Positions 1 through 61,736 of a stretch of 61,736 nucleotides of DNA are shown here, piece by piece; positions within the stretch are counted from its first letter, which is position 1, and the number at the start of each line of letters is the position of its first letter. The DNA comes from Deltaproteobacteria bacterium. GTDB lineage: Bacteria; Desulfobacterota; Desulfobaccia; Desulfobaccales; 0-14-0-80-60-11. A model generated the notes under the pieces. That model was not told the origin of the DNA. It did no database searches and saw only the letters and a program-made list of their open reading frames with translations. The position numbers and the translations under genes were made by a program. The stretch spans positions 1 through 61,736 of the forward strand of contig JAKAKP010000079.1 in the NCBI GenBank assembly GCA_021813445.1, read 5' to 3'.

Positions 1-40
1 AAAGGACGAGAAGAAACGTCCTTGGAAACCAGTTGATGGC

Positions 41-92
41 GGGGCGGGCCTCCGTGCCCGCCAAGCGCTCGGCGGGCACGGAGGCCCGCCCC
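41..92. repeat. perfect 22-bp inverted repeat
   Basis: Bases 41-62 and 71-92 are exact reverse complements (GC-rich arms) around an 8-base loop. There is no T tract, so this is not a standard terminator. It resembles the dispersed GC-rich palindromes that fill other gaps in this window. No gene is visible between 1 and 243. Confidence 0.85.
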
Positions 93-115
93 ACCACTTC
101 TTTCATGGTTTTGGA

Positions 116-201
116 TGTTCCTTTGGAACATGAATGGCTCGTTCCCAAGCTCTGCTTGGGCACCTCTTCTCCCCCCCGTTTCTAAAGGGGGCAGGGGGGG
201 A
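116..201. repeat. cluster of short palindromes upstream of ssrA
   Basis: This holds a small palindrome (TGTTCC/GGAACA, about 116-130), an imperfect one around the CCCAAGC/GCTTGGG pair (about 146-164), and a C-tract/G-tract hairpin (about 170-200). A related C/G-tract palindrome lies at 8485-8534. I see no coding potential. Confidence 0.5.
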
Positions 202-243
202 TTATGGGGGCTAAAGTTTTACGCCCCAGACCCGATAAGGTTC

Positions 244-272
244 TTGCAAAAGTAAGTAGAAATTCTTATAAT
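244..272 (+). promoter_or_regulatory. sigma-70 type promoter of ssrA
   Basis: The -35 TTGCAA (244-249) and -10 TATAAT (267-272) are separated by 17 bases. The first base of the tmRNA acceptor stem, 280, lies 8 bases past the -10, which is the expected start point. Confidence 0.85.
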
Positions 273-279
273 TTATTTA

Positions 280-627
280 GGGGGCGTAACGGCTTCGACG
301 TAGATAGAGAACTGCCAGTTGCATGCCGAGGTCCTGTCCGCTCGTAAAACGGGTAGGAAAACCACAACTGCCGACAACTACGGCTACGCTCTAGCCGCTT
401 AAGGCTAGCGCCTGGGGCTCTTAGGCCGGGAGAAGACCCCAGGTGACCGTTTCCTGGCAAAGCTGCCGGGTTTGCCTGTGGCCCGACGGACGAAAATTTC
501 AGCAGGTTAGCTTCTAAGAATTCTGTCGCTGGAAGTCTTTAGGGGCGAAAATAAAACAGCGACTAAGCATGTAGACGCTCTCAGGGACTGTTTGCGGACG
601 CGGGTTCGACTCCCGCCGCCTCCACCA
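280..627 (+). ncRNA. ssrA: transfer-messenger RNA (tmRNA, SsrA)
   Basis: tmRNA rescues stalled ribosomes with SmpB and adds a degradation tag to the nascent protein. The 5' end GGGGGCG (280-286) pairs with CGCCTCC near the 3' end (one G-U pair), and CCA is encoded at 625-627. The T arm is visible as GGTTCGACTCC. The tag reading frame is at 370-402: GCC resume codon, peptide ADNYGYALAA, then TAA. The tag resembles those of Geobacter and Desulfovibrio relatives. The RNA is one piece and not permuted. It has its own promoter just upstream and a terminator just downstream. Confidence 0.97.
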
Positions 628-654
628 ATTTAGATTAAAGAATATTAGTAAGAT

Positions 655-678
655 AGGGGCCTTAGAGGCCCCTTTTTT
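655..678 (+). terminator. Rho-independent terminator of ssrA
   Basis: A perfect 8-bp stem AGGGGCCT/AGGCCCCT with loop TAG is followed by six T residues, 28 bases after the tmRNA CCA end. Confidence 0.92.
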
Positions 679-1030
679 ATGTCCCCGGACCGTCCCTGGC
701 CGCATCCCCGGGGTCCCGGGGCGCACGCCGAAAAGGTGAAGGAGGCATTGGCGGATATCTTGGCCCGGGTCGAAGGGACGTTCTCCATCGGGGACGAAGA
801 AAAGGAAGACCGGCTCTATTCGATTGAAGAAGTGTTCCCAAATTTCCATGTGGGGGACATTTTGCGCGGGTTCCGGGCCCGCGAGAAATGACCCCAGCGG
901 AACTGGCGGCCAAGGTGGGGGTGAAGTCCGCCAACGTTTCCGAAATGGAGCGGGGCAAGCGTCCTATCGGAAAGGACATGGCCAAACGCCAGGCCAAGGT
1001 CTTTAGGTAAGCTACAAGGTGTTTCCATAA
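679..1030 (+). pseudogene. frameshifted XRE-type helix-turn-helix protein
   Basis: Frame 1 (679-891) gives about 70 residues with the motifs YSIEEVFPNFHVGDILRGFR and then stops. An overlapping frame (888-1010) continues with the helix-turn-helix MTPAELAAKVGVKSANVSEM and GKRPIGKDMAKR. A third frame then carries VSYKVFP before TAA at 1030. Joined, these make the usual small XRE/HigA-like regulator with an acidic N-terminal region. Two single-base losses, near 887 and near 1004, explain both breaks. The 5' end may also be truncated, because the frame opens at the tmRNA terminator. An alternative is translational coupling at the ATGA overlap, but the second break makes decay or a sequencing error more likely. 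No toxin partner is visible. Confidence 0.7.
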
Positions 1031-1340
1031 ATAAATGACTATGATTTTGCCTCATAATTACCCTATTTATAAAAGCTTAACTCAATGAAAGATATTGAAT
1101 TTATAAAATATTTATGTTAACAATAACAAAAATGGCAGCTAACCTTCGGTTATCGCAAAAATAATAGATAACGAAGGTTTTCACAAGCCCTCTTCTATCT
1201 GCAGCAGGTATCACCGGGCAGGAACAATTCCCGGGGGAAATAGCATAAAAGAGCAGCTTTTTTTTCATCCTCAAATTAGCTCCAACAATCCTTTCTGACT
1301 TCAATTTTTATTCATTGCATCAACAAGGATAACCAAAGCA
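1031..1340. other. intergenic region upstream of the PAS kinase
   Basis: No gene is seen. Bases 1141-1153 and 1167-1179 form an AT-containing inverted repeat (AACCTTCGGTTATC against GATAACGAAGGTT, one-base bulge) with no T tract. It could be an operator or an mRNA hairpin for the kinase gene. I cannot choose between these. Confidence 0.4.
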
Positions 1341-4300
1341 ATGAAGCACCATAAACCACCCGGCCAAGAAGGCGATGAGGGCCTCTTCTGGAAGAAAAAT
1401 GTGGAGGGCATCACCGAGTCCCAGCAATCCGAGGCGGCCATGAGGGAAAACGAGGATATTTCCGAGCTCAAAAAGACCGAGGAGGCCCTGAAACCGAGCC
1501 AACACGAACTGGAGCGTCGGGTGGAAGAGCGGACAGCCCATCTGAAGCAGGCCAACGTGCAGTTGCTGCGGGAAATTGAAGAACGTCAACAGATTGAAGA
1601 CCGCCTCCGGGAAAGTGAAGCCCGTTTTCTGGCCTTCATGCAGCATCTACCGGGCGGCGCGGTAATCCGTGACCTTCAGGGCCGCTACCTGTTCGCCAAT
1701 AAAGCCTGGGAAAAAGTCTTCGGTAAAGAAAAGGAAGACTGGCAAGGAAAAACTCTGGAGGAAATTTGGCCGGCGGAGACGGCCTGGCATTTGCGGGAAT
1801 CGGACCATAAAGTCGTTACCACCGGGGAACCTGTGGAAACCGAGGTAACATTCCGACAGGAGAATGGGCCCCATACCTGGCTGATTAACAGCTTTCCCAT
1901 CCTGTCTAAGGATGGTCAGGTGGTCCTGGTGGGATCCGCGGGCATTGATGTCACCAAGCGCCAGCAGGTCGAGGCAGCACTGGAAAAGGAGCGTCAGCGC
2001 CTTTTTTCCCTTCTCGATGAACTTCCTGCCTATGTTTATCTCCATGGGCCGGACCATACCGTGCGGTTTGCCAATCGCGTGTTTCGGGAATACTTCGGGG
2101 AGCCCGCGGGCAGACATTGCTACGAAATTCTCCTGGGACGTTCTCAGCCCTGTGAAAATTGTTCCACAGAGCAGGTTTTTACCAACCAATGTCCGCAAGA
2201 AGCCCAATGGAGCAGTCCATCCGGCCGTATTTACCAGATTTATAGCTATCCCTTTGCTGATGTTGACCGCTCTTTGCTGGCCCTGAAAGTGGGCATCGAT
2301 ATTACGGAGCGTAAGCAGTCCCAGGAGGCATTGAGAGAAAGCGAAAAACGGTTCAGGCAGTTGGTGGAATATGCCGCTGATGCGTTTTTTCTGCATGATA
2401 AGGGAAAGATCATCGAGGTCAACCAGCAAGCCTGCAGTAGTTTGGGATATACCCGTGAAGAACTTCAGAAAATGACCATAGCAGGTCTGGAAGTGGATAT
2501 AAGTTCTGAAGACTTGCAGAAGTCATGGGAGCAGCCAAGATCTCCAGTTACTATTCGAGGTAGCCACCGGCGGAAAGACGGCTCCACCTTTCCCGTGGAG
2601 GTCCGGGCGGGCGATATTACCTATGATGGACGCTCTCTCAGACTTGCTTTGGCCCGGGACATTACTGAACGTCTGCAGGCCGAAGAGGCACTCAAGCAAT
2701 CGGAAATAAAATACCGCACCTTGGTGGAGGCCGCGCCTTTCGGGATTTCCATTATTGGCAAAGACGGCCGCTATAAATATCTCAACCCCAAGTTTGAAGA
2801 ATTATTCGGGTATACCCTGGCGGATATTCCCACCGGGCGGGAGTGGTTCACCCAAGCTTATCCAGACCCTTACTACCGGGAGAAGGTAATTGCCGATTGG
2901 AAAGAGGAACTTGCGAAACCTCGAGAAGGAGAGGTCAAGCCCAGGACTTTCCGGGTCAGGTGCAAAGATGGCACCACCAAGGTGATAAATTTCCGGGCGG
3001 TGGCCCTGGCCTCTGGTGACTGTTTGATTTTTTATGAAGACATCACCCAACGGGTGCAGGCTGAGCAGGCGCTCAGGCAAAGTGAAGAGAATTACCGCCT
3101 GCTGGTGAATCAAATACCGGCGGTGGTTTTCAAAGGATATGCTGACGGCTCAGTAGAATTCTTTGACCGCAAAATCGACTTCCTCACCGGCTATAAAAAA
3201 GAGGATTTTGCCGCCAACCGTCTAAAATGGACAGACCTGATCCTCCCGGAGGACACTCCGGGGGCCAGGAAGGCGCTGCTGAAAGCCCTTAAAGAGGACG
3301 GCTCGTATGTCCGGGAATACCGAATCCGGAAGCAAGACGGAGGTCTCCTGTGGATTCAAGAGCGCGGGCAGATATTCTGCAATGCCGCGGGCCGGATCGA
3401 TTATATAAGCGGCGTTTTCTACGACATTTCTGAGCGGAAGGAGGTGGAGGGGGCCCTCAGGCAAAGCGAGGAGAAATATCGTTTGCTGGTGAATCAGATT
3501 CCGGCCGTGGTTTTTCAAGGCCATGCGGATTGGAGTGTTGATTGTCCAGACCGGAAAATCGAGAGTCTGACCGGATATGCCAAAGAAGATTTCGATTCGC
3601 GGCGCCTCAAATGGTGCGACCTGATCCCGGACGAAGAGATGGATTATGTCAAACAAACATTCGTCGACGCCCTCGAAACGAACCACAAATCCTATGTGCG
3701 GGAGCACCGGATCAGGAAAAGAAGTGGTGAGTATGCCTGGGTGCAATGCCGGGGGCAAATATTTCTTGACGATAAGGGAAAAGTCGCCTATATCAGCGGC
3801 GTTACCTTCGATATCACCCCGCGCAAGCAGGCCGAGAAAGCCTTGCAGGAGAGCGAGAGACTATATCGCCTGCTGGCCGAAAATGTCTCCGATGTGATAT
3901 GGACCGCGGATCTGAACCTGCGACTTACCTATGTGAGTCCCTCTGTCAAATTCCTGCGGGGTTTTACCTCGGAGGAAGTGATGCCCCAGTCGCTAAAAGA
4001 AATTTTAACCCCAGCCTCCTTAGAACTGGCCTGGGAAACCTTCGCCGAGGCAATGGCTTGGGAAAAGAGCGCACCGCATTCAGGCAGGTCATGGAACCTT
4101 GAGTTGGAGCACCTCCGCAAAGACGGCTCCACTATCTGGACAGAAGTGAAAGCTTCCTTTTTGCGGGATGAACAAAGGCGGCCTGTGGGGATATTGGGGG
4201 TCACGCGAGATATCGGCAGGCGCAAGGAAGCCGAGCTTAAACTCCGGCGGCGGGAAGCCATCCTGGAAGCAGTGAGCATTGCCGCCGAGAAATTCCTGCA

Positions 4301-5453
4301 AAGCGAATCCTGGGAGAAAGAAATTCAGGACATTTTGAGGCGCTTGGGGGAGTCCGCGGATGTGAGCCGCGCCTATATCTTCGAAAATCATGTGAATGCC
4401 GCGGGGAAAATATTGACAAGCCAGCGGTATGAATGGGCCGCGCCGGGGATCGAGCCGCAGATGGCCAACCCGCATCTGCAAGACCTTCCGTGGCAGGCCG
4501 CAGGCTTTGGACGCTGGGAAGAAGAACTGTCCCAGGGCCGCATGATCGTGGGCCTGGTCCGGGAATTACCCCCAGCGGGCCAGAAGTTATTGGCATCTCA
4601 AGACATCAAATCTATCGTGGCTTTGCCGATTTTTGTGGGCCAACAATGGTGGGGCATGATTGGCTTCGACGATTGCCTCCACGAGCGGGAGTGGTCGCCA
4701 GTGGAGCTGGAAGCCCTTAAGACTGCAGCCAGCACCCTGGGGGCAGCCATCCTCCACGAACGGGCCGAGCAGGCCCTGAGAAAATCGGAGCAGAAGCTTC
4801 GCTCCCTTACCGCCCAGCTTCTCACCGCTCAGGAAAACGAACGGAAGCGTCTGGCAGCAGAGCTGCACGATGAGCTGGGGCATACCCTGGTGACTTTGAA
4901 GTTCTCAATAAGATCCTTGGAAAAGCAGTTAACTCCGGAGCACCTTTCTTTCACCCAGGAATTTAAGAAGATGCACCGGTTTGTGGTCGAGACCATTAAG
5001 AAAGTGCGCCGTCTTTATCTTGATTTGACCCCAGGTGACCTTGAGGACCTGGGGCTGACTCAGGCTTTGCGGGACATGATCGAAGACTTTGCTCCGCTCC
5101 AAAAGCAAGTAAAGTGGTCAGTCATGCTGGACAACCTCGACGGTATATTCCCATTGCCGGTCCAGACGGCCATCTACCGGGTAGTGCAGGAAGCATTGAC
5201 GAATATCGGCAAACACGCAAAGGCAAAGAACGTATCCATCGGCGCCAAAAGGGAGGACCAGGGGATTACCATAATCATCGAGGATGACGGCAAGGGCTTC
5301 GAAGCATCCCAAGTCTTGGAGGCTAAAAGAAGCTTGGGTTTGTTGACTATGGAAGAGCGGGTCAAGATCATGGGCGGGACTTTTACCCTCTGGAGTCAAA
5401 AGAAACGGGGCACCAGAATATCATTCACCGTTCCATTCCCGGAGAAAGGATAG
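1341..5453 (+). CDS. soluble multi-PAS/GAF sensor histidine kinase (NarL-pair type)
   Basis: A 1370-residue cytoplasmic kinase without membrane segments. After a coiled-coil N-terminus (about 30-90) come seven PAS domains (about 89-215, 218-325, 330-450, 455-575, 579-700, 707-825, 830-960), each ending in a PAC-type D-I/V-T/S-x-R motif. A GAF domain follows (about 975-1140). The transmitter is of the HisKA_3 class: H-box RLAAELHDELGH (His about 1176), N-box VVQEALTNIGKHA, G1 IEDDGKGF and G2 LGLLTMEERVKIMGG. PAS 5 and 6 are near-duplicates 128 residues apart. PAS 2 carries a C-x2-C pair (CENC). The gene ends 1 base before its response regulator, so the two are surely co-transcribed. The ligand is unknown. 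Confidence 0.95.
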   Translation: MKHHKPPGQEGDEGLFWKKNVEGITESQQSEAAMRENEDISELKKTEEALKPSQHELERRVEERTAHLKQANVQLLREIEERQQIEDRLRESEARFLAFMQHLPGGAVIRDLQGRYLFANKAWEKVFGKEKEDWQGKTLEEIWPAETAWHLRESDHKVVTTGEPVETEVTFRQENGPHTWLINSFPILSKDGQVVLVGSAGIDVTKRQQVEAALEKERQRLFSLLDELPAYVYLHGPDHTVRFANRVFREYFGEPAGRHCYEILLGRSQPCENCSTEQVFTNQCPQEAQWSSPSGRIYQIYSYPFADVDRSLLALKVGIDITERKQSQEALRESEKRFRQLVEYAADAFFLHDKGKIIEVNQQACSSLGYTREELQKMTIAGLEVDISSEDLQKSWEQPRSPVTIRGSHRRKDGSTFPVEVRAGDITYDGRSLRLALARDITERLQAEEALKQSEIKYRTLVEAAPFGISIIGKDGRYKYLNPKFEELFGYTLADIPTGREWFTQAYPDPYYREKVIADWKEELAKPREGEVKPRTFRVRCKDGTTKVINFRAVALASGDCLIFYEDITQRVQAEQALRQSEENYRLLVNQIPAVVFKGYADGSVEFFDRKIDFLTGYKKEDFAANRLKWTDLILPEDTPGARKALLKALKEDGSYVREYRIRKQDGGLLWIQERGQIFCNAAGRIDYISGVFYDISERKEVEGALRQSEEKYRLLVNQIPAVVFQGHADWSVDCPDRKIESLTGYAKEDFDSRRLKWCDLIPDEEMDYVKQTFVDALETNHKSYVREHRIRKRSGEYAWVQCRGQIFLDDKGKVAYISGVTFDITPRKQAEKALQESERLYRLLAENVSDVIWTADLNLRLTYVSPSVKFLRGFTSEEVMPQSLKEILTPASLELAWETFAEAMAWEKSAPHSGRSWNLELEHLRKDGSTIWTEVKASFLRDEQRRPVGILGVTRDIGRRKEAELKLRRREAILEAVSIAAEKFLQSESWEKEIQDILRRLGESADVSRAYIFENHVNAAGKILTSQRYEWAAPGIEPQMANPHLQDLPWQAAGFGRWEEELSQGRMIVGLVRELPPAGQKLLASQDIKSIVALPIFVGQQWWGMIGFDDCLHEREWSPVELEALKTAASTLGAAILHERAEQALRKSEQKLRSLTAQLLTAQENERKRLAAELHDELGHTLVTLKFSIRSLEKQLTPEHLSFTQEFKKMHRFVVETIKKVRRLYLDLTPGDLEDLGLTQALRDMIEDFAPLQKQVKWSVMLDNLDGIFPLPVQTAIYRVVQEALTNIGKHAKAKNVSIGAKREDQGITIIIEDDGKGFEASQVLEAKRSLGLLTMEERVKIMGGTFTLWSQKKRGTRISFTVPFPEKG

Positions 5454-5454
5454 A

Positions 5455-6087
5455 GTGAAGAATTTTGAGATTTTGCTGGCTGACGACCACGCCATTTCCC
5501 GCAAGGGCATTAGGAAAATTATCGAAGAAATAGACGGCATGGCTATTTGCGGTGAAGCCAAGGACGGCCTGGAACTATTAGAACTTTTGAAAACGACCCA
5601 TCCGGACCTGATCATCATGGACATTTCCATGCCCAATCTCCGGGGACTGGAGGCTACCGAGGAAATTAAGAGGCTTTATCCTGAAATCAAAATCTTGCTC
5701 CTGACTATGCACAAGAAAAAAAGCTTCGTGGAAATGGGCTTTAAGGCCGGGGCTGATGGTTTCTTGCTCAAGGAAGATGCTGATTCCGAGCTTTACCGGG
5801 CCATAGAGAGTCTTAAAAAAGGGGAAAAATACGTTTCCCCCCTCCTTGCCACCATCATGTTTGACCTGACGGTGACGCGGCCGGAAACGGAAACCCTTAC
5901 TAGGCGTGAAAGAGAAATTTTGAAGCTCCTGGCCGAAGGCAAGAAATCCCCGGAGATTGCCAATATTCTTTTCATCAGCCTCCATACCGTGCGCGCTCAC
6001 CGCTACAACCTCATGAAGAAGCTGAACCTTAGAAACGTGGCGGATCTGGTAAGATATGCCATCTCCCAAGAATTCATCCCCGAGTAA
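5455..6087 (+). CDS. NarL/FixJ-family response regulator
   Basis: A 210-residue two-domain regulator that should receive phosphate from the preceding HisKA_3 kinase. The receiver domain has the acidic pair (LLADDH), phospho-acceptor Asp 56 (LIIMDISMP), the Thr of LLLTMH and Lys of FLLKED. The C-terminal LuxR-type helix-turn-helix reads LTRREREILKLLAEGK and then IANILFISLHTVRAHRYNLM. The start is a GTG at 5455, with the SD-like GGAGAAAGGA inside the 3' end of the kinase gene. The targets are unknown. Confidence 0.95.
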   Translation: MKNFEILLADDHAISRKGIRKIIEEIDGMAICGEAKDGLELLELLKTTHPDLIIMDISMPNLRGLEATEEIKRLYPEIKILLLTMHKKKSFVEMGFKAGADGFLLKEDADSELYRAIESLKKGEKYVSPLLATIMFDLTVTRPETETLTRREREILKLLAEGKKSPEIANILFISLHTVRAHRYNLMKKLNLRNVADLVRYAISQEFIPE

Positions 6088-6479
6088 TTCATTTTATATG
6101 GATTATTTTCACAATCTAATCATTTTGACTAGGTGAAATTAAGCATTCTGCCTTAGAGACTTTCCTCCCAGACGATTTTATAATTCCGTAATACCCATTG
6201 GTTCATAATCAGCCTACGATTGCGGGCTGACTCTCTGCTAATCTTGATCATAGAGTCCTTCTGGGTCTGCCCCTGGATTGCAGCCTGGAGAGGAAGGTTT
6301 TCCTAACAGAATGTGGGCGGACTACTATGAGAATACCGGTTATTTTATTTCTGCACGAAGGAACGCTTCTCCCGAATTTATGAGGCAATTCATTGGGACC
6401 CGGGGACTGTTGTGTCTGCTGACATGCACACCCAAGACCTTAAGAAATGCAAATAAAAACTTTGTTTCTAGGGACTGCC
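6088..6479. other. intergenic region
   Basis: Nothing convincing is visible. A TATAAT hexamer lies at 6179-6184 without a good -35. An open frame from 6278 to 6547 overlaps the next gene out of frame and has no family features. Confidence 0.4.
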
Positions 6480-6704
6480 ATGAACATGCGCTATGGGACT
6501 TTTTTTATCGATGCGGAGCGGGAGTTAGCGAAATTGAAGCTATTTGAGAAGAAAGAATGGTTAAAGTTATTTGATATCCGCAGGGTTATTGTGGAAGTGC
6601 ACCCCGGGGAAACCGAAGAGGATGCCTGGAGTCGCCACCTGAAAAAAAGCCCGGGGGATCGCTGGGTAAATATTCGTATTTTCAACCGCCGGCCGCCCAC
6701 ATAA
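6480..6704 (+). CDS. small hypothetical protein
   Basis: About 74 residues, starting MNMRYGTFFIDAERELAKL; an in-frame ATG at 6447 would give 85. The C-terminal half holds a plausible folded segment (RRVIVEVHPGETEEDAWSRH, then VNIRIFNR) that has the look of a small conserved protein rather than chance sequence. It is not assigned to a family. There is no signal peptide or membrane segment. It stands alone between the two-component pair and another small gene. Confidence 0.5.
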   Translation: MNMRYGTFFIDAERELAKLKLFEKKEWLKLFDIRRVIVEVHPGETEEDAWSRHLKKSPGDRWVNIRIFNRRPPT

Positions 6705-6960
6705 AAAAATACTAAGCCAGGATAATTCCCGGAAAGTCTTTAAAAGAGGAAAGGGTATCTAAGAAGAAGCTAAGGATACCCTAGGAAAACAAATACGGTT
6801 AGGCCCCATAGGGCTCTGGGGTTTTGGCCGCCAAGCTCCCGAAGCCATCGCTGTGATTCCCAGAGGTCCTGGCTCCGCTATGCTCCGCCAGGATCTCGCT
6901 GTCCGCAACTCTGACCCAAGTTCTGGTAGAAATCCGTAGGGAGGCAGATCAGAGGAGGGA
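6705..6960. other. gap with a stem-loop
   Basis: Bases 6752-6759 and 6775-6782 form a perfect 8-bp stem (AGGGTATC/GATACCCT) without a T tract. A second hairpin-prone stretch (CCTGGC/GCCAGG) lies near 6868-6893. This could be a structured 5' leader of the next gene. I do not recognise a riboswitch class. Confidence 0.3.
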
Positions 6961-7281
6961 ATGGTAATGCGGCCAAAAGTGGCGGTAGGGGTAATGGTAG
7001 GGTTGGCGCTGGTATTTTTTGTCTCGATCTTTGCCGTGGCCCGAGCGAGAGGTCCTAAGATACTCTGCGTCTCCAAGAAAGAACTCAAGGGAGAAGTGAC
7101 GCTGACCGCATGCCTCGAAGAAGGGGATCGCCTTGCTGTAGTTGATCAATATGGCATAGTTCATATCTTAACCCCGGAAGAGGCGGAGCTGACCAAGGCT
7201 TTTAATCCCAAGGCTTTTGAGACCAAGGCCTTTGGTATTCATTATCAGAAACTGGCCCCCCCAATTCCGCCTTTGCCATAG
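6961..7281 (+). CDS. small single-pass membrane-anchored hypothetical protein
   Basis: 106 residues with one N-terminal hydrophobic helix (about residues 8-27, VGVMVGLALVFFVSIFAVA), then a soluble domain with CVSKKELKGEVTLTACL and a proline-rich end. A good SD, GGAGGGA, sits directly before the ATG. The helix could be a signal anchor, placing the domain outside the cytoplasm. The two Cys residues might pair there. I do not recognise the family. The end of the gene is followed by about 200 bases without a convincing gene. Confidence 0.55.
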   Translation: MVMRPKVAVGVMVGLALVFFVSIFAVARARGPKILCVSKKELKGEVTLTACLEEGDRLAVVDQYGIVHILTPEEAELTKAFNPKAFETKAFGIHYQKLAPPIPPLP

Positions 7282-7452
7282 AAACAAAAAGTACTTAAAA
7301 GAGTTGGCCTTTAGTCAAGGTCATTTAGGCTTAAAGCCGGCTCCGAACTACGATTTGAGAAAAGCGCAGATGGGCTGCAAGGCTTATGAGACTTGTCAAC
7401 AGCAAATGCAGATTTCCGGCATCATGGATTCTTTAATCCGGCAATTCTTTAA

Positions 7453-7480
7453 TTAAGCTGACAGCTGAGAGCTGACCGCT
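7453..7480. repeat. AGCT-class heptad array
   Basis: Four 7-base units in phase: TTAAGCT, GACAGCT, GAGAGCT, GACCGCT. It sits just beyond the 3' end of the minus-strand hydrolase gene. The 11-mer AGCTGACCGCT recurs, inverted, in the array on the other side of that gene. Confidence 0.75.
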
Positions 7481-7493
7481 TTTTCCCCACCTC

Positions 7494-8300
7494 TTACTTT
7501 AATTGGCGATGGTGCAAACACGGCAGTTCCCGGCGCAGCCTTTTGAGGCGCTCGTGGTCCAGGCGGGCGTAGATGACGCCTTCGCCGTCCGGGGCCTGGG
7601 CCAGGATCAGGCCCCAGGGGTCAACGATGAGGGCGCGGCCGAAGCTGCGGCGGCCCGGGGAGTGTTGGCCCCATTGGGCCGGGGCGAGGACGTAGGCCAG
7701 GTTTTCGATGGCCCGGGCCCGCACCAGCACCTGCCAATGATCCCGGCCGGTGGCCAGGGTGAAGGCCGCAGGCAGCAGCAGCAGGTTCGCGCCCTGGGCT
7801 GACAGGGCCCGGAACAGCTCCGGGAAGCGCAGGTCGTAGCAGATGGCCAGGCCCGCGGTGAAGGGGCTGCCGGGCAGGGGCGCGACCGCCAGTTCCGTGC
7901 CCCGTTGCATCACCTGGGATTCCCGGTAGCTGGGGCCTTTGGAGAGGTCCACATCGAAAAGGTGCATCTTGCAGTAGCGAGCCAGGATTTCCCCCTGGGG
8001 GCTGAGAAGCAAGCTGGTATTGAAGGGGAGGGCGCCTGGGGCGGTCAGTTCCGGAAAGGAGCCCAGGAGCAGAAAGACCCCTAATTTCCTGGCCAGTTCC
8101 CGAAATTCCGTGACCAGGGGGCCGTCCAGAGGTTGGGCCGAAGGGGGATTTTTGTCCTCCGGCCCCAGGTAGGCGAAATGCTCCGGCAGGGCGATGAGCT
8201 GCGCGCCCCGGCCCGCGGCCTCCTGAATCAAGGCCCGGGTGCGGGCCAGGTTGCGTTCCATATCCGGGGTGGAATTGAGTTGTATCGCCGCGACCCACAT
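7494..8300 (-). CDS. carbon-nitrogen hydrolase (nitrilase superfamily)
   Basis: 268 residues, normal for Nit1/Nit2-like amidases of the nitrilase superfamily, which hydrolyse C-N bonds of amides such as deaminated glutathione or alpha-ketoglutaramate. The Glu-Lys-Cys triad is visible: E in LPEHFAYL (about residue 40), K in YCKMHLFDVDL (about 112) and C in AICYDLRFPELFR (about 153). No signal peptide, so cytoplasmic. The start is supported by GGAGG 7 bases upstream. The gene is isolated and bracketed by inverted AGCT heptad arrays at 7453-7480 and 8316-8357. The exact substrate cannot be read from sequence. Confidence 0.93.
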   Translation of the reverse strand: MWVAAIQLNSTPDMERNLARTRALIQEAAGRGAQLIALPEHFAYLGPEDKNPPSAQPLDGPLVTEFRELARKLGVFLLLGSFPELTAPGALPFNTSLLLSPQGEILARYCKMHLFDVDLSKGPSYRESQVMQRGTELAVAPLPGSPFTAGLAICYDLRFPELFRALSAQGANLLLLPAAFTLATGRDHWQVLVRARAIENLAYVLAPAQWGQHSPGRRSFGRALIVDPWGLILAQAPDGEGVIYARLDHERLKRLRRELPCLHHRQLK

Positions 8301-8315
8301 AGGTGCCTCCGTTTT

Positions 8316-8357
8316 GTCAGCTTTTAGCTTTCAGCGGTCAGCTATCAGCCATAAGCT
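8316..8357. repeat. AGCT-class heptad array
   Basis: Six 7-base units in perfect phase: GTCAGCT, TTTAGCT, TTCAGCG, GTCAGCT, ATCAGCC, ATAAGCT. It starts 16 bases upstream of the hydrolase start codon. Its reverse complement matches the units at 7453 and 8743. Confidence 0.85.
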
Positions 8358-8484
8358 TTAAAAATCAGTATAAATTACCCACAAGTCTTTAGGTTGGGGT
8401 AGAGACTTTTCTGTTAACGTCCAGTTCCTACCGGGCTAAACCTTATGAATTACGCCTTGTTACTGTCGGGCGCCTCAAAATCCC

Positions 8485-8534
8485 CTCTGCCCCCTTTTTC
8501 AAAGGGGGGGGAGTCCCCTTTAGGAAAAGGGGGC
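8485..8534. repeat. C/G-tract palindrome
   Basis: Runs of CCCCCTTTTT, AAAGGGGGG, CCCCTTT and AAAAGGGGG allow alternative hairpins. It is similar in composition to the palindrome at 170-200. It could act as a weak bidirectional terminator. Confidence 0.5.
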
Positions 8535-8644
8535 TTTTAAAATTTCCGCATTCCTGTATCAATTCTGAGGGTGAGCATGTTTTCGACCCGAAACAGTTTC
8601 TCATGAGCCATTGGCTCACCCATAAATTATGAAAAGTTACCGGC

Positions 8645-8679
8645 AGTTAACCTTGAACTTTGAACCTTGAACTTTGAAC
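8645..8679. repeat. GAAC-class heptad array
   Basis: A degenerate AGTTAAC is followed by CTTGAAC, TTTGAAC, CTTGAAC, TTTGAAC in phase. The same two units build the array upstream of rplA at 48089-48144, about 40 kb away. Confidence 0.85.
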
Positions 8680-8742
8680 TTTTCAAGACAGATTTTAAAA
8701 TATGTTCTCGGATCAATATCCATTTTTTTTCCTTTTCACTGA

Positions 8743-8762
8743 AAGCTGCAAGCTGATAGCTC
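8743..8762. repeat. short AGCT-class heptad array
   Basis: AAGCT units 7 bases apart (GAAAGCT, GCAAGCT, GATAGCT, from 8741) run up to the stop codon of the ECF ATPase gene. The orientation is opposite to the 8316 array. Confidence 0.6.
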
Positions 8763-10417
8763 TAGCCAATTTTCTCCCGAAATTCCTGGGCCGTCAAAGC
8801 CGTAAACCCCAGGCGCCGGCTGAGTTGGACGACGGGCGGGGGTGCGAGGCGGCAGGCATACAAGATGTCCTCCTGGGCCAGGACCTCCCGGGTGGGGCCG
8901 TCCAGCATTTTTTGTCCGGCCTTAAGGACCACCAGCCGGTGGGCATAATTGGCCGCGGCCCACATGGAGTGGGTAACCATGAGGATGGTGTGGCCCTGGC
9001 CATGGAGTTCCCGGATCAGGTCCAGCATATCTTCCTGTTCCCGGTGGTCCAGGCCGGTGGTGGGTTCATCCAAGATAATCACCTGGGGGGTGAGGGCCAG
9101 GACCGCGGCCACGGCCAGGCGCTGCCGCTGCCCTTTGGTCAGGGAGAAGGGGTCTTCCCCGGCCCGGTCCAGGAGATGCACCTGGGTTAGGGCCGTTTCC
9201 ACCCGGCGGTCGATTTCGCTCTTTTCCAGGCCCAGGTTCCGGGGACCGAAGGCCACTTCCTCCCAGACCTGCTCGGAAAACAACTGATAATCGGGATTTT
9301 GAAAGACAAAGCCCACCCGCAGGGGTTGGTCACTCTCTGCCGTCCACAACTCCCCCGCCTGGGGATGGAGCAGTCCCCGGAGGAGCTTTAACAGGGTGGT
9401 TTTGCCGCCGCCGTTGGGGCCTAAGATCGCGGTTAACTCGCCTGACCGCAAAGCAAAGGAAAAATTTTGAAAGATGGGGGCGGAACCGGGATAGGCGAAG
9501 TTTACCCGGCGCAAGGCCAGCAACTCCGGGGCAGGGGAGGGCGGGGGAGGGGCCGCAGGCTCCCGGCTGCCGGTTTTCTGTTCCCAACCCAGGCTCCTGG
9601 CCTGGGCCGCGGCCTCCTCCAGGTTCAGGGGCAAGGTTATCTGCCCCAGATCGTGGAACAGAGCCGGCAGTTCCAGGGGCCGCAGGCCCAGGCCGCGGAA
9701 GGTTTCCACCTGCCGCAGCACCTCCTCCCGGGGGCCGTCGGCCACTATCTGCCCCTGATTAAGGAGGACGATCCGGGAGCAATGCCGGGCCAGGCGCAGG
9801 TCCGCGCCGCATAAGATCAGGGTGAGTTGGTGGTCCTCGCTGAGACGGCCCAAGGCTTCCAGGAGTTCTTCCACCCTCAAGGGGTCGAGATCGCTGGTGG
9901 GTTCATCCAGGACCAGGATTTGGGGCTCCAGGGCCAGGATCGCAGCCAGGGCCAGCAGTTGTTTTTGTCCGCCGGAAAGGGTGGCCGGGTCCCTGGCCTC
10001 CAGGCCCTCCAGGCCCACCCGGGCCAGGGCCCGCTGCACCCGCAACGCCAGTTCCGGCCGCGCCAGACCCAGGTTCTCCGGGCCGAAGGCCACTTCCTGG
10101 TCCACCCGGGTGCAGAAAAGCTGGGCCTCGAAATCCTGGAACATCAGGCCCACCCGGTCGGCCTGGTCCCGGGGGCGGCAGAAGGTGGTGATCCGGCCCG
10201 CGACCTCCACCTCTCCCTGGAATTCCCCCTTGATCATCCGGGGGATAAGGCCCCCCAGGCACAGGGCCAGGGTGGATTTGCCGGCCTCGCTGGGACCCAG
10301 AATCGCCAAGCGCTCGCCGGGGCCAACCTCCAGGTTCAGTCCCTGAAAAACCGGAGCCGTGGCTTTCTTATACTGAAAAGAGAGATCGGTAATTTTGATT
10401 ATGGGCGGTTCTCCCAT
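8762..10417 (-). CDS. fused two-domain ECF-type ABC ATPase
   Basis: 551 residues: two ABC ATPase domains in one chain, equivalent to EcfA1+EcfA2, energising vitamin or metal uptake at the cytoplasmic membrane. Domain 1 has Walker A GPSEAGKST (Glu where Gly is usual), Q-loop FQDFEAQLF, signature LSGGQ and Walker B ILVLDEPTSDLD. Domain 2 has GPNGGGKTT, FQNPDYQLFSE, an altered signature LTKGQ, and VIILDEPTTGLD. A proline/alanine linker (about 285-297) joins them. It lies 2 bases after the S-component gene and is certainly in one operon with it. No EcfT transmembrane subunit gene is adjacent. Confidence 0.92.
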   Translation of the reverse strand: MGEPPIIKITDLSFQYKKATAPVFQGLNLEVGPGERLAILGPSEAGKSTLALCLGGLIPRMIKGEFQGEVEVAGRITTFCRPRDQADRVGLMFQDFEAQLFCTRVDQEVAFGPENLGLARPELALRVQRALARVGLEGLEARDPATLSGGQKQLLALAAILALEPQILVLDEPTSDLDPLRVEELLEALGRLSEDHQLTLILCGADLRLARHCSRIVLLNQGQIVADGPREEVLRQVETFRGLGLRPLELPALFHDLGQITLPLNLEEAAAQARSLGWEQKTGSREPAAPPPPSPAPELLALRRVNFAYPGSAPIFQNFSFALRSGELTAILGPNGGGKTTLLKLLRGLLHPQAGELWTAESDQPLRVGFVFQNPDYQLFSEQVWEEVAFGPRNLGLEKSEIDRRVETALTQVHLLDRAGEDPFSLTKGQRQRLAVAAVLALTPQVIILDEPTTGLDHREQEDMLDLIRELHGQGHTILMVTHSMWAAANYAHRLVVLKAGQKMLDGPTREVLAQEDILYACRLAPPPVVQLSRRLGFTALTAQEFREKIG

Positions 10418-10419
10418 TT

Positions 10420-11163
10420 CTAAAGCAACAGGCAGCCGACGTAGAGGGTGACCACAAAAGGCGCCAGCAGCACGGCCAGGGAAGGCAGACCGGGGAAGCT
10501 CACCAGGCCCAGGCTCACTGCCAGTCCCAGCAAAAAGCCGCCTCCGGCCCCGATCCAGGCCAAAATCAGTCCCAGGCGGGGCGCGGGGCCCGGCTCCCGG
10601 TCCTCCGGGTCCAGCAGCTCCGTCCAGGAGAGGTCCCAGCGGCTCACCCGGGGCTCCAGGAGCGCCAGCAGAAATGGCCCTAACAGCATGGCGATGAGGG
10701 CGTTATTGAGGAACACCGCCGCGGCAATGACGCTGAAGGGCAGCAGTTTCAAGGCCTCCAGGCCGAAGCCGATGGTCACTGCGCACCCCATGGCCCCGAG
10801 GATTACGGACAGGCAGAAGCGGGGCAGATGGCCCTTGATCTCCCCCAAGGGCCGGTGGCCCCACATTTTATAAGTCAGGTACGCGGCCAGGAAATTGCCC
10901 CAGAAGCCGAAGAAGCTGCCCACGCCCAGGGTGCCGAAAAAATCGCCGATGAGGTTGCCCAGGGCCGCGCCCCAGGCCCCCGCGGGTCCGAAGAGCAGGC
11001 CGAAGACCACCGGGATGACATTGGCGGGCCTGAGCTCGGTGAGCCCGGGAATCAAGGGGATGCCTTTGAAGGGAATGAGGATGGCCGCGAAAATGCCGGC
11101 CGTAAGCACGGTCAGGACCACCATGGTGGAATAATGCCACATGCGCCAGACTTCCCGCATCAC
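10420..11163 (-). CDS. ECF transporter S component, QueT-like
   Basis: 247 residues with about six or seven hydrophobic helices. The signature ELRPANVIPVVFGLLFGP and then GNLIGDFFGTLGVGSFFG is that of substrate-binding S components of the QueT type (queuosine precursor uptake in characterised members). A polar cytoplasmic loop (about 175-200, rich in E, D, P) and two more helices make it longer than the usual 170-190 residues. It is first in the operon with the fused ATPase. The substrate is inferred only from resemblance, and no preQ1 riboswitch was recognised upstream. Its leader contains a terminator-like hairpin (11209-11235). Confidence 0.8.
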   Translation of the reverse strand: MMREVWRMWHYSTMVVLTVLTAGIFAAILIPFKGIPLIPGLTELRPANVIPVVFGLLFGPAGAWGAALGNLIGDFFGTLGVGSFFGFWGNFLAAYLTYKMWGHRPLGEIKGHLPRFCLSVILGAMGCAVTIGFGLEALKLLPFSVIAAAVFLNNALIAMLLGPFLLALLEPRVSRWDLSWTELLDPEDREPGPAPRLGLILAWIGAGGGFLLGLAVSLGLVSFPGLPSLAVLLAPFVVTLYVGCLLL

Positions 11164-11590
11164 GCCTCCCGGAAAACAACCAGCACATTCTATCAGAAAA
11201 TTTTGGACAAAAAGCCCGGATAATTTTTATCCCGGTGTTTTGTCTCTGGTCGGGTAAAAAACAATATTGATCCGGGCATTTTCTAGAATGATTTAAAAAG
11301 GTTCAAATTCTTTCCTCCTGACCTGCCGCCAAAATAGTGTTACTCCAGAATTTTTCGTTTATAATTTCCACAATTATCCGGACCGAACTGGGGGCAACAA
11401 GGGATTTGCCTCTCCGCCCGGCCCTGGGACGATTGCTTCCTAGACCCGCCTTGCCCGCGGACCTGGCGCCCCTATTTTACACCGTGATCTTTTCCAGGGA
11501 GGATTTCCTGTAAAGAATTGTCTAATTTGCCGGTTTAGAGCAACACCAGCACCTAGATTTAAGTATTAGTAAAAGGAGCCTGAAAATCTC
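11164..11590. other. divergent intergenic region with possible leader or small RNA
   Basis: 427 bases separate the divergent ECF operon and NYN gene. On the plus strand a TATAAT (11360-11365) lies 225 bases before the NYN start, so a transcript from it would have a long GC-rich, hairpin-prone leader (about 11372-11500), or be a separate small RNA. The -35 (TGTTAC, 16 bases upstream) is poor. I looked for 6S and SRP RNA signatures and did not find convincing ones. Confidence 0.35.
11209..11235 (-). terminator. terminator-like hairpin in the ECF operon leader
   Basis: On the minus strand an 8-bp stem (CCGG-ATAA, one bulged base) is followed by GGGCTTTTTG. It lies about 46 bases before the S-component start codon. 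It could be an attenuator or the end of an upstream minus-strand transcript. Confidence 0.5.
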
Positions 11591-12406
11591 ATGAATAACA
11601 CCAGAGTGGGAATCTATGTGGATTCCATGAATATCATGCGCAGCGGCGGCTACGGTATGCGCTACGAGGTCATCCGCCGCTTCGCCGCCCGGGACGGCGA
11701 CGAGGTGATGCGCCTCAACGCCTATGTGGCCATTGACGAAGAGCGGGCCGGTTCCGACCCCAATTATAAAAATACCCTGAATTTTATCCTGACGCTGCGG
11801 GACCTGGGTTTCAAGGTGGTGGAAAAGCCCATCAGGTGGTACACGGATGACTCCGGCCGCACCTACGGCAAGGCCAACCTGGACATGGAGATGGGCCTGG
11901 ACATCATCGCCCAGTCCGACCGGCTGGATCTGATCTACCTGTTCACGGGGGATGGAGACTTTTGCAGCGTGGTGACCATGGTCCAGAATAAGGGCTGCCG
12001 GGTGGAACTGGTGGCCTTTGCCAACGTCTCCGCCCGCCTGCGCCGGGAAGTGGACCTCTTCATCCCCGGCTATCTGGTGCCGGGGCTGCTGCCCACCCAG
12101 CCGCCTTATGCCGGCGCCCCCCCTTGGGGTGAGTCGGGCAGCCGGGTCCGGGGGGTGTGCACCAAGTTCTTCCTGGACCGGTCCTACGGGTTCTTCCGCT
12201 TCATGCACGGTTTCGGCAAGGTCTGGGTGACCGACACCCGCCTGGAAGAATCCCCTTATACCTCGGTGTTCTTTATGGAAAAGGACCTGCCTTCCGGGGT
12301 CAACCCGGAACACCTGCCCAGCCGGGACTACATCTTTGAATTCACCCTGACCGAGGGGGAAAAAGGCTTCGTCGCGGCCGACATTGATTTGGTTTATAAG
12401 TACTGA
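11591..12406 (+). CDS. LabA-like NYN domain protein with C-terminal nucleic-acid-binding-like domain
   Basis: 271 residues. The N-terminal NYN (PIN-like) domain, found in RNA nucleases such as the LabA/DUF88 group, shows VGIYVDSMNI at the N-terminus, KANLDMEMGLDI near the centre (about 97-108) and the metal-binding LFTGDGDF (about 117-124). These acidic residues form the predicted active site. The last 90 residues (CTKFFLDRSYGFFRF onward) resemble a cold-shock/OB-like beta barrel. SD AAAAGGAGCC precedes the ATG. It is followed by a heptad-repeat spacer and glgA; a functional link to glycogen is not established. Confidence 0.85.
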   Translation: MNNTRVGIYVDSMNIMRSGGYGMRYEVIRRFAARDGDEVMRLNAYVAIDEERAGSDPNYKNTLNFILTLRDLGFKVVEKPIRWYTDDSGRTYGKANLDMEMGLDIIAQSDRLDLIYLFTGDGDFCSVVTMVQNKGCRVELVAFANVSARLRREVDLFIPGYLVPGLLPTQPPYAGAPPWGESGSRVRGVCTKFFLDRSYGFFRFMHGFGKVWVTDTRLEESPYTSVFFMEKDLPSGVNPEHLPSRDYIFEFTLTEGEKGFVAADIDLVYKY

Positions 12407-12411
12407 CACGA

Positions 12412-12490
12412 ATCAGGGATTAGGGCTTAGGGACAGTGAGATAATTTGCAAATCGCCTGACCCCTGGCCCCTAATGCCTGAACCCTAAGG
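12412..12490. repeat. AGGG-class heptad dyad
   Basis: Left arm units ATCAGGG, ATTAGGG, CTTAGGG (12412-12432) begin 6 bases after the NYN stop. The right arm (12456-12490), read in reverse complement, gives CTTAGGG, TTCAGGC, ATTAGGG, GCCAGGG, GTCAGG. The last bases of the right arm form part of the Shine-Dalgarno AAGGAGGG of glgA. The same unit set appears at 26086-26127. Confidence 0.85.
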
Positions 12491-12497
12491 AGGGGCT

Positions 12498-13964
12498 ATG
12501 GCGCGCAATTTACGGGTGTTATTTGTGGCCTCGGAAGCGGTGCCCTTTGCCAAGACCGGGGGATTAGCCGACGTAGTGGGCACCTTGCCTGATGCCCTGA
12601 AGGACGTGGGCGCCGAGGTCCGGGTGCTCATGCCTTACTACGGCATGGTCAAGCAGGGGAAGGTGCCCACCGACGTGGTGGCCGAAAACCTGGAGGGGTA
12701 TTTGGGGGGAACTCCCCTGGCCTTCAATGTCCGCACCCCGGCCTCCGGCGACTATCCCTTCTATTTTGTGGAACGGGATGAGTTCTTTGAACGCTCCCAA
12801 CTCTACGGGACCCCCCGGGGCGACTATTTCGACAACCTGGAGCGCTTTTCCTTCTTCTGCTCCACCATCCTGCCGGTCTGCCAGAACCTGGGATTCCAGC
12901 CCGACATCATCCATTGCCACGACTGGCAATCTGCGCTGGTGCCGGTCTATCTCCATCACCGCTGGCAGGAGGCCGACGTCCTCAAGCGGGTCAAGACTGT
13001 ATTCACCATTCACAATCTGGCTTACCAGGGACTGTTCTCCAAAGAGAAATTTCCTATGCTGGGCCTGGATTGGTCCCTCTTCGGCATTAATGGTCTGGAA
13101 TTTTACGACCAGATCAATCTGCTGAAGGGAGGGATCGTTTTTGCAGACGCCATCACCACCGTCAGCGTCCGCTACAGCGAGGAGATCCAGACGCCGGAGT
13201 ATGGCTACGGCCTGGACGGGGTCCTGCGCACCCGGGCCTCCTCTTTGCATGGCATCTTAAACGGCGTGAACTATCAGGAATGGAGCCCGGAGAACGACCA
13301 GCTGATCCCCGCCGCCTTCAGCGCCGCCAAAATCGCGGGCAAGGCCAAAAACAAAACCGCGCTGATGAAGGCCTTCAACCTCGATCCCAAGCTGGAGAAA
13401 GCCCCCATCCTGGCCATGATCTCCCGTCTGGCGGACCAGAAGGGTTTCGACCTGGTGGCTGCGATCCTCCCCGAACTCCTGGCCCAGGACCTGATGGTGG
13501 TCATTCTGGGCACCGGCGAGGAAAAATACCACCGCTGGCTGGCCGCGGAAGCCCCCAAATATCCGGGCAAGCTGGGGGTGAAGATCGTCTTCGACAACGC
13601 CCTGGCCCACCTCATGGAGGCCGGTGCGGACATGTTCCTCATGCCCTCCCGGTTCGAACCCTGCGGCCTCAACCAGATGTATTCCTTAAAATACGGCACC
13701 ATCCCCATCGTCCGGGCCACCGGCGGCCTGGCCGACACCGTGGCCCCCGCCGACCCGGCCGCGGGCAGCGGCACCGGCTTCCTTTTCAGCGACTATACGC
13801 CGGAGGCCTTCGCCGCGGCGGTAAACGCGGCCTTAAAAGCCTTCAAAAATCAGAAGCAATGGCGCCGCCTCATGCAAAACGCCATGTCCCAGGACTTCTC
13901 CTGGGAAAGGTCCGCGTCCGCGTACCTGAACCTGTACAAGCTGTTGCTGGCAGGGCAGGACTAG
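12498..13964 (+). CDS. glgA: glycogen synthase (ADP-glucose type, GT5)
   Basis: 488 residues, the usual length. It transfers glucose from ADP-glucose to the non-reducing end of alpha-1,4-glucan in the cytoplasm. The N-terminal KTGGLADVVGTLPDAL motif is the GT5 substrate loop (Lys about 18). HCHDWQS and TIHNLAYQG lie in the N domain, and the C-terminal domain has ISRLADQKGFDL, PSRFEPCGLNQMYSLKYGT and ATGGLADTV. SD AAGGAGG is 7 bases from the ATG. No other glycogen gene is adjacent. A strong hairpin terminator follows. Confidence 0.97.
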   Translation: MARNLRVLFVASEAVPFAKTGGLADVVGTLPDALKDVGAEVRVLMPYYGMVKQGKVPTDVVAENLEGYLGGTPLAFNVRTPASGDYPFYFVERDEFFERSQLYGTPRGDYFDNLERFSFFCSTILPVCQNLGFQPDIIHCHDWQSALVPVYLHHRWQEADVLKRVKTVFTIHNLAYQGLFSKEKFPMLGLDWSLFGINGLEFYDQINLLKGGIVFADAITTVSVRYSEEIQTPEYGYGLDGVLRTRASSLHGILNGVNYQEWSPENDQLIPAAFSAAKIAGKAKNKTALMKAFNLDPKLEKAPILAMISRLADQKGFDLVAAILPELLAQDLMVVILGTGEEKYHRWLAAEAPKYPGKLGVKIVFDNALAHLMEAGADMFLMPSRFEPCGLNQMYSLKYGTIPIVRATGGLADTVAPADPAAGSGTGFLFSDYTPEAFAAAVNAALKAFKNQKQWRRLMQNAMSQDFSWERSASAYLNLYKLLLAGQD

Positions 13965-14022
13965 GAAATTTGGCGGGGGTAAATATCTTGCCCGCTTCCC
14001 CAGGTTCTCCCTCAGCCAGCAT

Positions 14023-14055
14023 AAAAAAGGGCGACCCCCAGGGGCCACCCTTTTT
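14023..14055. terminator. bidirectional Rho-independent terminator after glgA
   Basis: AAAAAGGG-x-GxCCCC pairs with GGGGcC-CCCTTTTT. There is an A tract on one side and a T tract on the other, so it can end glgA and also minus-strand transcripts. Confidence 0.85.
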
Positions 14056-14062
14056 GCGTCTG

Positions 14063-14206
14063 ATACCAAATTCATATTGCCATGCAATAAACCGGCAGAA
14101 TCAGTGGCGTTCATCTGCGTTTATCGGCGGTTAAATATTAGCCGCCGATGCACGTCGATACACGCCGGTCTTTAGGATTTGTCGCATGCAAAAGCGAACT
14201 TGGTAT
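14063..14206 (+). repeat. 144-bp dyad element, copy 1
   Basis: Ends ATACCAA and TTGGTAT are inverted. Further in, GCCATGCAA pairs with TTGCATGcG, and the centre holds GGCGTTCATCTGCGTTTATC against its degenerate complement around the loop TTAAATATTAG. The whole can fold as one long imperfect hairpin. Copies 2 and 3 are at 26151 and 42451. No ORF lies inside, so a MITE-like or REP-like element is the best description. Confidence 0.85.
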
Positions 14207-14264
14207 AAGGTTATGTCCGCAGGGACCCTAAGTAAGCTTTCCAAACGAAAAACCCAAAACGGTA

Positions 14265-14858
14265 TTATTTTGGCACCGGCACTACCAGTTTTCCCATCTT
14301 CGGAGAAATTTTCATTTTCTTCTTCAAAGACTTGGCTGCCTCTTCCGCCTCCTTGCGGGTGGGGAAGGGGCCGACCCACACCTGATATCTGCCCTTATGC
14401 CGGCGGATAAAGGCTTCATGTCCCTGTTTTTTCAACTTCTCCAGCCTCTTGCTGGCACTGTGGTAGCCCCGGTAGCTGCCCACTAAAAGCCCGTGCTCCT
14501 CTTTGGGCTGCAAGGCCGGCAGCTCGGCGGCCTTGGGCGCGGGCGGGGCGGGCTCCGGTTTGGTCACCGGCTTTTCGGGGGCGGCAGCCGGTGGCGGGGG
14601 TGCGGGCTGGGGCTGCTCCTGGGGAGCGGGCGCAGGAGCAGGAGCCGGAGCCGGCGCAGGTGCAGGAGCAGGCGCAGGAGCGGCCTGTTCCCCGGGCTTT
14701 TCCTGAGGTTCAGGAAGGGTCTCGGTTTTCGTGGCGGGTGCCTGGGGCTTTTCCAGTCCCGGCTTTGTAAGCGCTCCGGGGTAGAAAAGGTAGAGGACCA
14801 AGAAGAGGATGATAATTGCCGCTACGGCCAGCAGTCCTGCCAAACCTTTGTTACTCAT
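14265..14858 (-). CDS. SPOR-domain membrane protein
   Basis: About 197 residues from the ATG at 14858 (GGAGG upstream); an upstream ATG at 14894 would add 12 residues. One N-terminal membrane helix (LLAVAAIIILFLVLYLF) is followed by a long Pro/Ala/Glu linker with a repetitive P-A-P-A run. A C-terminal SPOR domain follows (LLVGSYRGYHSASKRLEKL, then QVWVGPFPTRKEAEEA). SPOR domains bind denuded peptidoglycan glycan strands at division sites or, in some proteins, the sacculus generally. The linker suits a periplasmic reach. It stands alone on the minus strand. Confidence 0.88.
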   Translation of the reverse strand: MSNKGLAGLLAVAAIIILFLVLYLFYPGALTKPGLEKPQAPATKTETLPEPQEKPGEQAAPAPAPAPAPAPAPAPAPAPQEQPQPAPPPPAAAPEKPVTKPEPAPPAPKAAELPALQPKEEHGLLVGSYRGYHSASKRLEKLKKQGHEAFIRRHKGRYQVWVGPFPTRKEAEEAAKSLKKKMKISPKMGKLVVPVPK

Positions 14859-14950
14859 GGCGCCGCTCCTCCAGTTATCGCAGGATGACTCCACTCTAAT
14901 GGACTAGACGGCAATCTGCAAGCATTCCTTTTCGACCGCTAATTCCCCGG

Positions 14951-15979
14951 TTATTTGGTGATATAGACATTATCAATGGATTGGACGCGGTAGCCCCCCG
15001 CGTCTTTGATCACCGCGAAGGCCTCTTGATGGATATTGCTGCCGGTAACGTCCACCACGGAAAAATTATCATTGAGGTGAATGTGCCACTGGGTCCAATC
15101 GACCTTGATTTGGCCTGGGGTCATGAGACTGGCCCCCACGGCCCCGTTGATGATTTGATAGACCCGGTGCTGGACGGGGGCCAGGTTATTGCCCCGGGAA
15201 TAAAGATGCTCATGCGCGCCGAAGAAGATGTCGAAACCGGTGCTTTCCAGAATTTGCCACATGGTTTGTTTGACCGAGGGATCGACCGGGTAACCACCGG
15301 TGGAAAACGCCGGTCCGTGGCTAAAGGCAAATTTGTGATGATATCTGGATTGGTGGATCTGCGCCTGGTTTTGCAGCCAATCCAGTTGGACCTGGTCCAG
15401 CCCGTTATCCCAATTAACTAAAGTGGTGCCGTTGCTTTTAAAGCCAAAGGAATCCGTAACGATAAAAAAGGATGCCTCCGGTCCTTCTCCATAGGTAAAC
15501 CAGTAAGCCAGTTTGTCGTATCCCGGCGGGCCGTTGCTGGGCAAATCGCTGAAGACCTCCTGGTAAACCTTCTGGAAGGAAGGCTCCGTGGGCCAGCCTT
15601 GGGGACCGTAAAATTCGCGATTGCCCGGCACTACATAGAGCTTGATGGGCACCCCGTTAACCTGCAGGGTGTTGCGCATAAAGGTTTTCCAAGTCTGCAG
15701 GGTGCTGTTGCCTTGGGGAACCCCCCCCCGGTTCACCAAGTCCCCCAGAAACAGGACAAAATCGGGCTTGGGCTGCATCTGGGCGAGGTAGGCGTTGACA
15801 TATCCTAAAACCTCTTCGTTTGTAGCCTTGTTGGGCCACTGGGCGTTGGGGGAGGGACTGTCGCCGTAGACCACAAAGCGGTACGCCTCCGCCTGGGGCG
15901 CGCCCCACAGCAAGAAGACCGCCAGGGCCAGGTAACCAAAAAATTTCGCTCCCGGAAAGCGTTGTTTCTCAGTTCTCAT
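14951..15979 (-). CDS. exported calcineurin-like metallophosphoesterase
   Basis: 342 residues with a cleavable signal peptide (residues 1-32, FFGYLALAVFLLWGAPQAEA). The metallophosphoesterase motifs appear in order: VVYGDSP (in place of GDxH), FLGDLVNRG (GDxxxxG), VPGNRE (GNxE), FSHGP and GAHEHLYSR (GHxH-like). These coordinate two metal ions, so phosphatase or phosphodiesterase action outside the cytoplasm is likely. Purple-acid-phosphatase-like proteins are the nearest group I can name. The next minus-strand gene upstream is also exported. The substrate is unknown. Confidence 0.88.
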   Translation of the reverse strand: MRTEKQRFPGAKFFGYLALAVFLLWGAPQAEAYRFVVYGDSPSPNAQWPNKATNEEVLGYVNAYLAQMQPKPDFVLFLGDLVNRGGVPQGNSTLQTWKTFMRNTLQVNGVPIKLYVVPGNREFYGPQGWPTEPSFQKVYQEVFSDLPSNGPPGYDKLAYWFTYGEGPEASFFIVTDSFGFKSNGTTLVNWDNGLDQVQLDWLQNQAQIHQSRYHHKFAFSHGPAFSTGGYPVDPSVKQTMWQILESTGFDIFFGAHEHLYSRGNNLAPVQHRVYQIINGAVGASLMTPGQIKVDWTQWHIHLNDNFSVVDVTGSNIHQEAFAVIKDAGGYRVQSIDNVYITK

Positions 15980-16108
15980 GATCTTTGTCCTATTAATGGG
16001 GCCATTTAATAATGAATGGTTACTGGCTTAGAAAATTCAGTCGGTTGGCTGAAATCTAGTTAAATTTCCAAGCTTTTCGGCTAAATGAGCTAATTAACTA
16101 CCGGCAAT

Positions 16109-17233
16109 TCAGTTTAATAATAATTCCATCATAGGGGGAACAGCACGAATGGGGGTGAGCAGGAAAACCCGGCCATTGTTGGTGCTGCCGACTATTTGCC
16201 CGAGATCATTGATTGCCCGGGCTTCAAAGAGATAGTCGTTCACTGGTGGGTTAACCACCAAATTATTCAGATCCTGCATGCCCCCGGAAGCCGTCCACAC
16301 AAAGGCATGTTGAGCAGTGCCGGCGACCAAGGACCAGCCCACCACCTGGCCGCGGCTGTTGATGCCGTTGGCGCCGGAGGTATCGCCCCCCAGAGTGCTC
16401 AGGTCCAGCATGCTGCCCGCGGCTGGGAGCAGGAAGGCATGCTGCTGCCCGCTGCCGATGTTGGCGTAGCCGACAATCTGGCCGTTATCATTAATCGCAC
16501 TGGCCGAGGAATTGCCGCCTCCCAGAGTGCCCAGGTCTTGCAGGCCGCCGGCAGCCGTCCACAAGAAGGCATGTTGTACGGAGGCGCCAGTGGGGCTGAT
16601 GGTGGCGGCCGCTCCCACCACCTGGCCGCTATTGTTGATTCCATGGGCCCAGGAATCGCCCCCCCAGGATCCCAGATCCTGCATGCCTCCCGTGGCGGTC
16701 CACAAAAAGGCGTGTTGCGGGGTGCCTCCCAGGAGGATAATGGAGGACCAGCCCACCACCTGGCCGTTATGGTTGATGGCGCTGGCCACTGCGGTACTGC
16801 CGCCCAGGGTGCCCAGGTCCCGCATGGGACCCGACGCGGAAGTCAGAAAGGCGTGTTGGGCATAGGTGCCATCCGCGAGAATGGCTGCAGACCAGCCCAC
16901 CACCTGGCCGCTGTTGTTGATGCCGTTAGCGCTGGAAATAAACCCGAGGGCACTCGTTGGTCCGCCCGCCAGGGTGCCCAGGTCCTGCATGGGGCTAGGC
17001 GCGGCAGCCAAAAAGGCGTGGGGTTCATAATTGTTCGGGTCATATTGGGTCTGGGAATAGCCCACCACCTGGCCGCTCCGGTTGATACCGCCGGCCCAGG
17101 ACCTCCCTGATAATGTGCCCAGATCCTGGTAGCGGTAGGCTGCCACTCCCAGACCGGGGTTCGCCCAGAACAGCAGCATCCACAATGATAAGCAGAAAGC
17201 GCCTGCCGGACGCTTACCGGGCCTTGTGTTCAT
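16109..17233 (-). CDS. exported HAF-repeat protein
   Basis: 374 residues with a signal peptide (about 1-32, LWMLLFWANPGLGVAA). The rest is about seven copies of a roughly 45-residue repeat of the form DLGTLGG...GINNSGQVVGWS...QHAFLWTA, the HAF extracellular repeat family. Such repeats probably form a beta-propeller-like fold. The function of the family is not known. SD GCAGGAG precedes the ATG. The protein ends soon after the last repeat, with no sorting signal I recognise. Repeat divergence at the DNA level suggests old duplication. Confidence 0.9.
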   Translation of the reverse strand: MNTRPGKRPAGAFCLSLWMLLFWANPGLGVAAYRYQDLGTLSGRSWAGGINRSGQVVGYSQTQYDPNNYEPHAFLAAAPSPMQDLGTLAGGPTSALGFISSANGINNSGQVVGWSAAILADGTYAQHAFLTSASGPMRDLGTLGGSTAVASAINHNGQVVGWSSIILLGGTPQHAFLWTATGGMQDLGSWGGDSWAHGINNSGQVVGAAATISPTGASVQHAFLWTAAGGLQDLGTLGGGNSSASAINDNGQIVGYANIGSGQQHAFLLPAAGSMLDLSTLGGDTSGANGINSRGQVVGWSLVAGTAQHAFVWTASGGMQDLNNLVVNPPVNDYLFEARAINDLGQIVGSTNNGRVFLLTPIRAVPPMMELLLN

Positions 17234-17344
17234 GCTTACTCCTGCGTCAAGCGAATCGCGGACCAGCGTTTATTTCTGATACTGTAACTATCAACGTATC
17301 GGCAGGAATTTTTCCACGGATTATCCTCTTATTCTAAAAATAAA

Positions 17345-17374
17345 GATATGAAATGATATGAAATGATATGAAAT
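17345..17374. repeat. three tandem copies of a 10-bp unit
   Basis: GATATGAAAT is repeated three times head to tail, followed by a decayed AATGA. The AT-rich stretch lies upstream of the HAF gene start. Confidence 0.9.
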
Positions 17375-17434
17375 AATGAATAATTTATCCTTAACTTCTG
17401 GCCAATTTTCTCAAGATTTCAGATAAGCCGGATT

Positions 17435-17486
17435 TAAAAAAAGTCCGGGTGATCCCCGGCCGCAGTGCCGCGGGGCCACCCGGACT
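17435..17486 (-). terminator. Rho-independent terminator of the YHS gene
   Basis: Read on the minus strand, AGTCCGGGT (17478-17486) pairs with ACCCGGACT (17442-17450) around a GC-rich inner stem, followed by a run of seven or more T residues. Confidence 0.85.
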
Positions 17487-17606
17487 CCTGCCTACTGAGA
17501 AAAATGCTCCCAGGCCTTCTGCTGCCCATGTCACGGCGGCCGGTGGACGTCAATCTCCGGCCGCTTCGAGGACCATGCCGCTGGACCTGCTTCCTACTGG
17601 TTTTTC

Positions 17607-18104
17607 TTAATAGCGCTCCCGTTTCTGCCGGGCCAGCTCAAAATAATGGGCGCGGGCGTCCCGGATGACTCTTTCCGGGTTGGCCAGGAACATGGACTGC
17701 ATCTGTGGGTCCCGGAAGAGGTAGAGCTTGTTGTTGTAAATGGTGAAAACCTGGGGATTGATGTCCTCCAGGCGGCCGAAGGACATGGAGGTGGCGCAGT
17801 AGCCGCCGAACTGGGGCTGGTATTGGGGCGCGTTGCCCAGGAACTCGTAACGGCTGCCCCGGGAGCGGAAATAGTAGGTGGCGCTGCCCACCCTTTCGTG
17901 GATCCAGTTCTTGCCTTTAATAGCCCGGCCGGCGCTGAAGTAGGCCGTGGGATCGTAGCCGTGCACCGCCACGGTGTTGTCCAGGTTGAGGAGGGCTTCC
18001 CCGGAGCCGCCCGAAGTGGTGGGGGGCGGGTAGTTCTGGGCCGCGGCGGTGAGGCAGAGCGCGGCCAGAGCTGCCAAAATCAGTGGAGTCAGCTTTTTGC
18101 GCAT
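17607..18104 (-). CDS. exported YHS-domain protein
   Basis: 165 residues with a signal peptide (1-22, LILAALAALCLTAAA). The YHS-like region runs from VAVHGYDPTAYFSAGRAIKG to GYCATSMSFG and includes YYFRSRGSRYEFLGNAPQY. This is the YHS family form often annotated as tat-pathway or exported YHS protein, thought to bind metal. Cys in GGYCAT is conserved. SD CTGGAG precedes the ATG. It has its own terminator, so it is monocistronic. The role is unproven; metal sensing or delivery outside the cytoplasm is an inference. Confidence 0.85.
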   Translation of the reverse strand: MRKKLTPLILAALAALCLTAAAQNYPPPTTSGGSGEALLNLDNTVAVHGYDPTAYFSAGRAIKGKNWIHERVGSATYYFRSRGSRYEFLGNAPQYQPQFGGYCATSMSFGRLEDINPQVFTIYNNKLYLFRDPQMQSMFLANPERVIRDARAHYFELARQKRERY

Positions 18105-18452
18105 GGTTTTTCTCCAGGTCGTATTCGATTACTGCACATGAAGCCCTTTCAGCAAAAAATAAGTAATTTTTCATGCTGTGCAAGAGGCGTTGCCTGTTAC
18201 TGGAGATTTGCCCCACCGATCATTCGGGGCAAACGTGATATCGATAATGTTAATATATACAAATAACCTTTAAAGATTTGGTTTAAGGGAATATAGAGCA
18301 GTTAGTCGCTTTTTGATTTTTATTTCATTCCAGGATGAGTTTGAGAACGGGTTGAAAACTGTTCAGGAGTTAGAGATAGGATAATGCCAAAGGCGGATTT
18401 TGCTGCTAATTCCGGCCTAATGGGCTCTATTTTATATCTAATCAAACAAGCA
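18105..18452. other. AT-rich intergenic region
   Basis: No gene is seen. An 8-bp inverted repeat TTTGCCCC/GGGGCAAA (18207-18233) without a T tract could be an operator for the YHS gene. Base composition becomes AT-rich toward the following acquired gene. Confidence 0.4.
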
Positions 18453-20840
18453 TCAAATTTTGATTTCTAGGCCTTTCCAAAAGGCAGGATTCACAATATA
18501 AATTACTTCATCGGCTGGTCTCCTTTTGAGTAGCGTCTTTAGGCGCTTCATATCGTAGCGAACTGAATATATAAATGACAAGTCACCGCTCTCACGACGG
18601 TATCCAATTATCCCATGCCAAAGCAAAAGGTATAAAATTTTATTCTGGATATCAGGGTCTGGAGTCACTTTGCCAAGTATTGAACGAAGTGTTGAATTAT
18701 CCAATTCAGGAGGACATTCTATAAATTCATAAAGTATATCATTAGCGGCTGGAAGTACATCTTTTATTTCGTAACTTAGATCATTTACAAGTTGGGTTGA
18801 GTATTGTTCCTCACCTTGTTCAATATCTTCAAGTTCGATTTTAGTGTGTCCCATATTTACAGCATGACTTCGACAGAACCTCAGGAATTCAATTAGCGAC
18901 CTTGGCCTCATAAGGCAGCGATCAACCATATAATGTGCGGTTTCCTCCCCTCTAATATGGCTAACGCATATGGTCCGCCAAATACTATCAAACGGGGTGT
19001 CTGCCGGGATTCCAGAAGATAAGAATCTACGGCGGAGAAGTTCTAATAATAATTCTGGATCTGACCAGTCAACGAGTGCGCTGGATATCTTTCCTCTATC
19101 AGGTGTAATTTCGATAAGATTTTCAAAAACATCATTTCTTACAAAAACGATGCAGTTTGTGGGGATGCCTTGACGCCGGAGGGCACGTAGCAATTTAACC
19201 ATTGCATCGATCAGGCATCTTAACGTTAAAACATCATTAGGACTAACACCCTGAGGAGGCCAACCTTTATCCAGATTATCAAATAATATCCAGAGAGCTT
19301 TTTTATATTTTAAATAATTTGACATCTGTGTCCGAAGAGCATTTATATCGTGTTTGTATATAAGTTCGGTCACTTCCTCGTTATTCATTCGATGGAGACG
19401 CTCTTGCAAATTTCCTTTGTCCGCTTTGAAATCGTCTGATATTCGCTGAATTAACTTCAACATTCTTTCAGCAAAGTCACCCTCAGAAATATATTCATCA
19501 GTATCATAAGTTGCAGAAAGATCAATATATTGAGAATAAATCCGATGGTCACGAAGGTGGACGATCTTATCCTTTTGAAGTAATTTATGGCATATTTCAA
19601 GAAGAAGCAAATATTCCCAGAATGCTGTTATTGTATGTTCTTTAGTACCCTCCGAAAGATAATCTAGAACTAATTCTTTGAACTTTATAAGCTGAAATCC
19701 CTCAGGTTTTAAATCTAAAACAACATTTTCTTTATCTTCCCGCAATCGATCCCGGAGTTGAAAAAATAGGGCTGTCTTCCCAGCCCCCTTGCGCCCTAAG
19801 ACGACTTGTACTTCACCCCTCAAGGCACGCTTAAATTCATCAGTTTCTAAATAATACTCGCCCAGTTTTTGGAATTCGTTTTCAGCGGAGGATGCACCAA
19901 GGGTAAGACGTGAAAGAAAGGTCCCAGGTGTTTTGACGATATCCGGTTGTAAGGATTGCAGACTTTCAAATACTTCCGCCGCAAACGCAGCAACATATTC
20001 ATCTATTTGAATTGGGTTTGCATATCTACTAACAATATCTCTATAATCCAATGGCACAGGGTCATCTTCAAATTGGAGCATAAGTAATAATCTACCCATA
20101 CCATGGGTTAAACCTGCAAGGAAAGCCCCACGCATGTTATGGATATCTGCATCAACGAAATATCTTGGCAATAAAGGTATTATCACGCCATAAGAACTTG
20201 CAACATTTTCTATAGCATCTACTGCTGATAGACGGCCATGCTCTTCAGGATCATAGGACCGAAAAAATAATCGTGCCTTTTTAACTCGGGAAACTAAATG
20301 GGTCTCTATATCGCCTTTCAGTTTAGGGAGTATAAGGTATACTGGCGTCCTATTATTTCTTGAATCTACATTAAATTGAAGAGGGGCGATATCTGTAATT
20401 TCCAATAATTTATCCTGAAAAGTAGTGCTATCTGTGTAAGTTGCATAGCCTAACGTATCGAAGATGCCAACGCGCAGGGTTAATTCTTCATCAGGTTTCA
20501 GCATTTCATTACGAAGGAGAATTGCTCGTTTTCTACAGCCTATTGCAAAGCCAATTTCATAGACAACATTGAAGTTTAATTTTGTTATATCTGCGACAAA
20601 TGAATTTCCTCTTTCAATAATCCTTAGTACTTCAGTTGCTATGAACCTTCCGGGGATATCATTTTCTTCCCAACTAATTAGCTCGGGGAGGCGGTGTTCA
20701 TGATGCAACTTTTCAAGCCCGCCGCGGATAGTCTGACCAATTTGCATGGGTGAAGATGGATAGGCTACCAATCCAGATAACAAGGAACACCTCCTTATCG
20801 AAAGATACGGTTTTTTGTCAATTTCAGATTCAATTGGCAA
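18453..20840 (-). CDS. TIR/deoxyribosyltransferase-like domain fused to Sll1717-type P-loop ATPase
   Basis: 795 residues. Residues 20-115 have the Rossmann-like pattern of nucleoside deoxyribosyltransferase/TIR-like domains: LVAYPSSP, then FVADITKLNFNVVYEIGFAI, with Glu 95 at the position of the catalytic Glu. Residues 165-300 look like a second, diverged alpha/beta domain. A P-loop ATPase follows: Walker A GRKGAGKT (349-356) and Walker B ALWILFDNLDKGW (about 515-527), as in the Sll1717-type family. No ATG is available near the start; TTG at 20840 is the first codon after an in-frame stop and lacks a clear SD. The gene is visibly richer in A/T than its neighbours and stands alone, which suggests transfer. 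A nucleotide-consuming, NTPase-gated defence function is inference. Confidence 0.75.
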   Translation of the reverse strand: MPIESEIDKKPYLSIRRCSLLSGLVAYPSSPMQIGQTIRGGLEKLHHEHRLPELISWEENDIPGRFIATEVLRIIERGNSFVADITKLNFNVVYEIGFAIGCRKRAILLRNEMLKPDEELTLRVGIFDTLGYATYTDSTTFQDKLLEITDIAPLQFNVDSRNNRTPVYLILPKLKGDIETHLVSRVKKARLFFRSYDPEEHGRLSAVDAIENVASSYGVIIPLLPRYFVDADIHNMRGAFLAGLTHGMGRLLLMLQFEDDPVPLDYRDIVSRYANPIQIDEYVAAFAAEVFESLQSLQPDIVKTPGTFLSRLTLGASSAENEFQKLGEYYLETDEFKRALRGEVQVVLGRKGAGKTALFFQLRDRLREDKENVVLDLKPEGFQLIKFKELVLDYLSEGTKEHTITAFWEYLLLLEICHKLLQKDKIVHLRDHRIYSQYIDLSATYDTDEYISEGDFAERMLKLIQRISDDFKADKGNLQERLHRMNNEEVTELIYKHDINALRTQMSNYLKYKKALWILFDNLDKGWPPQGVSPNDVLTLRCLIDAMVKLLRALRRQGIPTNCIVFVRNDVFENLIEITPDRGKISSALVDWSDPELLLELLRRRFLSSGIPADTPFDSIWRTICVSHIRGEETAHYMVDRCLMRPRSLIEFLRFCRSHAVNMGHTKIELEDIEQGEEQYSTQLVNDLSYEIKDVLPAANDILYEFIECPPELDNSTLRSILGKVTPDPDIQNKILYLLLWHGIIGYRRESGDLSFIYSVRYDMKRLKTLLKRRPADEVIYIVNPAFWKGLEIKI

Positions 20841-21062
20841 AAATTTTTAACAGCTTTCACTTAATCTCATATTGGCACAATATGACCTAAATTATCAAGA
20901 AAATGGAGAAATAATTGAAATCGCAGGGAAAGGATAATTAGCAAAATTTATGAATACTTGCCAGGATCGCTAATTATCGTTTGACCGGAAAAGATTTTAG
21001 AGATGACAACGATAGATGAAATTTCCCTGAATAATCAATTTTTAAAGAATTTAATGTTGTAA

Positions 21063-23288
21063 TCAAGAGAGAGAGACCTTCCTCCCAAACCGTCGCAGGC
21101 GCAGGGAGTTGCTGACCACGCTCACCGAGCTCATAGCCATGGCCGCGGCGGCGATGGCGGGGTTGAGGAAGCCCAGGGCGGCTCCGGGAATGGCGATGAC
21201 GTTGTAGCAGAAGGCCCAGAAGAGGTTCTGGCGGATGATGCGCATCATTTTCCGGGAGAGATGGATGGCCTGGGGGATGAGGCTCAGGTCGTCCCTAATC
21301 AGGGTCAGGTCCGCGGCTTCCGCGGCCACGTCCGCGCCGGTGCCCAGGGCGATGCCTACGTCGGCCTGGGCCAGGGCCGGGGCGTCGTTGATGCCGTCCC
21401 CCACCATGGCCACGATTTCCCCCTGGGCCTGGAGTTCCGCGACTTTCCGGGCCTTGTCCCCGGGGAGCACTTCGGCCAGCACCTCGGAGACGCCCACGCT
21501 CCGGGCCACGGCCTCCACGGCCGGGCGGTTGTCGCCGCTCAGCAGCACGACCTTCAGGGCCATGTCTTTGATCGCGGCCACCGCGTCTGCGGCTCCGGGC
21601 TTCAGGGTGTCCGCCGCAGCCAGCAACCCCACCGGTCGGCCCCCGGCCGCCAGAAAGATGGCGGTTTTGCCTTCCCGGGCCAGACGCTCCTGCTGGGGGG
21701 CGAGATCTTCCTGGGGGATCCCTTCCCGGCCCAGGAAAGTGAGGTTGCCCAGGAGGACCTCCTGGCCCTCGATCCGGGCCTTGACTCCCAGGCCGGGAAC
21801 GGCTTGGAACTCCGCCACCGGGGGCAGGGTCAATTGCCGGGCGGCTGCGGCATGGGTTATGGCTTCGGCCAAAGGGTGCTCCGATTTTTCTTCCAGGGCC
21901 GCGGCCCAGGCCAGGACCCGGTCCTCGGGCCAGCCTTCCCAGGCCAGGACATCGGTGACCTGGGGGTGACCCGCAGTCAGGGTGCCGGTCTTATCGAAGA
22001 CCACCGCGGTAAGGCGGTAGGCCCGCTCCAGGGGCTCCCCGCCCCGCAGCAGAATCCCCATCTCCGCACCTCGGCCCGAGCCCACCATCACCGCGGTGGG
22101 GGTGGCCAGGCCCATGGCGCAGGGACAGGCGATGATGAGCACCGCCACCATGCTCACCAAGGCGGTGGTGAGCCCGGGGGCCGGCCCCCAGAGCAGCCAG
22201 CCCAGAAAAGTCAGGGCGGCCAGGCCCATGACCACGGGCACGAAGATGCCCGCCACCTTATCCGCCAGGCGTTGGATCGGGGCCTTGCTGGTCTGGGCCT
22301 CTTCCACCAGGCGGATGATTTGCGACAGCACCATGTCCCGGCCCACCCGGGTGGCCTTAAAGACCAGAAAACCCCGTTGATTGAGGGTGGCGCCCCAGAC
22401 CTCATCTCCCACCTCTTTGGCCACGGGCAGGCTTTCCCCGGTGAGCATGGATTCATCCACGCTGGACGCGCCTTCCACCACCACCCCGTCCACCGGAATC
22501 TTTTCCCCCGGGCGGACGCTGATCAGGTCAGCCACCCGGACCTGGTCCAGGGGCACCTCCACTTCCCGGCCGTCCCGGCGCACCCGGGCGCTGGGGGGGG
22601 CCAGGGCGAAGAGGCGGCGGATGGCCTGGGAGGCCCGGCCCCGGGTGCGGGCCTCCAGCCAGCGGCCCAGGAGGATGAAGGTGATGATCATGGCCGTGGT
22701 GTCGAAATAGAGTTCCGGCATCTTCCCGGCCGCGGCCACGGCCTGGGGCCAGGTGGTCACCCAGGCGGAATAAAGGTAGGCCGCGCTGGTCCCCAAGGCC
22801 ACCAGGGTGTCCATATTGGCCGCGCCATGGCGGGCCGCGCTCCAGGCCCCCCTTAAAAAGGGGGCGCCGGAGTAAAACAGCACCGGGGTGGTGAAAAACA
22901 GCAGCACATAGGCCAGGTGTTCGCCCCTGAGCCCCAGCCACCGCGGCAAAGGCGGCAGCATGGCCCCCAGGAAAACAGGGAGACTTAACATCAAGGCCAG
23001 GAGAAAGCGGCGCTTGAGGCTGGCGGCTTCGATCTCCGGCGGGGGGGGCGGGGGGCCTTCCAGGGCCCAGCCCGCGACCTCATAGCCGGCCTCGCGCACC
23101 ACGGCCTGTAAGTTGTCCACCGTGGTCTGTTTGGCGTCGTATCTGACTTTGGCCTGGCGGGTGGCTAAGTTGACCAGGGCCTGGTCCACCCCCGGGGCGC
23201 CGCTCAGGGCCCTTTCCACCCGGGCCACGCACGCGGCGCAGTGCAGGCCTTCCAGGGTCAGGGTGACTTCGGTGGTATCTTTAGCCAT
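21063..23288 (-). CDS. copA: copper-type P1B ATPase
   Basis: 741 residues. It exports Cu+ (or Ag+) across the inner membrane with ATP. One N-terminal HMA domain binds metal through GLHCAAC (Cys 17 and 20). The core has TGES actuator motif, the membrane CPC in [14 protein letters not shown], the phosphorylation site [19 protein letters not shown] in the N domain and [16 protein letters not shown]. Eight membrane helices are expected. The late membrane motifs [12 protein letters not shown] and [16 protein letters not shown] are of the Cu+ class. The start codon lacks a strong SD. No adjacent CueR/CsoR or chaperone gene is seen. Confidence 0.93.
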
Positions 23289-23555
23289 TAATATGCTCTT
23301 TTATTTTTAATTATTCGCAAATTTGCTGCTATTGATTATTAATAATCATCCAGCAGCAAGAGCAAAAGTCGGAATGCAAAATTTTAAGTATAATCGAAAA
23401 GAGAGAGGGTTGCATGCAGCACAGAGAGGGGAGGAGGGCAGGGGAGATGGACCTTGATCTACATCAGATTCTCTTCCGGCATTTCCCTGGACAAATTAGG
23501 TTGTCTTGGATAATATCCGCCTAGTAATTAAGCATTTGGCAAAATTAAGAGGTAA

Positions 23556-25013
23556 TTGATGAAGCGCACTTTGTTGCTTAACCCGCCGTCTTTTCAAGAT
23601 TTCGACGGTGGCGCGGGTTCCCGTTACCAGGCCACCCGTGAGGTGACCTCTTTCTGGTATCCTACCTGGCTCTGCTACCCTGCGGGCCTCATCCCCGAGA
23701 GCCGGGTGGTGGACGCACCGCCGGAGAACCTGACGGTGGCCCAGGTGGCGGCCATGGCCCGGGACTTCGACCTGGCGGTCCTCTTTACCACCAGCCCTTC
23801 CTTCAACCACGACCTGGAGACCGTCACCCGCTTGAAGGAAGAAAACCCCAAGTTGCTGGCGGGCTTGGTGGGGCCCCAGGTGAGCGTCCTGCCCCAGGAG
23901 TCCCTGGAGAAAGGCCCCCAGGTGGATTTCGTGGCCCGCCGGGAATTCGACTACGCCGTCCTGGAGGTGGCCCAGGGCCGCCCCTGGGCGGAGATTCAGG
24001 GCATCAGCTACCGGCAAAACGGCCGGATTGAGCATAACCCCGACCGTCCTCTTATTGAAGACCTGGACGCCCTGCCCATGGTCACCGAGATCTACCACCG
24101 GGACCTGGTCATGGAGCATTACAACATCCCCTATCTCCGCTATCCCTACGTTTCTTTTTATACGGGGCGGGGCTGCCCGTCTCACTGCGTCTATTGCCTG
24201 TGGCCCCAGACCTTCACCGGGCGGCGGTTCCGGGTGCGCAGCGTCGATAATGTAGTGGCCGAAGTGCGCCGGTCCCTGGAACTCTTCCCCCAGGCCGCGG
24301 AGATCTTTTTCGATGATGACACTTTTACTGCCGCAGGGGAGCGGGCCCGGGCCCTGAGCAAGGAATTCCGCAGCCTGAAATTCACCTGGTCCGCCACCGC
24401 CCGGGCCACCACTTCTTACGAAACCCTGAAAGCCATGAAAGAAGGGGGGCTGCGTCTGCTAGTCGTAGGTTTCGAGACCGGCGATCCCGAAGTCTTACAA
24501 AATATCCGCAAAGGGGTCACCCTGGATTTGGGACGCCGCCTGGTCAAGTGGTGCCGGGAACTGGGCATCCAGGTGCACGGCACCTTTATGGTGGGCCTCC
24601 CAGGAGAGACTAAGAAAAGCATCGAGGCCTCCATCCGCTTCGCCTGCGAGCTGGACCCGGACACCATCCAGGTTTCCCTGGCCACTCCTTACCCGGGCAC
24701 CGAGTTTTACGATTACTGCCAGGAGAAGGGGTATTTTAAGGACGATAGCCTGGTCAACGGCCAGACCGGCTATCAGCAGTGCGTGGTGGATTACCCCGGC
24801 CTGGCTGCGGCCGAGATTTTCGAGGCCGTGCCCAAGTTTTACCGCCGTTTTTATTTTCGGCCCCGTTACATGGCCCGGGCCGCGAGAACGATGCTCCGGG
24901 ACCCGGAGGAACGGCGGCGGCTGCTGAAGGAAGGCCGGGAATTTCTCACCTTCATGTTCCGGCGGCGTCAGACGCCCAAGGGACAAAAGGGGAACTGCCG
25001 CACTTGTCCATGA
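23556..25013 (+). CDS. hpnJ: hopanoid biosynthesis radical SAM protein HpnJ
   Basis: 485 residues with B12-binding-like N-terminal and radical SAM domains. The opening NPPSFQDFDGGAGSRYQATR and SFWYPTWL are distinctive of HpnJ. The 4Fe-4S cluster motif is GRGCPSHCVYC (Cys-x3-Cys-x2-Cys), and EIFFDDDTF and MVGLPGET follow. In hopanoid producers such as Burkholderia, HpnJ acts on bacteriohopanetetrol-glucosamine in the ring contraction that gives the cyclitol ether. SD AAGAGG precedes the ATG. The 3' end overlaps the next radical SAM gene by 4 bases (ATGA), so they are coupled. Membrane-lipid modification is the likely role. Confidence 0.92.
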   Translation: MMKRTLLLNPPSFQDFDGGAGSRYQATREVTSFWYPTWLCYPAGLIPESRVVDAPPENLTVAQVAAMARDFDLAVLFTTSPSFNHDLETVTRLKEENPKLLAGLVGPQVSVLPQESLEKGPQVDFVARREFDYAVLEVAQGRPWAEIQGISYRQNGRIEHNPDRPLIEDLDALPMVTEIYHRDLVMEHYNIPYLRYPYVSFYTGRGCPSHCVYCLWPQTFTGRRFRVRSVDNVVAEVRRSLELFPQAAEIFFDDDTFTAAGERARALSKEFRSLKFTWSATARATTSYETLKAMKEGGLRLLVVGFETGDPEVLQNIRKGVTLDLGRRLVKWCRELGIQVHGTFMVGLPGETKKSIEASIRFACELDPDTIQVSLATPYPGTEFYDYCQEKGYFKDDSLVNGQTGYQQCVVDYPGLAAAEIFEAVPKFYRRFYFRPRYMARAARTMLRDPEERRRLLKEGREFLTFMFRRRQTPKGQKGNCRTCP

Positions 25014-26077
25014 CTCTAAAAGAACTGGTGCATCTGGTCCTGCAAGGCGGCCCCGGGTTCTGCCAGATCGCGGTGACCAACGCCTGCAATGCCCGCTGCC
25101 GTTTCTGCAGTTTTCCCCAGGTGCCCTCCGGGGAACGGGTGGGGGCGGACCGGGACCGCTTGTTTCGGGGGCTCCATGCCCTGAAAAAAGCGGGCGTCCA
25201 GTACCTGTCCATCACCGGCGGCGAACCCCTGCTGTACCCGCATCTGTTGCCCACCCTGGCCCTGGGCCGGGAATTGGATTTAGAAATGATTCTTTGCACC
25301 AACGGGATTCTGCTAACCCCGGCCCTCATTCAGAAGCTCAAACCCCTGGACCTGCATACCTTCATCATTTCCCTGGATGCGCCCTCCGCCCGGGAACATG
25401 ATGAGCACCGGGGGTTACCGGGCCTGACCTCCCATATCCGGGAGATGATTCCCTTGCTGCGGCAAACCGGCCTGGACCCGGTGGCCTCGGTGACCTTGAG
25501 CCGCATGGTGGGCGATCTCCCCAAGATGATGCATTTCTTAAAAGATTTGGGCTTCCGCCGGGTCACCTTTTCCTATCCCCTCAACCGGCTCAATTCTTCT
25601 TACCTGGGGTTTGCCGACCATTATTCCGTGGATTTCACTCCCCAGGAGCTGGACCAGTGGTTCACCCAGATCAAAGAACTGAAGGAGAGTTCGCCTCTGT
25701 GCATCCTCAACCCCCGGCTGGGCCTGACCGAACTGCAACGCCAGCTCCGGGGCCAACAGGTGCGCTTCCCCTGTCTGGCGGGCTATAAATACTTCTTTGT
25801 GGACTGGAATCTCCAGGTTTCCCGTTGCCATTTCGTTTCCGAAACCCTGGGTCCCCTGGAGCAAATTCATCAAATCCCTCTGGTCCGGGACAACTGCACC
25901 GCCTGCACCATTGATTGCTACCGGGACCCCAGCGTCTTCCAATACGTGGCCGTTTCCCTGGCGGATAGCCTCAAGGCCTGGCAAGAAAGGAAATGGCTCA
26001 AGGGCCTGGGCACCTTGCTCCATCCCTATAATTTCCTGTCCCTGTCCGCCATGCTGGAAGGCCGCCATTGGTTGTAG
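25010..26077 (+). CDS. radical SAM protein in hopanoid cluster
   Basis: 355 residues from the ATG at 25010, overlapping hpnJ by 4 bases; a longer frame from 24779 exists only because the hpnJ sequence is open in that phase. The cluster motif is CNARCRFC (Cys-x3-Cys-x2-Cys), with SITGGEPLLYP and LCTNGILL typical of the family. The C-terminal part has five further Cys (FPCLAGYKYF, SRCHF, NCTACTIDCY), a SPASM-like pattern that may bind a second cluster. It sits between hpnJ and hpnK, where a glycosyltransferase (HpnI) is often found, so it probably acts on the same lipid. The reaction is unknown; it is not a clear HpnH. Confidence 0.82.
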   Translation: MTLKELVHLVLQGGPGFCQIAVTNACNARCRFCSFPQVPSGERVGADRDRLFRGLHALKKAGVQYLSITGGEPLLYPHLLPTLALGRELDLEMILCTNGILLTPALIQKLKPLDLHTFIISLDAPSAREHDEHRGLPGLTSHIREMIPLLRQTGLDPVASVTLSRMVGDLPKMMHFLKDLGFRRVTFSYPLNRLNSSYLGFADHYSVDFTPQELDQWFTQIKELKESSPLCILNPRLGLTELQRQLRGQQVRFPCLAGYKYFFVDWNLQVSRCHFVSETLGPLEQIHQIPLVRDNCTACTIDCYRDPSVFQYVAVSLADSLKAWQERKWLKGLGTLLHPYNFLSLSAMLEGRHWL

Positions 26078-26085
26078 GGGTGAAG

Positions 26086-26127
26086 GTTAGGGGCCAGGGG
26101 CCAGGGGCCAGGGGTCAGGAGTTAGGG
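26086..26127. repeat. AGGG-class heptad array
   Basis: Six 7-base units in perfect phase: GTTAGGG, three GCCAGGG, GTCAGGA, GTTAGGG. It starts 9 bases after the stop of the radical SAM gene. The same units occur in the array before glgA. Confidence 0.9.
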
Positions 26128-26150
26128 GAGGGGCCTGCCGGGCGGGCCTA

Positions 26151-26300
26151 ATACCAAATTCATAATTGACCTGCAACAAACCGACAGATTAATGGCGTTC
26201 ATCTGCGTTTATCGGCGGTTAAATATTAGCCGCCGATGAACGCCGATAAACGCCGCTCTTCTGGATTTGTTGCACGAAGAAACGACAGGGGGCCAGTTAT
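26151..26300 (+). repeat. 144-bp dyad element, copy 2
   Basis: It shares the ATACCAAATTCAT start, the GTTCATCTGCGTTTATCGGC arm and the TTAAATATTAGCC centre with copies 1 and 3, in the same orientation. The right end is more diverged. It separates the second radical SAM gene from hpnK and runs to within about 16 bases of the hpnK start. Confidence 0.8.
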
Positions 26301-26316
26301 ACCTCACTCCCTATTT

Positions 26317-27216
26317 ATGGAACCTTCTCCCCGCAATCCATCTCGCACCGTCATCTTTACCGCGGATGACTTTGGGATGTCCCGGGCCTTGAATGGGGCG
26401 GTGGCCCTGGCGCACCGCCGGGGGCTGCTGCGGTGCGCCAGCTTGATGGTCACCGGTCCGGCCGCGGCCCAGGCCCTGGCTCTGGCCCGGGAGATGCCGG
26501 AGCTTTGCCTGGGGGTGCACCTCACCCTGATCCAGGGCCGGTCCGCGCTGCCGCGCCTGGCCGTCCTCCATTTGGTAGACTCCCACCGCCGGTTTCTCAA
26601 TAACCCGGTCCAGGCGGGTTGGCGTTATTATTGGCAGCCTGAACTGTTGCCGGAGATCACGCGGGAACTGGCGGCTCAGATCGAGGTGGCCCTGGCCGCG
26701 GGCCTGAAGATCTGGTTTTTAAACGGCCATGTCAACCTGCACCTCCACCCCCGCATCTTTCCCCTGGTGGTGGAATTAGCCCGGCAATACGGGATTCCCG
26801 GGATTCGTCTGGCCCGGGAGGATTGGCGCACCGCGCTCTATGTGGATTCCCGGAACCCCGCCTCCAAGATCAGCCAGGGCCTGATCTTCGCCTGGCTCAG
26901 CCGCCGGGCCCGGCGGCTGGCCCGGGCCGCGGGTCTCATCTATAATGACCACCTCTTTGGACTCCTCAACGACGGGCGGATGACTGAGGACTACCTCCTG
27001 GGTCTGGTCCCTTTCCTCCGGCCCGGAACCACGGAAATCTACCTCCATCCCGCGCTTTATGTGGACCAGGAATTACACCGCTGGGCCCCCCGGTACCAGC
27101 GCCAGGAGGAATTGACCGCACTCCTCAGCCCCAGGCTGCCGGAGGCTCTGGCTGCGGCCGGAGTGGCAGTGACTGATTTCCGGGAAATGTTGTTGAGTGG
27201 CTCAAAGACCGGTTAG
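26317..27216 (+). CDS. hpnK: YdjC/ChbG-family deacetylase HpnK
   Basis: 299 residues from the ATG at 26317. An upstream ATG at 26236 lies in the repeat element and is unlikely to be used. YdjC-type carbohydrate deacetylase features are present: FTADDFGMSRALNGAV with the metal-binding Asp pair (about residue 15), GVHLTL, NGHVNLHLHPR and EIYLHPALY. In hopanoid gene clusters HpnK removes the acetyl group from the GlcNAc attached to bacteriohopanetetrol, making the substrate that HpnJ rearranges. The match to HpnK is supported by sequence and by hpnJ nearby. No strong SD is visible, perhaps because the repeat displaced it. Confidence 0.87.
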   Translation: MEPSPRNPSRTVIFTADDFGMSRALNGAVALAHRRGLLRCASLMVTGPAAAQALALAREMPELCLGVHLTLIQGRSALPRLAVLHLVDSHRRFLNNPVQAGWRYYWQPELLPEITRELAAQIEVALAAGLKIWFLNGHVNLHLHPRIFPLVVELARQYGIPGIRLAREDWRTALYVDSRNPASKISQGLIFAWLSRRARRLARAAGLIYNDHLFGLLNDGRMTEDYLLGLVPFLRPGTTEIYLHPALYVDQELHRWAPRYQRQEELTALLSPRLPEALAAAGVAVTDFREMLLSGSKTG

Positions 27217-27428
27217 ATTTTTCATACCTGGCAATTCCCTTGACCCCCCGATAATACACGCAGGTGGTAAGGTAATAGCAGCTGTCTCTGGCGGTGTGAT
27301 TATTGCCCCAAGCGGTTTTTGCGACGGACCCACACTATTGGAATGAGGCCAGATCCAGCAGTAACGCCGAGGGGAGGATTGGGGAGAAGTTAATGAGCCA
27401 GGGAAGTTTAAATCGGGGGACCTAGTTT

Positions 27429-27857
27429 TTAATTCTGGCCTGCAGAAGATGGTCCGTTGCGTAATCGCACAACTAAATCGTAAATACACGTGTATAGGAA
27501 CATGAATGAGCGAATAGCTAATCCTAATATCCAGTAAAGAATATAAGAAAATGCAACCAGCATAACAAAAAATATGAGAGGAAAGATTATGACAATCATG
27601 ATTCCAGAGCTGAATACACCAATAATGAAGGATAATAGGCTGCATAGTATTCCCGCACGACGACTTTCAATATGAGGCAGTTGCGAGCATAGGGGTACAA
27701 AATATTCGTTAAGAAACCAAAGTGTAATAAAACCCGCAGCTATCATGGCCATCACCACGGCTGCGCCAGCTCTTAATCCCTCCAGCTCCGCTCGCACAAA
27801 TTCTAAGTGCTCCTCACGCCTCACTTTCTTTAATAAATCTTTTGAAGGGTCCATCAT
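27429..27857 (-). CDS. small multi-pass membrane hypothetical protein
   Basis: 142 residues. A charged N-terminus (about 1-28) is followed by three or four hydrophobic segments (about 32-52, 70-90, 92-110 and 112-128). The family is not recognised. Its start ATG overlaps the stop of the truncated metallo-beta-lactamase frame by 4 bases (ATGA), which suggests that the pair was once, or still is, translationally coupled. The gene is more AT-rich than the surrounding genes and may be a transferred piece. Confidence 0.55.
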   Translation of the reverse strand: MMDPSKDLLKKVRREEHLEFVRAELEGLRAGAAVVMAMIAAGFITLWFLNEYFVPLCSQLPHIESRRAGILCSLLSFIIGVFSSGIMIVIIFPLIFFVMLVAFSYILYWILGLAIRSFMFLYTCIYDLVVRLRNGPSSAGQN

Positions 27858-28081
27858 CTGCTGCCTTTGTGCGTATCCGTCATGATGCCGGTATGCGCCC
27901 GCTTCACCTTGTCGATATCTATCGGGGAATAGTGGTGCGGATGGTCGTGGCTCACGAGGATGATGTCCGCTGGCCTGAGGCGGTGCAAGCCAAAGGGATC
28001 AAAGTAGATTAATGGGCCCCCTTCATAGGTGAAGTCAGAATGCCCCAGCCACAACAGTCTCTCTAAAAACTGCTCCGACAT
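27854..28081 (-). pseudogene. N-terminal fragment of a UlaG-like metallo-beta-lactamase fold protein
   Basis: About 75 residues from MSEQFLERLLWLGHSDF. It contains LIYFDPFGL and the metal site region LVSHDHPHHYSP, in which the Asp of the usual HxHxDH is His. It then ends at TGA after TDTHKGSR, without the other 60-70 percent of the fold. An upstream ATG at 28141 gives a 95-residue version. The missing metal ligand and the early stop point to a decayed gene. Confidence 0.75.
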
Positions 28082-28242
28082 GATGTCCTCGCTGCCCTTG
28101 ATGAGTTGGGGATAGGCCAGAGACCAGGCTGGCCGCATCATCCATATTTGTATGCATGCCGAACTCGCCTGTCAAAGGCAAGAAGGGCACGGAATGGAAA
28201 TTTACCAAGAACGATACACATCTCTGACCTCCGCGCCATTTC

Positions 28243-28539
28243 ATGGTTACTTTGAAAAGCAATCGAACCCATTTCGACTTGAGGGTAAACGAGGCGGAGA
28301 CAACTTTTTTTACCAGCGAATCAGTAATCGCGGGGCACCCCGACAAGATTGCGGACCAGATCGCCGATTCCCTGCTGGACGCCTATCTGGCAGGAGACCC
28401 CGAGTCCCGGGTGGCGGTGGAGGTCATGGTCACCTCCAACTATGTGGTGGTGGCCGAGGAAGTCACCTCCCAGACCCGGGTGGACGTGGAACAGGTGACG
28501 CGCCGGGTCATCCGGGACCTGGGTTATATCGATTACTAA
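28243..28539 (+). pseudogene. N-terminal fragment of S-adenosylmethionine synthase
   Basis: 98 residues. From residue 18 it reads like Met[21 protein letters not shown] and [20 protein letters not shown], ending GYIDY then TAA, where full MetK continues for about 300 residues. The ATP-binding GHPDK motif is present but the catalytic core is absent, so it cannot be an active synthase. It is clearly diverged from the complete metK at 29748-30899. It is therefore not a recent local duplication. Confidence 0.85.
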
Positions 28540-28711
28540 TGACACCCCTATCAGGGGTAGGGGGGATTTGCAGCACCCCGCACCCGGGGCTTGCCTACCC
28601 TCTCCCCCGTGCTTATATAAATAATCAAACCTCCCGCAGCTATCACTGGCACAATTTCCCCTATTCCCGTGACCCAATCACCATGACAATCTTGCTCCCA
28701 GGAAGGCTTCG

Positions 28712-29695
28712 ATGAGCGACCGAAATCAGACAGATTATGAGGAATATCCAGAAGAGTTGGAGCTGGGGGCAGTAGAGAAAGAAAAATATCCGGCGGAGCC
28801 CGAGCCGGAAAGAGAAGAGGAAGAAGTCTCCCCTCCGGTCCCTGCCGATCTCGACTTAGTCCAGCGATACTTGCGGGAAGTACGCCGCTACTCTCTTCTT
28901 ACCCCGGAGGAAGAAAAGATTCTGGCTAGCCGCTACCACGAGACCGGGGACCGGGAAGCGGGCCAAAGATTGATTACCAGCAACCTCCGCCTGGTAATCA
29001 AGATCGCCTTTGAATTCCAAAAATATTGGATGAAGAACCTCATGGACCTGATCCAGGAAGGTAATGTCGGCCTGCTCCACGCGGTCAAGAAATTTGATCC
29101 CTACCGCGGGATTAAGCTCTCCTATTATGCCTCTTTTTGGATCAAGGCCTTTATTCTCAGGTTTATCATGGACAACTGGAGGCTGGTGAAAATCGGCACC
29201 ACCCAATCCCAACGGAAGCTTTTTTACCATCTGCGGCGAGAAAGAGAGAGGCTCAGGGCCCTGGGGTTTGAGCCTGGCCCCAAGCTCCTGGCCGAAACTC
29301 TCCGGGTGAAAGAAGAGGAGGTTGTCGAGATGGAACAACGCCTGGGAGGCTGGGAAGTTTCCCTGGAAGCGCCCACGCCGGAAGGCACCGAGGAATACCT
29401 CAAGAAAATTCTCCCCGCGCTCGAGCCCCAGGTGGAAGAACTCCTGGCGCAAAGCGAGTTGAGGAAGCTGCTGCGCCAGAAGTTGGAGGAGTTCCGCCGG
29501 GAGCTGACCGAAAAAGAACGGGATATCCTGGAACTGCGGCTCTTGGCGGAAGAGCCCTTGACCTTACAGGAAATCGGGGGCCGTTACCAGATTTCCCGGG
29601 AACGGGTGCGTCAGATCGAGGACCGCCTGATGAAAAAATTGCGCAAATTCCTCAAAAAAGAAATCCCCGATTTGGCAAATTACGCCTCCACCTGA
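28712..29695 (+). CDS. rpoH: heat-shock sigma factor, RpoH-like
   Basis: 327 residues of a group 2/3 sigma-70 protein. After an acidic N-terminus (1-45) come region 1.2/2 (DLVQRYLREVRRYSLLTPEEE, shortened here), the core-binding DLIQEGNVGLLHAVKKFDP and the -10 recognition SYYASFWIKAFI. The RpoH box is visible as QRKLFYHLRR. Region 4 ends with the helix-turn-helix QEIGGRYQISRERVRQIED. RpoH directs transcription of chaperone and protease genes. Hsp33, Pcm and other repair genes lie within 8 kb. The acidic extension is longer than in E. coli RpoH. Confidence 0.9.
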   Translation: MSDRNQTDYEEYPEELELGAVEKEKYPAEPEPEREEEEVSPPVPADLDLVQRYLREVRRYSLLTPEEEKILASRYHETGDREAGQRLITSNLRLVIKIAFEFQKYWMKNLMDLIQEGNVGLLHAVKKFDPYRGIKLSYYASFWIKAFILRFIMDNWRLVKIGTTQSQRKLFYHLRRERERLRALGFEPGPKLLAETLRVKEEEVVEMEQRLGGWEVSLEAPTPEGTEEYLKKILPALEPQVEELLAQSELRKLLRQKLEEFRRELTEKERDILELRLLAEEPLTLQEIGGRYQISRERVRQIEDRLMKKLRKFLKKEIPDLANYAST

Positions 29696-29747
29696 TTGGA
29701 TTAATGTTTGTTTATCTCATCGCCCAGTGTTTCCTTCATTCCTCCGT

Positions 29748-30899
29748 TTACAGCGGTTTCACTGCCTCCCAGGGAAAATGCCGGCCATCGTAAGGGCGGC
29801 CAAAATGGCCGTAAACCGCGGTAGCCCGGTAGATGGGCCGCTGCAGCCCCAAACCGGCAATCATCCCGGCGGGAGTCAGATCGAAGTGCTTTTGGACTAG
29901 GGCCAGAATTTCCTGGTCAGGAAGGCGGCCGCGGCCAAAGGTTTCCACCCCCAGAGAAATCGGCTGCGGCTCGCCAATGACATAGGCGGCCTGCAGTTCG
30001 CAGCGCTTAGCCAGACCGGCGGCCACCACGGATTTGGCGGCCTGCCGCAGGGTGTAGGACGCGCTCCGGTCCACCTTGGTGGGGTCTTTGCCGGAAAAAC
30101 TGCCGCCGCCATGGCGGGCGAGGCCGCCATAGGTGTCCACCATGGATTTTCTGCCGGTGGCCCCGGTATCGCCATGGGGCCCGCCGATGACAAACCGGCC
30201 GGTGGGATTGATAAAGACGCGGCAGTGCTCATCCAAAAGCGAGGCGGGGATAACCGGGCGGATCACTTCCCGGGTCAGGTCCGCCCGGAGGGTGGCCAGA
30301 TCCACTTCGGCGCTATGCTGGGCCGAGACCACCACCGCCTCGACCCTGGCAGGCCGCCCTTCCCTATATTCCACCGTCACCTGGGTTTTGCCATCAGGGC
30401 GCAGGTAGGGTAAGGTCCCCTCTTTGCGGACCGCGGCCAAGCGGCGGGCCAGTTGGTGGGCCAGCATAATGGGCAGGGGCATGAGTTCCCCGGTTTCCTC
30501 ACAGGCATAGCCATACATGATGCCCTGGTCCCCAGCTCCCAAGGGTTTGCCCCGGGCTTGATCGACATCCACCCCCAGGGCAATGTCCGGGGACTGGGCA
30601 TGCAGGCGCACCTCTATCTGGGCGCCGAGATAATCGAACCCCAAATCTTCCTGCACATAACCAATGTCTTTAATGACCCCCCGGGCCACCTGTTCCACGT
30701 CAATCCGGGCCAGGGACGTGACTTCCCCCGCCAGCAAGACATAATTGGAGGTGACCATAACTTCCACCGCCACCCGGGAGGTGGGATCTTGCTCCAGGTA
30801 AGCGTCCAGCACCGCGTCCGCAATCTGGTCGGCCACCTTATCGGGATGGCCTTCGGTCACCGATTCGCAGGTACAAAAAGTTCTTTCCGCCTTGTGCAT
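29748..30899 (-). CDS. metK: S-adenosylmethionine synthase
   Basis: 383 residues from the ATG at 30899 (SD GAGGAAG); an upstream ATG at 30926 is poorer. It makes SAM from methionine and ATP in the cytoplasm. Motifs are GHPDKVADQIADAVLDAYL, GAGDQGIMYGYA (the flexible-loop side), FVIGGPHGDTGATGRK and the C-terminal GHFGRPYDGRHFPWE. SAM supplies the several radical SAM proteins of this window as well as methylation. It is transcribed toward rpoH, with about 50 bases between the two 3' ends. Confidence 0.97.
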   Translation of the reverse strand: MHKAERTFCTCESVTEGHPDKVADQIADAVLDAYLEQDPTSRVAVEVMVTSNYVLLAGEVTSLARIDVEQVARGVIKDIGYVQEDLGFDYLGAQIEVRLHAQSPDIALGVDVDQARGKPLGAGDQGIMYGYACEETGELMPLPIMLAHQLARRLAAVRKEGTLPYLRPDGKTQVTVEYREGRPARVEAVVVSAQHSAEVDLATLRADLTREVIRPVIPASLLDEHCRVFINPTGRFVIGGPHGDTGATGRKSMVDTYGGLARHGGGSFSGKDPTKVDRSASYTLRQAAKSVVAAGLAKRCELQAAYVIGEPQPISLGVETFGRGRLPDQEILALVQKHFDLTPAGMIAGLGLQRPIYRATAVYGHFGRPYDGRHFPWEAVKPL

Positions 30900-30932
30900 T
30901 GATCTTCCTCGCGTGCCGGCTATCAAACCTGG

Positions 30933-32309
30933 TCAGCCGGCAAGCTGCGGGGCAGGTAACCGCTGAAGTGGGTCACGCATTATGGCCCGGGCGGCAATCA
31001 GGCCGCTGGCCGAGGCCTGGACCAAGCCCCGGGTGATGCCGGCGCCGTCGCCGATGATGAACAGGTTGGCGATGGGCGTCTCCAGTTCCGGGCTCAGTTG
31101 CAGGCGGTGGGAGTAAAACTTCACTTCCACGCCGTAGAGCAAGGTGTGGGGGCCGTTGATTCCCGGAACCAGGGTTTCCAGGGCCTCCAGCATTTCCAGG
31201 ATATCTTTCAGGTAGCGGTAAGGGAGGACGAAGCTTAAATCCCCCGGGGTGGCGTTTTTCAGGGTGGGCCGGGTGAGACAGCGTTCCAGGCGGGCGGCGG
31301 TGGTGCGGCGGCCCACCTGCAAGTCGCCCAGCCTCTGCACCAGGGCCCCCTTGCCCAAGAGATTGGCCAGGCGGGCGATATACTGGCCGTAGCTGATGGG
31401 ATCGTCGAAGGGCTCGGTGAAGGTAGAGCTCACCAGGATGGCGAAATTGCTGTTTTCCGTCTTCCGGGAGGCATAGCTGTGGCCGTTGACGGTGATCAAG
31501 CCATCCAGGTCTTCCAGCACCACCTCGCCGTAAGGGTTCATGCAGAAGGTGCGCACCTTGTCATCGAAGGTGCGGGAGTAATAAATCAATTTGGCTTCGT
31601 AGGCCGCCGCGGTCAGCGGGGCCAGAACCGGGGCCGGGACTTCGACCCGCACGCCGATATCCACCGGGCTGGATACCGAGGGAATCTCCAGGCGGCGGGC
31701 CTCTTCCCGGATCCAGGCGGCCCCGGCCCGGCCGGGAGCCGCGATCACAAAGCGCGCCTCTACCTCTTCGCCATTATCTAAGGCCACTCCACATACCGCC
31801 CCCTCTTTGGCCAGGATACGCTGGGCCCGGCATTGGGTGCGGATCTCCAGGCGGCCGGCCAAATGCTCCCGCAGGCGCTTCAGAATTTTTTGGCAATTTT
31901 CCGTACCGATGTGGCGCAGATGGGTGGGGATGAAGATCATCCCCCCGTGGCGGGCCTTGGTCTTGAGAAGCTCCAGGGTATCGGGGTCGCCGCCAAAGAG
32001 CTCAGCCGGCGCCCCGAATCGTTGATAGATGGTATCGACCTCCTGGATCAGGGCGGTTAAGTCTTCCAGAGGCAGCAGTTCGCTTAAAAAACCGCCCACT
32101 TCCGGGGAGAGGATGAGTTTGCCGTCGCTGAAGGCCCCGGCGCCGCCCCAACCACACATGAGGTCCCCAGGCCGGTCTCGGCGCCGCTCCTCCAGGGCCG
32201 GTCCCTGTTCCACCAGCAAGATCCGCCCCGCCCCTGAATCAGCCAGTTTCAGGGCGGCAAACAGGCCCGCCGGCCCGGCGCCGATAATGACTGCATCGTA
32301 GTAAGACAT
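30933..32309 (-). CDS. FAD-dependent NAD(P)/FAD oxidoreductase
   Basis: 458 residues from the ATG at 32309 (SD CAGGAGC); the frame extends 21 residues upstream without support. The N-terminal FAD-binding motif is AVIIGAGPAGLFAALKLA, followed by EERRRDRPGDLMCGWGGAGAF and a C-terminal LFIIGDGAGITRGLVQASAS. This pattern fits the uncharacterised FAD-dependent dehydrogenases of the COG2509 type. The N-terminal Rossmann fold is complete and no membrane helices are seen. It lies 33 bases upstream of metK in the same direction, so co-transcription is likely. The substrate is unknown. Confidence 0.85.
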   Translation of the reverse strand: MSYYDAVIIGAGPAGLFAALKLADSGAGRILLVEQGPALEERRRDRPGDLMCGWGGAGAFSDGKLILSPEVGGFLSELLPLEDLTALIQEVDTIYQRFGAPAELFGGDPDTLELLKTKARHGGMIFIPTHLRHIGTENCQKILKRLREHLAGRLEIRTQCRAQRILAKEGAVCGVALDNGEEVEARFVIAAPGRAGAAWIREEARRLEIPSVSSPVDIGVRVEVPAPVLAPLTAAAYEAKLIYYSRTFDDKVRTFCMNPYGEVVLEDLDGLITVNGHSYASRKTENSNFAILVSSTFTEPFDDPISYGQYIARLANLLGKGALVQRLGDLQVGRRTTAARLERCLTRPTLKNATPGDLSFVLPYRYLKDILEMLEALETLVPGINGPHTLLYGVEVKFYSHRLQLSPELETPIANLFIIGDGAGITRGLVQASASGLIAARAIMRDPLQRLPAPQLAG

Positions 32310-32413
32310 ATTGCTCCTGACTAAATACGAGTACTGTGTCCCAGAAATAAGGTACAAGATAAGGTTTTGCAATGGCTTCTAGATTCTTTTAGCCTCGGAA
32401 AAAATTATTCAGC

Positions 32414-33427
32414 CTACTTCCACACCCCGTCAATCTCAGCCTGGCATTTGGGGCATTTGCCATCCTGAAGATGGCAGGCAAGGATTTGGTAACCCAGGCG
32501 GTCTATCAGCAGCTCGCCACAAGCATAGCAGAAAGTGCTTTCCCCGCCTTTGCCGGGGATGTTGCCGGTATAGACGTACCGCAGTCCCGCGTTGAGCCCG
32601 ATTTCCCGGGCCTTCAGCAAGGTGGCCACCGGCGTGCGGGGCCGGTCCAACATCTTGTAGGCGGGGTAAAAGGCAGACACGTGCCAGGGGATGCCCACAT
32701 CCACGCCTTTGATAAATTGGGCGATGTCGGTGAGTTCCTCGGGGGAATCATTCAGCCCGGGGATGACCAGGGTGGTGATCTCCAGCCAGACTCCCAACTT
32801 CTTAAGGCGCACGATGGTGTCCAGCACCGGCTGCAGCCGGGCCTTGCAGACCTTGCGGTAATGCTCATCCCGGAAACTCTTCAGGTCCACATTATCGGCA
32901 TCAATAAATGCGGCCAGGGCCCGGGCGGATGGCTCCGTCATAAAGCCGTTGGACACAAAGACATTGCGCAGCCCTTGGGCCCGGGCCAACTGCGCCGTAT
33001 CCTGGGCGAACTCCAGAAAGATGGTAGGCTCGGTGTAGGTATAGGAAATACTGGCCGCCTGAGTCTCTAAAGCGGCGGCCACAATGTCCTCCGGCGACCG
33101 GAGCAGCCCGATAATTTCCCCCGCACGGAGACGCGGATACTGAGAAATTTCAAAGTTCTGGCAATGCAGGCACTGGAAATTGCAACCCACGGTGGCGATG
33201 GAGAAGGAGCTGGACCCGGGCAGGAAATGAAATAGCGGCTTTTTCTCGATGGGGTCGGTATTTTCGGAGATAATGCTGCCATATACGAGGCTGTAAAGGG
33301 TGCCTTCCCGGTTCTCCCGCACCCGGCAAATTCCCCGCTTGCCGGGATCGATCCGGCATTCATGGGCGCACAGATGGCATTGCACCTTCTGGTCTCCCAG
33401 GCTTTCCCAAAATCTGGCTTCTTTCAT
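32414..33427 (-). CDS. AmmeMemoRadiSam-type radical SAM enzyme (AmrS-like), paralogue 1
   Basis: 337 residues from the ATG at 33427 (SD GGTGGAG). An N-terminal Cys cluster (CHLCAHEC, then GKRGICRVR) precedes the radical SAM motif CNFQCLHC. PIEKKPLFHFLPGSSSFS is the family signature, and the C-terminal CYACG...CPKC can hold a metal. AmrS proteins are named for co-occurrence with AMMECR1 and Memo proteins; neither partner gene is in this window. A second paralogue lies beyond hslO, and a remnant of a third copy near 36947-37053. The reaction is not established. Confidence 0.88.
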   Translation of the reverse strand: MKEARFWESLGDQKVQCHLCAHECRIDPGKRGICRVRENREGTLYSLVYGSIISENTDPIEKKPLFHFLPGSSSFSIATVGCNFQCLHCQNFEISQYPRLRAGEIIGLLRSPEDIVAAALETQAASISYTYTEPTIFLEFAQDTAQLARAQGLRNVFVSNGFMTEPSARALAAFIDADNVDLKSFRDEHYRKVCKARLQPVLDTIVRLKKLGVWLEITTLVIPGLNDSPEELTDIAQFIKGVDVGIPWHVSAFYPAYKMLDRPRTPVATLLKAREIGLNAGLRYVYTGNIPGKGGESTFCYACGELLIDRLGYQILACHLQDGKCPKCQAEIDGVWK

Positions 33428-33459
33428 CGGCTCCACCCTGACGGCCCTGCTTATTTTGA

Positions 33460-34344
33460 TTATTGAATTTCCTTCACTAACCGCGCCAATTCCTCCGGAC
33501 TGAAGACGTACTGCTGCCGGCAAAACTCACAGTTCACGAAAGTCTCCTCTTCCTGGGCCATGAGGGAGGACAACTCTTTCCGCCCCAGGCTGATGAGGGC
33601 CGCTTCCACCCTTTCCCGGCTGCAGGAGCAGCGGAAGGCAAGCGCATATTTCTCCAGGATAATGAAGGGAATACCGGCGAAAATAAGTGCCAACACGTCT
33701 TCCGGCGTTTTGCCGCCGCGCAGCAGTTCGGTAATGGGTGGCAATTGGGGAATCCGCTCCATCAGCCGGTTGATTACTTCCTCATTCACCGGAGGCAGGG
33801 ACTGGATCAGAAAGCCGCCGGCCGCAGAAACGGTTCTATCCGGTTCCACGAAGACTCCCAGCCCCACCGCGGAAGGAATCTGTTCCGACTCGGCGAGATA
33901 ATAGGCCAGGTCTTCAGCGATTTCGCCGGAGTAAAGCTTGACAATGCCCTGATAGGGTTCTTTCATCCGCAAATCTTTGATCACCGTCAGAAAGCCTTCT
34001 TTTCCAAGGGCCGAGGCCACATCGAGCTTCCCCGCCTTGGGCGGCAGGTCCACCTGGGGGACCGCCACATAACCCCGCACCAGACCGTTGCTTTCGCCCT
34101 CTGCTACAATCTTTTTCAGAGGACCGTTCCCTTCGAACTTGAGGGCCACCCGTTGCCCGGTTTTGAGCAGCGCCCCCATGAGAGCCGCCCCGGTGAGGGC
34201 CCGCCCCAGCGCCGCGGCTGCGGTGGGATAGGCGTCCTGCCGGCGGCAAGCCTCGTTGACGAGGTGCGTAGTGACGCAGGCCAGGGCCCGGACGGAGTAG
34301 TCTTTGCTAATGATCCTTACCAGGTAATCTTCCACTGCCAACAT
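33460..34344 (-). CDS. hslO: redox-regulated chaperone Hsp33
   Basis: 294 residues, normal length. Hsp33 holds unfolding proteins during oxidative stress and is switched on when its zinc-binding Cys pairs oxidise. The C-terminal Cys are visible as RCSCSRERV (Cys-x-Cys) and NCEFCRQQY (Cys-x2-Cys). The N-terminal body has [20 protein letters not shown] and [11 protein letters not shown]. It is flanked by two AmrS-like genes in the same direction with short gaps, and by rpoH and pcm within a few kb, so a stress or repair neighbourhood is likely. Confidence 0.96.
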
Positions 34345-34384
34345 CTCCGTTGATTGCCAATTTTAATTTAGTCATTGCCGCTCA

Positions 34385-35407
34385 TTAAATCCACCGGCCG
34401 GGAATCGGCTGGCCGCATTCCGGGCAGCAGCCGGCCTGGAGGCGGTTGGCCAAGACCTCGAAAATTTCCCGGCGGATAAGGAGGGCCCGGCACCGGGGAC
34501 AGTAAGTATTTTCCAATTCATGTCCGGGAACATTGCCCAGATAAACAAAATTGAGGCCCTGGCCCCGGGCGATTTTATAAGCCTTCAACAGGGTTGCCAA
34601 GGGGGTCGCAGGCCGGTCCTGAAAAATATAAGCCGGGTAAAAGCGGGTCAGGTGCCAGGGGGTGTCCGGACCCAGGCCGGTGGCCAGCCACTGGCCAATG
34701 CCTTGCAGAGTTTCCTCATCGTCATTGAGGCCGGGAATAATATTGGTCACCACTTCCACGTGCATCCCCCAGCGGTGGCGGGCCCGTTCGGCCGCGGCAA
34801 AGATCCCCTCATAATGGGGCAGGTGGGCCAGGGCCTTAAAGGTCCTGGCCAGAAACCCTTTGATATCAGTGCGGTAAATATCAAGATAAGGACCCAGAGC
34901 ATCCACCGCCTCAGGCGTCAGGGTGCCGTTGGTGACGATATTCGTAAACAATCCCGCCTCCCTGGCCAACGGCAGGGTATCCAGGATATATTCGATCCAG
35001 ATGGCCGGTTCATTAAAGGTCCAGGAAAGGCCCACCGCCCGGCGTTCCAGGGCCAACCGGATCAGTTCCGCGGGGCTGATATAAGGGGCGTGCTCCAGTT
35101 CCCGGTCCAGGTCGGCATGGGCCAATTCCCAGTTCTGGCAGCCGGGACAGCGAAAATTGCACCCCAAACTCCCCAGGGAAAGCCAACGGCTGCCGGGCAG
35201 GAAATGAAAAACCGGCTTTTTCTCAATGGGATTCAAAGACATGGAGGCCACCCGCCCATAAATCAGGCTGTAGAGCTGGCCGTCCCGGTTTTCCCGGGTC
35301 CGGCACCACCCGCGTTTGCCTGGAGGGATGCGGCAGCGCCGGATGCAGGCCAAACAGCGCACCTGGCCTGCAGGCAAAGCCTCGGACATTCTGGCGGGAT
35401 AGGCCAT
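34385..35407 (-). CDS. AmmeMemoRadiSam-type radical SAM enzyme (AmrS-like), paralogue 2
   Basis: 340 residues with the same plan as paralogue 1: CLACIRRCRIPPGKRGWC, PIEKKPVFHFLPGSRWLS, radical SAM CNFRCPGC, and a C-terminal zinc-ribbon-like CPRC...CPEC. The two are clearly homologous but well diverged, so the duplication is old. It lies 41 bases upstream of hslO, in the same direction. The presence of two AmrS genes and none of the partner genes suggests a separate substrate for each. Confidence 0.87.
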   Translation of the reverse strand: MAYPARMSEALPAGQVRCLACIRRCRIPPGKRGWCRTRENRDGQLYSLIYGRVASMSLNPIEKKPVFHFLPGSRWLSLGSLGCNFRCPGCQNWELAHADLDRELEHAPYISPAELIRLALERRAVGLSWTFNEPAIWIEYILDTLPLAREAGLFTNIVTNGTLTPEAVDALGPYLDIYRTDIKGFLARTFKALAHLPHYEGIFAAAERARHRWGMHVEVVTNIIPGLNDDEETLQGIGQWLATGLGPDTPWHLTRFYPAYIFQDRPATPLATLLKAYKIARGQGLNFVYLGNVPGHELENTYCPRCRALLIRREIFEVLANRLQAGCCPECGQPIPGRWI

Positions 35408-35501
35408 GGTAGAAAAGTTTTCCCGGTTTCTGTATCTCGTGCCGTCAAACAGAAGCCCAAATTATCTGCTTATTATTTTAATCTGCCTTTTTAATTAATC
35501 C

Positions 35502-36200
35502 TTAAAATCCATAAATGCCTCGCAGCGGGATATACGCCACCGTCTCTACCACGGTTCGCTGAAATTTGTCGGTGTCCTGCCGGATAATTAGCACCAGGTC
35601 TTGAACATAATGGGGCCGGCCCACCGGCCCGATGAGGTGGCCGCCGGGGGCCAGTTGCGCCAGCAGCGGCGGCGGCACTTCCGGGGCTGCGGCCGTGAAA
35701 CAGATGCGGTCATACGGGGCCCGGGGCGGGTAACCCAAGGAGCCGTCCCCCAGCACCACCTCCACCCGGCCGTAGCCTAAGGCCCGGAGATTGTCCCAGG
35801 CAAAGGCATGTGTTTCCGGGTCGATTTCCACCGTCACCACCAGCCCGGCTTCTCCCACCACCTCCCAGGCCAGGGCCGCACCGTAGCCCGAGCCTGCGCC
35901 CACCTCCAGAAAGCGGTCCCCCGCTCCCAGGCCCAAGGCCTCATAAAACAGGGGGTAACTATGGGGACAGGAGATCGTTGCCTCGCCCGGTAGAGGCAGC
36001 GGCACTTCCAGATAAGCATAGTCCCGGTAAAGCGGCGGAATAAAGTCTTCCCGGGGTACCTTCTCCATGGCGGCTTTGAGAAGGGGGGAGGTCAAAAAAC
36101 CCCGGACTTCCAGTTCCGCCACCTTTTGCAGACGCTCCTGCAAAAACTCCTCTGGAGTCTTAGTGGGAGGCTTGGGAGGCGGGATCGCCCAGCCGTACAT
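35502..36200 (-). CDS. pcm: protein-L-isoaspartate O-methyltransferase
   Basis: 232 residues. It repairs isoaspartyl residues in aged proteins using SAM. Motifs are MEKVPREDFIPPLYRDYAY at the N-terminus, TISCPHSYPLFYEAL (the usual ISQPxxVAxM is changed to ISCPHSYPLF), the SAM-binding FLEVGAGSGYGAA, and the C-terminal VPPPLLAQLAPGGHLIGPVG. The altered substrate loop makes this a diverged member, and methylation of a different acceptor is possible. It lies 14 bases downstream of the Thg1-like gene. Confidence 0.86.
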   Translation of the reverse strand: MYGWAIPPPKPPTKTPEEFLQERLQKVAELEVRGFLTSPLLKAAMEKVPREDFIPPLYRDYAYLEVPLPLPGEATISCPHSYPLFYEALGLGAGDRFLEVGAGSGYGAALAWEVVGEAGLVVTVEIDPETHAFAWDNLRALGYGRVEVVLGDGSLGYPPRAPYDRICFTAAAPEVPPPLLAQLAPGGHLIGPVGRPHYVQDLVLIIRQDTDKFQRTVVETVAYIPLRGIYGF

Positions 36201-36214
36201 GGTGCATCCAGGCC

Positions 36215-36904
36215 CTATTTCTCTTCAGCTTTCATTAATATTTCGATCACTTCCCGGTTCTGACTAAATATCGGAGCAGGCACAGCCAGCCACTGACGAT
36301 CTTCCCGGGTGAGAAAATGCCCGTTTTTGAAGCCTGCCGGCATGCTGGCCCAGTTCCGGCCCGCCTGGTGAATCAGGTCATGCAGACGGGCCAGCGACTT
36401 CCCTTCCAGGGCGCTGGCCGGATACAGGGATTGCGCCAGCATCATGATGCTATTGCGTTCGCCATCCTTCTGCCGCCAAATAAAGTAGTTGACGACATCA
36501 TCCCGGGGAATATTGAAGGCCCGGGCGTCAAAGTAACCCGGCAAGCCAAATTTAGCCGAGAAGGAAACAGCGCAGATACTGGCGGCTACGGAGACCATCT
36601 TCTGTAAATTATTGTCGAACCAGGCTTCCGTATCTAATTTTGTAAAATCGACCAATAAAATCGAAATTTCATCACTTTGCACATAGCCGCATTTGGCGCC
36701 TTGAATTTCCCCGCAAAGTTTTTCTGCGGCAAAACAGAGGCATCCCCGCAGATTTTCATCATATGGCCTTTGACATTTCCGGGTCAGGGAATGAAATGAC
36801 TTGCCGTCAAGTCTGAGGATTACCGGAGTGCGCCGGGTCAACCTGAGGCGGTAAGGATCTTCGTAACATTTTTTCATCCTGGCGGCTAAGTCGGTTTTTT
36901 CCAT
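36215..36904 (-). CDS. Thg1-like tRNA 3'-5' polymerase
   Basis: 229 residues of the tRNA-His guanylyltransferase family, which adds nucleotides in the 3'-to-5' direction to tRNA 5' ends. The two metal-binding regions are visible: VILRLDGKSFHS (Asp about 33) and GYVQSDEISILLVDF (Asp and Glu about 79-80). FDARAFNIP and YFIWRQKDGERNSI are also family motifs. Bacterial members (TLPs) usually repair truncated tRNAs rather than add G-1, because bacterial tRNA-His genes encode G-1. It sits directly before pcm in one probable operon of repair enzymes. Confidence 0.9.
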   Translation of the reverse strand: MEKTDLAARMKKCYEDPYRLRLTRRTPVILRLDGKSFHSLTRKCQRPYDENLRGCLCFAAEKLCGEIQGAKCGYVQSDEISILLVDFTKLDTEAWFDNNLQKMVSVAASICAVSFSAKFGLPGYFDARAFNIPRDDVVNYFIWRQKDGERNSIMMLAQSLYPASALEGKSLARLHDLIHQAGRNWASMPAGFKNGHFLTREDRQWLAVPAPIFSQNREVIEILMKAEEK

Positions 36905-36946
36905 GGCTGATTGCTCAAACTGCTTTCGTCCTGATATTTGAGGCCC

Positions 36947-37053
36947 TTACCATTTGGGGCTGATAAACAAAGATTGGAAGTCTAGGTGATCGATTAGTAG
37001 GTCGCCGCCGGCATAACTACTTTCCCCTCCTTTGCCGGGGAGAAATTCCTGCC
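36947..37053 (-). pseudogene. remnant of a third AmrS-like radical SAM gene (3' end)
   Basis: In one minus-strand frame this stretch reads PGKGGESSYAGGDLLIDHLD followed by a short tail and stop. It aligns with PGKGGEST...CGELLIDRLG near the end of AmrS paralogue 1. The Cys residues are lost. It overlaps the 3' end of the archaemetzincin gene in another frame. It is too short to function. Confidence 0.65.
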
Positions 37054-37637
37054 AAACGGCCGCGGCAGGCAGTGCAAAAGCCAGGACCCTTGCGGTCCGT
37101 ATCAGCCAGGGAGTTGGAAAAGAACATAACGCAGGAAGGATCAGGGCAGTGCCCCAGACCCAGGAGGTGCCCCAATTCGTGGACGGCTTCCTTGAGGGCC
37201 CGCTTCTGGAAGAGTTGGGGGCTGCCGGGAAGGCCGTAGAATTCCGGCTGGAGGCGGGCCAGGGAGATGATGGCGCATTTTTGCCGGAAGTCGGCAAGGC
37301 CAAAGACGAAATTGAGGTCCGGCATAAAGAGGTCTACTGCGGTTACTCCAAGCACCAACCCGTGGTTGCCAGGCCCAGGGGGTGGCAGTAAAGGCAGAAA
37401 AGCCTCGGCCAGGTATTGCCGTCGCCTGGAATTATAAGCACCGGCAGGCAACGGGACCTGCTCAAGCAGATTAACCTCTGCTTCAAATTCTTTCTGAAGG
37501 CCATTTATAAGGAAATCTATCAGTACAGGCGGCACCGACCCGCTGGGCACCAAGTTAATGCGTAAAGAGGCAGCATTTGCCGGCATAGCCCACAATCCAA
37601 CCAGAGCCAGGATTATGGCGATCCTAACTTTTCCCAT
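37017..37637 (-). CDS. archaemetzincin-like exported metalloprotease
   Basis: 206 residues from the ATG at 37637 with a signal peptide (MGKVRIAIILALVGLWAMPA); an upstream ATG at 37688 would add 17. The metzincin zinc motif is HELGHLLGLGHC, followed by the archaemetzincin Cys pattern CVMFFSNS, DRKGPGFC and TAC, so it belongs to peptidase family M54. The catalytic Glu and three His are all present. Most archaemetzincins are intracellular; a signal peptide would place this one in the periplasm. The 3' end runs into the AmrS remnant. Confidence 0.87.
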   Translation of the reverse strand: MGKVRIAIILALVGLWAMPANAASLRINLVPSGSVPPVLIDFLINGLQKEFEAEVNLLEQVPLPAGAYNSRRRQYLAEAFLPLLPPPGPGNHGLVLGVTAVDLFMPDLNFVFGLADFRQKCAIISLARLQPEFYGLPGSPQLFQKRALKEAVHELGHLLGLGHCPDPSCVMFFSNSLADTDRKGPGFCTACRGRLAGISPRQRRGK

Positions 37638-38102
37638 CCAGGGTCGCGACTTTAGCGGGCAAAAGATCTTTTGATCAAAGCCCATCATTTCTTAATACAG
37701 GAAAGAGAATAAAGGCTTTATTCTCGGGAAAGCCCTTTTAGTACCTCCTGGTGTGCAAGCAAAGCCAGAGCCTGTCCTCTGCGTCTCCGCGGTGAATTTC
37801 CTTTTTTTCACCGCAGAGGCGCAGAGAGCTCAGAGAGGATACGCAGAAAAAAGACTTTTGCAAAAGCCCTAGCTGCATTTAGCCCAAAGTGCTGCTTGAA
37901 CGCCTTTAATCCAATTTAATAATCCATTTCTGAAAAGCGACCTTTGAGTCAAAATTTTTGATTGAAAAAAAATATGGAAGAGACCAATAAAGGAATAAGA
38001 CCTGTCCCTATTGCTCGGATAATTCCTAACCGGGTTCGGAAAGGCGGGATGCTCTCTCTGCTTTAATGAGAACAACGAAAGATCCGGAATGGGGATCAGA
38101 AA
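37638..38102. other. intergenic region
   Basis: No gene is seen beyond the 5' end of the archaemetzincin. It contains the long palindrome at 37777-37826. Minus-strand frames here are out-of-phase readings of the next gene. Confidence 0.5.
37777..37826. repeat. 20-bp-arm imperfect palindrome
   Basis: CTCTGCGTCTCCGCGGTGAA (37777-37796) pairs with 37807-37826 with two mismatches, around a T-rich loop. The sequence type, CACCGCAGAG with CTCTGCGG, is one I have seen as an intergenic palindrome in many unrelated genomes. Confidence 0.8.
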
Positions 38103-38768
38103 GTGGTCTATCTGAAAGACAGGATCTTCGAAAATAAGCAAGAACTCAGGCAGGCGGTCTGGGCCTACATGGAGGACCACCACCTGGTCACCTTTCCGAG
38201 GCCCTGCTTTGGCAGGATTCCAAATTTCCATGGCGCCGAGGCCGCAGCCGCAAGACTGGCGGCGCTGCCGGAATGGCATGAGGCCCGGGTGATCTTTGCC
38301 ACCCCGGACTCCGCCTTACATCCTGCCAGAGTCAGGGCTCTGGAAGAAGGCAAGGCTCTGCTCGTCGCCGCCCCCAGGATAACCGGCTTTTATCTCCTTA
38401 AAGACATTCACCCGGAAGAAGCCTTCCAGGCCGCGAGCATCAAGGGGTTTGGGGAGTTTGGCCAACCGGTTACGCTGGGGCCTGCTCTTCCCCGAGTGGG
38501 CCTCTATCTTACCGGCGCGGTGGCGGTTGACCGGCAGGGCAACCGGATCGGCAAAGGGGCAGGTTACGGCGACCAGGAAGACCTGCTCCTGTCGCAGGCA
38601 AAGCTTATCGATGAGAACACTCCCCGGGTCGCCCTGGTGCACGATATCCAGGTTTTTGAGGACTTTTCCCCTCTTATGCGCAGGCATGATCGCCGGATAG
38701 ACCTCATTGTCACCCCGGAAAGAATTTATCGAATCCATTGGGTTGCCGAAAACAATGACCCTCATTGA
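38103..38768 (+). CDS. 5-formyltetrahydrofolate cyclo-ligase family protein
   Basis: 221 residues with a GTG start at 38103. Cyclo-ligases convert 5-formyl-THF to 5,10-methenyl-THF with ATP. The N-terminal KQELRQAVWAYME and the C-terminal VAVDRQGNRIGKGAGYGDQE are family features; the loop is the GKGAGYGD form of the MTHFSD-type branch instead of GxGxGYYD. The exact activity is therefore less sure than for classical MTHFS. It overlaps by 4 bases a truncated nitroreductase frame. Confidence 0.82.
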   Translation: MVYLKDRIFENKQELRQAVWAYMEDHHLVTFPRPCFGRIPNFHGAEAAAARLAALPEWHEARVIFATPDSALHPARVRALEEGKALLVAAPRITGFYLLKDIHPEEAFQAASIKGFGEFGQPVTLGPALPRVGLYLTGAVAVDRQGNRIGKGAGYGDQEDLLLSQAKLIDENTPRVALVHDIQVFEDFSPLMRRHDRRIDLIVTPERIYRIHWVAENNDPH

Positions 38769-39034
38769 AGATACGCTCGCGGCGTTCCATAAGGCGTTAT
38801 AAACAAGAGCGTCTCCCTCTGGAGGCGATAAGCAGGGCCGTGGATGATGCGCGCTTTGCTCCTTCCGCCCGCAACATGCAACCGTGGCGCTTTATTGTCG
38901 TGCATAAGCCAGAGCTAGTTAAAGAAATGAATGGCGTAGTGAGGTGGCTTGTATGGAAGGACAAGGCAGGAAAAGTCCATGTTCCTAAAAAGCGGTTGAG
39001 AGAGGTGATGTCTGTCGACGGATATGCCTTCTAA
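38765..39034 (+). pseudogene. N-terminal fragment of a nitroreductase-family protein
   Basis: 89 residues from a TTG that overlaps the previous stop (TTGA). RSRRSIRRYKQERLPLEAIS, RFAPSARNMQPWRFIVVHKP and ELVKEM are the FMN-binding N-terminal region of nitroreductases. The frame then ends early at GYAF; the usual proteins are about 170-200 residues and carry the rest of the FMN site. It is probably a decayed gene. Confidence 0.8.
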
Positions 39035-39189
39035 CCCACTTTATTCATGAGGAGCCTTGTAGAAAAAGCCCGGGAAGGGAGCAAAATACGGTTGGTTAGC
39101 GGAGATAATCATGGCGATCTTGGATTTTTGTCCCTCACATCCGGTCCGGCCATATTGCAAATGCTGCCACAGGGTCTTTCCCTGTATTC

Positions 39190-40035
39190 TTAGCCCAAAA
39201 GCATTTTGGTGGAGGTCAGGCTCCTGGCGCACAACAAATTGCGCCATTCGTCCGCCTGGTGGCGCTTCGGGGTCTCCATGATTGCGGCCGCGGGGCGCAG
39301 CCAGGGGTGGGAGAAAAATTGGCGAAATCCTTCCAGCCCGATAGTCCCCTGGCCCAGGTGGGCGTGGCGGTCCCGGCGGGAGCCCAGGGGCGCCCGGGAA
39401 TCATTGAGGTGGATGATTTTCAGGCGCTCCAGGCCGGGACCTTGGGCGATTTCCAGGAGTAAACGGGCCACTCCTGCCGGGTGGCGCAGGTCATAGCCGG
39501 CCCCGAACGCGTGGGAGGTGTCCAGGCAGAGGCCCAGGGGCACCTCCGCCCGGCGCATAATCATTCCCAGGTGCTCGGGCCGCCACCCCAATTCCTGGCC
39601 CTGGCCCGCGGTATTTTCTATGAGCACCAACGGCGGCGGGGACGTTTGCGCCACTGCCGCCGCCAGGGTCCGGGCCACCCGCCGGAAACTCTCCGGCTCC
39701 AAAGCCGCGTGGCCGGGATGGCAGATGAGGTAATCGGCCTCCAGTTCCCGGGCCAAAGCCAGTTCCCGGGCCAAGCGCTCCCTGGACTTCTGATACAAAG
39801 CCGCATCCACTGACGCCAGGTTGGGCAGATAGGTGAGATGCACGGCCAAAGGGCCCAGGCCCGCCAGCCTGCGGGCGGAGATAAAAGCCTCTATTTCCGG
39901 CCGCGGAATTTCGCGCCATTTCCAGGCCCGGGGATTCTGGACAAAGATCTGCAAGGCCTGGCAACCCAGGACCTGAGCCTGCTGAATGGCCCGCAGCAAA
40001 GACCCGGCAATGGAGAGGTGAAAACCTAGACGCAT
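39190..40035 (-). CDS. nfo: endonuclease IV (AP endonuclease)
   Basis: 281 residues. It cuts DNA at abasic sites and trims damaged 3' ends. AP endonuclease family 2 motifs are present: GFHLSIAGSL at the N-terminus, FVQNPRAWKWR, ICHPGHAA, VLIENTAGQGQELG, LCLDTSHAFGAGYDL and IHLNDSRAPLGSRRDRHAHL. These hold the zinc ligands of the TIM barrel. The start is followed at 40045 by a heptad dyad, with the divergent lptG beyond. Confidence 0.95.
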   Translation of the reverse strand: MRLGFHLSIAGSLLRAIQQAQVLGCQALQIFVQNPRAWKWREIPRPEIEAFISARRLAGLGPLAVHLTYLPNLASVDAALYQKSRERLARELALARELEADYLICHPGHAALEPESFRRVARTLAAAVAQTSPPPLVLIENTAGQGQELGWRPEHLGMIMRRAEVPLGLCLDTSHAFGAGYDLRHPAGVARLLLEIAQGPGLERLKIIHLNDSRAPLGSRRDRHAHLGQGTIGLEGFRQFFSHPWLRPAAAIMETPKRHQADEWRNLLCARSLTSTKMLLG

Positions 40036-40044
40036 TTAGAGACA

Positions 40045-40182
40045 GTTTTCTGTTTCCAGTTTTCTGTTAAGGAAAAAGGGTTAGTAAAGGCGTCATAATT
40101 CTATCTTCCGACCCTGAAAAGAAACTGCCATATCCGCAGAAATTCTGCACTTACGGAAAACGGAAAACGGAAAACGGAAAAC
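40045..40182. repeat. AAAC-class heptad dyad
   Basis: Left arm units GTTTTCT, GTTTCCA, GTTTTCT, GTTAAGG (40045-40072) are the inverted form of right arm units GGAAAAC repeated four times (40155-40182). An ordinary sequence of about 80 bases lies between. The dyad fills the divergent nfo-lptG gap. Confidence 0.85.
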
Positions 40183-40234
40183 AGATTTCCATCCCCCTTA
40201 TCCTCTTCCCCGTTTTCTGATATATCACATAATA

Positions 40235-41335
40235 ATGAAGTTTTTCCCCTCCATGCGTCCCCGCATCCTGGAAGCCTATGTGGCCAGGGAATTCCTCAAA
40301 CTCACCGGCCTCAGCATGGCTACCTTTGTTTCTATATTCATCGTGGTGGATTTCTTTGAGAAGATTGACCGCCTGGTCCGGGCCCGTTTAGGGGTGGTGG
40401 ATCTTTTGCATTACTTCCTCCTGAAAATCCCCTTTTCTTTGTCGGAAGTTATCCCGCCGGCGGTGCTGCTGGGAGTGATGCTGACTTTCGGTCTGATGTC
40501 CCGGAGCCACGAAACCATGGCCATCAGGACCTCAGGTCTGGATATTCTCCGCTTAACCAGGCCGGCCATTATTATCGCCATCCTGGCAGGGGTGCTGCTG
40601 CTCTCGTTAAAGCTCTACCTGGTGCCTTGGAGCCAGGCCCGGCTCAACCTTTTTTGGGAAACCCGGGTGGATAAAAAACCATTGCCCAGTCTCCTGAATA
40701 TGCAGCATTTTTGGTACAAAGGGGACCAGGTCATCTACAATATCCTCCTGTTCCGGAAAGATACGCAGACTCTGGAAGGAGTCAATATCTATCTGTTTGA
40801 CCGCAAGTTCAACCTGATCCAGGTTATTGCCGCAAGCCGGGCTCAATGGCAGGGAGACCACTGGCGTTTTTACCATGGTTTTATCCAGTCTCTTGACCCA
40901 GGGGGAAAAGAATTCGGGGAAAAATTTGAGGAACGGGATGTGGTCCTCACGGAAAGGCCGGAAGACTTCTCCGGACTGGAAAAAAAAGTGAACGAGATGG
41001 ATCTGATCGAACTCTATCACTTTGTCCGGCGTCTGGAACGGGACGGCTACAAATCCACTTCCTACCGGCTTGATCTTTACCGGCGCATCTCCCTGTCCAT
41101 TACCCCTTTGATTTTGGTAATCATGGGATTGGCCTTGACTTTGCGGGGAGAGAAAATTAACATCCCGGTAGTAGTCACCATGGGCCTGGGACTGATGTTC
41201 GGCTACTGGCTCTTTTTCGGATTCTGTGTGTCCTTTGGTGAGGCAGGGCGGTGGCCGATTTTTTGGGCCGTCACCATGCCCCATCTGGGCTTCGGAGCAG
41301 TGGCCGTCGGCTTATTGCGTCGAGTCAACCGTTAA
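40235..41335 (+). CDS. lptG: LPS export permease LptG (LptF/LptG family)
   Basis: 366 residues of the LptF/LptG permease family, which with LptB and LptC pulls lipopolysaccharide from the inner membrane to the periplasmic bridge. Three membrane helices lie at each end (about 25-45, 60-85 and 105-125; then 290-308, 315-335 and 340-360) with a periplasmic jellyroll-like domain between. FEKIDRLVRA, SRSHETMAIRTSG and SITPLILVIMGLAL are family motifs. LptG rather than LptF is chosen from the C-terminal pattern. Its usual partner lptF is not adjacent. It indicates an LPS-bearing outer membrane. Confidence 0.92.
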   Translation: MKFFPSMRPRILEAYVAREFLKLTGLSMATFVSIFIVVDFFEKIDRLVRARLGVVDLLHYFLLKIPFSLSEVIPPAVLLGVMLTFGLMSRSHETMAIRTSGLDILRLTRPAIIIAILAGVLLLSLKLYLVPWSQARLNLFWETRVDKKPLPSLLNMQHFWYKGDQVIYNILLFRKDTQTLEGVNIYLFDRKFNLIQVIAASRAQWQGDHWRFYHGFIQSLDPGGKEFGEKFEERDVVLTERPEDFSGLEKKVNEMDLIELYHFVRRLERDGYKSTSYRLDLYRRISLSITPLILVIMGLALTLRGEKINIPVVVTMGLGLMFGYWLFFGFCVSFGEAGRWPIFWAVTMPHLGFGAVAVGLLRRVNR

Positions 41336-41715
41336 CCGGCACCCCCGGGGAACTTTAAGACCGGTATTTTTTTCTCCGGGCCAAGAAGTCGGCTCCAGTT
41401 GATAATTACTGATAATTTCAACATAATCCAATCGTCTCAGCTCTGCGGTCCCCTCCTGCCCAGGGAAATGCAGGCCCAAAGCAAATAATTAGTTAATTTT
41501 TTATTGTCATGGCGGGGGAATTTGTGCTATCAAAGAACCGCCAACCCGCGGGATACTGGCAAGGCAGGGGTATTTTGGGGAACCCATTGCCTATTGAACA
41601 AAATACAGGGAAAAGGGGGGATGGGCCAAGGGGATACCATTTGCTGATGTTGGTCATGATTAGGTGTACCGGGATAAGTAATTAACCGCAAACCAGGAGA
41701 AATGGAGACCAAAGC
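41336..41715. other. intergenic region before the HU gene
   Basis: No gene is seen. A possible promoter for the HU gene lies at 41504-41533. No repeat of the heptad or dyad type is visible. Confidence 0.45.
41504..41533 (+). promoter_or_regulatory. possible promoter of the HU gene
   Basis: TTGTCA (41504-41509) and TATCAA (41528-41533) are spaced by 18 bases. This would leave a 5' leader of about 175 bases. It is only a moderate match. Confidence 0.35.
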
Positions 41716-41988
41716 ATGACTAAGGCAGAATTGATTGCGCAAGTGGCAGGTGAGGCCCAATTAAGGAAGGTTGACGCGGAAAAGGCCATTAATTCTTTAA
41801 TTCGTACTGTTTCCAATACCTTGAAAAAGACAGGCCGTTTGGCCCTGGCTGGATTCGGCACCTTCGTGGTTTCCCAACGGAAGGCCCGGGAAGGTCGGAA
41901 TCCGCAAACTGGCAAACCGATTAAGATTCCCGCCACCAAGGTGGTAAAATTTAAACCCGGTAAGCAGCTGAAAGATTTAGTGAAGTAA
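41716..41988 (+). CDS. hup: HU-family nucleoid protein
   Basis: 90 residues, exact HU length. It bends and compacts DNA as a dimer. MTKAELIAQVAGEAQLRKVD opens the helical body, RLALAGFGTFVVSQRKAREG is the beta region, and GRNPQTGKPIKIPATKVVKF is the DNA-binding arm with the conserved NP. SD GGAGA lies upstream. It is monocistronic. IHF subunits differ in the arm, so HU is the better call. Confidence 0.96.
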   Translation: MTKAELIAQVAGEAQLRKVDAEKAINSLIRTVSNTLKKTGRLALAGFGTFVVSQRKAREGRNPQTGKPIKIPATKVVKFKPGKQLKDLVK

Positions 41989-42589
41989 GAGGCCGAGCAA
42001 AGCTGCCACCAAGAGACATGGGGAAGGGGTGGCCAGATGCCCTGGCAGTTGTGAATACTGGTCACCTGCTTAACCATGCCGAAGCTGGCTCAGGCCTAAT
42101 GCCGGTGCAGACAGCTGAGGGGAAACGGGGTAATTACGGTCTGCGCGCTTCCCCATCTCCGGCCGCTCCCTGAGGGGGGGCCAGTAACCGGCACTGCTAG
42201 TGCATTGCATGATAAGGGTTTTTTTCCCTCGATGCTGGTTTGACCTAGCTCCCCCAGGAACACCAGAAATTGGGGGAAACCGCTTTATGGGAGTTGATTT
42301 GGGGGGGAGGGGGGAGGATTCCTCCCCACCCCCATCATTTGCTCCGGCAATTCCTCTTTCAGCTTCTGGCCGCCCCGCCCGCGGCTCCCTCCCTGATATA
42401 CCTTCCCGAATTTTACTTTGCCTTGCCGGTCTGGCAAACCTCTGGAGTTCCCAAATCCTATTGCCATGCAACAAACCGGCAGAATCAGCGGCGTTCATCT
42501 GCGTTTATCGGCGGTTAAATATTACCCTCCGATGCACGTCGATACACGCCGGTCTTTGGGATTTGTTGCATGCAAAAGCGAACATGGTA
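41989..42589. other. 600-base gap between the HU gene and selA
   Basis: No supported gene is present; frames here have no family features. It contains G/C tracts (about 42296-42335) and the third copy of the 144-bp dyad element. Confidence 0.5.
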
Positions 42590-42590
42590 T
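42451..42590 (+). repeat. 144-bp dyad element, copy 3
   Basis: Very close to copy 1 in the CGTTTATCGGCGGTTAAATA centre and the GATGCACGTCGATACACGCC right arm. It ends GGTAT at 42590, overlapping by one base the selA stop codon (42590-42592). Orientation is the same as in copies 1 and 2. Confidence 0.88.
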
Positions 42591-44029
42591 TAACCGGAGA
42601 GGCCGGTTGGGGTGGGCACGGTCTCTATCACCCGGCCTAATGCCGCCAATAGAGCCCTGTGTTCCTCGGGCCGGATGGTCCGCAGATCCAGGAGCAAGGC
42701 TCCGTGTTCCAGGCGGGCGATAATCGGGGGCTGGATTTGCCGCAAACGGGCCTCCAATTCATGGGAGGCCAGAGGGGGGAGTTCCAGGGCCAGCGCCCGG
42801 CTGGGGAGCACCGCTCCGGGCAGGGAGCCGCCGCCCACCCGGGCTTCGCTGGGGCGCACTTCCACTTTGATTTTGGTTCCCCAGCGGCGTTTCATGGCCC
42901 GGGTCAGATACCGGGCTTGACGCTCCAGATCCGCCAGGGGCCGGGTTAGCATGCGCAGGGTGGGAATGGCCTCCAGGGCCCGGGGCTCATCCAGATAGAG
43001 ACGCAGAGTGGCCTCCAGGCCGGCCAGGGTCATCTTGTCCGGGCGCAAGGCCCGGGTCAGAGGGTTCTGGCGCAGCCTGGCCACGACCTCCCGGGAGCCC
43101 AAGGCCAGCCCGGCCTGGGGGCCGCCCAGGAGTTTATCGCCGCTAAAGAGCACCAGGTCAAGGCCCGCGGCCAGGCTTTCCTGGACGGTGGGCTCTCTTT
43201 CCCACCCGTAGCGGCTGAGATCCAGGAGGCAGCCGCTGCCCAAGTCCTCCAAGGCCAGAAGCCCGTAGCGCCGGGCCAGGGCCACCAGTTCGGGTGATTC
43301 CACTTCGTGAGTGAAGCCGATGATGCGGAAATTGCTGGGATGGACCTTAAGCAGGGCTGCGGTCTCGGAAGTGATGGCGTTTTCATAGTCCCGGAGGTGG
43401 GTCTTGTTGGTGGTGCCCACTTCCTTCATGAAGGCGCCGCTGGCGGCCATGATCTCGGGCATGCGAAAGGAGCCGCCGATTTCTATTAACTGCCCCCGGG
43501 AGATGATCACCTCCCGGCCTTGGGCCAGGCTGTTCAGGGCCAACAGCACCGCGCCGGCATTGTTGTTCAATACCAATGCGGCCTCGCAGCCGGTGAGTTC
43601 CTGAAGCAGCCCTTCCAGGTGGTCATGGCGGGAGCCCCGTTCTCCTTTGACCAGATCATATTCCAGGGTAGAGTAGTGGGCCGCCACCTCTACAATTTGC
43701 TCCAGGGCCTCCGCGGCCAGGGGCGAGCGCCCCAGGTTGGTATGAATAATCACCCCGGTGGCGTTGATCACCCGGCGGAGGGAGGGTAGGGCCGCGGCTT
43801 GAAGGGCCTGGGCCACTTCGGTCAGGAAACCATCCAGATCGAACTCCCCGGGCAGAGTCTCGATGGGGGCGGCTGCGAAGCGCTGCCGCTGCACCTCCAG
43901 ATGGTCCCGAATCACCGCTACGGACAAAGACCGGGGCAGGGCCGCCAGGTCCGCGGCCAGACGGGGGTGCCGCAGCAGTTCAGCCACTGCCGGCAATTGC
44001 CGCAAAAGACGGGAAAGGGCAGGGTCCAT
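42590..44029 (-). CDS. selA: L-seryl-tRNA(Sec) selenium transferase
   Basis: 479 residues. SelA converts seryl-tRNA(Sec) to selenocysteinyl-tRNA(Sec) with selenophosphate and PLP. The PLP lysine is in VLFSGDKLLGGPQAG. NATGVIIHTNLGRSPLA and TNKTHLRDYENAI are family motifs, and the N-terminal helices (LRQLPAVAELLRHPRL) belong to the tRNA-binding domain. SD AAAGGAG precedes the ATG. This shows that the organism uses selenocysteine. selB, selC and selD are not in the window. Confidence 0.96.
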   Translation of the reverse strand: MDPALSRLLRQLPAVAELLRHPRLAADLAALPRSLSVAVIRDHLEVQRQRFAAAPIETLPGEFDLDGFLTEVAQALQAAALPSLRRVINATGVIIHTNLGRSPLAAEALEQIVEVAAHYSTLEYDLVKGERGSRHDHLEGLLQELTGCEAALVLNNNAGAVLLALNSLAQGREVIISRGQLIEIGGSFRMPEIMAASGAFMKEVGTTNKTHLRDYENAITSETAALLKVHPSNFRIIGFTHEVESPELVALARRYGLLALEDLGSGCLLDLSRYGWEREPTVQESLAAGLDLVLFSGDKLLGGPQAGLALGSREVVARLRQNPLTRALRPDKMTLAGLEATLRLYLDEPRALEAIPTLRMLTRPLADLERQARYLTRAMKRRWGTKIKVEVRPSEARVGGGSLPGAVLPSRALALELPPLASHELEARLRQIQPPIIARLEHGALLLDLRTIRPEEHRALLAALGRVIETVPTPTGLSG

Positions 44030-44361
44030 CAGGGTCTCCTTTGCCTAGGAATATGCCAGTAAGCCGAGGTTCTGTCAAATTGAAAGGCAAGGCCGGAGCC
44101 CGGCGCCACTGCCCCGGAGAGCGCCGCCTTCTCCGCCCCCTGGAGGAAAGGTTTGCTTGCGAAAGCTTTAATGAAATGTTAATATAAACCAATTGAAATC
44201 TCCTATGCCCCTGTCTCTCCAAAGCCATTATGATCCTCCGGCAGTTCCTGCAAATCAATTTCAGATTTTTTTGAAAAAACATTGACAAGGGTTGCAAGGT
44301 CTAATAAATTTATAAAGTTAAAATTTGGTCATTTACGGCCTAAGGAAACGGCGGGGCCTCG
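44030..44361. other. intergenic region before the tRNA operon
   Basis: No gene is seen. It contains the tRNA-tuf operon promoter at 44282-44310. selA is transcribed away from it, so this gap holds both start regions. Confidence 0.6.
44282..44310 (+). promoter_or_regulatory. promoter of the tRNA-tuf operon
   Basis: TTGACA (44282-44287) and TAAATT (44305-44310) are spaced by 17 bases and lie about 50 bases before the first tRNA. Confidence 0.7.
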
Positions 44362-44436
44362 GCTGGCGTAGCTCAATGGTAGAGCGGCTGATTTGTAATC
44401 AGCAGGTTGCGGGTTCGAGTCCCATCGCCAGCTCCA
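44362..44436 (+). tRNA. tRNA-Thr (anticodon TGT)
   Basis: Acceptor GCTGGCG/CGCCAGC, T arm GGTTCGAGTCC, CCA encoded at 44434-44436. The anticodon loop TTTGTAA gives TGT. First of four tRNAs before tuf, in the same order as the E. coli thrU-tyrU-glyT-thrT-tufB operon. Confidence 0.96.
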
Positions 44437-44459
44437 GCGGGGTATATTGTCGTCGAATT

Positions 44460-44544
44460 GGAGAGGTTCCCGAGCGGCCAAAGGGGACGGGCTGTAAACC
44501 CGTTGGCTCAGCCTTCGGAGGTTCGAATCCTCCCCTCTCCACCA
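44460..44544 (+). tRNA. tRNA-Tyr (anticodon GTA)
   Basis: Acceptor GGAGAGG/CCTCTCC, long variable arm as in bacterial tyrosine tRNAs, anticodon loop CTGTAAA, and an encoded CCA. Confidence 0.96.
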
Positions 44545-44567
44545 TTTTTGCAGCAAGGCGGGAAACG

Positions 44568-44643
44568 GCGGGAATAGCTCAATGGCTAGAGCATCAGCCT
44601 TCCAAGCTGAGGGTTGCGGGTTCGAGTCCCGTTTCCCGCTCCA
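44568..44643 (+). tRNA. tRNA-Gly (anticodon TCC)
   Basis: Acceptor GCGGGAA/TTCCCGC, anticodon in CTTCCAA, T arm GGTTCGAGTCC and an encoded CCA. Confidence 0.96.
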
Positions 44644-44650
44644 GCACAGG

Positions 44651-44727
44651 GCCCACGTAGCTCAGTAGGTAGAGCACTTCCTTGGTAAGGAAGAGGTTCA
44701 CCGGTTCGATCCCGGTCGTGGGCTCCA
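44651..44727 (+). tRNA. tRNA-Thr (anticodon GGT)
   Basis: Acceptor GCCCACG/CGTGGGC, anticodon loop TTGGTAA and an encoded CCA. Last tRNA before tuf; the 200-base spacer that follows has repeat arrays. Confidence 0.96.
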
Positions 44728-44748
44728 GATTTCTGGATCGGCGGAATT

Positions 44749-44769
44749 TCCGGCTGCAGGCTTGAGGCT
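44749..44769. repeat. GGCT-class heptad array in the trnT-tuf spacer
   Basis: TCCGGCT, GCAGGCT and TGAGGCT are in phase, then GCGGCTACCAGGC drifts. The first units of the nusG-rplK array (ATAGGCT, ACAGGCT) have the same form. Confidence 0.6.
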
Positions 44770-44839
44770 GCGGCTACCAGGCAAAACCAAAGTAATAGAG
44801 GAAACTCAACCCGTAAGGGTGCGGAGATAAACTGGAGGA

Positions 44840-44861
44840 GCGCAGGCTGGAAAGCCTGCGC
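44840..44861. repeat. 9-bp-arm palindrome upstream of tuf
   Basis: GCGCAGGCT and AGCCTGCGC are perfect inverted arms with the four-base loop GGAA, about 70 bases before the tuf start. No T tract follows. Confidence 0.8.
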
Positions 44862-44928
44862 CACCGATTTTAAACCCAGCCCCGGGGCGGAGCCGGGTTA
44901 AAGGTCAACTTGAGGCGGAGATAGAAAG

Positions 44929-46122
<1,194 letters not shown>

Positions 46123-46125
46123 GCC

Positions 46126-46275
46126 ATGAGAGATATCATTACCTTAGCATGCACCGAGTGTAAGCGCCGGAATTATACGACCACCAAGAATAAACGGCGG
46201 ACACCTGACCGGCTGAGCTTTAAAAAATACTGTTCGTTTTGCCGGACCCACACCCTGCATAAAGAGAGCAAGTAG
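46126..46275 (+). CDS. rpmG: 50S ribosomal protein L33
   Basis: 49 residues: [20 protein letters not shown] at the N-terminus, then the second Cys pair in [15 protein letters not shown]. Four Cys (CTEC and CSFC) make this the zinc-binding form of L33. It starts 3 bases after the tuf stop and is followed by tRNA-Trp. The gene is short but in the standard position of the tuf-rpmG-trnW-secE-nusG series. Confidence 0.96.
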
Positions 46276-46286
46276 GGGGAATAATC

Positions 46287-46363
46287 AGGCCAGTAGCTCG
46301 AACGGTTAGAGCGCCGGTCTCCAAAACCGGATGTTGGGGGTTCGAATCCCTCCTGGCCTGCCA
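46287..46363 (+). tRNA. tRNA-Trp (anticodon CCA)
   Basis: Acceptor AGGCCAG/CTGGCCT, anticodon loop CTCCAAA, T arm GGTTCGAATCC and an encoded CCA. It sits between rpmG and secE, as in many proteobacteria. Confidence 0.96.
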
Positions 46364-46567
46364 GTTTATGGAAAAGCCAACGGGGGTCCTTGCGGGCGAG
46401 CCGCATTTGCCGTGTCGTCAGATCTCTCCCCTTGAAATCATCTCTGACGAACCTTAAATTTAAGGAATTGAGAAGGAAGCATTGTTCGTGGTGTCTAAGC
46501 AAACCCGGCTGCAGACGGGCAATCGCCACTCTTCTCTAACCGGGAGTCAAATAGTGGGACCCTCATT

Positions 46568-46888
46568 ATGAAGAAGATTAAGACCAAGCCCAAAGCCGCC
46601 GCCAAAGAAGGCGCCGCTAATAGCGGGCGGAGTCAGGTAATCAGGTTGAAGCCCGCCAAACCCCGGGTGTCCTGGACCAGCAAGCTCCCGCCGGTCAGGC
46701 AATACTGGGGCAGCGTCGTGCAGTTCGTGAAGGAGGCCTGGCAGGAGTTGAAGAAAGTCAACTGGCCGGGCCGGAAAGAGACCTTGGGCGGCACCGGGGT
46801 GGTCCTGTTGCTGGTGGTCATTATTTCTATCTTCCTGGGCCTGATCGATTACAGCCTCTCCCGGCTGGTGCGTCAGATTATCCACTGA
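46568..46888 (+). CDS. secE: preprotein translocase subunit SecE
   Basis: 106 residues. A basic, Lys/Ala-rich N-terminus (1-45) is followed by the amphipathic VVQFVKEAWQELKKVNWPGR and one membrane helix (GGTGVVLLLVVIISIFLGLI). This is the conserved core of single-helix SecE, which clamps SecY. It is longer than minimal SecE because of the charged N-terminus. nusG starts 16 bases after it. Confidence 0.95.
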   Translation: MKKIKTKPKAAAKEGAANSGRSQVIRLKPAKPRVSWTSKLPPVRQYWGSVVQFVKEAWQELKKVNWPGRKETLGGTGVVLLLVVIISIFLGLIDYSLSRLVRQIIH

Positions 46889-46904
46889 GGCAAAGGACGG
46901 ATAA

Positions 46905-47435
46905 GTGGACCAGAAGTGGTACATCATTCACACCTATTCCGGGTTTGAACAGAAAGTCAAGGAGGCCATCCAGGAGCGGGCGAAGTCCCGGGGGCTGGAG
47001 CATCTGGTCACCGAGGTGCTGGTGCCCACAGAAACAGTGGAGGAGATGGTTAAAGGCGAGCGCAAGCTCTCCCACCGCAAGTTTTACCCCGGGTACGTGC
47101 TGGTGCGCATGGAACTGACGGATGACACCTGGCACCTGGTGAAGGACACCCCCAAGGTCACCGGATTTGTGGGCAGCAAAGACGAGCCGGTGGCCATCCC
47201 CGAGGAAGACGCGGCCAAGATCATCGCCCAGATGCAGGAAGGGGTGCTGCGGCCCAAGCCCAAGATCAAGTTCGAGACCGGGGACAAAGTGCAGGTCACG
47301 GACGGTCCCTTTGCCAATTTCACCGGAGTGGTGGATGAGGTGCGGCCGGACCGGGGCCGGGTGCGGGTGATGATCAGCGTCTTCGGCCGGCCCACGCCGG
47401 TGGAACTGGAGTTTACGCAGTTGGAGAAGATATAG
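46905..47435 (+). CDS. nusG: transcription elongation/antitermination factor NusG
   Basis: 176 residues from a GTG start (SD AAAGGA). The NGN domain is seen as KWYIIHTYSGFEQKVKEAI and FYPGYVLVRMELTDDTWHLV, and the KOW domain as FETGDKVQVTDGPFANFTGV. It links RNA polymerase to the ribosome and Rho. Its stop codon (47433-47435) falls inside the first unit of the heptad array that follows. Confidence 0.97.
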   Translation: MDQKWYIIHTYSGFEQKVKEAIQERAKSRGLEHLVTEVLVPTETVEEMVKGERKLSHRKFYPGYVLVRMELTDDTWHLVKDTPKVTGFVGSKDEPVAIPEEDAAKIIAQMQEGVLRPKPKIKFETGDKVQVTDGPFANFTGVVDEVRPDRGRVRVMISVFGRPTPVELEFTQLEKI

Positions 47436-47529
47436 GCTACAGGCTATTGGCTTTTAGCTATTAGCTATTAGCTATTAGCTATTAGCTGTTAGCTAAAAGC
47501 GAACAGCGAATAGCGAATAGCCAAGAGCC
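47432..47529. repeat. 14-unit heptad array between nusG and rplK
   Basis: Fourteen 7-base units in unbroken phase. They start ATAGGCT, ACAGGCT, ATTGGCT, then TTTAGCT and four ATTAGCT, and continue with GTTAGCT, AAAAGCG, AACAGCG, two AATAGC(G/C) and AAGAGCC. The triplets change from ATT-type to AAT-type across the centre, so the array is also an inverted repeat that can fold as one hairpin in the mRNA. The first unit overlaps the nusG stop codon. Confidence 0.95.
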
Positions 47530-47553
47530 GATTAAGATAAGGGAATTTTAAAA

Positions 47554-47979
47554 ATGGCAAAGAAAGTTATCGCCCAGATTAAGCTCCAGCTTCCCGCGGG
47601 CCAGGCCAATCCGTCGCCGCCGGTGGGTCCGGCCTTGGGCCAGCACGGCGTGAACATCATGGAATTCTGCAAGAGCTACAACGCCAAGACCGCGGGCCAG
47701 GAAGGGACCATCATTCCGGTGCTGATCACCGTGTACGCCGACCGGTCCTTCACCTTTGTGACCAAGACGCCGCCCGCGTCCGTGTTGCTCAAGCAAGCGG
47801 CGCAACTGGCCAAAGGGGCCAAGGAGACCGGCCGGGAAAAGGCCGGGTCCATTACCAAGGTCCAGCTGGCCGACATCGCCAAGCAGAAGATGCCGGACCT
47901 TAATGCCGTGACCCTGGAGATGGCCATGAACAGCATCGCCGGCACCGCCCGCTCCATGGGCATCGAGATTAAGGAGTAG
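47554..47979 (+). CDS. rplK: 50S ribosomal protein L11
   Basis: 141 residues, normal length. It binds the GTPase centre of 23S r[37 protein letters not shown] and the C-terminal rRNA-binding [16 protein letters not shown] are clear. The gap from nusG is filled by the 14-unit array, leaving an SD-like AAGGG near 47540. A repeat-filled gap of 183 bases separates it from rplA. Confidence 0.98.
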
Positions 47980-47983
47980 TATG

Positions 47984-48053
47984 AATTGTCATTCTGAGGG
48001 AGCGAAGCGACCGAAGAATATAGATCCTTCGCTGCGCTCAGGATGACAGAATT
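47984..48053. repeat. long imperfect palindrome between rplK and rplA
   Basis: TGTCATTCTGAGGGAGCGAA pairs with a right arm CTTCGCTGCGCTCAGGATGA plus CA, around GACCGAAGAATATAGATC. The GTCATTCTGAG/CTCAGGATGAC type is one I have seen as a dispersed intergenic palindrome in other bacteria. It starts 5 bases after the rplK stop. Confidence 0.82.
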
Positions 48054-48088
48054 ATTCAGTATGCTCGACACTACGACGGTTCAACGAC

Positions 48089-48144
48089 CTTGAACCTTGA
48101 ACCTTGAACCTTGAACCTTGAACTTTGAACTTTGAACTTTGAAC
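48089..48144. repeat. GAAC-class heptad array upstream of rplA
   Basis: Five CTTGAAC units followed by three TTTGAAC units in perfect phase (56 bases). A single inverted unit GTTCAAC lies at 48079-48085. The array ends 18 bases before the rplA start codon. The same two units form the array at 8645-8679. Confidence 0.95.
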
Positions 48145-48162
48145 TAATCAAGGGAGACACCG

Positions 48163-48873
48163 ATGGCCAAACATGGCAAGCGATATCGGGAGGTGGCCGC
48201 CAAGGTTAATCCGGGCCACCGCTACCCCTACCAGGAAGCAGTGGGTTTGGCCTTAGAGACGGCCAGCAGCAAGTTTGACGAGACCCTGGAAACTGCGGTG
48301 GCTTTGGGGGTAAACCCCCGCCATGCGGACCAGATGGTCCGGGGCGCGGTGGTGCTGCCCCATGGCCTGGGCAAGACTGTGCGGGTCCTGGTATTCGCCA
48401 AAGGGGAAAAGGAAAAGGAGGCCCTGGAGGCCGGGGCCGATTATGTGGGGGCCGAGGACCTCATCACCAGAATCCAGGGCGGCTGGCTGGAGTTTGACAA
48501 GGCCGTGGCCACTCCGGACCTGATGGGCCAGGTGGGGAAGATCGGTAAGATTTTGGGTCCCCGGGGCCTGATGCCCAATGTCAAGGTGGGCACCGTGACC
48601 TTTGAGGTGGCCAAGGCCGTGAACGAACTCAAGGGCGGCAAGGTGGAGTTCCGGGTGGACCGGGCCGGCGTAGTGCATGCGCCGGTGGGCAAGGTCTCCT
48701 TCGGAGCCGAGAAGCTCCTGCAGAATCTGGCGGCTTTGATGGACCAACTGATGCGCCTGAAGCCCGCCACCAGCAAAGGCACTTACCTGAAGGGCATTCA
48801 TCTGTCCACCACCATGGGGCCGGGCATCCCGGTGGACGCCGCGGATGTCAAGAATTTGATACGGCTGCTCTAA
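48163..48873 (+). CDS. rplA: 50S ribosomal protein L1
   Basis: 236 residues. L1 forms the mobile stalk at the E site and, in characterised bacteria, represses its own operon by binding m[13 protein letters not shown]-like start ([10 protein letters not shown]), [40 protein letters not shown] and the C-terminal [12 protein letters not shown] are typical. The L1-binding mRNA site expected near the rplK start was not searched at structure level. The gene is 10 bases from rplJ. Confidence 0.98.
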
Positions 48874-48883
48874 GGAGGATGGG

Positions 48884-49474
48884 GTGCGCAAAACAGAAAA
48901 AGCCGAGATCGTAGAAGGGATCCAGGAGCGCATCGGGCGGTCCAAATTCAATATTCTCGCGGATTTCACCGGTCTGAAGGTGGAAGATATCACCCGGCTG
49001 CGGCGGCAGGTCCAGGATGCCGAGGGGGAGGTGAAGGTGGTGAAAAACACCCTCCTCTCCCGGGCCGCGGGCCAGGACAGTCCCATTGCCCAGCTGAGTT
49101 CGCACTTTGTGGGTCCCAATGCGGTGACCTTCGGATATGGCGACCCGGTGAACCTGGCCAAGGTGCTCGTCAAGTTCGCCCAGGATAAGCCGCAATTTAA
49201 ACTCAAAGCCGGAGTGCTCTCCGGGCAGATCTTGACGGCCGCGGAAGTGGAGGCTTTGTCCAAGCTTCCGGACCGGGAAGTCTTGTTGGCCCAGTTTTTG
49301 GGAGTCCTGCAGGGAGTGCCCAGGTCCTTGGTGACCGTGTTGGCAGCGGTAATCCGCAACCTGTTGAACGTCCTGGTGGCCCTGAAGGATAAAAAAGCCG
49401 AAAGCGAGCCGGCCGCAGCCGCGGCCCCGGCTGAGGCGGCGGCTGAGACCCCCAGCCCGGCGGCGGCTGAGTAG
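48884..49474 (+). CDS. rplJ: 50S ribosomal protein L10
   Basis: 196 residues from a GTG (SD AAGGAGG at 48872). L10 anchors L7/L12 dimers at the stalk base. ADFTGLKVEDITRLRRQVQD and EVKVVKNTLLSRAA lie in the rRNA-binding domain, and the C-terminal helix carries L12 sites. It has an Ala/Glu/Pro-rich tail of about 25 residues that lengthens it beyond the usual 165-175. Only 10 bases separate it from rplA, so there is no room for a separate L10 leader. Confidence 0.97.
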   Translation: MRKTEKAEIVEGIQERIGRSKFNILADFTGLKVEDITRLRRQVQDAEGEVKVVKNTLLSRAAGQDSPIAQLSSHFVGPNAVTFGYGDPVNLAKVLVKFAQDKPQFKLKAGVLSGQILTAAEVEALSKLPDREVLLAQFLGVLQGVPRSLVTVLAAVIRNLLNVLVALKDKKAESEPAAAAAPAEAAAETPSPAAAE

Positions 49475-49588
49475 ACGCAGGTTTCCGGCCGGCGTCATCC
49501 ATAAAATCTGAGAAAATCATGCAACTCCAGGGTTGCAGCTAGATTATGCGGTCAGCAGATGCGCATGAGAGGATAAGGAGGAGTAACG

Positions 49589-49975
49589 ATGGCCATTTCC
49601 CACGCTGAGGTAGTCGACTACCTGGCCAACATGACGGTATTGGAGCTCTCCCAGCTCATCAAAGAGTTGGAAGAAAAGTTTGGGGTGTCCGCGGCCGCGC
49701 CGGTGGCGGTGGCGGCGGTGGCTGCTCCTGGAGCGGCTGCTGCGGGGCCCGCGGAAGAGGAAAAGACCGAATTCGATGTGGTCCTGACCGCCTGTGGCGC
49801 CAACAAGATTCAGGTGATCAAGGAAGTGCGGGCAGTCACCAGCCTGGGTCTGAAAGAAGCCAAGGAAGCGGTGGAAAACGCGCCCACGGTATTGAAGGAA
49901 GCCATCTCCAAGGCCGAGGCCGAGGAAATCAAGAAGAAGCTGGAAGCCCAGGGGGCGACCGTCGAAGTGAAATAA
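49589..49975 (+). CDS. rplL: 50S ribosomal protein L7/L12
   Basis: 128 residues. The N-terminal dimer domain ([19 protein letters not shown]), an Ala-rich hinge (about 35-55) and the C-terminal factor-binding domain ([20 protein letters not shown], then [11 protein letters not shown]) are complete. SD AAGGAGG lies upstream. Its stop codon is embedded in the first unit of an octad dyad that fills the gap to rpoB. Confidence 0.98.
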
Positions 49976-50069
49976 AAGGGGAAAAGGCGAAATGGTGAAA
50001 AGGGAAAGAGGGGAAAACCTGATGCCCCTTTATTCCTTTTCCCCTTTTGCCTCTTTTCCCTTTTCCCCC
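49974..50069. repeat. octad dyad between rplL and rpoB
   Basis: The left arm has five 8-base units (AAAAGGGG, AAAAGGCG, AAATGGTG, AAAAGGGA, AAGAGGGG; 49974-50013). The right arm has five complementary units (CCCCTTTA, TTCCTTTT, CCCCTTTT, GCCTCTTT, TCCCTTTT; 50025-50064) plus CCCCC. Both arms keep exact period 8 and can pair as a long hairpin in the mRNA. It lacks the T tract of a normal terminator but could attenuate. Confidence 0.93.
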
Positions 50070-50133
50070 AGGCCGCCGAGGGCCGAGTGGGGAAGTTTCT
50101 AGATAATAATCGGCCATTTTTTAAGGAGTACCC

Positions 50134-53100
50134 ATGGCCAAAGCATTATCGCCTTTAAGGGTGTATCGCCAAAATTTCGGCAAGATCGAGCGGATCGTGG
50201 ACATCTCCAATCTCATCGAGATGCAGAGGGAGTCCTATTTCCGTTTCCTGCAGAAAGATTTGCCCCCCGCGGAACGCCAGGAATATGGACTGCAGGGAGT
50301 GTTTAGAAGCGTCTTTCCCATTAAGGACTTCAGCGGCGCGTGCTCGCTGGAGTTTGTGGACTACAGCCTGGGAGACCCCAAGTATGACGTAGACGAGTGT
50401 CTGCAACGGGGCATGACCTTCGAGGTGCCCATGAAGATCCGGGTGCGCCTGGTGGTCTATGAAGTGGGCCCTGATGCCAAGACCCAGGCCATCCGGGATA
50501 TCAAGGAGCAGGAAATCTATTTCGGCACCCTGCCCCTGATGACCGAGCACGGCACCTTTATTATCAACGGGACGGAACGGGTGGTGGTCAGCCAGCTGCA
50601 CCGCTCCCCGGGGTTGTTCATCGACCACGACCGGGCCAAGATCCACTCCAGCGGCAAGATCATCTATTCCGCCCGGCTCATTCCCTTGCGGGGTTCGTGG
50701 ATCGATTTCGAATTCGACCCCAAAGATATCCTGTATGTGCGCATCGACCGGCGGCGCAAGTTCCCGGCCACGATCCTGCTGAAGGCTCTGGGCTACACCA
50801 CCGAGCAGCTCCTCAACTTTTTCTATCAAACGGAAAAGATCTATCTGGAGGCGGAGACCATTCGCCGCAAGTTCATCCCGGAACTCCTGGTGGACAAAAC
50901 CGCCACGGATGACATCCTGGACCCGAAAACCGGGGACGTCATCCATAAGAAAATGAAACGGATCACCCCGGCGGTCATCCAGAAGCTGAAAAAGGCCAAA
51001 GTGGAATACCTGATGGGCTCCCCCGGGGACCTGGCAGGCAAGGTAGTGGCCCATGATATTTTGGACCCGGAGACCGGCGACACCCTGGTGCTCTGCAACG
51101 AAGTGCTCTCCGAGGACAAGGTGGAGCTGCTGCAGACCCGGAGCGTGAAGGAGCTGGACCTCCTTTACATCGACGGGGTCAATGTCAGCCCCTGCCTGCG
51201 CAACACCCTGGTGGCGGACAAAACCGCCAACATGGCCGAGGCCATCCTGGAGATCTACCGCCGGCTGCGGCCCAGCAACCGGCCCAACCCCGAAGTGGCG
51301 GGCACCTTTTTCCAGAACCTGTTTTTCAACGCCGAGTATTACGACCTTTCCCCGGTGGGGCGGCTGAAGCTGAATCTGAAGCTGCGGCCCGAGGGTCAGG
51401 GGCTGCCGCTGACCCAGACCACCTTGATGCCCGATGACATCCTCCTGGCGGTGCGGGAGCTCATCTTCCAAAAAGACCGGGAAGGGCCGGTGGACGACAT
51501 CGACCATCTGGGCAACCGCCGGGTCCGGGCCGTGGGGGAACTCCTGGAGAACCAGTTCCGGGTGGGCCTGGTGCGCATGGAGCGGGCCATCAAGGAGCGC
51601 ATGGCCATCCAGGACCTGGATACCCTGATGCCCCATGACCTGATTAACGCCAAGCCGGTGCAGGCGGTGATCAAGGAGTTTTTCGGCACCTCCCAGCTCT
51701 CCCAGTTCATGGACCAGACCAACCCCTTGAGCGAGATCACCCACAAGCGGCGCCTCTCCGCTCTGGGGCCCGGGGGCTTGACCCGGGAGCGGGCCGGTTT
51801 CGAAGTCCGGGACGTGCATCCCACCCACTACGGCCGCATCTGCCCCATTGAGACGCCTGAAGGTCCCAACATCGGTCTTATCGTCTCCTTGAGCACCTTC
51901 GCCCGGGTCAACGAGTTCGGGTTCATCGAGACCCCGTACCGGGTGGTGGAAAAGGGCCGGGTCACCCGGGAAGTCCGGTACTTGAGCGCCCTGGAAGAGG
52001 AAAACAAGATCATCGCCCAGGCCAACGCCCGCCTGGATGAAGAGGGCAGGTGCCTGGACGATTACATCGAAGCCCGGCATGGTGATCAATACATCATGGT
52101 CAGCCCGGAGCGCGTCGATTACTTGGACGTCTCTCCTAACCAGCTGGTTTCGGTGGCTGCTTCCCTGATCCCCTTCCTAGAGCATGACGACGCCAACCGC
52201 GCCCTGATGGGCTCCAACATGCAGCGCCAGGCGGTGCCGCTTTTAACCAGCAGTGCGCCCATCGTGGGCACGGGCATGGAGGGAGTGGTGGCCCGGGATT
52301 CCGGGGTCACGGTGGTGGCCCGCCGCAGCGGCATCGTTGAAGACGTGGACTCCACCCGCATCGTGATTAGGGCCTCGGAGCCGGCCCCGGGGGGCAACGG
52401 TTCCCCGGTGGACATCTATAAGCTGGTGAAGTTCCAGCGCACCAACCAGAACACCTGTTTCAACCAGCGGCCCATTGTCGTGCAAGGGGACCGGGTGGCA
52501 AAAGGCCAGATCATCGCCGACGGCCCGGCCACGGCTACCGGCGAACTGGCCCTGGGCAAAAACGTGATGGTGGCCTTCATGCCCTGGGGCGGCTACAACT
52601 TCGAAGATTCCATCCTGGTCAGCGAACGGCTGATGAAGGAAGATGTCTTCACTTCCATCCACATTGAAGAATTTGAGGTCATGGCCCGGGACACCAAGCT
52701 GGGAAAAGAAGAGATCACCCGGGACATTCCCAATGTGGGGGAAGATGCCCTCCGCAATCTGGATGACAGCGGCATTATCCGCGTCGGCGCCGAAGTGCGG
52801 CCCGGCGACATCCTGGTGGGCAAAATCACTCCCAAAGGGGAGACGCAGCTCACGCCGGAGGAAAAGCTGCTCCGGGCCATCTTCGGGGAAAAAGCCGGGG
52901 ACGTGAAAGACACTTCCCTGCGCGTCCCCCCCGGGATCGAAGGGGTGGTGATCGACGCCCGGGTCTTTTCCCGGAAAGGCGTGGAAAAGGATGATCGCAG
53001 CCGCTCCATCGAAGATGAAGCGGTGGCCAAGCTCCAGAAAGACCAGGCTGACGAAATCGCCATTATTTCCCAGAGCTACCGCCAGAAGATGGCGGACCTG

Positions 53101-54264
53101 GTGGCCGGGAAAAAGGTGGAGGAAGCCCTGGAAGACGAGCGCCAGGGCACGACCGTCCTGGAGAAGGGCGCGGTGGTGCCGGCGGAGATGGTAGCCAAGA
53201 AACCTCTGGAATACTGGCGCCATGTTTCCTTTCAGGAATCCGGCCTGGAAGATCAGGTGGATGCCCTCCTGGATCGCTACCAGGAACAACTGCACCTGGT
53301 GAACATGCTCTTTGAGGCCAAGCTGGGCCGCCTCCGGAAGGTGGATGAACTGCCCCCGGGGGTGATCAAGAAGGTCAAGTGCTTTGTGGCCATGAAGCGC
53401 AAACTGGCGGTGGGCGATAAAATGGCGGGCCGCCATGGCAATAAAGGCGTGGTCTCCCGCATTCTGCCGGAAGAAGATATGCCTTATTTTGGCGACGGCA
53501 CCCCGGTGGATATTGTTCTCAACCCCCTGGGGGTCCCCTCCCGTATGAACGTGGGCCAGGTGATGGAAACCCACCTGGGCTGGGCCTCCCACGCCCTGGG
53601 CCGACAGGTGGGCGAATTGATCGACCGGTTCTACAGCATCGATGCCATCAAAGCCCGCCTTAAGGGGATTTTAAAGAACCCGGCCCTGGAAGCGGAGATC
53701 GACGCCCTCACTTTCGAGGAACTGCGCCAGTTCTGGGAAAAGCATTACCAGGACGGCATCCCCATGGCCTCCCCGGTCTTCGACGGCGCCACCGAAGAGG
53801 AAGTGCAGGTCTGCCTGGAAGAAGCAGGGCTGCCCCTGGGTGGTCAGTCCAAGTTATATGACGGCCGCAGCGGTGAGCCCTTTGACCGGAACGTGACCGT
53901 GGGCGTGATGTATATGATGAAGCTCCACCACCTGGTGGCGGATAAGATTCATGCCCGGTCCATCGGCCCTTACTCCCTGGTGACTCAGCAGCCCCTGGGC
54001 GGCAAGGCCCAGTTCGGCGGACAGCGTCTCGGGGAGATGGAGGTCTGGGCCCTGGAGGCTTACGGCGCCGCCTACACCCTCCAGGAATTTCTGACGGTGA
54101 AGTCCGACGACGTGGCCGGCCGCACCCGCATGTACGAGAAGATCTTCAAAGGGGAATACGACCTGGAAGCGGGGCTGCCGGAATCCTTCAACGTCCTGGT
54201 GCGGGAACTTAAGAGCTTGGCTCTGAACGTGGAACTCCTGAAAAAGGAAACCACAAAGGAATAA
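50134..54264 (+). CDS. rpoB: RNA polymerase subunit beta
   Basis: 1376 residues. Catalytic core of RNA polymerase with beta-prime. The rifampicin region reads [20 protein letters not shown] and [12 protein letters not shown], so residues of a sensitive enzyme are present (D, H and S unchanged). [11 protein letters not shown] and the C-terminal [12 protein letters not shown] and [20 protein letters not shown] are intact. rpoC starts 6 bases later. It is separated from rplL by the octad dyad. Confidence 0.99.
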
Positions 54265-54270
54265 GGTTTT

Positions 54271-58479
<4,209 letters not shown>

Positions 58480-58483
58480 ATGA

Positions 58484-58513
58484 TTGACAGATAGAGGTAA
58501 AATTTTCTAAAAT
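58484..58513 (+). promoter_or_regulatory. promoter of the str operon (rpsL-rpsG-fusA-tuf)
   Basis: TTGACA (58484-58489) and TAAAAT (58508-58513) are spaced by 18 bases and lie about 45 bases before rpsL, in an AT-rich island of the GC-rich operon. Confidence 0.8.
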
Positions 58514-58558
58514 TATTAGATTTGAGTTGCTCCCCATTGGGGGACGGCAGGAGAGGCT

Positions 58559-58930
58559 ATGCCTACCATCAGTCAGTTGATTCGCAAAGGCCGGGAAAAG
58601 ATGCGCAAACGCACGGCGTCGCCGGCTTTACAAAGTTGCCCCCAGAAACGGGGAGTATGCGTCCGGGTGTATACCACTACTCCCAAGAAACCCAATTCCG
58701 CCCTGCGGAAAGTGGCTCGGGTGCGTCTCACCAACGGCATCGAAGTGACCACTTATATTCCCGGGGTGGGGCATAATTTGCAGGAGCACTCCGTGGTCCT
58801 GATCCGGGGCGGCCGGGTGAAAGATCTCCCCGGCGTGCGCTACCACGTGGTGCGGGGCACCCTGGACGCCTCCGGGGTCCAGGACCGCCGCCGCGGCCGG
58901 TCCAAGTACGGGGCCAAGCGGCCGAAGTAA
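58559..58930 (+). CDS. rpsL: 30S ribosomal protein S12
   Basis: 123 residues. S12 lies in the decoding centre. [40 protein letters not shown] and [20 protein letters not shown] are the conserved segments. The Lys of [10 protein letters not shown], where streptomycin-resistance changes occur in other bacteria, is wild type. SD AGGAGAGG lies upstream. A heptad dyad separates it from rpsG. Confidence 0.98.
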
Positions 58931-58943
58931 AAGATAGTCATCG

Positions 58944-59013
58944 GTCTACGGTCTACGGTCTACGGTAAAAGATAAATCCGAAAACCGAAGACCAAAGACC
59001 GGAGACAGGAGAC
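58944..59013. repeat. AGAC-class heptad dyad between rpsL and rpsG
   Basis: The left arm is GTCTACG three times in phase (58944-58964). The right arm is CGAAGAC, CAAAGAC, CGGAGAC, AGGAGAC (58986-59013). In reverse complement the left arm also reads NNNAGAC, so the two arms form a dyad. It starts 14 bases after the rpsL stop and ends 12 bases before the rpsG start, next to its SD. Confidence 0.92.
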
Positions 59014-59025
59014 CGAGGTTTTGAA

Positions 59026-59496
59026 ATGCCAAGAAAAGGCGGAGTCAGCAAAAGGGGCGTTTTGCCGGACCTGAAATATAACGATGTCCTGGTGAGCCGG
59101 TTCATTAACGGTTTGATGAAGAAGGGCAAGAAGTCCGTGGCCCAGCGCATTTTCTACCAAGCCCTGGACATCGTCGGGCAGAAGGGCCAGGATGAGCCCC
59201 TCAAGCTCTTCCATCAGGCCATGGACAACGTCAAACCCCTGATCGAGGTCAAATCCCGGCGGGTGGGGGGCGCCACGTACCAAGTACCCGTGGAAGTGCG
59301 GGCCGATCGGCGCGTCTCTCTGGCGATCCGCTGGCTCATTGCCTATTCCCAGGCCCGGGCCGAAAAATCCATGGGGGCGAAGTTGGCCGCAGAAATGTTA
59401 GACGCAGCCCAGAACCGGGGTGCTACCATTAAGAAAAGGGAAGATACGCATAAGATGGCGGAGGCCAACAAGGCCTTTGCGCATTATCGTTGGTAA
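59026..59496 (+). CDS. rpsG: 30S ribosomal protein S7
   Basis: 156 residues. S7 starts assembly of the 30S head. [60 protein letters not shown] and the C-terminal [13 protein letters not shown] are conserved. fusA starts 6 bases after its stop (GTG at 59503). Confidence 0.98.
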
Positions 59497-59502
59497 ATTT
59501 AA

Positions 59503-61581
59503 GTGCCACGTTCAACACCACTAACCCGGGTACGGAATATAGGGTTTATGGCCCACATCGACGCCGGCAAGACCACAACCACGGAACGCATCCTTTACTA
59601 CACCGGAGTGACCCACAAGATGGGCGAGGTGCATGAGGGACAGGCCGTGATGGATTGGATGGCCCAGGAACAGGAAAGGGGCATCACCATTACTTCTGCG
59701 GCCACCACCTGCCACTGGCGGGATCATCGCATCAACATCATCGACACCCCGGGGCACGTGGACTTCACCATTGAGGTGGAGCGCAGTTTGAGGGTGCTGG
59801 ACGGAGTGGTGGCGGTCTTCGACGCGGTGGCCGGGGTGGAGCCCCAATCCGAGACCGTTTGGCGCCAGGCGGACCGTTACGGTGTGCCCCGGCTGGCCTT
59901 TGTCAATAAGATGGACCGGGTGGGAGCCGATTATTTCCGTTGCGAGAAGATGATGCGGGAGCGCCTCAAAGCCAATCCAGTGCTGGTGCAGCTGCCCTTG
60001 GGAGAAGAAGAGCGCTTTAAGGGCATCATCGATCTGATGGCCATGCAGGCCCTGGTCTATGACGAGGCGGCCCTGGGCACCGAGTTCGCGGTGGAGGAGA
60101 TCCCCGCAGATTACCGGGAATTGGCCCAGGAATACCGGGGCCGGTTGGTGGAGGCCCTGGCCGAGCTGGACGAAGGGATCATGGAGCTGTACCTGGCCGA
60201 CGAACCGGTATCTGAGGAGCAACTGAAAGCGGCGCTGCGGCAGGCCACTATCAAGCTGCAGGCGGTGCCGGTGCTTTGCGGTTCGGCCTTCAAGAATAAA
60301 GGCATCCAACCCGTGCTGGACGCGGTCCTGGATTACCTGCCGTCGCCGGTGGATATTCCGCCCATTCAGGGCGAGGACCCCCACGGTCAGATCATGGAGC
60401 GGCCTGCGGCGGACGACGCCCCTCTGGCGGTCCTGGCTTTCAAGCTGCTGTCCGACCCCTTTGTGGGGCACCTCACCTTTTTGCGGGTCTATTCTGGAGT
60501 CCTGTCCTCGGGGGCCGCGGTTTTAAACAGCACCAAGGGGACCAAGGAGCGCATCGGCCGGCTGTTGAAGATGCACGCCAACAAGCGGGAAGAGATTGAT
60601 GCGGCCTATGCCGGGGATATCGTCGCGGCGGTGGGGCTGAAAAACACCGCCACCGGGGACACCCTGGCGGACGACCGGCAGCCGGTGGTGCTGGAGGCCC
60701 TGCACATCCCGCAGCCGGTGATCGACATCGCCATCGAGCCCAAGACCAAGGCGGACCAGGACAAATTAGGCCAGGCTTTGGGCAAGATCGCCGCGGAAGA
60801 CCCGTCTTTCCGGGTGCACACCGATACGGACACGGCCCAGACCATCATCTCCGGCATGGGCGAGCTGCACCTGGAGATCATCGTCGACCGGCTGATGCGG
60901 GAATTCAAGGTGGACGCCCAGGTGGGCAAACCCCAGGTGGCCTACCGGGAGACCGTCACCCAGGCGGTGCAGGCGGAAGGCAAATTTGTGCGCCAGTCCG
61001 GGGGCCGGGGCCAATACGGCCACGTGGTCCTGGAGATCAAGCCCCTGGAGCCCGGCGGCGGTGTGGTTTTTGAAAATAAGATCGTCGGCGGCGTGGTGCC
61101 CCGGGAATATATCCCCGCGGTGGAAAAGGGCGTCAAGGAAGCCGCGGCCACGGGCATCATGGGTTACCCGATGGTGGACGTCGAAGTGGCCCTGGTGGAC
61201 GGCTCCTACCACGAAGTGGATTCTTCGGAGCGCTCCTTTCACATCGCCGGGTCCATGGGTTTCAAAGAAGCCGCCAAAAAGGCCAAGCCGGTGCTGCTGG
61301 AGCCCATCATGGCCCTGGAGGTGGTGACGCCGGAAGAATTTGTGGGCGAAGTCATGGGTGAGGTAAACGCCCGCCGGGGCCGGGTGACCGGCATGGAGAC
61401 CCGGGGCAATACCCAGATCGTCCAGGCTCAGGTGCCCCTGGCCACCATGTTCGGCTATGCCACGGTGCTCAGGAGCGCCACCCAGGGCCGGGCCACTTTT
61501 ACCATGCAGTTTGATCATTATGAGCCGGTCTCCGCTTCTTTGGCGGAGGAAATTTTGGGGCGGAATAAAGCCCGGGCATGA
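59503..61581 (+). CDS. fusA: elongation factor G
   Basis: 692 residues from a GTG. It translocates tRNAs on the ribosome using GTP. G1 is [13 protein letters not shown]2 lies in [15 protein letters not shown]3 is [17 protein letters not shown], and the G4 site is NKMDRVGAD. Domain IV has GRGQYGHV. All five domains are present and the length is standard. It is 6 bases from rpsG and 28 bases before the second tuf. Confidence 0.98.
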
Positions 61582-61609
61582 CCCCTTTTGAGTTCAGGAG
61601 GAAGTCCTA

Positions 61610-61736
61610 ATGGCCAAGAAGAAGTTTGAGCGCAAGAAACCGCATGTGAACGTAGGCACCATTGGGCACATCGACCATGGCAAGACTACCTTGACCGCGG
61701 CCATTACCAAGCACCTGGCCAAGAAGGGGTTGGCGA
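61610..61736 (+). CDS. tuf: elongation factor Tu, copy 2 (5' part only)
   Basis: The first 42 codons of a tuf gene, cut by the window end. SD CAGGAGG lies upstream. The sequence through GHIDHGKTT is identical, base for base, to positions 44929-45055. This is the standard fusA-tuf position of the str operon. Confidence 0.97.

Follow-up and report, generated by a model that had tools for sequence, protein, structure and literature searches.

Avs and other bacterial STAND defence proteins combine an N-terminal effector with an NTPase switch. In the Swarozyc/DUF4062 family, TIR-like NADases related to NDTs possess a catalytic Glu, are patchily distributed and mobile, and in eukaryotic members are joined to a NACHT ATPase (PMC13174449). 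DS-41 (DefensePredictor) is an experimentally validated antiphage system with a wide distribution that includes Halobacteria (PMC13092281), and Retron-Eco1 is reported, by the title of a paper, to hydrolyse NAD+. The DNA analysed here, a stretch of 61,736 nucleotides referred to as the window, contains a gene whose predicted product carries two consecutive TIR/NDT folds, then an ORC-Cdc6/STAND-like ATPase of the Sll1717 family, and finally a winged-helix-like C-terminal part. An earlier note on this DNA had read the gene as an effector and an NTPase in one chain, the plan of several STAND-like proteins, and structural comparison finds that combination, a TIR/NDT domain with a STAND-type ATPase. 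We consider it probable (about 0.62) that the gene specifies a one-gene, horizontally moving abortive-infection protein in which trigger-induced oligomerisation of the ATPase activates cleavage of NAD+ (or a nucleotide).

The gene occupies an uninterrupted ORF of 795 codons on the reverse strand (18453-20840), the extent given in the earlier note. The ORF is intact, but that start probably lies 19 codons upstream of the true one. The TTG at 20783 is favoured as the true start because it is preceded, 6 nt upstream, by a perfect Shine-Dalgarno sequence, coincides with the N-termini of relatives, and leaves out residues 1-18 of the 795-aa ORF, which AlphaFold2 models with very low confidence (pLDDT <50). 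Residue numbers nevertheless follow the 795-aa ORF unless stated; from the corrected start, Glu95 becomes Glu76 and Lys355 becomes Lys336. All the motifs listed previously are present in the intact ORF (Table), although the domain 1 motif, recorded as ADIT-x5-N-V-x-Y-E-I-G, reads ADIT-x4-NVVYEIG (A83...G97), with a spacing of x4.

Table. Features of the locus, in window coordinates; residues are numbered on the 795-aa ORF.
Feature	Position	Strand	Basis and remarks
Inserted DNA relative to congeners, approximate extent	18302..20955		Homology to G001 stops at 18301; homology to G006 starts at 20956
Gene with corrected start	18453..20783	(-)	TTG 20783, 776 aa; AAGGAGG at 20790-20796; N-termini of relatives; original ORF extends to 20840
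Domain 1, TIR/NDT fold with catalytic-type Glu	20391..20783	(-)	Residues 20-150; AlphaFold2 model, DNPH1 structural and profile matches
Glu95 codon (Glu76 from TTG)	20556..20558	(-)	Aligned with the catalytic Glu of DNPH1; Glu in 22/22
Domain 2, second TIR/NDT fold; Ala/Met/Leu/Ser at Glu position	19941..20354	(-)	Residues 163-300; DNPH1 and RUN1 structural matches
Sll1717-family P-loop ATPase, ORC-Cdc6/STAND-like core and lid	18771..19916	(-)	Residues 309-690; NF047389, ORC2 1w5t, 2fna, 2qen
Walker A, GRKGAGKT	19773..19796	(-)	Residues 349-356; Lys355 invariant in 22 sequences
Walker B, LWILFDNLDKGW	19260..19295	(-)	Residues 516-527; Asp521 invariant in 22 sequences
C-terminal winged-helix-like part, candidate sensing surface	18456..18770	(-)	Residues 691-795; secondary structure of model; ORC2, 2fna and 2qen alignments reach 792-793

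The gene had also been described as AT-rich and alone, and both descriptions hold. Its GC content is 0.39 against 0.58 for the remainder of the window, and its GC3 is 0.31 against 0.69-0.86 in the neighbours tested. It is present as a single copy in the source genome, and the neighbours tested encode a metal P-type ATPase, a radical SAM protein, a metallophosphatase and a DUF3466 protein, with no defence gene among them. Promoter and terminator scans gave signals at shuffle level. A two-gene system or a toxin-antitoxin pair with a flanking small ORF was rejected because the inserted DNA beyond the 3' end of the gene holds no ORF longer than 41 aa, the longer ORFs belonging to or extending from the conserved flank. 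A retron or other RNA-linked system was likewise rejected, as an Rfam search around the gene returned no match.

AlphaFold2 was run with an input alignment of the window protein and ten relatives, and gave a whole-chain model with pLDDT 82 and pTM 0.79; residues 20-305 modelled alone reached pLDDT 88 and pTM 0.89. Structural comparison of domain 1 gave DNPH1 (Z 9.2, rmsd 2.9, 126 aligned; positions 1-132 in the domain construct) and MilB, a CMP hydrolase (Z 8.9). For domain 2 the matches include DNPH1 (Z 11.1, rmsd 2.7, 118 aligned) and, among plant TIRs, RUN1 (Z 10.5). When a profile built from the two domains was searched against the PDB, it matched DNPH1 at E 7e-6, with YEIG aligned to the catalytic YELG, and the top Foldseek match of the full model in the PDB was the plant TIR-NLR RPP1 (E 4e-5). 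The order of secondary structure elements agrees between the two domains (strand-helix repeats followed by one more strand and a closing helix), and in the model domain 2 is a second copy of the domain 1 fold. Sequence comparison by itself supports the duplication weakly (hhalign P 0.009; controls 0.24 and 0.51), and it is the structure that establishes it. A SLOG reading of domain 2 was rejected on the structural matches listed, among which are DNPH1 and plant and animal TIRs but no SLOG protein. Structure prediction of residues 1-300, proposed earlier as a check, thus agrees with the N-terminal TIR/deoxyribosyltransferase-like domain that had been suggested, and identifies what had been called a second alpha/beta domain as another TIR/NDT fold from which the Glu is absent.

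Residue conservation was counted in the window protein and its relatives, 22 sequences in all that are full-length or nearly so (pairwise identity ~20-76% in a 19-sequence subset). Domain 1 has the flavodoxin-like fold and the catalytic Glu in an NxxxE helix that characterise the TIR/NDT superfamily. Its Glu95 is invariant, and domain 2 has Ala, Met, Leu or Ser at the matching position and never Glu. In sequence and range alignments the strand-1 Tyr of NDT/DNPH1 is replaced by Phe or Leu in the relatives, and the DNPH1 Asp (Asp69 of rat DNPH1) by Val, Ile or Leu, so the canonical NDT/DNPH1 signature is absent from domain 1. NADase TIRs usually have Phe or Ala where NDT/DNPH1 have Tyr, according to a structural paper on Thoeris (PMC11204291), and because the replacements are in line with this, domain 1 looks, from its aligned residues, like a TIR-type NADase on an NDT-like scaffold. 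Domain 1 of several relatives also matches, weakly, the PADLOC model for a CBASS TIR effector.

The best-surviving alternative, though an unlikely one, keeps the same defence logic and takes domain 1 as a DNPH1/NDT-like hydrolase whose target, in place of NAD+, would be DNA bases or the pool of (d)NMPs or nucleosides, which it would deplete. DNPH1 is the top sequence-profile match, retron operons use NDT-like domains, and two relatives reach or pass the gathering cut-off (28.8) of Pfam PF05014 Nuc_deoxyrib_tr (L048, 29.7 bits; L008, 28.8 bits), a family to which the window protein itself has no match. The loss of the active-site Tyr and Asp speaks against such a hydrolase, as does Retron-Eco1, a system with an NDT-like effector to which a paper title attributes NAD+ hydrolysis. 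Cleavage of NAD+ by domain 1 is the reading we prefer. Domain 2 looks like a pseudo-enzyme with a conserved BB-loop-like segment (residues 197-205; Glu200 in 18 of 19 sequences), and may complete or gate the active site.

The ATPase half had been assigned to the Sll1717 type, and the assignment stands. NCBIfam model NF047389 (Sll1717 ATPase) matches residues 314-791 with 321 bits against a cut-off of 75 and over its full length (model positions 1-454). Residues 308-793 structurally match ORC2, Cdc6, archaeal STAND-type ATPases, CED-4 and NRC4 (Z 11.8-14.3); the best match is ORC2 1w5t (Z 14.3, 333 aligned, rmsd 5.0), followed by the archaeal ATPases 2fna and 2qen (Z 13.9 each), with CED-4 at Z 11.8, and the region also resembles TnsC. 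The P-loop core, Walker A and B motifs, helical lid and winged helix are all arranged as in solved STAND/ORC-Cdc6 members, with Lys355 and Asp521 conserved in 22/22. By regional identity, the most variable parts of this half are a helical insert (residues 426-512) and the C-terminal part (691-795), which we propose as candidate trigger-binding surfaces. No C-terminal repeat sensor follows the NTPase, the chain ending, in the model, inside the winged-helix-like part.

ATPase-only members of the Sll1717 family are present in the phylum of the window. A split effector encoded beside them was rejected, as none of ten such loci in the phylum had a neighbour resembling domain 1 or domain 2. Two enterobacterial plasmids encode Sll1717 ATPases (L038:3968-6064 and L040:4073-6115) with a C-terminal domain like the PADLOC candidate PDC-M36A (41 and 38 bits, respectively), which suggests effector exchange within the ATPase family.

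Relatives with the same domain order occur in at least five bacterial phyla, which argues against a chance arrangement. Many are plasmid-borne, with examples in Pseudomonadota, a spirochaete and a cyanobacterium, and others lie on nine prophage or viral contigs; a viral scan with the single window protein as query gave no match, and a scan of genome contigs with the single sequence gave one locus. Chromosomal copies are few (2/395 genomes in the phylum of the window), and in the Pseudomonadota sample, the phylum of Methylomicrobium, 4/398 genomes have a relative, the centre genome included. The relative on an actinobacterial plasmid (L007:8962-11355) is split into ORFs of 105 and 662 aa beside ThsB and DUF4062 genes, and is likely inactivated.

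The gene is absent from all six congeners compared, and the inserted DNA measures ~2.65 kb at 39% GC, with no convincing terminal repeats at its borders. Across the genus its site, between a YHS-like gene and the P-type ATPase gene (window 18105-21062; L041, L042, L043), varies in what is inserted there. In G004 just ~240 bp separate these two flanking genes, an empty site; G001 carries a different 1.7 kb piece (46.5% GC) with a 461-aa coiled-coil-like ORF, and G003 a ParE-like toxin gene with a small ORF. In a phylogenetic tree the window gene groups with Pseudomonadota plasmid and prophage copies, and the other copy from its own phylum falls in a distant clade. The empty site, the variable cargo of congeners, the plasmid and prophage copies and the discordant tree show that the gene was horizontally acquired and is mobile; recent transfer, suggested earlier from base composition and isolation, is supported by the empty site and the tree.

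Several homologues occur near defence genes, a point on which the earlier note had staked its reading, the neighbours including Thoeris, type III CBASS, DUF4062 and PADLOC-candidate genes. This association was observed among chosen neighbours of selected relatives. A ThsB gene adjoins two relatives (352 and 137 bits), the stronger match being that beside L007, which also adjoins a gene for a protein annotated DUF4062. The L026 relative adjoins genes for a TPR-S protein matching a CBASS TIR effector, a ThsB-type TIR protein and a SLATT protein. All three non-centre matches in the Pseudomonadota sample have such neighbours: L077 a complete type III CBASS set (cyclase, HORMA, TRIP13 and NucC), L075 a DUF4062 protein, and L076 the candidate defence protein PDC-S19 (PADLOC, 555 bits).

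Some of these regions have features of their own. At L077:2767-8306 the type III CBASS operon is followed by genes for a Tle1-like phospholipase and a non-specific endonuclease, adjoining the full-length relative. The L075:3580-6573 gene encodes a 997-aa protein with an unusual pairing of N-terminal DUF4062 and C-terminal biotinyl/lipoyl domains, and adjoins an unannotated 670-aa gene and the TIR-like/ATPase gene. The prophage region L026:10573-16438 holds, besides the TPR-S, ThsB-TIR and SLATT_3/SLATT_1 genes, a QueC gene, an Ogg-like gene and, on the other strand, a fusion of TIR and TGT-like domains, and looks like it contains two further nucleotide-linked defence modules.

A role outside defence, in plasmid or mobile-element maintenance, DNA handling or regulation by an ORC-Cdc6/TnsC-like ATPase whose N-terminal folds bind ligands, is improbable. 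The likeness of the ATPase to ORC/Cdc6 and TnsC, the plasmid location of many relatives, and the ATPase-only members in the phylum, which have no known role, would fit it, but only domain 1 keeps an invariant catalytic Glu, the copy in the window is, like some others, chromosomal and at a variable site, and several of the neighbours belong to defence systems and not to modules for replication or transposition. Least probable is a signalling enzyme whose ADP-ribose product, cyclic or linear, would serve as messenger to a distinct effector protein, like that of ThsB in Thoeris, since the TIR-like fold and the ThsB/TIR genes adjoining two relatives are offset by a solitary window copy and by the absence of a conserved partner gene from the neighbourhoods examined.

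The fold, the invariant Glu in domain 1, the Walker motifs, the mobility and the defence neighbours thus favour abortive infection. In an uninfected cell the ATPase would keep the chain at rest, probably bound to ADP. A trigger from the phage, for which the variable winged-helix part or the helical insert of the ATPase may be the sensor, would cause ATP-dependent oligomerisation, bringing the N-terminal domains together. Domain 1 would then become active, possibly with the BB-loop-like segment of a neighbouring domain 2, and would cleave NAD+ or, less likely, another nucleotide, whereupon growth and phage production would stop. More tentatively, the protein might represent a new TIR-NLR-like class with a tandem of active and inactive TIRs, in which the inactive one completes or gates the active site and the ATPase with its winged helix is the sensor. 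If the protein is defensive, it would extend the Sll1717 ATPase family by an effector that cleaves NAD or nucleotides, provide a compact comparator, free of a sensor domain, for TIR-NLR-type immunity of plants and animals, and offer a simple system in which to ask whether an inactive TIR partner helps to form a TIR active site.

The locus is of a known kind, an effector with a STAND-type NTPase, and its layout is unnamed in the libraries and literature searched. The earlier statement that no characterised system has exactly this domain order holds in these sources, where a search for Sll1717 found no paper and the only PADLOC match of the window protein was a weak one (25 bits) to the candidate family PDC-M28C. 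The ATPase of DS-41 is remotely related: NF053860 (DS41_1_antiphage) scores 34.8 bits over residues 317-690, far below its equivalog cut-off of 370, which places the window protein outside that family, and the 448-aa model has no match to the TIR/NDT domains. Retron-Eco1 is an antiphage system that also uses an NDT-like fold, whereas the window gene has its ATPase fused and lacks an Rfam match, and neither its chain nor the immediate neighbours tested include a reverse transcriptase. With Swarozyc/DUF4062 the protein has in common a TIR-like domain with a catalytic Glu, patchiness and mobility, but it gave no DUF4062 match in Pfam (E up to 10) and differs in its inactive second TIR-like copy and its Sll1717 ATPase; the DUF4062 protein near L075 is a neighbour, distinct from the TIR-like/ATPase protein. 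The effector and NTPase plan is that of Avs and other STAND proteins, without their C-terminal repeat sensor. By analogy, the overall plan resembles a bacterial counterpart of the plant TIR-NLRs (RPP1, RUN1), which also hold a TIR-like domain and a STAND-type ATPase in one chain, although the window protein has two TIR-like domains, a bacterial Sll1717 ATPase and no leucine-rich repeats or other C-terminal sensor.
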